Shown here in pieces: positions 1-42,667 of a stretch of DNA of 42,667 nt. The translations under genes were made by a program, and so were the position numbers. Below the pieces are notes generated by a model that saw only the letters and a program-made list of their open reading frames with translations, was not told the DNA's origin and searched no databases. Origin of the DNA: Micromonospora sp. CPCC 205371 (GTDB taxonomy: Bacteria; Actinomycetota; Actinomycetes; Mycobacteriales; Micromonosporaceae); contig NZ_JAIBNX010000050.1 in the NCBI RefSeq assembly GCF_026130045.1, positions 1 through 42,667 on the forward strand. Reading direction: 5' to 3'. Every line of letters begins with the position of its first letter. Within the stretch, counting starts at the first letter, position 1.

Positions 1-904
1 GCCGTCCACCTCGTGCGGCCCGGTCCAGCCCTTCGGGGTGCGCAGGACGATGACCGGCCAGCGGGGGGCGGGTGCCGTCGCCGGTGGTGCGGGCGTGCCG
101 CTGGATGGCGGCGATCTCGTCCAGCGTCCGGTCCAGGGTGCCGGCGAACTGCTGGTGCACGGTTGCGGGATCGTCACCAGAAACCACGTAGGGTTCGTAG
201 CCGAAGCCCCGCAGCATGGCGAGCAGGTCGTCGGGCGGGATGCGGTCCAGCGCCGTCGGGTTGGCGATCTTGTACCCGTTGAGGTGCAGGATCGGCAGCA
301 CCGCGCCGTCACGGGCCGGGTTGAGGTACACATTGGACAGCCAGCTCGCGGCCAGTGGGCCGGTCTCGGCCTCACCGTCACCGATCACGCAGGCGACCAG
401 CAGGTCCGGGTTGTCGAACGCGGCCCCGTAGGCGTGCATGAGCGAGTAGCCCAGCTCGCCGCCTTCGTGGATCGAGCCGGGCACCTCGGGGGCGACGTGG
501 CTGGGGATGCCGCCGGGGAAGGAGAACTGGCGGAACAGGCGGGCCATGCCGGCCTCGTCCCGGGACACCGACGGGTACAGTTCGCTGTAGGTGCCTTCCA
601 GCCAGGTGTTGGCGACCAGCGCAGGGCCGCCGTGCCCGGGGCCGGTCACGTAGATCGCGGACAGGTCGCGGGCCACGATGGCACGGTTGAGGTGTACGTA
701 GATCATGTTGAGCCCAGGGCTGGTGCCCCAATGGCCGAGCAGCCGCGGTTTGATGTGCTCGGGCGCGAGCGGTTCGCGCAGCAGCGGGTTGTCGAGCAGG
801 TAGATCTGCCCAACGGTGAGGTAGTTCGCCGCGCGCCAGTAGGCGTCCAGGCGGGCCAACTCCTCACCGGTCAACGGTGCGGCGGTGTCCAACGTCGTCT
901 CCAT
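1..904 (-). pseudogene. Phosphoketolase (XFP), 5' part, frameshifted and cut by window edge
   Basis: The enzyme would split xylulose 5-phosphate (and/or fructose 6-phosphate) with phosphate into acetyl phosphate and an aldose phosphate, using thiamine diphosphate in the cytosol. Translation from the ATG at 904 gives the family N-terminus: an [15 protein letters not shown]-type start, then [37 protein letters not shown] and [18 protein letters not shown]-like ribosome site (GGGAGAGG) lies about 9 bases before the start. At 63-68 a run of six C on the coding strand replaces the five needed to read [18 protein letters not shown], so the frame shifts by one base. The gene continues past base 1, so its C-terminal two-thirds is not visible. 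The frameshift may be a homopolymer sequencing error. It follows the alcohol dehydrogenase gene, with a hairpin between them. Confidence 0.85.
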
Positions 905-948
905 ACGGTCAGCCTCTCCCAGGTCCGCGAATGTCGCTCCGTAAACGC

Positions 949-979
949 TGATCCCCAGCCTGCGGGAGGCTGGGGATCA
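949..979 (-). terminator. Perfect 13-bp hairpin between adh and phosphoketolase genes
   Basis: TGATCCCCAGCCT at 949-961 is perfectly inverted at 967-979 around a 5-base loop. It lies between the stop of the alcohol dehydrogenase (1007) and the start of the phosphoketolase (904). Only a short T stretch (GTTT) follows on the minus strand. It probably ends or attenuates the upstream operon. Only 44 bases remain before the phosphoketolase start, so that gene may depend on read-through. Confidence 0.7.
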
Positions 980-1006
980 CGGTTAGGGCCGTTGGTCCTG
1001 GATCGA

Positions 1007-2016
1007 TCAGGGCTGTAGCACCAGGCGAGCCGGCACGCGGCTGGCCAGTACGTCGTCAATCGCTGCGTTGATCTCGTCGAGCTTGCGGACCTCGTAGATC
1101 ACCTTGGTCCGTCCGGCGGCGTGCAGCTTGAACACCGTGGCGAGGTCGTCCCGGGTGCCGACGATCGACCCGATCACCGAGATGCCCTTCAGGACCGTCT
1201 CGAAGATCGGCAACCGCATCGCGTTGTCCTTGGGCAGCGACACCAGCACCAGCCGGCCGCCGCGGCGCAGCGAGGCGTGCGCCTGCTCCAGCACCTTCGG
1301 GTCGGCGGCGAGCACCACCGCCACATCCACGCCGCCCAACGACTGCATGGCCGCGACCGGGTCGGTTGTCGCGGCGTTGACCAGCTCGGTCGCGCCGAGC
1401 GAGGCGGCCAGCCGCAGCTTCTCCTCAGTCACGTCGACGGCCACCGTCTCACCACCGAAGATCTGCGCGTACTGCTGAGCCAGATGCCCAAGCCCACCGA
1501 TGCCGAAGATCGCCACGCGTTCACCCGGCTGGACCCCGGCCACCTTGACGGCCTTGTACGTGGTCACGCCCGCGCAGGTCAGCGGCGCCGCCGCGAGTGG
1601 GTCCACGCCGTCGGGCACCGGCACCACGTATCGGGCCGACGCGACCGCGAACTCCGCGTGCGCCCCGTCGATCGAGTAGCCGGTGTTGCGCTGCGCCTCG
1701 CACAGCGTCTCCCACCCGCTCACGCAGTACTGGCAGGTGCCGCACGCCGAGCCCAGCCACGGGATCGCGACCCGGTCACCGACCGCCGGAGACGTGACCC
1801 CATCGCCGGTCTGCTCCACAATGCCCACGCCTTCGTGGCCCGGCGTGAACGGTACGGACGGTTTGACGGGCCAGTCTCCGCGCGCGGCGTGGATGTCCGT
1901 GTGGCATAGCCGCTGGCCTCGATGCGCACCAGAACCTGCCCGGGCCCCGGCTCGGGGACCGGAACGTCCCTGATCTCCAACGGTCTCTCGAAGCTCGTCA
2001 CGACCGACGCGCGCAT
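1007..2016 (-). pseudogene. Zinc-dependent alcohol dehydrogenase (AdhP-like), frameshifted
   Basis: Medium-chain, zinc-binding, NAD(P)-dependent alcohol dehydrogenase. The first frame starts at 2016 behind a strong AAGGAGGAC site and reads MRASVVTSFERPLEIRDVPV up to ...RIEASG. The frame must then change near 1909 to continue with CHTDIHAARGDWPV (catalytic zinc Cys and His), GHEGVGIVEQ, the structural-zinc cysteines in CGTCQYCVSGWETLC, and the nucleotide-binding GIGGLGHLAQQ. A single missing base (GGCTATGCC where GGCCTATGCC would be in frame) explains the break. Without it the protein would be about 336 residues, normal for AdhP. It may be a real pseudogene or a base-calling error. The start overlaps the upstream small gene by 19 bases, suggesting translational coupling. 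Confidence 0.85.
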
Positions 2017-2396
2017 CTGCGTCCTCCTTCGAATCTGGTGCTCCGCTGCGGCCACCACCGCGGCCGCCCTCGCCCGGTGGGGGAGAAGCCTCTGAGACTG
2101 ACCCAGCCGCCGTGTCCCATCCGGATGGCCCCGACCACCGGGGTCCGCCGGCGGGTTACGGCGACCACCACACCGACGATCGTCACCGCGGCGAGCGCGG
2201 CGGCGGCCAACTCGCCAACGTCGAGCACGGGGCGGTAGCGGACCCGCCCGCCGGCGACTACGAAGGCACCGACCGGGCGCGGCTTCGCCCCACCGCTGAC
2301 GACCGGTACCAGCAGCACCGGTTCCGGGCCAGCGAACTCGATCGGCGCCGCGATCGGCTCGGCCTCCGTGGCCGGGCGCACGACAGTGTCCAACAT
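1998..2396 (-). CDS. Small single-helix membrane protein of the stress operon
   Basis: A 132-residue protein of unknown function. Residues about 30-60 hold a VVPVVSGG-like and PRPVGAFVVAGGRVRYRP stretch. One hydrophobic segment (GELAAAALAAVTIVGVVVAV) follows, then an arginine cluster and a GAIRMGHGGWVSLRG motif. From memory, similar short proteins occur beside universal stress protein and nitroreductase genes in actinomycetes. It starts 18 bases after the nitroreductase stop, with an AAAGGGGA ribosome site, and its end overlaps the alcohol dehydrogenase start. The last 20 or so residues are arginine-rich and less convincing, so the true C-terminus is uncertain. Confidence 0.6.
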   Translation of the reverse strand: MLDTVVRPATEAEPIAAPIEFAGPEPVLLVPVVSGGAKPRPVGAFVVAGGRVRYRPVLDVGELAAAALAAVTIVGVVVAVTRRRTPVVGAIRMGHGGWVSLRGFSPTGRGRPRWWPQRSTRFEGGRRCARRS

Positions 2397-2414
2397 GGAC
2401 GTCCCCTTTCCGGT

Positions 2415-3377
2415 TCAGGGCTCGATGACGTCAGCGGGGTCGCGCCGCGGCGTGGGGTAGCCCGGTTGGCCGTACCCGATGCGCAGCACCATCTGCGGCG
2501 TGCCGAACCGGCCAAGCGCGGTGCGCAGGCTTTCGCGGGCGGCGGCCACCTCGATCGGCTGCGAGTGCATCGAAGCGGCCAGGCCGGCGTCCGTGACGGT
2601 CAGCAGCACCGCCTGCAGCGCCTGGCCGGCCCGGATCTGGTCGCCGGGCGAATTCGACGCGGTACCCAGCACCGCGACCAGCGGGTCGGCCTCGAAATCC
2701 CGGCCGGCGGCGCGCGGCCGGTCGCCAAACGGGCGGCCGGGGAGCAGGTCGGTGGGTTCCGGACTAGGCCCCCCAGCTGCGGCAGGCACCCCGTCGGGTG
2801 CTGGGACGTGCCGGGTCCAGCCGGACAACTCGGTGGCGTACTGCGGGTCACGGTGCAGGACCCGATGGGCGGCATGCGCGATTTCGCTCACCGCCGCGAG
2901 CGGTCCGGACCCGATAAGCAGCTCCAGCCAAGCGGCCTCCGCGCGGGCCGCTGCGATCAGACGGGCACGAGCCTCGCCCGGTACCGGGTCCGGCCAGAAC
3001 GGCAGCCGGTTGCTGTGCCGGCGCCAGATGGCCGCGTACCGGTCGCGCGCGGCAGGCGTCGCTGGGCGTGCCGGCCCCGGCCGTACCCGTGCCATCAGAT
3101 CCGGATCGGCCAGGTCCGGCCGGGCCTCGACAAGTGCGGGCGACCCCTGCACGGCGAAGGCGAGCCGCAGGTTGTAGATGGCCGCCCCGCAAGCGATACG
3201 GGCGGCCCAGCCGGATGGGTCAGAAACCGGCAGCCGGCGCGCCGGATCGGCGTACACGTCGATGCCACCCTCGCGGAGCCGGAACCGCCACGGCTGGCTG
3301 TTGTGCATCGACGGCGCCCGGATCGCGGCGGCGACCGCTTCGCGCAGATCGATCTGTGGCTGGATGGTGGTGCTCAT
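2415..3377 (-). CDS. Acg-type nitroreductase-family protein
   Basis: A 320-residue protein of the Acg (Rv2032/Rv3131-like) branch of the flavin nitroreductase fold. The family-typical RAPSMHNSQPWRFRL motif lies near residue 20. A NRLPFWPDPVP segment sits in the middle, and the C-terminus ends VLRIGYGQPGYPTPRRDPADVIEP. In mycobacteria members are induced by hypoxia through DosR, and their reaction is not firmly established. The ATG at 3377 is chosen because it overlaps the stop of the universal stress protein gene (ATGA). A longer upstream reading would run through that gene. It belongs to the leftward stress operon. Confidence 0.85.
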   Translation of the reverse strand: MSTTIQPQIDLREAVAAAIRAPSMHNSQPWRFRLREGGIDVYADPARRLPVSDPSGWAARIACGAAIYNLRLAFAVQGSPALVEARPDLADPDLMARVRPGPARPATPAARDRYAAIWRRHSNRLPFWPDPVPGEARARLIAAARAEAAWLELLIGSGPLAAVSEIAHAAHRVLHRDPQYATELSGWTRHVPAPDGVPAAAGGPSPEPTDLLPGRPFGDRPRAAGRDFEADPLVAVLGTASNSPGDQIRAGQALQAVLLTVTDAGLAASMHSQPIEVAAARESLRTALGRFGTPQMVLRIGYGQPGYPTPRRDPADVIEP

Positions 3378-4228
3378 CGTGGTACTCCCGTGGGTGGGAC
3401 GACCGCGACCGGGCCGGCGGCCCGATCGACGGCGCCGTGGCTGACCGAGCCCAGCAGCGCGCGGGCCGCCACGCCGTGGCCACGGGCGCCGAGCACCAGC
3501 AGCCGAGCGCCGGCGGCGGCGCGAAGCAGGGCCGGCAGGGCCCGCCCGGTGTACACGGCTCGCTTGACCCGCACGTCCGGGTACTTGTGGGTCCACGGCT
3601 CGACCTGTTCAGCCAGCAGCCGCAGCCCGGCTGGATCGGTGGGAAAGTGCGTCTCCAGCATGGTGTCGTCGAACCAGAAGTCATCGGGGGCGTCGGAGGT
3701 GGCGTGCACGGCGGCGATGGGCGCCCGGTGGGCGGCCGCGTACCGGAAGGCGAACTCCAGCCCACCCGCGGAAGGCTCGGAACCATCGACGCCGACCACG
3801 ACATGGCCAGCGAACGGGCCAGACGCGCCCGCGACCGACCGCACCACGACCGTCGGGACGGCAACGTGCCCCAGCAGCCGGTGCGTGGTCTCCCGCCAGC
3901 CGCTACCGCTCGGCGCCCCGAGGACCAGCAAATCCGCTTCCCAGGCAGCGTCGGCCAGCAGCGCGACCGCGTGGTGCTCTGGGCGGATGCGCACGCTGAC
4001 CCGTTCGCCGCCCAGGCGGGCGCGGGTCGCGGCAACCGCGCGGGCCAGCGGCGGGTCGGCCAGTTCCAGCACAGCCATCGGCACTGCGGCGGATACCAGC
4101 CGAGCACGGACTCGGCGGGGCAGCCGTGGCAGATGACCAAGTGCCCGCCGGGCGTCGGCGGCCCAAGCGAGAGCCTGCCAGGACGTCGCGGTGCCGGCCA
4201 CGCCGACGGCGACACGCGGAACCGCCAT
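3374..4228 (-). CDS. Universal stress protein with two UspA domains
   Basis: A 284-residue cytosolic protein with two tandem UspA folds. The first (about 1-140) begins VPRVAVGVAGTATSWQALAWA. The second (about 145-284) begins HVVVGVDGSEPSAGGLEFAFRYA and ends with the ATP-loop-like LVLGARGHGVAARALLGSVSHGAV. The second domain keeps the G-x2-G-x9-G(S) pattern and probably binds ATP. The first is more diverged. An in-frame ATG at 4249 also exists, but MAVPRVAVG at 4228 fits the family start. It is the first gene of the leftward stress operon, with a DosR-like palindrome about 90 bases upstream. Confidence 0.85.
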   Translation of the reverse strand: MAVPRVAVGVAGTATSWQALAWAADARRALGHLPRLPRRVRARLVSAAVPMAVLELADPPLARAVAATRARLGGERVSVRIRPEHHAVALLADAAWEADLLVLGAPSGSGWRETTHRLLGHVAVPTVVVRSVAGASGPFAGHVVVGVDGSEPSAGGLEFAFRYAAAHRAPIAAVHATSDAPDDFWFDDTMLETHFPTDPAGLRLLAEQVEPWTHKYPDVRVKRAVYTGRALPALLRAAAGARLLVLGARGHGVAARALLGSVSHGAVDRAAGPVAVVPPTGVPR

Positions 4229-4317
4229 CGCCCTCACCGCCTTCCACACTGGCCCGCCACCAGGTCGGCGCGAGCTCCTCCTGGCACCACACTGCCGCGC
4301 GCTGGCGCGGCCGCGCA

Positions 4318-4331
4318 GGGCCAGAAGTCCC
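4318..4331 (-). promoter_or_regulatory. DosR/DevR-like box
   Basis: On the minus strand the sequence reads GGGACTTCTGGCCC. This matches 11 of 14 positions of the core DosR consensus GGGACTWWAGTCCC, including both outer half-sites. It lies about 90 bases upstream of the universal stress protein start, facing the operon whose genes are typical DosR/DevR targets. The assignment rests on the motif and the gene content. No DosR gene is in the window, and a chance match in GC-rich DNA remains possible. Confidence 0.45.
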
Positions 4332-4483
4332 GACGGTCCGGGCAGGTAAGCACACGCTGGGCTCTCGCGGCACCTCAGGCGCGGTCAGTCTCGGAGCGTG
4401 GCGACGACTCCTTTACTCGGCCGGTTTATGCTTCAGACGACCTGGGCAAATGTGCGCGAGCATGCCGCTGGGCCACCGGACTA
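4332..4483. other. Intergenic stretch with no recognised gene
   Basis: These 150 bases separate the DosR-like box from the tRNA-Pro fragment. No coding potential or RNA could be supported. CGGAGCGTGGCG near 4392-4403 faintly resembles the 5' end of a tRNA-Pro. However, it is some 90 bases from the anticodon loop and cannot form the D-arm, so it is not called. Confidence 0.4.
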
Positions 4484-4525
4484 CTGGGGGTCAAGGGGTC
4501 GTCGGTTCGAATCCGGCCGTCCCGA
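4484..4525 (+). other. 3' half of tRNA-Pro(GGG); likely attachment-site scar
   Basis: The fragment starts exactly with the anticodon loop CTGGGGG (anticodon GGG) at 4484-4490. The 3' anticodon strand TCAAG and the variable region GGGTC follow. A complete T arm comes next (GTCGG, TTCGAAT, CCGGC at 4501-4517), then the 3' acceptor strand CGTCCCG and discriminator A at 4525. The bases before 4484 (ending GGACTA) cannot pair with TCAAG, and nothing at the right distance pairs with the acceptor strand, so the 5' half is missing. Actinomycete integrative elements often recombine within the 3' half of tRNA genes, including tRNA-Pro. No integrase or second copy was seen in this window. Confidence 0.7.
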
Positions 4526-4669
4526 CAGCGCGAGGGGTTTCCGCAGGACAGCGACTTGCGGGAGCCCTCTTTTCGTTGCTCGGCATGAATGCCCGGTTCC
4601 TGCGGGACTGTGGGCGCGCGGCCGCAAGACACGCCGGGCACCGGCCGGAGGGGCGGTCGTGACGCGAAG

Positions 4670-4705
4670 CGAGGCACCCTCCCGCAGAGCCGCGAGGGTG
4701 CCTCG
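4670..4705. terminator. Perfect 12-bp hairpin downstream of the xyloglucanase gene
   Basis: CGAGGCACCCTC at 4670-4681 is perfectly inverted at 4694-4705 around a 12-base loop. It lies 43 bases past the stop of the leftward GH74 gene and is the likely terminator for it. There is no strong T tract on either strand, as is common in high-GC actinomycetes. Confidence 0.7.
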
Positions 4706-4747
4706 TTCATCCACCTGGGCTGGTTCGGCGATCCAACCTAGGCGGTA

Positions 4748-7426
4748 CTACGGTTTGCGGCTGCAGCTCACCGTGGGCGGGTTGTTGGCTCCGTTCCAGT
4801 TGCCCACGAACCCGAACGTCGCTGTCTGGCCGGGTGGCAGCGCGCCGTTCCAGCTCTCGTTGAGGACGGTGTACGGACTGCTGCCGGGGATCGTGGTCCG
4901 GCCGCCCCAGATCTGGGACAGGGTCTGGCCGTTGGGGAAGGTCATGGTCACGGTCCAGCTCGTGGTGCCGGTCGCTGCGGTGTTGGTGACCCGGACCTCG
5001 CCCTGGAAGCCGCCGCGACCGGTGCCCCACTGGCCGATCCGCGAATACGTGGCCGAGCAGCCATCCGTGCCCGTCGGCGGCGGCGAGGTTGTCGTTGGTG
5101 GTTGGGACGTCGGCGTGGGTGGTTGGGACGTGGCGGTTGTCGGTGGACGCGTTGGCGTGGTGCTCGTCGGCGGACCGGTGGGGTCGGCCACGAGGACGCC
5201 GCGCCCGTCGGTGCCGAGATACACGCGGCCGTAGACGTTCGGGTCACCGGTGATGGCCTGGCCGGCGTTGCCGTATTGGTGCTGGTCGTCGTTGATCCGC
5301 ACCCAGCTGACGCCCGCGTCGTCGGACCGGTACACGCCCCGGACACCGTCGATGGTGGCCATCGTGTACAGCGCCTGGTTGGTGCGGCCGGGAGCCGGCG
5401 CGCCGAATCCGACGCTCACCGCGCTTGAGCTCGCCGCGATCTTGTTGAACGTCGAGCCGGAGTTGGTCGAGTGGTGGATGCCGGTGTCGCTGGCGAGCCA
5501 GATGTCGCCCTCGACGCCGGGCATTGTCTTGAACTGGCCGGTCGAGCCGAGGCCGGTCGCGGCCGCGGTGAAGCTCTGCCCGCCGTTGGTGCTCACGTAG
5601 AACGTGCCGCCCGAGAACCCGTAGAACTTGTTGGGGTTGACCCGGTCGGCTTCGACCCGGGCCTGGTTGGGCAGGCCGCTGGATGGGCTGAACGAGCCGC
5701 CCACACTGGTGGAGAAGAACACGCCCGCGTTCTCGCTGCTCCACACGACGCGGCTGGCGTTGGCGTTCATGGCCACGTGTCCGCGTTGGGCGCCGTCGGG
5801 CACGCTGCCGGTGAACCAGTTCGCTCCGGCGTCGGTGGAGTACGCGATGTTCGCCGAGTTCGTCCGGTCGGTCTGGCCGACGCGGACCATCCACATCGGG
5901 TTGCCCTCGGCGTAGTCGAGGCTGGTGACCGCGCCCATGAACGGCGTGTACATCAGGGCCGGGACGGCGTTGAGGTTCGTGTGCCGGAACCCTCCGATGT
6001 CGAGCAGGCCGGAGAACAGCGGTCCGCTCGGGTGGCTCACCAGATCGGTGACGACGCTCGACTCCATGGCTCGCACCATCGGCACCAGGTTGACCGTGCC
6101 GCCGGTGTCCAGCGCGGTCAGGTTCGTCGTGCCATAGACGGAGGCGCCGCCGTACATCATCCGGTTGGAGTTGAACGGGTCGATCTCCAGCGCCTCGGTC
6201 ATCCAGCCGAGCTTGGGCGCCTGCTCCGGCGGCGAGGGTTGGGCGGCGTAGGTCAGCCACGGTACCGAGCTGATGTCGAGGTTGTAGTGGTTGGTGCGGT
6301 TCCCGTTCGTGTAGTCCCAGAAGGACCGCCACGTCGCGCCGGCGTCGGTGCTGCGGAAGATGAACGTGTCCGGCCACCACGAGCTGTAGCCGGTGACCAT
6401 GACGGTGTTCGGGGCCTGCTTGTCGATGGACAGGCCGGAGAAGCCGTACCAGTTGTCGCCGCCGCCCGGCGTGGGCGGGGTGATGTCGGTCCAGGCGCCG
6501 GTGGAGATCTGGTACCTCGAGACCGCGCCGGTGCCGCCGTCGTACGGGCCGCCCTTGTCGCTGGTCGCGATGTACAGCGCGCCGCCGGCGACCTCGCCCT
6601 GGTGGGCGAACGCGCCGGTCGGCTGGCCGGCGACCCGCTCCCATGTGGACCCGCCGTCGGTGGAGCGGTACACGGTGTTCTGCAGGTCCGCCACGCCCAC
6701 GTAGATGCCGGGCGTGGTGCGGCCGGAGGTCCCGCTGGCCTTGTCGAACGCGACCCACACCACGCCCTGGTTGAACGTCAGGTACTGGTTGGGGTCGGCC
6801 GGGTCCTGCACGTAGTTGCCGGCGTTGGGGAAGTTCGTGACCTGCGACCAGGTCACGCCGGCGTCGGTGCTGCGCCACAGGCCCTGACCGGCCTCGGCGC
6901 CGAAGTACAGCACGTTGTTGTTGTTCGGGTCCACGGCCAGGCGTTCGCCCATGCCCCGGCCGGGCATGTTGCCGCCCACCTTGAACGGCAGCTCGGTGAC
7001 CTGCCACGTGGTGCCCCGGTCGGCGGAGCGCAGGATCGCGCCGTTGTTGGGGTCCCAGCTGTTGAGGTACATCCCCACGGCGGCGTACACCCGGGCCGGG
7101 TTGACCGGGTCGCTGGCCAGGCTCAGCACGCCGTTCCAGCCCCAGCGATCCCATCCGACCCAGTCCAGCAAGGGCGTCCAGCTGCTCGTGCTCTGATTCC
7201 ACCGGTACGCGCCGCCGACGTCGGTGCGCGCGTAGATGAGGTTCCGTTCGGTCGGGTTGAAGACGATGCCGGAGACGAATCCGCCTGCGTCGAGGCGAAC
7301 GTTCTTCCAGGAGTACGGCACGGACGGGGCGGCACTGGCGCTCGGGACATTCACCGTGACCAGAGCGACCGCCGCCGCGCCCGCGGCCAACGCGACTGAC
7401 AGCGCGCCGGCGAGCTTCTCGCGCAT
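4748..7426 (-). CDS. Secreted GH74 xyloglucanase with C-terminal CBM2
   Basis: An 892-residue secreted endo-beta-1,4-glucanase, probably cutting xyloglucan. The signal peptide spans about 1-32 (MREKLAGALSVALAAG... to SASA). Twin beta-propellers cover about 33-760, with many sialidase-like repeats (RSTDAGVTW, RSTDGGSTW, RSDDAGVSW). The Asp in ARTDVGGAYRW and the Asp in LLDIGGFRH match the two GH74 catalytic acids. A Pro/Thr/Ser linker follows, then a family 2 carbohydrate-binding module ending PPTVSCSRKP, with tryptophans in QIWGG, ESWNG and GNWNG. The ATG at 7426 is chosen over 7633 because it begins the signal peptide and has a GGAAGGA ribosome site. The promoter and a CebR-like box lie about 190-235 bases upstream. 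Confidence 0.93.
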   Translation of the reverse strand: MREKLAGALSVALAAGAAAVALVTVNVPSASAAPSVPYSWKNVRLDAGGFVSGIVFNPTERNLIYARTDVGGAYRWNQSTSSWTPLLDWVGWDRWGWNGVLSLASDPVNPARVYAAVGMYLNSWDPNNGAILRSADRGTTWQVTELPFKVGGNMPGRGMGERLAVDPNNNNVLYFGAEAGQGLWRSTDAGVTWSQVTNFPNAGNYVQDPADPNQYLTFNQGVVWVAFDKASGTSGRTTPGIYVGVADLQNTVYRSTDGGSTWERVAGQPTGAFAHQGEVAGGALYIATSDKGGPYDGGTGAVSRYQISTGAWTDITPPTPGGGDNWYGFSGLSIDKQAPNTVMVTGYSSWWPDTFIFRSTDAGATWRSFWDYTNGNRTNHYNLDISSVPWLTYAAQPSPPEQAPKLGWMTEALEIDPFNSNRMMYGGASVYGTTNLTALDTGGTVNLVPMVRAMESSVVTDLVSHPSGPLFSGLLDIGGFRHTNLNAVPALMYTPFMGAVTSLDYAEGNPMWMVRVGQTDRTNSANIAYSTDAGANWFTGSVPDGAQRGHVAMNANASRVVWSSENAGVFFSTSVGGSFSPSSGLPNQARVEADRVNPNKFYGFSGGTFYVSTNGGQSFTAAATGLGSTGQFKTMPGVEGDIWLASDTGIHHSTNSGSTFNKIAASSSAVSVGFGAPAPGRTNQALYTMATIDGVRGVYRSDDAGVSWVRINDDQHQYGNAGQAITGDPNVYGRVYLGTDGRGVLVADPTGPPTSTTPTRPPTTATSQPPTPTSQPPTTTSPPPTGTDGCSATYSRIGQWGTGRGGFQGEVRVTNTAATGTTSWTVTMTFPNGQTLSQIWGGRTTIPGSSPYTVLNESWNGALPPGQTATFGFVGNWNGANNPPTVSCSRKP

Positions 7427-7614
7427 GTGCGGAGTCCTTCCTTGAGGCAAGCGGATTCCGTGTGGACGGAATGGCGTGAAGCGGCGCGCCACGCACGGGC
7501 GGTCGCTGGACATCTCACCGCTCAGAGAGGCAGCGGTGACCGCCGGGCTGAGGTTGCGGCCAGCAGGACATGACGACGTTGCAGGTGATCTCCTCGGGGG
7601 TTCATAGAGATCGA

Positions 7615-7628
7615 TGGGAGCGCTACCG
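7615..7628 (-). promoter_or_regulatory. CebR/CelR-like operator
   Basis: TGGGAGCGCTACCG on the plus strand matches 12 of 14 positions of the actinomycete cellulose-utilisation operator TGGGAGCGCTCCCA. It sits just downstream of the predicted -10 of the xyloglucanase promoter, where a LacI-type repressor would block initiation. This suggests induction by cello- or xylogluco-oligosaccharides. No CebR gene is in the window. Confidence 0.7.
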
Positions 7629-7632
7629 AACA

Positions 7633-7661
7633 TCCTTAGTTAGGCGACTTATGAAAGTCAA
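7633..7661 (-). promoter_or_regulatory. Predicted promoter of the xyloglucanase gene
   Basis: On the minus strand TTGACT (7656-7661) and TAAGGA (7633-7638) are separated by 17 bases, a vegetative sigma-type layout. The CebR-like box starts about five bases after the -10. The resulting 5' leader would be about 200 bases. Confidence 0.5.
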
Positions 7662-7683
7662 TACGTAGTCGGAGCCGCCTAAC
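7639..7683. repeat. 8-bp inverted repeat around the -35 region
   Basis: GTTAGGCG at 7639-7646 is perfectly inverted as CGCCTAAC at 7676-7683, bracketing the predicted -35 element and part of the spacer. GGCGACTT also recurs near 7727. The arms could be a second regulator site for the xyloglucanase promoter. No known consensus was recognised. Confidence 0.4.
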
Positions 7684-7753
7684 ACGAAGGGGGCGCGGGT
7701 CCAGTCGGTCTCCGAAGCCGCTAAATATGGCGACTTGGGTAAGCGGCCGATCC

Positions 7754-7775
7754 GCCCCGGGCCGCGACCCGGGGC
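7754..7775 (-). terminator. 8-bp hairpin after the esterase gene
   Basis: GCCCCGGG at 7754-7761 is perfectly inverted at 7768-7775 around the loop CCGCGA. It lies 15 bases past the stop of the leftward esterase gene and would end that two-gene transcript. Confidence 0.6.
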
Positions 7776-7789
7776 GTCGCACCGGCGGG

Positions 7790-9493
7790 TCAGCGTGTGC
7801 GTGGTCCGGACAGGGCGCCGTCGGGCAGACGACGGTAGTGGGATAGGAAGTCGTCCCAGAGCTTGAAGCCGAGGTTCGTGGGCCAGAAGTGGCCGATGTC
7901 GCCGTTGACGGTCCAGCGGTACTCGGCGACGCCGTCGCGGTATATGTCGGTGGTGTATCTTCCGTCGACCTCGACGGTGGGTGGTCCGGCGTTCTTGTTG
8001 ACGGTCTCCCGCCAGAAGAGTTTGGCTGCGGCTTCGCCGGCGGTGCCGCCGGGGTAGTCGGTGGGGACTTCGTTTACGCCGCGGCATTGCCATACCGGCA
8101 GGGGTACGTCGGTGCGCACGATGGGGTTGGTGTAGCTGGCGGCGTTGAGGTGTCCGGAGTAGCAGGGTGCGATGGCGGCGAACAGGTGTGGGTACTGCAC
8201 GGCGAGGCGGTTGGTGAATGCCGCGCCCTGGGAGACGCCAGTGACGATGACGCGGGTGGTGTCCACGGCGAACCGGGTGGTGACGTCGGCCAGGATGCCA
8301 AGGGTTGCGGCCACGTCGGGGTTGGCGGCGTCGATGCTGCCGCTGAAGCCGATGTTGGCTCCCGTCGCCGGTTCGGCTTGGGGGTATACGACGATGAAGC
8401 CGCGCGTCTCGGCGACCTCGTGCCATCCGGTCTGCTGGGCCATGTAACGGCCTGATCCGTTGCGGCCGTGGAAGGCCAGGACCAGGGGCATGGTTCGGCC
8501 GTGCGCGGTCAGCTTGCGGTAGTTGCTGGGCAGGTACACCAGCCAGCGACGGGTCTGGCCGGCGAGCGTGGCGGTGTATTCGGTGAGCCGCATCTGCTTG
8601 GCGGTCCGGAACGGCACGAGGTGTCCGTTGACGGAGTCTTGGTCGGTGAAGCGCAGGGTGGGGTGGAACATGTCGCGCCAGATCGCCCGGGCCACGCTGA
8701 CGCCGCCGAGGGTGGACGGGTGGCGCAGGTGGGAGACGCGGACCTGCGCGAGGGGGTTGGTGGGGTTGCGGTAGACGGTGGTGTCGAAGTCGCGTCCGCC
8801 CTCGTGCCGGGCTCGGCTGCTGACGCCGTTGGCGCGCTTCCAGTATTCGACCTGCCGGTGCTCGTCGGCGGTGGGCCGGCGGCCAGTGATGAACGTCCAG
8901 CTCGCCATCGTGGTGGTCCGCAGCCGCGCGCTCGCGGACTGATAGAAGTCGGCTGGCGCGCCACCGGTGAGGCTGGCGACGGCGACGTACCGGGGTGAGT
9001 TGATCGCGGCGACCTCGTTGGCGACCGCGGCGCCCGCACCTTCGCCGACCAGGTACGTGTTGACGGCGCTGCCTTGGTAGGCGCCCCGGACCGCGTCGGT
9101 GACCGCGGTGACGAAGCCGATGTCGTCGGTCCGGCCTGCGTCCAGGTTGGTGTTCCAGGAGCCGTTCAGCGCGCTGGGAAAGGCAGCGATGAAGCCTTCC
9201 TCCTCGGCCATATTGGTCCACTGTGTACGAAGCGCGTGGTCGCGTGCGGTCTCGCCGTCGGCGTGCAGGATCACCACGATCGGGTTGTTCTTGGGATCGG
9301 CGACCCGGTAGGCGGGTTGGTCGCTGGGGACGTACAGGGCGTACTGCCGGGTCACGCCGTCGACCACCAGCGTCTGGTCCAGCAGCGGCTGCAGGGCCGG
9401 CTCGGCGGGACGCGCGTACGCGGTCGCGGGCGCCGCGACGGTGAATCCGGTTAGACAGGCGATGGCCGCCGCGGCTGCCTGTAGTCGCTTCAT
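7790..9493 (-). CDS. Secreted twin-domain LpqC/PHB-depolymerase-like esterase
   Basis: A 567-residue protein with a signal peptide (about 1-27, ending ATAYA) and two alpha/beta-hydrolase halves of the LpqC/polyhydroxybutyrate-depolymerase type. The second half (about 300-567) keeps the nucleophile elbow GVSQG with Ser421, an HGRNGSG oxyanion-type loop and a C-terminal GDIGHFWP histidine. The first half (about 35-290) keeps the fold and the DDIGFVTAV helix motif. Its elbow reads GEGAG, with Gly152 where the Ser should be, so it is probably inactive. The likely role is de-esterifying plant polymers (acetyl or feruloyl esters), inferred from the neighbours. Its start overlaps the mannonate dehydratase-like gene by four bases (ATGA). 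Confidence 0.82.
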   Translation of the reverse strand: MKRLQAAAAAIACLTGFTVAAPATAYARPAEPALQPLLDQTLVVDGVTRQYALYVPSDQPAYRVADPKNNPIVVILHADGETARDHALRTQWTNMAEEEGFIAAFPSALNGSWNTNLDAGRTDDIGFVTAVTDAVRGAYQGSAVNTYLVGEGAGAAVANEVAAINSPRYVAVASLTGGAPADFYQSASARLRTTTMASWTFITGRRPTADEHRQVEYWKRANGVSSRARHEGGRDFDTTVYRNPTNPLAQVRVSHLRHPSTLGGVSVARAIWRDMFHPTLRFTDQDSVNGHLVPFRTAKQMRLTEYTATLAGQTRRWLVYLPSNYRKLTAHGRTMPLVLAFHGRNGSGRYMAQQTGWHEVAETRGFIVVYPQAEPATGANIGFSGSIDAANPDVAATLGILADVTTRFAVDTTRVIVTGVSQGAAFTNRLAVQYPHLFAAIAPCYSGHLNAASYTNPIVRTDVPLPVWQCRGVNEVPTDYPGGTAGEAAAKLFWRETVNKNAGPPTVEVDGRYTTDIYRDGVAEYRWTVNGDIGHFWPTNLGFKLWDDFLSHYRRLPDGALSGPRTR

Positions 9494-10644
9494 CGGGACG
9501 CCTCGACGGCCTGCATCAAGGCGCGCAGGTAGCCGTAGCCGTGGGCGTAGGCCTGCTTGCTGCCCGGATCGTCGGGGTGGTCGGGAACGTGGTCCGGGTC
9601 GACGTTGTAGGAGTAATCCTCCTCGGCCAGGATGCGGATGATCCGGGCGTGGTCGATGTCGCCCTCGTCTGGCCAGACCTCCATGAAGTCGTCGCGCCGT
9701 CCGATGATGTTTCGCAGGTGGATGTTGAACACGCGCTTGGTGCGGGCCAGCCGCCGCACGATGTCGTAGATTTCGCGTGGTGGGTCCCAGAGCATCTCGG
9801 CGAGCGTGCCGACGCAGAGGTTGAGCCCGTGGTAGGGGCTCTTGTGCAGTGACAGGAATGTGAACAGGCCCTTGCCGCCAGGGACGCTCAGGACGTTGGT
9901 GATGCCGCGGTAGCCGCCGGGCGGAGTCCCCGGATCTTGCGGGTGGCAGGCCGCGCGCACCTTGAACTGGTGGGCCACGGGCATCACGCGCTGGACGAAG
10001 TAGTCGATGCGTTCCCAGAAGGTGTCCGCGTCCACGACGCCGGCGCGGGTCAGCGGCTCATCGCGGGGCAGGTCGGCGGCGCGGAACTGTCCGTACACCG
10101 AGCCGCCGCGGCCGGGCACCTCGCCGGTGCGCAGCACGCCGAGCAGGCTCATGTTGTATTTGAAGCCGGGTACGCCGGCGATCGCGCAGGCCTCGATCAT
10201 CTTGTGGATGTCGTCGATGTCCCGGTCGCGCTCGGGGCTCTTGCCGAGCATGATCGCCGGTCGGGGGTCGCGGTCGATGTGTGACGAGGTGAGCAGCGGC
10301 AGGGCCACCATGTCCAGGGTGACGCCGTTCTGCTCGGCGAACTCGCGGGTCTGCTCGACCTCCGACGGCAGCCAGTAGCCGCGGCCCTCGGCGAGCGGGG
10401 GCGCGGGCGGGTAGCCCACCCAGTGCGTCACGCCGTGCCTGGTGAACTCCTGCAGTACCGCTGCGGTTGCCGCTCTGCGCTGTGTGCCGACGTGCATCTT
10501 GAGCTTGCGGTGCGGTCGGTGCCGTTCGCCACCTGAGGCGTGAGCCGGCGACGCGGGACTTCCCAGTAGCGCCCCCGCCCCCGCGATGGCCGCGGCCGCC
10601 CCGCCTCGTTGGATGAATGCTCTGCGATCGATCGACTGACCCAT
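9490..10644 (-). CDS. Tat-exported mannonate dehydratase (UxuA)-like protein
   Basis: A 384-residue TIM-barrel protein resembling D-mannonate dehydratase, which makes 2-keto-3-deoxygluconate. UxuA-like landmarks appear in order: ACHPQDPGTPP (metal-site His), LNLCVGTLAEM, FNIHLRNI, WPDEGDIDHARIIRIL and DPDHVPDH. It begins with a clear twin-arginine signal (SIDRRAFIQRGG, then an alanine-rich core ending PAHASGG). This is unusual because UxuA normally works in the cytosol. It is the first gene of the leftward pair with the esterase, and the 90-base module at 10711-10800 lies upstream. It could instead be a secreted sugar-acid isomerase or epimerase. The family is fairly sure, the exact reaction is not. 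Confidence 0.75.
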   Translation of the reverse strand: MGQSIDRRAFIQRGGAAAAIAGAGALLGSPASPAHASGGERHRPHRKLKMHVGTQRRAATAAVLQEFTRHGVTHWVGYPPAPPLAEGRGYWLPSEVEQTREFAEQNGVTLDMVALPLLTSSHIDRDPRPAIMLGKSPERDRDIDDIHKMIEACAIAGVPGFKYNMSLLGVLRTGEVPGRGGSVYGQFRAADLPRDEPLTRAGVVDADTFWERIDYFVQRVMPVAHQFKVRAACHPQDPGTPPGGYRGITNVLSVPGGKGLFTFLSLHKSPYHGLNLCVGTLAEMLWDPPREIYDIVRRLARTKRVFNIHLRNIIGRRDDFMEVWPDEGDIDHARIIRILAEEDYSYNVDPDHVPDHPDDPGSKQAYAHGYGYLRALMQAVEASR

Positions 10645-10710
10645 GGGACCCTCCTGAAGAAAGCGGGATCATTCGGACATGCGAGGGCGCGGCCGTAACA
10701 CGTCCGGACG

Positions 10711-10800
10711 TCGTTTCGATGTGGTGACGGGAACGTTAAGCACCGTTAGCCATGCTGATCCAACACAGCTTTGGCATCGTCCGATACCTTTTCGGCATCT
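10711..10800 (-). promoter_or_regulatory. Regulatory module, left copy (LysR target, uxuA-like promoter)
   Basis: Read on the minus strand these 90 bases align without gaps to the plus strand at 11704-11793, with 74 identities. The block contains GATGCC-N5-GGTATC, then GGTATC-N4-GATGCC (overlapping dyads resembling a LysR-type site), a TTGGAT -35-like hexamer and TTAACG about 18 bases later. It lies between the LysR stop and the uxuA-like start and points at the uxuA-like gene. Confidence 0.75.
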
Positions 10801-10806
10801 GGCCGT

Positions 10807-11688
10807 CTACGCCGCGACCCGCTCCAGGAGGGCCGCCAGCGCTGGGTTTTCGTTGGTGGTCCGCCAGACGCAGTGCAGGGTGACGGTGTCTTCCTCGACG
10901 TCCTCGACGTCGAGGAACGTGAGGTTCTCCAGCCGAAGGGCCGAGGCCGAGCGCGGCACGAGGGCTACGCCCAGGCCGGCGTTCACGACGGCCAGCACGG
11001 TGTGGACCTGGCTGATGTGCTGTACGTAGTGGGGCGTCACGCGGGCCTGGTGGAAGGCCGCGACAACCAGTTCGTAGAAGTACCACGCCTCCGACGGTGA
11101 GTAGGTCACCACATCGTGCTCGGCGAGGTCGGCGAGGCGGGGTGGACGGCCGAGGGCGGTGAGCGGGTGCCCACGGGGAGCGGCGAGGACGAGCGAGTCG
11201 GTGTGGACCAGCCGAGAGGTGAGCACCTCGGACCGGGGGACCTGGCGTACCAGCCCGACCTCGATCTCGCCGGCCAGGATGGCGTCGAGCTGGGCGTGGG
11301 TGACCATCTCGTGCAGCACGAGGTCGACCTCGGGCAAGTGCTCCGCGGCAACGGCGATCCAGTGCCCGAGCACGGTAAGCGCCGACACGGCGGTGAAACC
11401 GATCCGGATCGATCCGGCCGTGCCGGCCGCGACGCGGCGGGCGAGCAGCGGAGCGGTGGCGGCGAGGTCGAGCACCCGCCGGGCCTCGTCGAGGAAGACG
11501 CGTCCGGCCGGAGTGAGCGTCACGCCAGTGGGGGTGCGCTCGAAAAGAACGATGCCGATGCTGTGTTCGAGCCGCTGCACCTGGCGGCTCAGCGGCGGCT
11601 GGGTCATCTGTAGCCGGGCTGCGGCCCGGCCGACGTGGCCTTCCTCGGCGACCGCCACGAAGCCCCGTAGCTGATCGAGGGTGTACAT
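10807..11688 (-). CDS. LysR-family regulator of the aldarate cluster
   Basis: A 293-residue LysR-type transcription factor. The N-terminal winged helix-turn-helix reads MYTLDQLRGFVAVAEEGHVG, then AAARLQMTQPPLSRQVQRLE and FERTPTGVTLTPAG. The effector domain follows from about residue 90 (GSIRIGFTAVSAL; VGLVRQVP; LVLAAPRGHPL). The ATG at 11688 is used because earlier in-frame starts lie before the family N-terminus. The gene sits between two outward-pointing copies of one regulatory module. It therefore probably controls both the leftward uxuA-like/esterase pair and the rightward aldarate operon, and itself through the right copy just upstream. The inducer is probably an aldarate or keto-deoxy sugar acid (inference). 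Confidence 0.9.
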   Translation of the reverse strand: MYTLDQLRGFVAVAEEGHVGRAAARLQMTQPPLSRQVQRLEHSIGIVLFERTPTGVTLTPAGRVFLDEARRVLDLAATAPLLARRVAAGTAGSIRIGFTAVSALTVLGHWIAVAAEHLPEVDLVLHEMVTHAQLDAILAGEIEVGLVRQVPRSEVLTSRLVHTDSLVLAAPRGHPLTALGRPPRLADLAEHDVVTYSPSEAWYFYELVVAAFHQARVTPHYVQHISQVHTVLAVVNAGLGVALVPRSASALRLENLTFLDVEDVEEDTVTLHCVWRTTNENPALAALLERVAA

Positions 11689-11703
11689 CGATCCTCCCAC
11701 GCA

Positions 11704-11793
11704 CGATGCCGAAAAGGTATCAGGCGATGCCAAATCTGTGTTGGATCGGTATGGCGTTGCCTGCTTAACGTACCGGTCACCTCATCGAAACGG
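11704..11793 (+). promoter_or_regulatory. Regulatory module, right copy (aldarate operon promoter)
   Basis: This is the inverted partner of 10711-10800, with 74 of 90 bases identical. It carries GATGCC at 11705, GGTATC, a second GATGCC, TTGGAT and TTAACG. The most diverged block is six bases between TTGGATC and TGCTTAACG, as expected of a promoter spacer. It ends 11 bases before the kdgD start and begins 15 bases upstream of the LysR start on the other strand, so it can serve both divergent genes. Confidence 0.75.
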
Positions 11794-11804
11794 AGTTTGA
11801 AGTC

Positions 11805-12719
11805 ATGACGCGTTACGCCCCGGAGGAGATTCAGCAGGTGCTGGGCGGCGGGCTGTTGTCGTTCCCGGTCACCCACTTCACCGCCGAGCTGGACTTCGAC
11901 GAGGCTGCGTACCGGGACAACCTGGGATGGCTGTCGTCGCATCCGGCGGCGGGGCTGTTCGTCGCAGGCGGCACCGGTGAGTTCTTCTCGCTGACGACTG
12001 GTGAGGTCGGGCGGGTGGTGCGGGCGGCGGTGCGGGAGACCGCCAGGGCAGTCCCGATCATCGCCCCAGCCGGATACGGGACGGCGCAGGCGGTGGAGAT
12101 GGCCCGCGACGCCGAGGCGGCCGGCGCGGACGCGGTCCTGCTGTTCCCGCCGTACCTGACCGAGATGAGTCAGGACGGTCTGGCCATGCACGTCGAGGCG
12201 GTCTGCGCGGCCACGTCGCTGGGCGTGATCGTCTACCACCGGGCCAACGCGGCATTCACGGTGTCGACCGTCGATAGACTCGTCCGGACTTGCCCTAATT
12301 TTGTGGGCTTCAAGGACGGGGTGGGCGACATCGAGCTGATGACCCGCTTGTACGCGACGGTGGGTGATCGGCTGCTCTACATCGGTGGCTTGCCCACAGC
12401 CGAGACGTTCGCGCTGCCGTATTTGGAGCTCGGCGTGACGACGTACTCCTCGGCGATCTTCAACTTCGTGCCGAAGTTCGCGCTCGGGTTCTACGACGCC
12501 GTGCGGGCCGGTGACCGGGTCGGCGTCTACGGCCGGCTCAACGAGTTCGTGCTGCCGCTGGTGGAGATCAGGAACCGCCGGCCCGGCTACGCGGTGTCGA
12601 TCGTCAAGGCCGGCATGCGGGCGATCGGCCGTCCGGCCGGCCCGGTCCGCCCGCCGCTGACCGACCTGACCGACGACGAGATGATCAAGCTGACCACCCT
12701 CATCGAGAAGCTGGGGTAA
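11805..12719 (+). CDS. kdgD: 5-dehydro-4-deoxyglucarate dehydratase (KdgD)
   Basis: A 304-residue DHDPS-family aldolase-fold enzyme. It dehydrates and decarboxylates 5-keto-4-deoxyglucarate to 2-oxoglutarate semialdehyde in the cytosol. The family signature [11 protein letters not shown] lies near residue 54, and the Schiff-base lysine is in [10 protein letters not shown] (about residue 170). IVYHRANA and the C-terminal [12 protein letters not shown] and [11 protein letters not shown] are typical of KdgD rather than DapA. It is the first gene of the rightward operon, with a GGAG ribosome site about 10 bases before the start. The next gene follows after 4 bases, and encodes the enzyme that uses its product. 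Confidence 0.92.
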
Positions 12720-12723
12720 GGCA

Positions 12724-14307
12724 ATGACGGTCCTGACCGGGGCGATGCTGATCGGCGGCAGCGAGGTCCGCGGTGGCAAAGGTGAGGTCCGCGCCGTCGA
12801 CCCGCGCACCGGGCAAGCGCTGGAACCGGTGTACGGGCTGGGCGGCGCCGACGAGGTCGACCACGCCGCCGAGCTGGCCTGGGCCGCGTTCGCTGGCTAC
12901 CGCGACACCGACCTCCAGCGCCGGGCCGCCTTCCTGGACACGATCGCAGCCAACGTCGAGGCGCTCGGCGACGTTCTCGTCGACCGTGTCGTCGCCGAGA
13001 CCGGACTGCCGCGGGCCCGGGTCGAGTCCGAGCGGGCCCGCACGTGCGCCCAGCTGCGGCTGTTCGCCGAGGTCGTCCGCGAAGGCAGCTGGCTCGGCGT
13101 TCGCGTCGACCCGGCCCGACCCGAGCGGACGCCGTTGCCGCGGCCCGACATCCGCCAGCGGCGCATCCCCCTCGGCCCGGTCGCGGTCTTCGGCGCGAGC
13201 AACTTCCCGCTCGCCTTCTCGGTGGCCGGCGGCGACACCGCCTCGGCGCTCGCAGCCGGCGCGCCCGTGATCGTCAAGGCGCACAGCGCCCATCCCGGAA
13301 CGTCGGAGCTGGTCGGACGCGCGGTCCAGGCCGCGGTGCGGCAGCACGGTCTGCCCGAGGGCACGTTCTCGCTGCTGTTCGGCGACGGCCCCGGACTCGG
13401 CACCGACCTGGTCACCCATCCGCTTGTACGGGCGGTCGGGTTCACCGGCTCGCGTACCGGCGGACTGGCCCTCGTGGCGGCGGCTGCCGCGCGCCCGCGG
13501 CCCATCCCGGTCTACGCCGAGATGTCCAGCGTCAACCCGGTCTTCGTGCTGCCGGCAGCCTTGGCCGCGCGTGGTCCGGCGCTCGGCGCGGCGCTGATCG
13601 GCTCCGTCACCACCGGCGTCGGCCAGCTCTGCACCAGCCCCGGGCTGATCTTCGTGCCCGAGGGGGAGGGCTTTACGGAGTTCCTCGACGCGGCCGCCGC
13701 CGCTGTACGGGCGTTCCCGGCCGCGCCGATGCTGACCGCCGGCATCCACGCCGCGTTCACCGCTGGAGTGCAACGGCTTTCGACCGCCGACGGCGTCACC
13801 ATGGCCGCACGCGGCGATGACGACGACGCGATCGCCTCGGCCGGCCGCGCCGGCCTGTTCGTGACCGACGGCGCCGCGTTCCTGGAGAACCCGGCACTGC
13901 ACGAGGAGGTCTTCGGGGCGGTTGCGTTGGTGGTTCGCGTCGCGTCCGACGACCAACTCGGCGAGATCGTCGAACGCCTGGAGGGTCAGCTCACCGCTAC
14001 CGTGCACGCCGCGCCCGGCGACCGCGAGCGGGCGCGGCGGTTGCTGCCGTCGCTGGAGCTGATCGCCGGCCGGATCGTCTTCAACGGCTGGCCGACCGGC
14101 GTCGAGGTCGGGCACGCCATGGTCCACGGTGGACCGTTTCCCGCCACCTCCGACTCCCGCACCACGTCGGTGGGCACGCTCGCGATCGAACGCTTCCTGC
14201 GGCCGGTCAGCTACCAGGACGTGCCCGCCGACCTACTGCCCCAGGCCCTGGCCGACGACAACCCGCTCGGGCTGTGGCGGCGCGTCGACGGCCGGCTCGA
14301 AAGGTGA
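12724..14307 (+). CDS. 2-oxoglutarate semialdehyde dehydrogenase (KGSADH)
   Basis: A 527-residue NADP-type aldehyde dehydrogenase that would oxidise 2-oxoglutarate semialdehyde to 2-oxoglutarate, the last step of the aldarate route. The catalytic Cys303 lies in GQLCTSPG and the general-base Glu266 in [12 protein letters not shown]. The oxyanion Asn is in [10 protein letters not shown], and the cofactor Lys in [14 protein letters not shown]. The C-terminus carries [20 protein letters not shown]-type residues seen in this subfamily. The reading [11 protein letters not shown], with no Lys/Arg after Cys, separates it from generic semialdehyde dehydrogenases. Its stop overlaps the GTG start of the glucarate dehydratase. 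Confidence 0.9.
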
Positions 14308-15668
14308 CCGCCGTGATCGCTGACAACGCCGTACCGGTTGTGACGGACATGCGGGTAGTGCCGGTCGCCGGCCACGACTCGATGCTGCTCAACCTCAGCG
14401 GCGCGCACGGCCCGTTCTTCACCCGCAACCTCGTCATCCTCACCGACGCGACCGGGCAGGTCGGGGTCGGCGAGGTGCCGGGCGGCGATGCCATCACCCA
14501 GACCCTGCGGGAGGCGCGGGACCTCGTGGTCGGGCAACCGATCGCGCGGTACCACGCCGTCCTCGGCGCCGTGCGGCGCCGGTTCGCCGACCGCGACGCG
14601 GGCGGCCGTGGCCGGCAGACGTACGACCAGCGCACGACCGTGCACGCCGTCACCGCCCTGGAAGCGGCACTGTTGGACCTGCTCGGGCAGTTCCTGCAGG
14701 TGCCGGTGGCCGCGCTGCTCGGGGACGGGCAGCAGCGCACCACCGTCCCGACCCTTGGCTACCTGTTCTTCGTCGGCGACCGGAACAAGACCGACCTGCC
14801 GTACCGCGGCGAGCCGGACGCGACCGACCCATGGCTACGGCTGCGCCACGAGCCGGCCCTCACCGCCGATGCGATCGTCGCCCAGGCGGAGGCCGCCCAG
14901 GCCCGGTACGGCTTTCGCGACTTCAAGCTCAAAGGTGGCGTGCTGCCCGGACCGCTTGAGGTCGAGGCGGTCACCGCGTTGGCCGCCCGGTTCCCGCAAG
15001 CCCGCATCACGCTCGACCCCAACGGCGGCTGGCCGCTGAGGGACGCGATCGCGCTATGCCGGGACCTGGGCGGCGTGCTCGCGTACGCCGAAGACCCGTG
15101 CGGCGCCGAGGGCGGCTACTCCGCCCGCGAGGTGATGGCCGAATTCCGGCGCGCCACCGGGCTGCGTACCGCCACCAACATGATCGCCACGGACTGGCGC
15201 GAGTTGGCCCACGCCGTACGCGCCAACGCCATCGACATCCCCTTGGCCGACCCACACTTTTGGACGATGAACGGGTCGGTACGCGTCGCCCAACTTTGCC
15301 AGGCGTGGGGACTGACCTGGGGATCGCACTCCAACAACCATTTCGACGTGTCGCTGGCCATGTTCACCCACGTCGCGGCCGCCGCGCCGGGTGACATCAC
15401 GGCCATCGACACGCACTGGATCTGGCAGGACGGTCAGCGGCTCACCAAGCAGCCGTTGACCATCGCCGACGGCGTCATCAAGGTCCCGACCGCGCCGGGG
15501 CTCGGAGTCGAGCTCGACCTCGAACAGGTCGAGGCGGCGCACGAACTGTATCTGAAGCAGGGACTCGGCGGACGTGACGACGCCGTGGCCATGCAGTACC
15601 TCATTCCCAATTGGACGTTCGATCCCCAGCGACCCTGCCTCTCCGCTCTCTACAAGGAGTCGTCATGA
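14304..15668 (+). CDS. gudD: Glucarate dehydratase
   Basis: A 454-residue enolase-superfamily enzyme that dehydrates D-glucarate to 5-keto-4-deoxyglucarate with Mg2+. The catalytic lysine pair is in [10 protein letters not shown] (about residues 208 and 210). Metal ligands appear in [14 protein letters not shown] and TNMIATDW, and the catalytic His in [17 protein letters not shown]. The N-terminal capping domain includes [10 protein letters not shown] and [18 protein letters not shown]. The GTG at 14304 overlaps the previous stop (GTGA) and gives the usual family length. An upstream ATG at 14274 would run into that gene. The stop overlaps the tctC start (ATGA). Confidence 0.94.
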
Positions 15669-16660
15669 GTGAGTCCTTTGCCCGTCGGCGCGTCCTGGCC
15701 GTCCTCGCCGCGGCCGCCGTGCTGCCTGTCGCCGCCTGCGGTGGCGTCAAGGGCGGCAGCGACGACGCCGGCAGCGACTACCCCACCCGGGCCGTCAACT
15801 TCACCGTCCCGTTCGCGGCCGGCGGCAGCGGCGACCTGATCAGCCGGGCCGTCGCGAAGGCGGCCGAGAAGCCCCTCGGGCAGTCGATCGTCATCGCCAA
15901 CAAGCCCGGCGCCAACGGCGCGGTCGGCGGCAAGGAGGTGCTGGCTTCGACGCCGGACGGCTACAACATCGCTCTGGCGGTCAAGTCGCTGTTCGCGATC
16001 ACGCCGCTCGTGGTCAACGACCCCACTGCGATCCAGCCCGACAAGATGGAGATCGTGGCCACCCTGGTCCAGGAGGACTACGTCCTGGTCGTCAACGCGG
16101 CCTCGCCGTACAAGACGCTCGAAGAGCTGGTGAAGGCGCCGTCCGTCAAGTACGCGACCGCCGGCGTCGGCACCGGCGGCCAGCTGTCCCAGGCGCTGCT
16201 GTTCAAGGGAGCCGGTACCACGGCGACCGACGTGCCTTTCGACGGCGGCGCGCCCGCGGTTACCGCCCTGCTCGGCAGGCAGGTCGACGCCATGTCCGGT
16301 TCGCTGGCCGAGACGATGGAGCACATCAAGGCCGGCAAGCTGCGCCCGTTGGCCATCTTCTCCACCGAGCGCAGCGAATTCCTGCCCGACGTGCCCACGG
16401 CCAAGGAGAAGGGTTACGACGTCGTGGTCGACCAGCGGCGGTTCATCATCGCGCCGGCCGGCCTGCCCGAGGCCGTCTCCACCAAGCTGGAGCAGTCGTT
16501 CGCCGAGGCGCGCAAGGACCCGGCGTACGAGACGTTCCTGAAGGACAACTACATGGAGCGCTGGGAGGTCTCCGACGAGGAGGCGCGGCAGCACCTGAAG
16601 GACTCCGCCACGGAGTTCGCGACGCTGACGCAGAGGTTCGGCCTCACCTTCAAGTCATGA
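15665..16660 (+). CDS. TctC-type solute-binding lipoprotein
   Basis: A 331-residue extracytoplasmic binding protein of the tripartite tricarboxylate transporter family. The N-terminus is a lipoprotein signal ([23 protein letters not shown]) with the lipid-bearing Cys near residue 25. The mature part has the family landmarks [23 protein letters not shown] and [13 protein letters not shown], and [18 protein letters not shown]. The ATG at 15665 overlaps the gudD stop, and its own stop overlaps tctB. Its place within glucarate genes suggests it captures glucarate, galactarate or a related dicarboxylate (inference). Confidence 0.92.
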
Positions 16661-17163
16661 CAGTCGACCAGTCCGCCCCAGCCGAGGTGTCCGAGCAACC
16701 CGACGAGGACGGGCCCCTTCGCGGGGGTCCGGTCCTCGGCGCCGTCGCCGGCGCGATCCCCGTCGCGCTCGGCTTGGCCACCCTGTGGTACGCCCGGGGC
16801 CTCGGCTTCGGGCGGCTGGGCGACCCGGGACCGGGGCTGTGGCCGAGCATCGTCGCGGTGCTGCTGGTCTTCGCTGGCGCGGTCATCGCGGCCCGGGCCC
16901 GGGTGGCACGCGACACTGAGGCGTTCACCCGGGGCACGGCGGCAGTCGTCATCGGCGCGGCCAGCCTGGCGGTGTACACCTACCTGTTCGAGCTCGTCGG
17001 CTTCGAGATCCCCACGGTGCTGCTGCTGGCGCTGTGGCTGCGGTTCCTGGGCGGCGAGAGCTGGCGCGTCACCGCGGTGATTTCGGTACTGGCGACCGCG
17101 GGCGCCTACGCGTTGTTCATCATCGGGCTCGGCGTACCGCTGCCGCATCTGATCGGGGGCTGA
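16657..17163 (+). CDS. TctB-type small membrane subunit
   Basis: A 168-residue protein with four predicted membrane helices: LGAVAGAIPVALGLATLWYA, WPSIVAVLLVFAGAVIAA, GTAAVVIGAASLAVYTYLFEL with IPTVLLLALWLRFLG, and AVISVLATAGAYALFIIGLGV. This is the layout of the small TctB subunit of tripartite tricarboxylate transporters. The GxGDPGPGLWPS loop is a family feature. It sits between tctC and tctA, with overlap on the left and one base of spacing on the right. Confidence 0.88.
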   Translation: MTVDQSAPAEVSEQPDEDGPLRGGPVLGAVAGAIPVALGLATLWYARGLGFGRLGDPGPGLWPSIVAVLLVFAGAVIAARARVARDTEAFTRGTAAVVIGAASLAVYTYLFELVGFEIPTVLLLALWLRFLGGESWRVTAVISVLATAGAYALFIIGLGVPLPHLIGG

Positions 17164-17164
17164 C

Positions 17165-18679
17165 ATGGACGTGGGTTCCGTGCTGTCCGGGTTCGCGGTG
17201 GTGTTCGAGCCGCAGAACCTGCTGTACTGCGTGATCGGCGTGACCCTTGGCATGCTCGTGGGTGTCCTGCCCGGTCTCGGTCCGGCAGCCACCATCGCGA
17301 TCCTGCTGCCGATCACCTACAACATCGAACCCACGCCCGCGGTCATCATGCTCGCCGGGATCTTCTACGGCGCCCAGTACGGCGGCACCATCACCTCGGT
17401 GCTGCTGCGGCTGCCAGGCGAAGCGTCCACAGTGGTCACCGCGCTGGACGGGTACCAGATGGCCCGCCAGGGCAAGGCCGGCTCCGCGCTCGGGATCGCG
17501 GCGATCGGCTCCTTCATTGGCGGCACCGCCTCGATCATCCTGCTGACACTCATCGCCCCGCTCGTCGCCGACGCCGCCCTGGAATTCGGCCCGGCCGAAT
17601 ACACCGTGCTGGCCCTGATCGGCATCCTCCTGGTCGCCACCCTCGGCAACGGCGCCCTCATCAAGAGCGTCACGGCCGCCGGCGTCGGCCTGCTGCTCGC
17701 CACGGTGGGTCTGGACCCGCTGATGGGCAGCCCACGGTTCACGTTCGGCAGCGACCAGTTGGCCGACGGCATCGACTTCGTCATCGTCGCGATGGGCCTG
17801 TTCGGTGTGGGCGAGATCCTGTACAACCTCGAACACCGGCTACGGCCCCAGCCGGCCGTGCTCTCGTTCGGCCGGGCCATCCCGCGGCGGATGGAGTGGC
17901 TGGCGTCGCGGATGGCGATCCTGCGCGGCTCCGTCATCGGGTTCGTCCTCGGCGTGCTGCCCGGCGGCGGCGCAACCATGTCCTCGCTCGTCGCGTACGC
18001 CGTGGAGAAGCGCGCCGCCAAGGATTCGTCCCGCTTCGGCAAGGGCGCTATCGAGGGCGTCGCCGGACCGGAGAGCGCCAACAACGCAGCGGCGACGTCG
18101 TCGTTCATACCCTTGCTGACGCTCGGCATCCCGGCCAACGCCACCATGGCCGTCCTGTTTGGAGCATTGCTGCTGCAGGGCATCCCGCCCGGACCGCAGC
18201 TCATCGTCGACCACCCCGACGTGTTCTGGGGCGTCGTCAACTCCATGTACCTGGGCAACCTCATCCTGCTGCTGCTCAGCATCCCGCTGATCGGCGTGTT
18301 CGTACGGCTCCTGCGGGTCCGAGCCGGAATCCTCGCACCCCTCACCGTGCTGGTCACGATGATCGGCGTCTACAGCATCCGTAACAACGCGTTCGACATG
18401 TTCCTGGTCATCGCCCTCGGCATCCTCGGCTACGGCATGAAGAAGCTCGGCTTCGAACCCGGGCCCTTCGTCCTGGCGTTCGTACTCGGAAAGCTCCTCG
18501 AATCCTCGTTCCGCCGGTCGATGCGCCTGTTCGACGGCGATGTCCTCGGCTTCTTCCGCCGCCCGGTCTCGGCGGTCCTCGTCGCCGTCCTACTGATCAC
18601 CATCGTGGTCGTCCCCGTCCTACGGATGGTCCGCAGCCGCCAGGCGGCCCGGATCGCGCGCGAACCGAGCCAGGTCTAG
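17165..18679 (+). CDS. TctA-type large membrane subunit
   Basis: A 504-residue integral membrane protein, the transport channel of the tripartite tricarboxylate transporter. The conserved GMLVGVLPGLGPAATIAILLP motif near residue 30 is followed by GIFYGAQYGGTITSVLLRLPGE. A second copy of the motif (VLGVLPGGGATMSSLVAYAVEK, about residue 260) leads to GAIEGVAGPESANNAAATSSFIPLLTLGIPANA. About 11-12 hydrophobic segments are visible. With the binding protein and TctB it should drive cation-coupled aldarate uptake. Confidence 0.93.
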   Translation: MDVGSVLSGFAVVFEPQNLLYCVIGVTLGMLVGVLPGLGPAATIAILLPITYNIEPTPAVIMLAGIFYGAQYGGTITSVLLRLPGEASTVVTALDGYQMARQGKAGSALGIAAIGSFIGGTASIILLTLIAPLVADAALEFGPAEYTVLALIGILLVATLGNGALIKSVTAAGVGLLLATVGLDPLMGSPRFTFGSDQLADGIDFVIVAMGLFGVGEILYNLEHRLRPQPAVLSFGRAIPRRMEWLASRMAILRGSVIGFVLGVLPGGGATMSSLVAYAVEKRAAKDSSRFGKGAIEGVAGPESANNAAATSSFIPLLTLGIPANATMAVLFGALLLQGIPPGPQLIVDHPDVFWGVVNSMYLGNLILLLLSIPLIGVFVRLLRVRAGILAPLTVLVTMIGVYSIRNNAFDMFLVIALGILGYGMKKLGFEPGPFVLAFVLGKLLESSFRRSMRLFDGDVLGFFRRPVSAVLVAVLLITIVVVPVLRMVRSRQAARIAREPSQV

Positions 18680-18718
18680 ACCGACCGTCGGAAACAGCAG
18701 AACGCAGAGAGGGCCACC

Positions 18719-19891
18719 ATGACGATCCCCGTCGCGCAGCGATTTCAGCCGGCATCGTCGGCGGCAGCCGGGGCGGATCGCATCGACCGCGTCCGTCTGA
18801 CGCTTTTCCGACTGCCCCTCAACACGGCGATCAGCGATGCCAAGGTGCTCACCGGCAGGCAGAAACCGCTGACCGAAGTCGCCGTTCTGGTCGCCGAGAT
18901 CGCCACGGCAGGCGGGCACAACGGTCTGGGTTTCAGCTACTCCAAGCGCGCCGGCGGCCCTGCGCTCTACGCACACGCCCGCGAGATCGCGCCGGAGCTC
19001 ATCGGCGAGGATGCCAACGACATCGCCCGCCTTTGGACAAAGCTGACCTGGGCCGGAGCGTCCGTCGGTCGCAGTGGCGTCGCCGCGCAGGCGATCGCGG
19101 CAACCGACATCGCGTTGTGGGACCTCAAGTCCAAGCGCGCCGGGCTGCCATTGGCGAAGCTGCTCGGCGCGCACCGCGCTGCGGTGAGGTGCTACAACAC
19201 CTCAGGCGGTTTCCTGTCTACACCCATCGATGACCTGCTCCACAACGCCGAACGGTCGCTCACCCGCGGGATCGGCGGGATAAAGATCAAAGTTGGCCAA
19301 CCAGACGCGGCCGCCGACCTGCGCCGGTTGGAGACCGTACGAGAACACTTCGGCGATGATGTCCCGCTCATGGTCGACGCCAACCAGCAGTGGGACCGCG
19401 CAACCGCCCACCGCCTCGGCCGCGTCCTGGAACAGTTCAAGCTGGAATGGATCGAGGAACCACTCGACGCATACGACGCCCAGGGCCACGCCGCCCTGGC
19501 CGACCGCCTCGATACACCAATCGCCACCGGCGAGATGCTCACCAGCGTCGCCGAGCACTGGAACCTGATCCAGGCCGGCGCAGCGGACTTCGTCCAACCC
19601 GACGCGCCCCGGGTAGGCGGCATCACGCCCTTCCTGCGGGTCGCTGCCCTCGCCGACCACGCAGGGCTCCGCCTGGCACCCCATTTCGCGATGGAGATTC
19701 ACGTGCATCTGGCCGCGGCGTATCCGGGCGAACCATGGGTCGAACACTTCGAATGGCTCGAACCCCTCTGGAACGAACGTCTCGACCTTCGCGACGGCTA
19801 CATGCTGGTTCCGGCCCGCCCAGGTCTCGGCCTGACCCTCAACGAGGACGCTGACGCGTACCGCGCTGAACGGGCGGAGATTACGTCCTGA
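18719..19891 (+). CDS. Galactarate/L-talarate dehydratase-like enolase-superfamily enzyme
   Basis: A 390-residue enzyme of the mandelate racemase group. It has GIKIKVGQP (Lys-x-Lys base), VDANQQWD (metal Asp), WIEEPLDAYD (metal Glu), IATGEML (metal Glu) and APHFAMEIHVHLAAAYP (catalytic His). The KIKVGQP and NQQWDR readings are like talarate/galactarate dehydratase. That enzyme would make 5-keto-4-deoxyglucarate (or its 2-keto isomer) and feed the same downstream enzymes. It follows tctA by 39 bases, with a GAGAGGG ribosome site. Another acid-sugar dehydratase specificity cannot be excluded. Confidence 0.82.
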   Translation: MTIPVAQRFQPASSAAAGADRIDRVRLTLFRLPLNTAISDAKVLTGRQKPLTEVAVLVAEIATAGGHNGLGFSYSKRAGGPALYAHAREIAPELIGEDANDIARLWTKLTWAGASVGRSGVAAQAIAATDIALWDLKSKRAGLPLAKLLGAHRAAVRCYNTSGGFLSTPIDDLLHNAERSLTRGIGGIKIKVGQPDAAADLRRLETVREHFGDDVPLMVDANQQWDRATAHRLGRVLEQFKLEWIEEPLDAYDAQGHAALADRLDTPIATGEMLTSVAEHWNLIQAGAADFVQPDAPRVGGITPFLRVAALADHAGLRLAPHFAMEIHVHLAAAYPGEPWVEHFEWLEPLWNERLDLRDGYMLVPARPGLGLTLNEDADAYRAERAEITS

Positions 19892-19919
19892 GTGGACGGA
19901 CACACAGAAAGGACGCTCG

Positions 19920-20309
19920 ATGACCGTGCTGCTCGGCTACGTGCCCACCCCGGAAGGGAACGCGGCCTTCGCCCATGCACTCGCGGAGGCGGCCAGGCGG
20001 TCCACCGGCCTCATCCTCGTCAACTCCGCCCGCGCCGGCGCCCACGTCGACCGGGCGCTCGCCAGCCAAACCGACCTTGACCAGCTCCGCGCCAAGGCAG
20101 CCGCGGCCGCAGTCAAAATTGAAATCCGGCAACCCCTCGACGGGCAATCCGCCGCCGACGATCTCATCGACGCCTCCGGCGAGGACGGCGTCGACCTAAC
20201 CGTCATCGGGCTACGGCGGCGAACCGCCGTCGGCAAGTTCGTCCTCGGCAGCAGCGCCCAACGGGTGCTCATGGAGGCACACACGCCCGTGCTCGCCGTC
20301 AAGGCCTGA
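19920..20309 (+). CDS. Single-domain universal stress protein
   Basis: A 129-residue UspA-fold protein. The N-terminal strand is TVLLGYVPTPEGNAAFAHALAEA and the C-terminal part LTVIGLRRRTAVGKFVLGSSAQRVLMEAHTPVLAVKA. The glycines of the ATP loop are partly kept (GSS), but the first G-x2-G is not intact, so nucleotide binding is uncertain. It starts 28 bases after the dehydratase gene behind an AAAGGA ribosome site and probably belongs to the same transcript. Confidence 0.85.
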   Translation: MTVLLGYVPTPEGNAAFAHALAEAARRSTGLILVNSARAGAHVDRALASQTDLDQLRAKAAAAAVKIEIRQPLDGQSAADDLIDASGEDGVDLTVIGLRRRTAVGKFVLGSSAQRVLMEAHTPVLAVKA

Positions 20310-20348
20310 ACCTTCGCGCCCGCGTCGCCGAAGCCCCGAGGAGATCAC

Positions 20349-22547
20349 ATGAGACGACGACTCGCCGTCGCCACGGCCGGCCTGCTGGCGATCGGCCTGC
20401 TGGCCATGCCCTCGCCCAGCCAAGGGATGCCGCGCTCGCCCGGCGACAAGGCCACCGCCGTGGTCGGTTTCGTGATCGGCGAACCCACCCTCCGCACACG
20501 TGGGGGAGGGGCGCAGGTGGCGGTCCCGGTCCTCACCGGCCGGCAACGGACATGGGCGGTAACCGAAGTCGTGCCGGCCGCGGTGGCCGAGACGATCCAG
20601 AATTCCGTGGCACCCGGAGCCCTCGTCGACTACCGCGTCTCGCACCGTGACGTCGTCGTCCCGGCGGACCCATCCGCGACCTTCCACACGGTGCTCACGA
20701 AGGGACGGACGCCGGTCTTCGACATGAAGGAGTACGGGCCCGAACTCGCGCCACGCGACGGCCGGCCCGGCGACCTGGTCGCCGCCGGCTGGATCTACGA
20801 CAAACGCCAGGGACAGATCACCCTCGGGGACGGGCGCGAAGTCACCCACGACATCTCCGGCCGGGCGCTACCGAAGCCCATCAAGCGATACGAGGAGACG
20901 CATCAGGTCGACCGCGACGTCGAGGTCTACGAAGTCGACACCGCCGACCTGACCCGGTCGCGGCCGTCGTCGTTCGACCAGATCCCAGTGACGAACGACT
21001 ACGACTACGCCACGACCGAGCGGCAGGCCGCCTTCGTCGTCTTCGACCGCGACCACCGGCAGGCCGACTCGGCGAAAGTGCGGACCATCTACTACTTCAC
21101 GCCGCGGGATATCTCAGACGGCCTGCCCGTCTGGGACGTGCCCACCCAGAGCTCCCTGCTCAACGACAAGGGCATCGACCCGGTGTCCGGGCGCCCGTAC
21201 GCCGACATCCAGGCCACCGGTGTCAGCCAGGCACCCTACACCCGCAGCACCGAGCCTTTCGAAATCGTGAAGGACACGCTGTTCTACGTCGGCGACAACG
21301 AGGTGGCCCTCTACCTGATCAACGCAGACATGGGCACGTCGAGAAAGTCGGACGACCGGCTCGTCCTCGTGGACACCGGGTGGCCCAACAGCGGATATCA
21401 GTACTGGAAAAACGTCGAGCGCATGGGTTTCGACCCGCGCCAGATCACCGATGTGCTGCTCTCACACGCCCATCTCGACCACTACGGAACGACACGGGAA
21501 CTCGTCACCATGATCGAGAACGCCGGTGGCGACGTCACCCTGCACGCCTCGCGCGAGGACATCGAGGGCATCAAGCACGACGGACTCGGAAACGCCTGGA
21601 ACATCCCGCCGGCCCTACCCGCCACCGAGAAACTGCTGCGCGAGCGCGCCAGGTACTACGAATACGACAAGTTCATCGACCTCGGGAACGTTCGAATCAT
21701 GCCCGTGCCAACTCCCGGACACACCGTGGGCACCACTTCCTTCGTCTTCGACGTCGACGACCCGGACGGTGCCCGTCGCGTCACGTTCGGCTTCATGGGC
21801 GGCTACGGCTTCAACGGGATGGAACGGGTGACGGCGACCAACGGGTTCCGCCGGTTGAACTTCCAACTCGGCCTTGCCTGGCTCCAGCAGCGCGTCCACG
21901 TCGAATACGTCGCACCCTCGCACACCAACCAGTACCCGCTCGTAGAGGTGTACCAGGCGCTCAAGGCCCACAACAACGACCCGGCCAACCGCAGACGCCC
22001 GCTCGACATGCTCGACGCCCTTACCACCGGAGAGTTCGTCAACTTCAACCAGAAGCGCTACGCCGTCGCGACCCACGCCCTGAGCGACACGCAGCCGAAC
22101 TACCAGAGCATCGAGACCTACGGGCCATTCAAACCCGGCCGTGAGAACGGGGCACGCGACGTGGCCGTCACGCTGCTGGACGCCGGCAAGGTGATCCGGG
22201 GATACGACAAGCACATGAACGTGAACCCGAAGATCCCACTGCTGGCGGACGGCATCGTGATCGAAAGGGACAGCTACGTGCACGATCCCGACGGCTACTA
22301 CGTGCAGTTCTACGCCGACGTGCACGACTCGTACGAGGGATTCCTGCCAGGAAGCGGCCCGGTCGAGTCGTACCGCCCGACTCCGGGAGCCCCCGAGATC
22401 CTCCGCACCCAGCGATTCCACAGCAGAGCGCAGGCCGAAGCCGTTCTCGCCAGCGTGGCAGCCGGCGCCACCTACCGCGTCGACCTCACACCCGCGAGCG
22501 CGATCGTCGTCCCGGCGGACGGCCCGGTCTTCGAGGCGATCAGCTGA
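20349..22547 (+). CDS. Secreted metallo-beta-lactamase-fold hydrolase with long flanking domains
   Basis: A 732-residue protein. A signal peptide spans about 1-26 (RRRLAVATAGLLAIGLLAMPSPSQG). An N-terminal region of about 280 residues has no domain I recognise. The metallo-beta-lactamase domain runs about 300-540, with LLSHAHLDHYGT (zinc ligands at about 373-378), PVPTPGHTVGTTSF and VAPSHTNQYPL as further ligands. A further C-terminal region carries a YYVQFYADVHDSYEGF stretch. The zinc set implies hydrolase activity, perhaps on an ester or lactone, but the substrate is unknown. It follows the aldarate operon by 39 bases with a GAGGAG ribosome site, so it may be the last gene of that transcript. 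Confidence 0.8.
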   Translation: MRRRLAVATAGLLAIGLLAMPSPSQGMPRSPGDKATAVVGFVIGEPTLRTRGGGAQVAVPVLTGRQRTWAVTEVVPAAVAETIQNSVAPGALVDYRVSHRDVVVPADPSATFHTVLTKGRTPVFDMKEYGPELAPRDGRPGDLVAAGWIYDKRQGQITLGDGREVTHDISGRALPKPIKRYEETHQVDRDVEVYEVDTADLTRSRPSSFDQIPVTNDYDYATTERQAAFVVFDRDHRQADSAKVRTIYYFTPRDISDGLPVWDVPTQSSLLNDKGIDPVSGRPYADIQATGVSQAPYTRSTEPFEIVKDTLFYVGDNEVALYLINADMGTSRKSDDRLVLVDTGWPNSGYQYWKNVERMGFDPRQITDVLLSHAHLDHYGTTRELVTMIENAGGDVTLHASREDIEGIKHDGLGNAWNIPPALPATEKLLRERARYYEYDKFIDLGNVRIMPVPTPGHTVGTTSFVFDVDDPDGARRVTFGFMGGYGFNGMERVTATNGFRRLNFQLGLAWLQQRVHVEYVAPSHTNQYPLVEVYQALKAHNNDPANRRRPLDMLDALTTGEFVNFNQKRYAVATHALSDTQPNYQSIETYGPFKPGRENGARDVAVTLLDAGKVIRGYDKHMNVNPKIPLLADGIVIERDSYVHDPDGYYVQFYADVHDSYEGFLPGSGPVESYRPTPGAPEILRTQRFHSRAQAEAVLASVAAGATYRVDLTPASAIVVPADGPVFEAIS

Positions 22548-22645
22548 CGCCGAGATCGCGTTGATGCGTGACCTGTTTCGCCGGCTGGACGCGGCATCGT
22601 GAGGCGCTGGGCCAGGACTGGCAGGTGGAGGCGCGCGGACGGCGT

Positions 22646-24253
22646 TCAGGCCGGGTCGCGCGGGGGGCGCCGGGTCAGCAGCGTGCCGAGCGTCCAGACG
22701 ATGTCGATCACCAGGATGATGGCCCACACCTTGGTGGCGCCGTACACGATCTGGGCGAGGGTGCCGAAGTCGCGGTTGGTGCCGTTGAGCACCAACAACG
22801 CGTCGCCGGTGAACAGGTGGCGAATCCAGGACAGGTCCAGGAAGGCGAGCACGACCTGCGCGCCGGTGTACAGGCCGACGTGTTCGGCTAGGTCGATGAG
22901 GCGCTTGCGCGGAGGGGTCTGCTTCGGCGGCGTGGCCGGCGCCGGGGCGGACTTCAGGGCGGGCTCACCGGGCGGCTCAGGGGCGGACTGGGGGACACCC
23001 GGCTGAGGGCCGTGGCGAGGCGGCGGCTCGGCCGGGGCGGGTGGCGGGAACTCGGTGACGCCGAGGCGGCGCACCGCACGGGGTACGACAACCGCGCCGG
23101 CCAGCAGCATCGCGGCCGTGGCGAGGCAGGCCGCGGTCCAGCTCGCATGGTCGTAGACCACTCCGGCCGCCGCGGTGCCGGCGAGCGCGCCGATCAGGCT
23201 GGCCGACTCGTACACGCCCATGCCGCGCCCCACTTTGTCGCCGGAGGCCTCGGCGACGACGGCCTGTTGGATGGGCATCACGGCCGCCCAGGCGAGGCCG
23301 CTCAGAATCCACAGCGCGGCGATGGTGTAAGGGTTCGGTACCCAGGCCAGCCCGACGACGAAGGCGGTGCTGGACAACGAGGCCGCGGCGAGGACGCGGG
23401 TGCGGCCATACCGGACGGTGTACCGGTGCAGGTACGGCGCGGCGGCGCTCATCGCGATGGCGCCGGGCAGGAACACCAGGGCGACCTCCATGACCTCCAG
23501 GCCGAACTCGCGCTGCAGGTGCAGCATGAGCAGTAGCCCGACGGCGGCCTCCGCCATCATGGTCATCGCGACCGCGAACAGCATGGGCCGCAGGCGGCGC
23601 CCCACCGCGCCGAGCCCCGCTACGGCGTGTCCCTCAGCGTCCGGCACGCCGTACTGCCGCCGGGGTGCGGTCCACAGGAGCGCGGCGGCCAGTACACAGG
23701 CGGCGGCGCAGGCGAGGAACACCGCGCGGAAACCGAGCGGCCCGATCAATGACATGCCGGCGATAAAGGCGATCCACGAACCGGTCTCCTGCGAGCTGAA
23801 CAGTCGTGGGAAGACGGCGGAGTCATGGGCCAGCCGTTCGCTGACGATGGCCCGGACGCTGACCCATAGCAGGGCCCCACCGGCACCGCCGGCGGCCGCG
23901 GCGGGGTACGCGATCAGTGGGGTGCCGCCCACGGCGTACCCAAGACAGCTCACCGCGTAGAGCAGGGCGCCGACGGCGGCGATGTGGCGCCGCTCCCGGC
24001 GGTCCGCGAGGACGCCGGCGATCGGCCGGACGATGACGGAGACGGCCATCTCCACGGCCAGCAGCGCGCCGATGGCGGAACCGCTCATGCCGAGCGACGC
24101 GCCAGCCCACAACGGCAGGACGAAGTCGATCAGTTCGTTGGGGCCGTTGGTAAGGGCGGCGGCGAGCAGGGTGCGCTCCTCGCGGCGGCGGCCTGCCCGT
24201 GTCGCGGTCGCCGCCGGCTCCGGGTCGGTCGCCCCCGGCTCCGGGTGGGTCAT
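22646..24253 (-). CDS. MFS transporter with extra two-helix C-terminal domain
   Basis: A 535-residue membrane protein. Residues about 25-395 form a 12-helix major facilitator with the motif-A loop GVLADRRERRHIA. The C-terminal part is unusual: a proline-rich linker (about 397-450), then a segment with two hydrophobic helices (VGLYTGAQVVLAFLDLSWI and IVYGATKVWAIILVIDIVWTL). Transported substrate is unknown. Export of a toxic compound is likely given the divergent TetR gene and two operator palindromes in the 84-base gap between the start codons. Confidence 0.85.
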   Translation of the reverse strand: MTHPEPGATDPEPAATATRAGRRREERTLLAAALTNGPNELIDFVLPLWAGASLGMSGSAIGALLAVEMAVSVIVRPIAGVLADRRERRHIAAVGALLYAVSCLGYAVGGTPLIAYPAAAAGGAGGALLWVSVRAIVSERLAHDSAVFPRLFSSQETGSWIAFIAGMSLIGPLGFRAVFLACAAACVLAAALLWTAPRRQYGVPDAEGHAVAGLGAVGRRLRPMLFAVAMTMMAEAAVGLLLMLHLQREFGLEVMEVALVFLPGAIAMSAAAPYLHRYTVRYGRTRVLAAASLSSTAFVVGLAWVPNPYTIAALWILSGLAWAAVMPIQQAVVAEASGDKVGRGMGVYESASLIGALAGTAAAGVVYDHASWTAACLATAAMLLAGAVVVPRAVRRLGVTEFPPPAPAEPPPRHGPQPGVPQSAPEPPGEPALKSAPAPATPPKQTPPRKRLIDLAEHVGLYTGAQVVLAFLDLSWIRHLFTGDALLVLNGTNRDFGTLAQIVYGATKVWAIILVIDIVWTLGTLLTRRPPRDPA

Positions 24254-24270
24254 CGTGTCCCCTCTAACTC

Positions 24271-24305
24271 CGAACGACGTTCGAATAATACCGAACCACG
24301 TTTGG
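24271..24305. promoter_or_regulatory. Two tandem TetR-type operators
   Basis: The first site is the perfect palindrome CGAACGACGTTCG at 24271-24283. The second, CCGAACCACGTTTGG at 24291-24305, is an imperfect version of the same half-sites (CCGAAC and GTTTGG). Their centres are 21 bases apart, about two helical turns. They lie between the MFS gene and the divergent TetR gene, so the regulator probably represses both. Confidence 0.75.
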
Positions 24306-24337
24306 AGTTTCCAGACGAGTGGACGTACGGTGAGGCC

Positions 24338-25132
24338 GTGGACACCGCGGAGGTACAGGAACGGGCTCTGCGCCTGCTGTGGTCGAACGACGGGCGGCCG
24401 GCCCGCGGACCGCGACGTGGATTGACCGTGGATGCGATCGTGGCCGCGGCGCTCGAGCTCGTCTCGACCCAGGGCCTGGCCGCGCTGTCCATGCGCCAGG
24501 TCGCGACCAAGCTCGACGTGGGCACCGCCTCGCTATACACCTACCTGCCCGGCAAGGCGGAGCTGGCCGCACTCATGCTCGACGCGGTCATGGCCGACGC
24601 GCCGCTGCCGCACGAGCTGCCCGGCGACTGGCGGGCCAAGCTGGCGGCCTGGGCCCGCGACGACTGGGCGGCGTACCGCGACCACCCGTGGGTCCTCGAG
24701 CTGGCCGCCGTGGGTGCGGCACCCGGCCCGCACATGCTGCGCTGGCTCGACTCCGCCATCCAGGCCCTAGACGGCACCGGGCTCAGCGACACCGAGCGGC
24801 TCGCCGTGATCGAGTCCGTGGACGGCTACGTCCGCGGCCTGGCCACCCTGCACCACAGGAGCGGCGGCGACGCGAGCCCTGCCGAGGTCGAGCGGCGCGG
24901 AGCCGCCCTGAGCGAGCTGGTCGACTTCGACCGCTACCCGGCCCTGCAGCGGGCCCTGCGCGCCGGCGCGAAACCGTACGCCGCGGACCAGTTCGAGTTC
25001 GGCCTGGAGCGCCTGCTCGACGGGGTCGCAGTCCTCATCCGCGGCCGACGATCTGGCCGTCGCCGGCGAAACGATGGAGACGGGTCCGGCACGCTACGGG
25101 AACGCGGCACAACGAGCGGCGACGCGCCGTAG
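24338..25132 (+). CDS. TetR-family repressor
   Basis: A 264-residue regulator. The N-terminal helix-turn-helix reads GLTVDAIVAAALELVSTQGL, then AALSMRQVATKLDVGTASLYTYLPGKAELAALMLDAV. The ligand-binding part (about 90-235) resembles the C-terminal domain of tetracycline-type and related repressors. The GTG at 24338 (VDTAEVQERALRLLW) is chosen because longer readings would cover the operators and enter the divergent gene. It is divergent from the MFS pump, which it likely represses. Confidence 0.88.
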   Translation: MDTAEVQERALRLLWSNDGRPARGPRRGLTVDAIVAAALELVSTQGLAALSMRQVATKLDVGTASLYTYLPGKAELAALMLDAVMADAPLPHELPGDWRAKLAAWARDDWAAYRDHPWVLELAAVGAAPGPHMLRWLDSAIQALDGTGLSDTERLAVIESVDGYVRGLATLHHRSGGDASPAEVERRGAALSELVDFDRYPALQRALRAGAKPYAADQFEFGLERLLDGVAVLIRGRRSGRRRRNDGDGSGTLRERGTTSGDAP

Positions 25133-25187
25133 AGGGATGGGCCGTCCCGTTCGGGATGTGCTCGCCCAGCCACATCCTGCCGGCCCG

Positions 25188-26231
25188 CTACTTCGAACGG
25201 ATGCGCGAGCTCGCCCAGCCTCTCTCCCCCTCTGCACTGGACCGGATGCTGGCCGCCGCCCCTGTGAGCAGGTGCCGGTCTGCGGGGCACAGCCAGGAGT
25301 TGTCCGGAGCGTCGAGCCAGCGCTCGGCTTCGCTGAGCTGGTCGATGGCTTGGTTGAGAGCGTGGAGTCCCGGATGGCGGAGTTCGGAGCGGTGCGTCAT
25401 CGTCCACGGATAAAGGGGGACGGGATCGACCAGCGGCCGAATGGTGACGCCCGGGACTGGCGGGGTCTGCATCATGGTCAGGATCGGCCAGCCGGTGGTG
25501 CGTAGATGGTGGGCCGTCTCGTGCGGGCCGGCGGCGGCTACCGCGGCGGCGCCTGGGTGGTGGTCGGGGGCGGCGTACCCACCGAACTCGCGGACGAGGT
25601 GGCTGCCAAGGTCGACCCATTCCGGCGCTTCCGGGTTGCCGGCGCTGGTGTCGATTGTCAGCCCTTGGATCGCGGTGGTCGCCACGGCGGCGTGCCGGGC
25701 GAGCGGATGCTCAGCGAGCAGCAACAGCCCGAGCGGTTCCAGGCGCACCAGGCGGCGGGTGAGATCGTCGGGCATCGCGGCGGGGCCACCGTTGATCCGG
25801 CCGAACGCGACATCGAGGCGGTGACCGACCAACTCACGCAGAGCCGCACCGAAACCACCGTGGTAACGCCCTTCCAACGCGGTGTCCGGGTCCAGCGAGC
25901 GGGCCAGGGAGAGGATCAGCATCGGCGTGGACTGGTCACGGACCACGTCGACGAGTAGCGGCCGGTTGACGGCCCGGACCAGTTCGGGCAGCCGGTCGTG
26001 TAGGGCGATGAACTCGATGGCCTGCGGGAGGAGTCGGTTGCCTTCCGGAGTCAGGGTCACCCGCCGGGTGGACCGCTCGAAAAGTCGCACCCCGAGTTGC
26101 TGCTCCAGCCGGGCGATGTCGCGGCTGAGTGCCTGCTGAGCGACGAACATCCGGGACGCCGCCCGGCCGAAGTGAAGCTCCTCAGCCACGGCGACGAAGT
26201 GCCGTAGCAGCCGAGCGCTGAGATCCTGCAT
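25188..26231 (-). CDS. LysR-family regulator
   Basis: A 347-residue LysR-type protein. The helix-turn-helix region reads LSARLLRHFVAVAEELHFGR, then AASRMFVAQQALSRDIARLEQQLG and FERSTRRVTLTPEGNRLL. The effector-binding domain follows (LLVDVVRDQSTPMLILSLARSL). The ATG at 26231 gives the standard family start. A longer reading from 26531 would run through the divergent gene. The C-terminal 30 residues exceed the usual family length and look low in complexity. The divergent MFS gene with a shared inverted repeat is the likely target. Confidence 0.87.
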   Translation of the reverse strand: MQDLSARLLRHFVAVAEELHFGRAASRMFVAQQALSRDIARLEQQLGVRLFERSTRRVTLTPEGNRLLPQAIEFIALHDRLPELVRAVNRPLLVDVVRDQSTPMLILSLARSLDPDTALEGRYHGGFGAALRELVGHRLDVAFGRINGGPAAMPDDLTRRLVRLEPLGLLLLAEHPLARHAAVATTAIQGLTIDTSAGNPEAPEWVDLGSHLVREFGGYAAPDHHPGAAAVAAAGPHETAHHLRTTGWPILTMMQTPPVPGVTIRPLVDPVPLYPWTMTHRSELRHPGLHALNQAIDQLSEAERWLDAPDNSWLCPADRHLLTGAAASIRSSAEGERGWASSRIRSK

Positions 26232-26249
26232 GGCGGCGTCGCCCCCGTG

Positions 26250-26273
26250 ATTGACAACGTGCGGGTAGTCAAT
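26250..26273. promoter_or_regulatory. LysR-type operator in divergent promoter
   Basis: ATTGAC at 26250-26255 is perfectly inverted as GTCAAT at 26268-26273, with a 12-base centre. It lies in the 94-base gap between the LysR start and the MFS start. The arms and spacing fit a LysR recognition site. Confidence 0.6.
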
Positions 26274-26325
26274 GGTACCGAACAGGTGTTGGACGCCAGC
26301 GTCGCCGCCAGCCGATGCTCGGCGC

Positions 26326-27537
26326 ATGCGATCGGTACAACTGGTTCTGGCGGCGGCGACCGCGGTTGGCAGCGTCGGATTGGCGGCAGGTGGCACCGCG
26401 GGTGCGTTGATCGCGGCTGAGATGACCGGCGGCACAACGTCGGCGGGCATCCCGCTCGGTGCGGTCGTTGTCGGCTCGGCCGCCGGTGCCGTGCTGATAT
26501 CCCGGGTCACTCGCCGCGCGGGTCGAATCACCGGGCTGATGCTCGGCTACTTGGTCGGTGCTGCCGGTGCCGCCCTGGTCGTCGGGGCCATGGCAGCATC
26601 GAATTTCGGGCTGGTGGTGCTGGGCAACGTCGTGATGGGAGTCGCGAACGCAGCTGTGTACCTGGCCCGGTACGCCGCGGCCGACGCGGTGCCCGCGTCG
26701 GCCCGGGGCCGCGCGCTTGGCGTCGTTCTCACCGGCGCCGCAGTGGGCGCGGTTGCCGGCCCCAACCTGCTGGGACCCAGCGGCGACCTCGCCGCCCGGC
26801 TGGGGTTCTCACGGCTTGGCGGCTTGTACCTGGTGGCCGTCGTGGCATTCCCCACCGCCGGGGCGATCCTGGCGCTACTGGGCCGTCGGACCCGTGGGCC
26901 CGTCACCGGCGGCGTCCATGCCGGGACCGCAGTGACGGCGCGCCGCCACCCCAGCGTTGGCGCCGGCACCGCCGTATTCGTGCTGGCCGTGACCAATCTG
27001 CTGATGGTGGCGGTCATGGCGGTCGCGCCGCTGCACATGGTGGCGCACAGCCACCATCTCGACGTCGTCGGCGTCGTGGTCAGCATCCACGTTCTGTGCA
27101 TGCTCGCACCGGCACCGCTGGCGGGCTGGCTCGCCGACCGTGCGGGCACCCATGTGCTGGCCGGACTCGGCGCCGCCCTCATCCTGGTTGCCGGTGGCAC
27201 GGGGGCTTTCGCCGATCCGAACAGCGCCCTATCCATGACCGTCGTACTGGCCATGTTCGGGCTCGGTTGGTGCGCCGGAGTCGTGGCCGGCAGCGTGATG
27301 GTCGCCGACTCGCTGTCCGACGCGCACCGGTCGCGCGCTGAGGGCATCGGCGAGGTAGCCATGGGCATAGCCGCTGGGGTCGGTGCCCCGTTGGCTGGAC
27401 TGGTCGTGGCGTTCGGTGGGTTCCCGACACTCGTCGCAACGGCATCCGTCGTGAGCCTGACGATGCTGCACCACGGTTGGTGGACGGTCAGGTCCCGCGT
27501 AGATTCACATACCGCCCACACAGCCTCTACGCCGTGA
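26326..27537 (+). CDS. MFS transporter
   Basis: A 403-residue, 12-helix major facilitator. It begins MRSVQLVLAAATAVGSVGLAAGG and has an LISRVTRRAGRITGLMLGYL loop between helices 2 and 3 and GWLADRAGTHVLAGLGAAL in the second half. The ATG at 26326 starts just before helix 1. An earlier ATG at 26272 would overlap the operator. It is divergent from the LysR gene and probably under its control. Its end overlaps the stop of the convergent hydrolase gene by 11 bases. The substrate is unknown. Confidence 0.85.
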   Translation: MRSVQLVLAAATAVGSVGLAAGGTAGALIAAEMTGGTTSAGIPLGAVVVGSAAGAVLISRVTRRAGRITGLMLGYLVGAAGAALVVGAMAASNFGLVVLGNVVMGVANAAVYLARYAAADAVPASARGRALGVVLTGAAVGAVAGPNLLGPSGDLAARLGFSRLGGLYLVAVVAFPTAGAILALLGRRTRGPVTGGVHAGTAVTARRHPSVGAGTAVFVLAVTNLLMVAVMAVAPLHMVAHSHHLDVVGVVVSIHVLCMLAPAPLAGWLADRAGTHVLAGLGAALILVAGGTGAFADPNSALSMTVVLAMFGLGWCAGVVAGSVMVADSLSDAHRSRAEGIGEVAMGIAAGVGAPLAGLVVAFGGFPTLVATASVVSLTMLHHGWWTVRSRVDSHTAHTASTP

Positions 27538-28366
27538 AGAAGTCAATGAGTGCGCGCGCGACCTGGCCGGGCGCGTTCTCCGTGGGGATGTGCCCTGCAT
27601 CCGGGACACGTATGAGTGTGGTGTGCGGGATCTCCGAGGCGAACCGCTCGGCGTACTCCACCTTCTGGAAGCCGTCGTCCTCGCCCCAGATCAGCAGCTT
27701 GGGTGTCGCGTTCTGCCGCAGGGCGGGAACGAGATCGCGGGTGTAGCGGTTGTCGGCCGCGCCCACCATGGCCATCCAGGAGCGGCGAACCCGCGCATCG
27801 GTCCACGGCTCCAGATAGTCCGCGATCCGCTGCTCGGTGGCGGCACCAGCCAGCGCTGCTGTCACGGCTTGCCGGCGGGCGGCGAGAAGCTCGCCGGCGC
27901 TGGTCGCGGCGACGACCTCCGGGTCCCGGAACCGGGCCACGCTGGACACCGGCCAGGAGTCGTAGGTGACCGAGTTGACCAATGCCAGTCGGGACACTTC
28001 CAGCCGATCGTGGACGAGGAGGTGCTGGGCGATGGCGCCGCCGATGTCATGACCCGCTACGGCGATCGGCCCGGAGAGCTTCAGCGCGGAGGCGAAGCGC
28101 GCCACCCAGGCCGCAAGGGCTGGGACCGTGCCCGTATCCAGGGTGAGTTCGCCTCCCGAGCGCCCAAGTCCGGGGAGGTCGACCGCGACGGGTCGCAGCC
28201 CCGCCTGAGCGAGGCGGTCGAGCACCGGAAGCCAGACCCGGCTCCAGTACGTTCCGTGCAGCAGCAACACGGCCGGGCCGTCCTGCCCCGCGGTCAGGTA
28301 GCTGGCCGTCTCGCCGTCGACCTGGATCTCGGTCCGCAGCACTGCCGATTCGATGACTTCACTCAT
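27527..28366 (-). CDS. Alpha/beta hydrolase with Asp nucleophile (epoxide hydrolase/haloalkane dehalogenase-like)
   Basis: A 279-residue cytosolic alpha/beta hydrolase. The oxyanion loop is LLLHGTYWSRVWLPVL, and the nucleophile elbow AGHDIGGAIAQHL carries Asp instead of Ser. That is the mark of epoxide hydrolases and haloalkane dehalogenases. The acid is probably in LLIWGEDDGFQKV and the His in VPDAGHIPTENAP. The ATG at 28366 (MSEVIESAVL) is preferred to 28438, which would overlap the divergent regulator gene. The divergent GlxA-type regulator may control it. Confidence 0.85.
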   Translation of the reverse strand: MSEVIESAVLRTEIQVDGETASYLTAGQDGPAVLLLHGTYWSRVWLPVLDRLAQAGLRPVAVDLPGLGRSGGELTLDTGTVPALAAWVARFASALKLSGPIAVAGHDIGGAIAQHLLVHDRLEVSRLALVNSVTYDSWPVSSVARFRDPEVVAATSAGELLAARRQAVTAALAGAATEQRIADYLEPWTDARVRRSWMAMVGAADNRYTRDLVPALRQNATPKLLIWGEDDGFQKVEYAERFASEIPHTTLIRVPDAGHIPTENAPGQVARALIDFFTA

Positions 28367-28436
28367 GGGTTCACTGTGACCGGGGCTGGCCTCCTCGCCG
28401 AGAGTCTGGAACGACACCGTCAAGTACATTCCTGCC

Positions 28437-29387
28437 ATGACCCTTCATCGGGTGGTGGCCGTGGTCACCCCGCCGCAGTCGCCCTTCGAACTGGCCTGTG
28501 CCTCCGAGGTCTTCGGTACCGTCCCGCAGGACGCGTCGCCCCGCTACAGCTTCCAGGTCTGCGCCGAGCGCCCCGGACCCGTGCCGACCAGCGCCGGCTA
28601 CGCGATGCTCGTCGAGGCGGGGCTGGCCGCTCTACGGGAGGCGGACACCGTGGTTGTCCCCGGCTGGCAGCCGCCCGGCGCACCCGTGCCGCCGACCGTC
28701 ACCGAGGCGCTGCGGGACGCCCACCGGCGCGGGGCGAGGATCGTCGCCATCTGCACGGGGGCGTTCGTACTCGCTCAAGCCGGACTGCTCGACGGCCGCC
28801 GTGCCACCACCCACTGGCGCGGCGCCGCCCCGTTCGCCGCTGCCTTCCCCGACGTGCAGGTGGATCCGGACGTGCTCTTCGTGGACCACGGCGACGTGGC
28901 GACCAGTGCCGGGACCGGCGCGGGCATTGACCTGTGCCTGCATCTGGTGCGTTCCGATCACGGCGCGGCGTACGCCGCCCAGATCGCCCGGCGCATGGTC
29001 CTGCCACCGCACCGGGAGGGCAGCCAACTCCAGTACGCCGCACAGCCCATACCGGCCAAGGGGGACGAGTCGTTGGCGCCATTGCTGGAGTGGGCCACCT
29101 CCCGCCTCCACACCCGACTGACCCTCGGCCACCTCGCCGAACGCGCCGGACTGTCCAGCCGAACCCTCGCCCGGCGGTTCACCGAACAGCTCGGCACCAG
29201 CCCAGGACAGTGGCTGCTCGGCCAACGCCTTGATGCGGCACGGATACTGCTGGAACAGACCGATCTTCCGGTGGAAGCCATCGCCACCCGGGTCGGACTC
29301 GCCTCGGCGGTCAACCTGCGTCGCCGTTTCCGGGTGCATCTTGGTACCACACCCGGCGCTTACCGACGGACCTTCAGCGAAACCTGA
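28437..29387 (+). CDS. GlxA-family AraC regulator (DJ-1/PfpI domain plus AraC HTH)
   Basis: A 316-residue transcription factor. The N-terminal DJ-1/PfpI-like amidotransferase fold (about 1-185) has VVVPGWQPPG, RIVAICTGAFVLAQAGLLDGRRATTHW and VATSAGTGAGIDLCLHLV. The Cys of ICTGAF sits at the usual nucleophile position, although such regulators are normally not catalytic. Two AraC helix-turn-helix units follow (LTLGHLAERAGLSSRTLARRF and LPVEAIATRVGLASAVNLRRRF). It is divergent from the alpha/beta hydrolase gene, with a 70-base gap that likely holds both promoters. Confidence 0.92.
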   Translation: MTLHRVVAVVTPPQSPFELACASEVFGTVPQDASPRYSFQVCAERPGPVPTSAGYAMLVEAGLAALREADTVVVPGWQPPGAPVPPTVTEALRDAHRRGARIVAICTGAFVLAQAGLLDGRRATTHWRGAAPFAAAFPDVQVDPDVLFVDHGDVATSAGTGAGIDLCLHLVRSDHGAAYAAQIARRMVLPPHREGSQLQYAAQPIPAKGDESLAPLLEWATSRLHTRLTLGHLAERAGLSSRTLARRFTEQLGTSPGQWLLGQRLDAARILLEQTDLPVEAIATRVGLASAVNLRRRFRVHLGTTPGAYRRTFSET

Positions 29388-29474
29388 TGACGCGGCTGGG
29401 CGTTCGCGCACGCGCGGCGGGGCGAGCGTGCACGTGCCGACCCCGCCGTGCCAAAACCGGGGCTCTGAAGCAAC

Positions 29475-29501
29475 CGTCCCGATCCGTGAGGACCCGGGAC
29501 G
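29475..29501. terminator. 7-bp hairpin between convergent genes
   Basis: CGTCCCG at 29475-29481 is perfectly inverted at 29495-29501 around 13 bases. It lies between the convergent ends of the GlxA-type gene and the PurO-like gene, and could terminate both. The loop is long, so the call is modest. Confidence 0.4.
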
Positions 29502-29512
29502 CTTCCGGGACG

Positions 29513-30127
29513 TCAGGCCGAGCGCAGCAAAGCGGCTGCTGGGCCTTTCAGCGGGGCCAGGACGACGGCGGCGACTCGGAATTCCGGGGTCAGCGCGGAC
29601 CAGACCTCGTCGGCCAGTTGCTCCCCGTCGATCGCGTTGACCGTGGCTTCTTCAAACGGCTTGCCTACCGCAACGGTCTTGCCGTCTGACTGGTAGGTGG
29701 TCAACAGCACGGCCTCGCCCGGTTCCAGATCGGACACGGTCAGCGTCATCACGTTGGTCGACTGCCGGGCAGTGCGGCTGGGGCGTGCGGCGCCGAGCAC
29801 CGCGGTATGCCCGCCGTCCCGCGCGAGCAGGACGGTGATGCGGGAAGTGCGGATCGGGGGATCCGGCTCATATTCAAGCCCGCTCAGCGATGCGACGGCG
29901 GGCGCACCGCCGAGGAGCCTGTCGGTCACCTGGGATACCTGTTCGCCGTTCCCGAAGACCAGCCAGTCGTCAGTGACGGTGGCGGCCGTGTAGTGCCGCA
30001 GCGGGTCGTGCCCGGTGGCCGTAGTCGGGCCGACCACGAGCTCCTCGCTGGCCAGCCGGAGCGCACGATCCTTGGAGGCGGCGCTGCGACCCGTGAGGAT
30101 ATAGCTGCCCCAAACGGCCCCTCCCAT
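29513..30127 (-). CDS. PurO-like (IMP cyclohydrolase fold) protein
   Basis: A 204-residue protein. The order of motifs follows PurO, the archaeal-type IMP cyclohydrolase: YILTGRSAASKDRAL (compare YRVSSRSFPNR), GHDPLRHYTAATVTDDWLVFGNGE (compare NPYIAYNC to VSNGSHTD), LEYEPDPPIRTSRITVLL and VLLTTYQSDG. The start at 30127 leaves about a dozen residues fewer than PurO before the first motif, and an upstream in-frame TGA limits extension. Either the N-terminus is trimmed or an alternative start was lost. Whether it closes the purine ring is unknown, because actinomycetes normally use PurH for that step. It lies 70 bases after the WXG-like gene. Confidence 0.6.
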   Translation of the reverse strand: MGGAVWGSYILTGRSAASKDRALRLASEELVVGPTTATGHDPLRHYTAATVTDDWLVFGNGEQVSQVTDRLLGGAPAVASLSGLEYEPDPPIRTSRITVLLARDGGHTAVLGAARPSRTARQSTNVMTLTVSDLEPGEAVLLTTYQSDGKTVAVGKPFEEATVNAIDGEQLADEVWSALTPEFRVAAVVLAPLKGPAAALLRSA

Positions 30128-30197
30128 TCTGTCTCAGGCTCGGCAGGAGTTCGCAGAGTCTGGCGAAGCTTGCCAGCCCGCTGCTGCCGGTCGGCGA

Positions 30198-31598
30198 TCA
30201 CACGGGGCCTCGTGTAGGTGTTGCGGGCGGGTCGGCTGTCGGCTGAACCAGATCGTCGACCCGTAGGAGGTACTCAGCCTGCTCCTCGTCGGTCAGCTGG
30301 TACTCCTTCGCACAGGCGACGAGGGTCGCGCCGCAGGCGGTCAGGGACTCAGCCGTGTTGCGCAGGATGCCGGCAAGCTGGTTGCGGGCCTCGTCGAATC
30401 GCTGCGCAGACCGTAGGAAATAGGTGCCGGATGATTGCAATGGCGTGCACAGGGCGAGCGTCGCCACGGCTGCGGCGTACTCGCCCGCGGCGCCGGGCAG
30501 GTTGACGTAGCCCGCCTTGTAGAGGTTGACCAAGGACACGACGACGTTGAGATTCATCGGCACGTCGTATTTGTCGATGGTCAGCGTTCCCATCGTTGCG
30601 GGCCCGTTCGCCAGTTCGGGGCGCTCAAGACGCAAACCTGGGCTGGCGAATCCGGTGGGACTGTTTAGATCGTGGTTCAACGATTCGGCGAGCGTCCGGT
30701 CCAGCTCGGCGAGCCCACTCTCGACGTCTACGACCAAATCGATCGCCGTCCGAAGGACCTGCGGAGCAACGGTGCCCTCGATCGGCGCCTCATTAGGAGC
30801 CTCGAACCGCTTGCTCCGCGCGTAGCCGACGATGGCCGTGCCGAGTGAGATGGGGCCAGCGATCGGAGACAGCGGGGGGAAAAGCGACAACGCACCGGTG
30901 ATCATCGAGGCCCAGGACAAGACCTCGACGTCGTAGGCCTGTCCGGGAGCACCGGACTCGCCGGAGAGTCGCGCGATGCAGGTGTCCGCGATGGTCAGCA
31001 GGTACCGGTGTGCGGTGGTCACCGCCTCGTGGTACGTCTGCGGTATCACGGCGAGGATCTGGGCATATGACTGCTGTTGCCGCGCCGCGTCGTAGAAGTG
31101 CTTCAGGAACTCGTCACGGAACTTCGTCGCGGCCCCACCGGTCCATTGCTCCTCGGTGATCAGGCCGTCAACGGGCAAGATCCACTCGCTGAACGCGACC
31201 TCGATACGGTCGTAGACACTGCTCGGCGACCACCCGTCCTGGTGTGCCACCTGACGGGTGGTGCCGCCGAGGTGGCCGACGAAGACCGTGAAGTCCAACG
31301 GGTCCAGGTCGTAGAACGCCTCGAAGCGATAGCGCAACGTCATCAGTAGGTCGTTGAGGAGCTGCCACTGTTCCCGCATCGGCCGTGCCGCCTCGTCGGG
31401 GCTGAGAGCCTCGGAGCCGAGGAGTGGTCCGTCCGGCTTGCCCGGAGCGGGCACTATGTTACCGTTTTCGTCAAATTGGTAGTCGTTGAGCTGCAGGAAA
31501 TTCTTGAACCACGCCAGCGCCAGGCGATCGATCTCGGCCAGCTTGGGTGGCATGTCCTCCGCGTACCGCGGCGGAATCAAAGTCGTTAGCACCCCCAT
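30198..31598 (-). CDS. Helical protein with WXG100-like segment, function unknown
   Basis: A 466-residue protein, mostly alpha-helical. Residues about 60-215 form two long helices joined by EEQWTGGAATKFRDEFLKHFYD. The W-x-G turn followed by a spaced Phe resembles WXG100/type VII-associated proteins. A hydrophobic stretch near 230-270 (SWASMITGALSLFPPLSPIAG) could be one membrane hairpin. A second helical part follows, ending in ECGATL-like and YLLRVDDLVQP residues. No EccC ATPase or other secretion gene is nearby. The ATG at 31598 gives the longest reading; ATG at 31553 is possible. I do not recognise its function. Confidence 0.65.
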   Translation of the reverse strand: MGVLTTLIPPRYAEDMPPKLAEIDRLALAWFKNFLQLNDYQFDENGNIVPAPGKPDGPLLGSEALSPDEAARPMREQWQLLNDLLMTLRYRFEAFYDLDPLDFTVFVGHLGGTTRQVAHQDGWSPSSVYDRIEVAFSEWILPVDGLITEEQWTGGAATKFRDEFLKHFYDAARQQQSYAQILAVIPQTYHEAVTTAHRYLLTIADTCIARLSGESGAPGQAYDVEVLSWASMITGALSLFPPLSPIAGPISLGTAIVGYARSKRFEAPNEAPIEGTVAPQVLRTAIDLVVDVESGLAELDRTLAESLNHDLNSPTGFASPGLRLERPELANGPATMGTLTIDKYDVPMNLNVVVSLVNLYKAGYVNLPGAAGEYAAAVATLALCTPLQSSGTYFLRSAQRFDEARNQLAGILRNTAESLTACGATLVACAKEYQLTDEEQAEYLLRVDDLVQPTADPPATPTRGPV

Positions 31599-31792
31599 CG
31601 AACCTGCCCTCCCCGGATTCGGTGCCGGTGGTATCTCCGTTCACGCCGTCCAAGTCTCACCGGCGCGACGGTCGACATGAATGCCATTTAGCGGTGGCTT
31701 AAAGGTGGTGAGGTCGGACGGCGGCGGCGCTGGCAGTCAGGGCTTTAGCTTTTGTCTATGGAGTTTCGAACCGCTCCCCGAAATCCCCAAAA

Positions 31793-33679
31793 TCAGGTTT
31801 TCGTGATCCGGTATCCGATGCCGGCCGCCTCGATTTGGGCCAGGTCGTCGGCGGTGATGCCTCGGCCGGTGAAGCGTTCGACCGCGACCAGGCCCTTGCC
31901 GGTCCGGCTGCCCATCTCGCTGAAGTCGAGCCCGTCGAGGGCGGCTGCGACCGTCTCTGGCACGTCGAATTCCGCACCCCAGGGTTCGAACGCGGCCAGC
32001 AGTACGCCGCGCTCCGCGAAGGACAGCTGGGTGAGAGCGTTGACGTTCCAGTACCAGCTCGCCGCCCGTCCGCACCGCGACGCACCGCACACAATTGACG
32101 CCTGTGCGCCCTGGTAGCCGTTGTATTCCACGGCGAGTACCGCGTCGGCGGTGTCCAACACGGCCACCCAGGGATCGATGGCTCCTCGGTTGCGTAGGTT
32201 GTCAGCGATCTCGCGCATCGGCTCGGGCCGCGCCGGGTCGGCGCCGAACGCCTCCAGTACCTGCTCTACCGTCGCCCCGGTGACCACGGTGATCGTCGCG
32301 GCCATCGCCAGGGTGCTGTCGCGGACCCATCTGTAGGCCCTTTCGGGCCGGTGCCGCGGCGGTGGCTCGGGTTCGCCGCGCAGCCGGTGACCGAGCCGGT
32401 CCGTGCGCCGGTGCACCACCTGGGGCGCGGCCGGCGCTTGCCAGACCACCAGGTCGTAGCTCTCAGATGCCGCGTCCTGCTCGTCACGGCCGGTCGCGCT
32501 CACCCGCAGCCGATACTCGCCTGGCCAGGGCGGTGTCTGCCTGCTAAACCGCCCGTCCCCCTCGCCGTCGGCGCCGACCACTGACGCCCGACCCTCGGCC
32601 GCGCGCCAGCTGACCTCGACGACCTCCTCCCAGCCCGCCTCGACGGCCGGCGGCGGCTCGGCCAGCACGCGAAGCATTACCGACACGCGGCCGCTCTCGA
32701 CGCCGGTGCGGACGACGACGCCACCATCCACAACGGACGCTAAGCCGTTGGCGGCGAAGTCCACCACGTCGGGAACCGCGCCTTCGATCAGCGCGAACCG
32801 ATGCCCGGACACCTTCACCGAACCAGCCGTGTGACGAGGCAGCGCGTACTCGGCTCGCACCTTCGCCAGCACCGCCGCCGCGTACCCGGCAGGCATCGGA
32901 ACCTCGCACAGCAGCAACGCCGCGGCGCCGACCGCGACACCCACGGCGGCGGCGGGCCCGTCGACCAGCGGCGGCAGTTTCAGCTTGCTCAGGACGGCGC
33001 CCGCCGTGGCCACCGTCAGAGCCAGGTACGCCCGGGCGTGCTCGGCGGCGATCGTTGGCTCGTCGACGGCGTCCGGCCGCACCGTGAGCAACTCGCTGAC
33101 CGCGGCGTCAGCGGCAAGACGCCGGGACAGCGAGGTCACCAGGTCCGCCGCGCCGGGATACAACCGGTCCACAAGCGACGATGCGCTGACCGCCTCGCTC
33201 TGGTCGCTGGCCACGACCAAGCCGAACCGGCCAGCGGGCGGATCACCGACGTACGGCGACAGATCCGGGACGTCCGGGAATGCCAGCCCCGCCACCGTCA
33301 GCTCCAGCGCGCCGAGCAGGCGCTCGACCACCAGCGGCGGCAGCCCACTCAGAGTGTCCACTGTGGCCGAATCGCCGCGCGGACGGACGGCGACGTGGCC
33401 AGCGGGCATCGGCGGGGCCGTGCCGGGCTTCGGCTGGGGCGCGTCGGGTGGCGCGGGCATCGCTCGGACGCGCCGGCGCGCCGCCGGCCGGCGCATCCTC
33501 TCGACCATCCGCACCGTGGACCCCAGACCCAGGCCTGGATCGGGCGGCGCCGCCAACCGCCCCAACACCGCCGCCGGTGCCGCCGGAATCCGGCCCACGA
33601 CCATCCGCATCGCCGAAGCGACCGGCGCAGCCAGCCGCGTCACCACCGTGTCAGGAATCTCACCCATGATGCCGGCCAT
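31793..33679 (-). CDS. Large multi-part protein with C-terminal DUF6461-like domain
   Basis: A 628-residue protein of unknown function. Residues about 1-100 are rich in Pro/Ala/Arg. A segment with hydrophobic helices follows (AGAVLSKLKLPPL and AAVGVAVGAAALLLCEVPMP). The middle domain ends in SWRAAEG and PPWPGEYRLRVSATGRDEQD, a layout seen in many actinomycete proteins near immunity-type genes. The C-terminal 150 residues (STLAMAATITVVTGATVEQV, EAFGADPARP, WYWNVNALTQLSF, LLAAFEPWG) look like DUF6461. The start at 33679 (MAGIMGEIPD) is preferred to 33757, which overlaps the upstream gene. ATG at 33667 is an alternative. The 194 bases downstream, before the WXG-like gene, hold nothing recognised. 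Confidence 0.65.
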   Translation of the reverse strand: MAGIMGEIPDTVVTRLAAPVASAMRMVVGRIPAAPAAVLGRLAAPPDPGLGLGSTVRMVERMRRPAARRRVRAMPAPPDAPQPKPGTAPPMPAGHVAVRPRGDSATVDTLSGLPPLVVERLLGALELTVAGLAFPDVPDLSPYVGDPPAGRFGLVVASDQSEAVSASSLVDRLYPGAADLVTSLSRRLAADAAVSELLTVRPDAVDEPTIAAEHARAYLALTVATAGAVLSKLKLPPLVDGPAAAVGVAVGAAALLLCEVPMPAGYAAAVLAKVRAEYALPRHTAGSVKVSGHRFALIEGAVPDVVDFAANGLASVVDGGVVVRTGVESGRVSVMLRVLAEPPPAVEAGWEEVVEVSWRAAEGRASVVGADGEGDGRFSRQTPPWPGEYRLRVSATGRDEQDAASESYDLVVWQAPAAPQVVHRRTDRLGHRLRGEPEPPPRHRPERAYRWVRDSTLAMAATITVVTGATVEQVLEAFGADPARPEPMREIADNLRNRGAIDPWVAVLDTADAVLAVEYNGYQGAQASIVCGASRCGRAASWYWNVNALTQLSFAERGVLLAAFEPWGAEFDVPETVAAALDGLDFSEMGSRTGKGLVAVERFTGRGITADDLAQIEAAGIGYRITKT

Positions 33680-33753
33680 CGTAGAGCGCCAGCACGGCCG
33701 GCGCGGGCTTCGGGCGGCACCGCACGGAGGGCAGATGGTAGGGCGAACGGCGG

Positions 33754-34266
33754 TCACGCCTCGTCGGCGAGGCGAATGTTGAGTTCAACCTGCCATTTGG
33801 TCTTCATCGGCTGGGATCGGGGGTCGGTCAGGTACGCCTCGTATCGGCAGGCGAAGCGGTCGCCGGCTGGTTCGTTCCAGCGGTCGGCGGTGAGGCCGTT
33901 GTCCCGGATCCAGGTGAGCAGAAGCTGGTTGGCACGCCGCGCGTGGTTGATGTAGGTGAGGCTCGCGTACTTGCCCGCCGGTAGGGTGCCTGGGCGGACT
34001 CGGCCGTCGCCGTCGAGTGTCTGCTTCGTGGTGATGCCGACTTCGATGTCCATCGGCCCGTTCATGTCGATCACGTGGAGGCGGAAGAAGGTGCTGCCGA
34101 CGTCGACCGGGTCGCGCTTGTCGAGCCAGTCGTAGAGTTCCACCATCAGCTTGTCGCGGACGGCCAGCATCCCGCGGAACGGGGTGACGAGGCGGATGCC
34201 GACGTAGGGTGTCTCGGGCTTCATCACGATCCGCGGTCCTTCGACGATGTCCACCCGTACCTCCAT
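33754..34266 (-). CDS. GyrI-like small-molecule-binding domain protein
   Basis: A 170-residue stand-alone protein of the GyrI-like/SHS2 fold (AraC effector-binding type). Family features are RIVMKPETPYVGIRLVTPF at the start, VIDMNGPMDIEVGI in the middle, TLPAGKYASLTYINH and the C-terminal WQVELNIRLA. Such domains bind hydrophobic or cationic small molecules, and some hydrolyse them. There is no DNA-binding domain. It is 74 bases upstream of the large DUF6461-like gene on the same strand. Confidence 0.8.
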   Translation of the reverse strand: MEVRVDIVEGPRIVMKPETPYVGIRLVTPFRGMLAVRDKLMVELYDWLDKRDPVDVGSTFFRLHVIDMNGPMDIEVGITTKQTLDGDGRVRPGTLPAGKYASLTYINHARRANQLLLTWIRDNGLTADRWNEPAGDRFACRYEAYLTDPRSQPMKTKWQVELNIRLADEA

Positions 34267-34429
34267 CGCAAAATGACTCTTTGGCGTTCAACCTAGTCGA
34301 TGGTTTGAGCAGGCACGTCGCGTTGATCCAGCGACCGTGGAGTGTCCGCATCGGCCGCGATCCGCTCGCACACCGAAGTGACCGCCTGGGCGGCCCTGCG
34401 TCCCGACAAAGCCGGTGAGCGCATGTCCA

Positions 34430-35248
34430 TCAATCGACGATTACCGAGCCATCCGGCTGGATCTTGATCCACTCACCGAGATGGCTGGCGCCATCCACAC
34501 GGAGGATGACCTCGGCCACGCCGTCGCGGAACGGCCGCACAGCCCGGAACCGGTCGCTGAGCGGGAGGAGCCACGATCCCGTACGGCTGATCAGTCCGTA
34601 CGACCCCCTGTCGCCTTTGACCCAGCACAGATCGAGATCGGCGGCGCTGTATGGGTCCTGGTCGTAGGAGCCACCCAGGGAGTGTGCGAGCAGATCGTGG
34701 GGGTCGGCTCGAGCGGTCGGTGGGTTGGTGACTGTCGACTGGTCGCGTTCGCAGATGCGTTGCTCGTGCTCACCGAGCTCCGCGGTGAGCCATTCGGTGA
34801 ACGTGCCTACCGCCTCGACCGGCCCGCCGTCCTCGACGATCCACACCGCGATCTCGTCACCGCCCGCGGCCGGGCCGAACGAGTAGCCCTGGTAGTCGAG
34901 CAGGTCAAAACCGGCGAAGAACGCCTGCAGGCAGCGGGTCGGCCGGCCTGGGACCGGCCGGGGAAAGACGAGATCCGGGTCGCACTGATTGACCGACTGC
35001 ACGGCCATGGCCTCCGGCGGAAGGAATGAGAGCCCTTCCCGGTCGGGGTCGTAGGACAGTACGGGGTAGCCGATCTCGGCCGCAAAGGTTCGGTAGTCGG
35101 CCGGCAGCAGGTGCTCCAGTTCGGCCCCATGCGGATGCTCCGCGTCGCGTGCGTAGCGCAACTGGGCCGGAGCGGAGCGTAGCGCCCAATCAAGCCCTCT
35201 TTCGCCGAGCAGCCGCTCGAACTGCCGCCAGCGGGCCACGACATCCAT
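34430..35248 (-). CDS. SMI1/KNR4 (SUKH)-like protein with WG-type C-terminus
   Basis: A 272-residue protein. The N-terminal 150 residues (LEHLLPADYRTFAAEIGYPVL, then AFFAGFDLLDYQGYSFGPAAGGDEIAVWIVEDG) fit the SMI1/KNR4 fold common among bacterial immunity proteins. The C-terminal 60 residues (GSYGLISRTGSWLLPLSDRFRAVRPF, then EWIKIQPDGSVIVD) look like WG repeats. The ATG at 35248 starts the domain properly. A longer reading would enter the upstream MFS gene. No matching toxin gene is seen beside it. Confidence 0.75.
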   Translation of the reverse strand: MDVVARWRQFERLLGERGLDWALRSAPAQLRYARDAEHPHGAELEHLLPADYRTFAAEIGYPVLSYDPDREGLSFLPPEAMAVQSVNQCDPDLVFPRPVPGRPTRCLQAFFAGFDLLDYQGYSFGPAAGGDEIAVWIVEDGGPVEAVGTFTEWLTAELGEHEQRICERDQSTVTNPPTARADPHDLLAHSLGGSYDQDPYSAADLDLCWVKGDRGSYGLISRTGSWLLPLSDRFRAVRPFRDGVAEVILRVDGASHLGEWIKIQPDGSVIVD

Positions 35249-35292
35249 GACGCCGCAGGGTAGCCGATTTGCCGCGGGCAGCGTGTGCGGCG

Positions 35293-36468
35293 TTAGCCGC
35301 GATCGGTAGTCAACGCCGCGGAAACTACTTCCCGGCGAGTGACTGCGAGGGCTGGCAGCATGGCGATGGCGGTGAGCAGGAATGCGGCGGTGAACCCGAC
35401 ACCGGATACCAGCAGTCCGGCACCGATGGCGCCGACCGCCATGCTGAGGTCGTAGGCGGCGTTCCAGATCGCGCTGACGGTGCTGTATCGGGTCTCGTGC
35501 ACGCGTGAGTACATCAGCGCGAGGGTGGCGTTTTGTAGGATGCCGAATCCGCTGCCGAAGGTTGCGGCTCCAGCGAGCACTGCCCAGGGTGAGGCCGTGA
35601 CGGCCAGTGCGGCCATCCCCACGATCGACAGGGCCAGCCCCGGTGTGAGCAGACCGGTCTGGCCGCGCCGGTCGCCGATCCGGCCCGCGATCCACCTGGT
35701 GAGGGTCGCAGCTGCGGAGTGGAGTAGCAGGGCTGCTGGCGCGATCCACCCGGCTCGTTCCCGCAGCGCCAGCGGCAGGTAGGTCACGACGACGCCGGCG
35801 GCGCAGGCAGATGCGGCGAAGACGGCGGCCGGACGCATGAGGGCAGCCTCCCGCAGCCCTCTGAGCGGGCCGTGCCGCCGTCCGGTCGGTGCTTGCGGTA
35901 CGGCCAGTGCGAAAATTGTGGGCAAGGTGAGGATCGGTGCCAGCGCGGTCACGACGAAGACGACGTCGAAACCCCACCGCTGGGCGACCCAAACGCCGGC
36001 CGGCAGGGCAAGCAGCGAGGGGACGCCGGTGACCAGGCCCACGATGGCCAGGCCTTCGCCCCGGCGTTCGCTGGGGATCAACGCCGCGGTCAGAGCTCCG
36101 CCGGCGACGACACAGATGGCGAACCCGATCCCGCGTACGACGCTGACGGCCACTAGCAGGGGTACGGATGCGTCGGCGAGCAGTGCCAGGGCCGGGGCGC
36201 CCAGCAGCACCAGGCCGACCGCGAGAGCCGACCGGTATCCGATCCGGGCCACCATCCGGGGCGTGGCGAGTTCACAAAGTACGGTGGTGATCAGCAAGCC
36301 GCCGGTAGCTAAGCCTGCGGTTGCCCGCGCGCCGATGGCGTCGGCGTAGAGCGGGACCACCGCCAGCGGTAGGTAGAAACTGATCGACGAGCCGACCAGC
36401 GACACGAACCGCAACAGCAGGGTGCGGCTCAGGATCGGTGGTCGAACAGCGGGAGCGGGTGCCGTCAT
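35293..36468 (-). CDS. MFS transporter
   Basis: A 391-residue, 12-helix major facilitator. It starts MTAPAPAVRPPILSRTLLL, with helix 1 just after, and has ATPRMVARIGYRSALAVGLVLLG and WIAGRIGDRRGQTGLLTPGLAL at the motif-A positions. The ATG at 36468 overlaps the stop of the upstream small membrane protein (ATGA), so the two are translationally coupled. A longer reading to 36615 would cover that gene. The substrate is unknown. Its place beside the NRPS and MbtH genes makes peptide export possible, but the NRPS has its own fused exporter. Confidence 0.85.
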   Translation of the reverse strand: MTAPAPAVRPPILSRTLLLRFVSLVGSSISFYLPLAVVPLYADAIGARATAGLATGGLLITTVLCELATPRMVARIGYRSALAVGLVLLGAPALALLADASVPLLVAVSVVRGIGFAICVVAGGALTAALIPSERRGEGLAIVGLVTGVPSLLALPAGVWVAQRWGFDVVFVVTALAPILTLPTIFALAVPQAPTGRRHGPLRGLREAALMRPAAVFAASACAAGVVVTYLPLALRERAGWIAPAALLLHSAAATLTRWIAGRIGDRRGQTGLLTPGLALSIVGMAALAVTASPWAVLAGAATFGSGFGILQNATLALMYSRVHETRYSTVSAIWNAAYDLSMAVGAIGAGLLVSGVGFTAAFLLTAIAMLPALAVTRREVVSAALTTDRG

Positions 36469-36833
36469 GTGCCTGGGCCCTGGCCCCAGTAGACCGCGAA
36501 CAGGAACAGGACGAGGACGGACGTCATCATCAGCCCGATGACCCATCCGATCAACAGGCCGATGCCGAAGCCCCGCTCGTGCCGGGTCATCCACGCGATG
36601 CTGACCGGGAGGCACACGAGACCCAGAATCGCCTCCGCGACTGGCCCGGCCAACATCAGTCGGAACGGGCCGCCGCCCACCGCGCCGACGAACCCGGCGA
36701 CACCGATGACGCCAGCGACGACGTGCCCAAGGACGGCCACGCCGATGCCAACCACCACCATGCCGGGCCGCATCCGCTCATCCGACGGCGGCGGATCCGG
36801 CACCGTCCACTGTGGCAGGAACTGCGACGTCAT
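36465..36833 (-). CDS. Small membrane protein, four predicted helices
   Basis: A 122-residue protein of unknown function. After a short proline-rich cytosolic start (PQWTVPDPPPSDERMRPG), hydrophobic segments follow: MVVVGIGVAVLGHVVAGVIG, VAGFVGAVGGG with LMLAGPVAEAILGLVCLPVSI, and GIGLLIGWVIGLMMTSVLVL. Its stop overlaps the MFS start. The ATG at 36833 is chosen because the longer reading passes through unrelated arginine-rich sequence. The neighbouring MFS gene is probably in the same transcript. Confidence 0.7.
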   Translation of the reverse strand: MTSQFLPQWTVPDPPPSDERMRPGMVVVGIGVAVLGHVVAGVIGVAGFVGAVGGGPFRLMLAGPVAEAILGLVCLPVSIAWMTRHERGFGIGLLIGWVIGLMMTSVLVLFLFAVYWGQGPGT

Positions 36834-36989
36834 GCGTCCGCCCGACCGGGGCGGCCAGTGACTGGGTACATGGCCCGCAGCGTAACGCTCGAAACCCGCT
36901 CCTCGACCGCTATGGAGGCACCACATGAGCAGCCGGTCATCGGGCGACCCGGCGGCCTGCCACTTCGGCGACCGCCGGGATCGCAGCCT

Positions 36990-37157
36990 ATGATCGGCAG
37001 GCAGTTGCCTCGGCCGTCGGCGCACCCGCCGAAATGGATCGTGGTGGAGCCGTCGGCGTTGCGAGCGCCGGTGACGCTGTTGACGCTGTAGGCGTTGCGG
37101 TCGTTGGGTTTTGAAGAAGCCGTCGGGGCCGTAGAGCGAGATGGACCAGAAAGAACG
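36990..37157 (-). pseudogene. Decayed DUF1214/DUF1254 C-terminal fragment
   Basis: On the minus strand, FWSISLYGPDGFFK is followed, after a one-base frame change, by PNDRNAYSVNSVTGARNADG and then STTIHFGGCADGRGNCLPI. Together this is the end of the DUF1214 domain. The break is at a run of four A (37110-37113), where three would keep the frame. The rest of the gene is missing on both sides. It begins directly at the MbtH stop, and after CLPI the family sequence is lost. This fragment fills the 325-base gap between the small membrane protein and MbtH genes, and nothing else was seen there. Confidence 0.7.
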
Positions 37158-37158
37158 G

Positions 37159-37342
37159 CTATGGCTCGCGACGATCGATGCGGGCGCTCAAGGGTCGCAT
37201 GTCGGTCCACACCGTCTCGATGTGCGCTAGGCACTCCTCCCGGCTGCCGGCGAATCCGCTGGGCCGCCAGCCGGCGGGTGGGTCCTCCTCAGCCAGCCAG
37301 ATCGAGTGCTGCTCCTCGTGGTTGACCACGACGGCGTACCGG

Positions 37343-37356
<14 letters not shown>
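37159..37356 (-). CDS. MbtH-like NRPS partner protein
   Basis: A 65-residue protein with the MbtH signature: YAVVVNHEEQHSIW, PPAGWRPSGFAGSREECLAHI and ETVWTDMRPLS. The position usually read as WP is WL here. MbtH-like proteins bind adenylation domains and aid their folding or activity. The start at 37356 lies inside the last 14 bases of the NRPS gene, so the two are translationally coupled. The partner is most likely the adenylation domain of that NRPS. Confidence 0.93.
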
Positions 37357-42643
<5,287 letters not shown>

Positions 42644-42667
42644 GAACCACAGCCCGTCCTAAGTCCG

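Follow-up and report, generated by a model that had tools for sequence, protein, structure and literature searches.

In the accessible parts of PMC4730206 and PMC12016517, the promoters of LysR-type regulators are laid out with the RBS near -65, further sites around -35 and a divergent regulator gene, and the high-affinity site is the one placed at about -65. NahR, a regulator of this type, is encoded between the nah and sal operons for naphthalene degradation, and a NahR site lies 60 bases upstream of each start (PMC9298801, accessible part). The locus described here likewise has one LysR-type regulator gene between two operons, but the pathway is a sugar-acid one where that of NahR is aromatic, and lysR is flanked by two outward, near-identical 90-base modules, a pair that the accessible part of PMC9298801 does not describe for NahR. 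The BenM, CatM and CbnR promoters (RBS at about -65, ABS near -35/-10, sliding dimer) have their counterpart in a T-N11-A dyad at about -65, half-sites around -35 and a divergent regulator gene, whereas the pathway and inducer differ and here a second copy of the operator lies beyond the regulator gene. Known glucarate/galactarate catabolic operons include the same enzymes (KdgD and the glucarate and galactarate dehydratases), but here a LysR-type regulator and a tripartite tricarboxylate transporter accompany them. The switch is of an ordinary, well-known kind, and the flanking duplicate layout is an unusual variant of it. A literature search, judged by titles and the openings of abstracts, found no description of this regulator or layout.

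Both modules are very probably copies of the operator-promoter of the intervening LysR, with one activator coordinating two operons and the exported pair recruited by operator duplication. The features of the window (the whole 42,667-nucleotide stretch that was analysed) on which this reading draws are listed in Table 1.

Table 1. Genes and predicted control elements around lysR in the window.
Feature	Position	Strand	Evidence or remark
Esterase/PHA-depolymerase-like protein, Sec-type leader read by eye	7790..9493	-	NF050058 176.5 bits, cut-off 150; Pfam Esterase_PHB
UxuA-like TIM-barrel protein, twin-arginine-type leader read by eye	9490..10644	-	Pfam UxuA 1.8e-29
Left module, second operator-promoter facing the UxuA-like/esterase pair	10711..10800	-	74/90 identity to right module
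Left predicted -10, TAACGT	10733..10738	-	sequence
Left ABS-like half-sites ATGCC (10777-10773) and AGCAT (10756-10752); -35-like TTGGAT (10763-10758)	10752..10777	-	
Left T-N11-A dyad ATGCC-N5-GGTAT, RBS-like	10784..10798	-	sequence
LysR-type transcriptional regulator, 293 aa	10807..11688	-	Pfam HTH_1 2.7e-23, LysR_substrate 2.7e-39
Right module, operator-promoter in the gap between kdgD and the divergent lysR	11704..11793	+	upstream copy in 43/43 orthologous lysR loci
Right T-N11-A dyad ATGCC-N5-GGTAT, RBS-like	11706..11720	+	columns conserved in consensus; centre about -65 from predicted start
Right ABS-like half-sites ATGCC (11727-11731) and GGTAT (11748-11752); -35-like TTGGAT (11741-11746) between	11727..11752	+	
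Right predicted -10, TAACGT (TANNNT type)	11766..11771	+	TA column conserved in consensus, all three module classes
5-dehydro-4-deoxyglucarate dehydratase (KdgD)	11805..12719	+	TIGR03249 421 bits, cut-off 374
Aldehyde dehydrogenase	12724..14307	+	Pfam Aldedh 3.4e-46
Glucarate dehydratase	14274..15668	+	TIGR03247 826 bits, just below cut-off 828.7; 1bqg (D-glucarate dehydratase) 7.5e-219
Tripartite transporter: TctC (15653-16660), TctB (16657-17163), TctA (17165-18679)	15653..18679	+	Pfam TctC, TctB, TctA
L-talarate/galactarate dehydratase	18719..19891	+	NF047820 668 bits, cut-off 500; 2og9 1.5e-181, 2pp0 3.1e-167

The regulator has an N-terminal HTH_1 and a C-terminal LysR_substrate domain and, at 293 aa, the length of about 300 aa expected of LysR-type proteins; its start was taken as 11688 (MYTLDQLRGF) and the stop codon is at 10807-10809. 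The nearest solved structure by sequence is 1ixc (4.1e-37; entry title, LysR-type regulatory protein), which we take to be CbnR, and by sequence no solved structures come closer than the CbnR and BenM entries. To its right lies a glucarate/galactarate catabolic operon, in which KdgD and the galactarate dehydratase exceed their model cut-offs and the glucarate dehydratase, marginally short of its own, is backed by 1bqg; the true start of the last probably lies inside the frame listed. The aldehyde dehydrogenase is probably a 2,5-dioxovalerate dehydrogenase, the substrate being inferred from context because no NCBIfam model reached its cut-off among the 25 of 36 listed. On the other side, the UxuA-like protein scores 45 bits against the 200-bit cut-off of the NCBIfam uxuA equivalog and is called UxuA-like only. 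A Shine-Dalgarno-like AGGAGG lies 5 nt before its ATG, and its stop is overlapped by the start of the esterase gene, whose product exceeds the cut-off of the model for type 1 extracellular PHA-depolymerases. Beside the esterase gene, on the same strand, 4748-7633 encodes a large BNR-repeat protein with a CBM2 cellulose-binding domain, presumably resembling a GH74-type xyloglucanase.

The sequence-only reading had described an inverted 90-base pair, the minus strand of 10711-10800 against the plus strand of 11704-11793, and the pair is real, with 74 of 90 bases identical, ungapped, at exactly these coordinates. A repeat search of the window returned the same pair (88 nt, 84% complementary, 905 nt apart). 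The copies also flank lysR and face outward as described, the right one towards the glucarate/galactarate operon and the left one towards the UxuA-like/esterase pair. The right copy, divergent from lysR, starts 15 nt ahead of its start, and the left copy starts 6 nt past the lysR stop codon and is co-directional with it. The next best place for the left copy in the window matches at 42/90. Under a first-order Markov null (two 257-base flanks, all ungapped offsets, 1000 trials) the best match averaged 39.4 (sd 1.8) and reached a maximum of 48 of 90, which rules out chance similarity. A blastn search of the source genome (9.36 Mb, 481 contigs) with the right module found both known copies and four matches of 15-17 bases, and a 37-base operator pattern allowing at most two mismatches occurs at exactly two sites, the two modules of the window. 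With no third copy found in the genome by either search, a widespread repeat or mobile element is ruled out.

The motifs GATGCC and GGTATC, first described as shared dyads, are present in both copies, but they are not two dyads. A better reading makes them half-sites of a single LysR operator, the two arms of one imperfect dyad, ATGCC-N5-GGTAT, which forms a T-N11-A box in each copy. Measured from the first, the half-sites begin at 0, +10, +21 and +42, in helical register in both window copies; the third, at +21, is ATGCC, and the fourth, at +42, is GGTAT in the right copy and AGCAT in the left. TTGGAC and the half-sites are conserved across all three module classes. Matching -35/-10-like elements had also been proposed, and they are assigned by their conservation across relatives; a sigma-70 scan of 10400-12000 returned no promoter meeting the scan criteria. 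Transcription is predicted to start at about 11778 (right) and 10726 (left), approximately 7 nt past TAACGT, and the predicted left leader, from the start to the UxuA-like gene, is about 82 nt. The -65 position of the dyad depends on this predicted start. Each module has a T-N11-A dyad at a predicted -65 and further half-sites near -35/-10, and lysR is divergent from kdgD across the right one; the layout is that of a LysR operator-promoter.

LysR homologs were taken from 300 genomes of the family and from named genomes, the close ones including Micromonospora, Glycomyces, Actinomadura, Occultella, Acrocarpospora, Catenuloplanes and Plantactinospora. The 43 orthologous loci examined (lysR at least 45% identical) comprise 39 loci, 23 in a window-like gene order and 16 in another, and four that were added (L038, L204, L205 and L208). 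Repeat entries were merged (L027-L037, L138 and L139 with L056, L058-L067, L073 and L074), and L209 was treated as the same locus as L057 because their contigs are of equal length. A module, called at no more than two mismatches to the 37-base fixed-spacing pattern, lies upstream of lysR in all 43; in L155 it was missed in the 135-base flank and found in a wider one. The 83 other loci, comprising 64 distant LysR homologs (L076-L135 and L157-L160, covered only in this site scan) and 19 UxuA-like homologs, have no site at that threshold. Across 354 genomes of the family, the exact 37-base pattern has 54 sites in 33 genomes, 47 of them within 150 bases of a lysR ortholog, and the reversed control has 0 matches. 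The upstream copies, the proximity to lysR and the agreement of the two window copies at the most conserved positions support the earlier proposal, that a promoter-operator unit of the neighbouring LysR was duplicated and is under constraint.

Two gene orders account for nearly all of these loci. Order A is that of the window, with lysR divergent from kdgD (24/24 loci and the window). In order B (18/18 loci), kdgD and two dehydratase genes come after lysR on the same strand, and tctCBA is divergent from lysR. L205 fits neither order, and the upstream copy is the only one at its lysR. Behind lysR, a second outward copy is found in all 18 order B loci and in none of the 24 order A loci, so that the search of related genomes for paired modules, suggested by the sequence-only reading, gave a mixed outcome: the upstream operator position is kept throughout, but the second copy belongs to the other order. 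Of the added loci, L038 (order A) carries the upstream copy alone, and L204 and L208 (order B) carry both, the downstream copy of L208 with one mismatch. The window is order A yet has a second copy. Exact sites on both sides of lysR were found in 14 of the 33 genomes, that of the window included. In order B loci including L147 and L148, the downstream operator shares bases of its first half-site (TGATGC) with a TGA that was read by eye and is probably the lysR stop codon.

Five other genomes of the genus of the window have no ortholog of its lysR (best E 5.6e-35, 33% identity). When the lysR stretch was searched in six genomes of the genus, only weak matches were found beyond the window, the best at 1.9e-12 and all within the lysR coding stretch by query position. 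Since those five genomes have no ortholog, the lysR cluster may have come by transfer or may have been lost in sibling genomes.

In a tree of the modules (75 columns; short, and weakly resolved in places), the two copies of the window are sisters (support 0.92) and stand next to the upstream copies of Micromonospora, with the order B copies apart from the pair. The lysR tree also places the window beside Micromonospora. Because the copies are sisters, the window pair looks like a separate, recent and lineage-specific duplication in which the left copy would have been made from the right; among the genomes searched, the left copy was seen in the window only.

That lineage-specific appearance would also suit a left copy that is a passive, inactive by-product of a recent inverted duplication, with the UxuA-like/esterase pair read through from lysR or otherwise controlled. 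Read-through is possible, as the left pair is read in the same direction as lysR and a search of 10400-12000 found no terminator-like site. Nor was the module found at the scanned loci of UxuA-like homologs. Matches to it occur in 9 of 300 genomes of the family and 24 of 394 of the class, the source genome included in each, and the other eight of the family are at most 39% identical. Of 38 listed homolog matches, 19 loci were fetched (with short flanks), and 0/19 have a module; no relative with a module before a UxuA-like/esterase pair was found among them. With only distant homologs and no module at these 19 loci, the UxuA-like gene is ruled out as a conserved partner of the module. Against a passive copy, the spacing of half-sites, -35 and -10 is intact, and an outward copy occupies the same position behind lysR in every order B locus. 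Further, the differences between the window copies avoid conserved columns. When columns conserved at 85% or more in 55 other modules were compared with the rest, the copies differ at 0/25 conserved and 14/50 variable columns (one-sided Fisher p 0.0017; orders A and B, 0.85). The other definitions gave p values of 0.027 (A and B, 0.75), 0.043 (A only, 0.75) and 0.082 (A only, 0.85), and, as p varies with the conservation threshold, selection on both copies has moderate support. On this evidence a passive left copy appears unlikely.

It is similarly improbable that both copies are ancestral, as in the order B clade, and were later homogenised by gene conversion. That clade has the conserved pair in 18/18 loci, the lysR tree joins it to the outgroup (0.993), and an inversion of lysR between two outward modules would leave each operon its module and so relate the two gene orders. 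However, the left copy is absent from 24/24 order A loci, so an ancestral pair would need losses, and the left copy is the sister of the right one and not of the order B downstream copies (0.92). It is very improbable that the inverted pair acts as a unit, either through a LysR assembly that loops the DNA across both modules or through repeats that let lysR flip: the symmetric layout would suit both, and the general homotetrameric state of LysR proteins (PMC4730206, accessible part) would suit looping, but the pairs of 14 genomes show six distinct spacings (890-979) that share no helical phase (resultant 0.15), which speaks strongly against looping and against constant phasing of the copies, and 84% identity with short exact runs would make a poor substrate for recombination.

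In the preferred reading, of a duplicated operator-promoter served by the LysR encoded between its copies, a LysR tetramer would place one dimer on the T-N11-A dyad at about -65 and the other on the downstream half-sites around -35, where a sugar-acid inducer (glucarate, galactarate or an intermediate further along the pathway) would make it shift. Rightward activation would cover kdgD, the aldehyde dehydrogenase and glucarate dehydratase genes, tctCBA and the galactarate dehydratase gene, and leftward activation would cover the exported UxuA-like protein and the esterase. The right copy overlaps the region of the lysR 5' end and therefore probably governs lysR autoregulation too. As a lineage-specific duplicate of the right one, the left copy would have brought the exported pair into the regulon. 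The sequence pair, its conservation and spacing in relatives, its linkage to lysR orthologs and the preservation of the most conserved positions in both copies are observed; LysR binding, the inducer, activation, the points where transcription starts, autoregulation and joint control of the left pair, and with it the common switching of secreted and cytosolic arms proposed by the sequence-only reading, are inferred. Since two outward copies of the same control DNA flank lysR, one regulator probably turns on both the breakdown operon and the exported-enzyme pair in this soil-type actinobacterium.

The locus looks like a case of recent regulon growth by duplication of a whole operator-promoter, an event that has an older counterpart in another clade, so the way in which operators are recruited is open to direct test. 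Whether this extends to a recurrent design is evenly balanced. Two outward operator-promoters around lysR would then be a repeated solution in actinobacterial sugar-acid catabolism, present as an old pair in one clade and gained a second time, through operator duplication, in the lineage of the window, each adding a second operon without moving or copying the regulator, and the module would be a portable unit wiring secreted plant-polymer enzymes to aldarate catabolism. The specific 37-base operator also predicts targets of an actinobacterial sugar-acid regulator.

Seven of the 54 exact sites are away from lysR, some of them before kdgD, tctC, a malate:quinone oxidoreductase gene or a gene for a GlcD-like FAD oxidase. 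Modules do not always flank lysR, since those of L205, L206 and L207 front kdgD or tctC without an adjacent lysR, an arrangement that suits a diffusible regulator. L205 has two module sites. The one at its lysR (about 62% identical to that of the window) faces a 2-hydroxyacid dehydrogenase gene, and the other, which is window-like, is at a kdgD (83% identical) 7.6 kb from lysR (sites L205:2975 and L205:11463). In L206 (site L206:8044) and L207 (L207:7600) the module lies before tctC, beside a kdgD/galactarate dehydratase-like pair; the 16 kb fetched contain no lysR match, and the lysR ortholog of each genome is more than 1 Mb from the module. Four order B genomes (L202:1174, L203:8600, L204:10905 and L210:8305) have an extra operator beyond the kdgD operon, at a distance of about 6.2 kb from lysR. 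By profile, the gene that follows it encodes a malate:quinone oxidoreductase in L203 and a GlcD-like FAD oxidase in L202; read by eye, that of L210 apparently also encodes a malate:quinone oxidoreductase.
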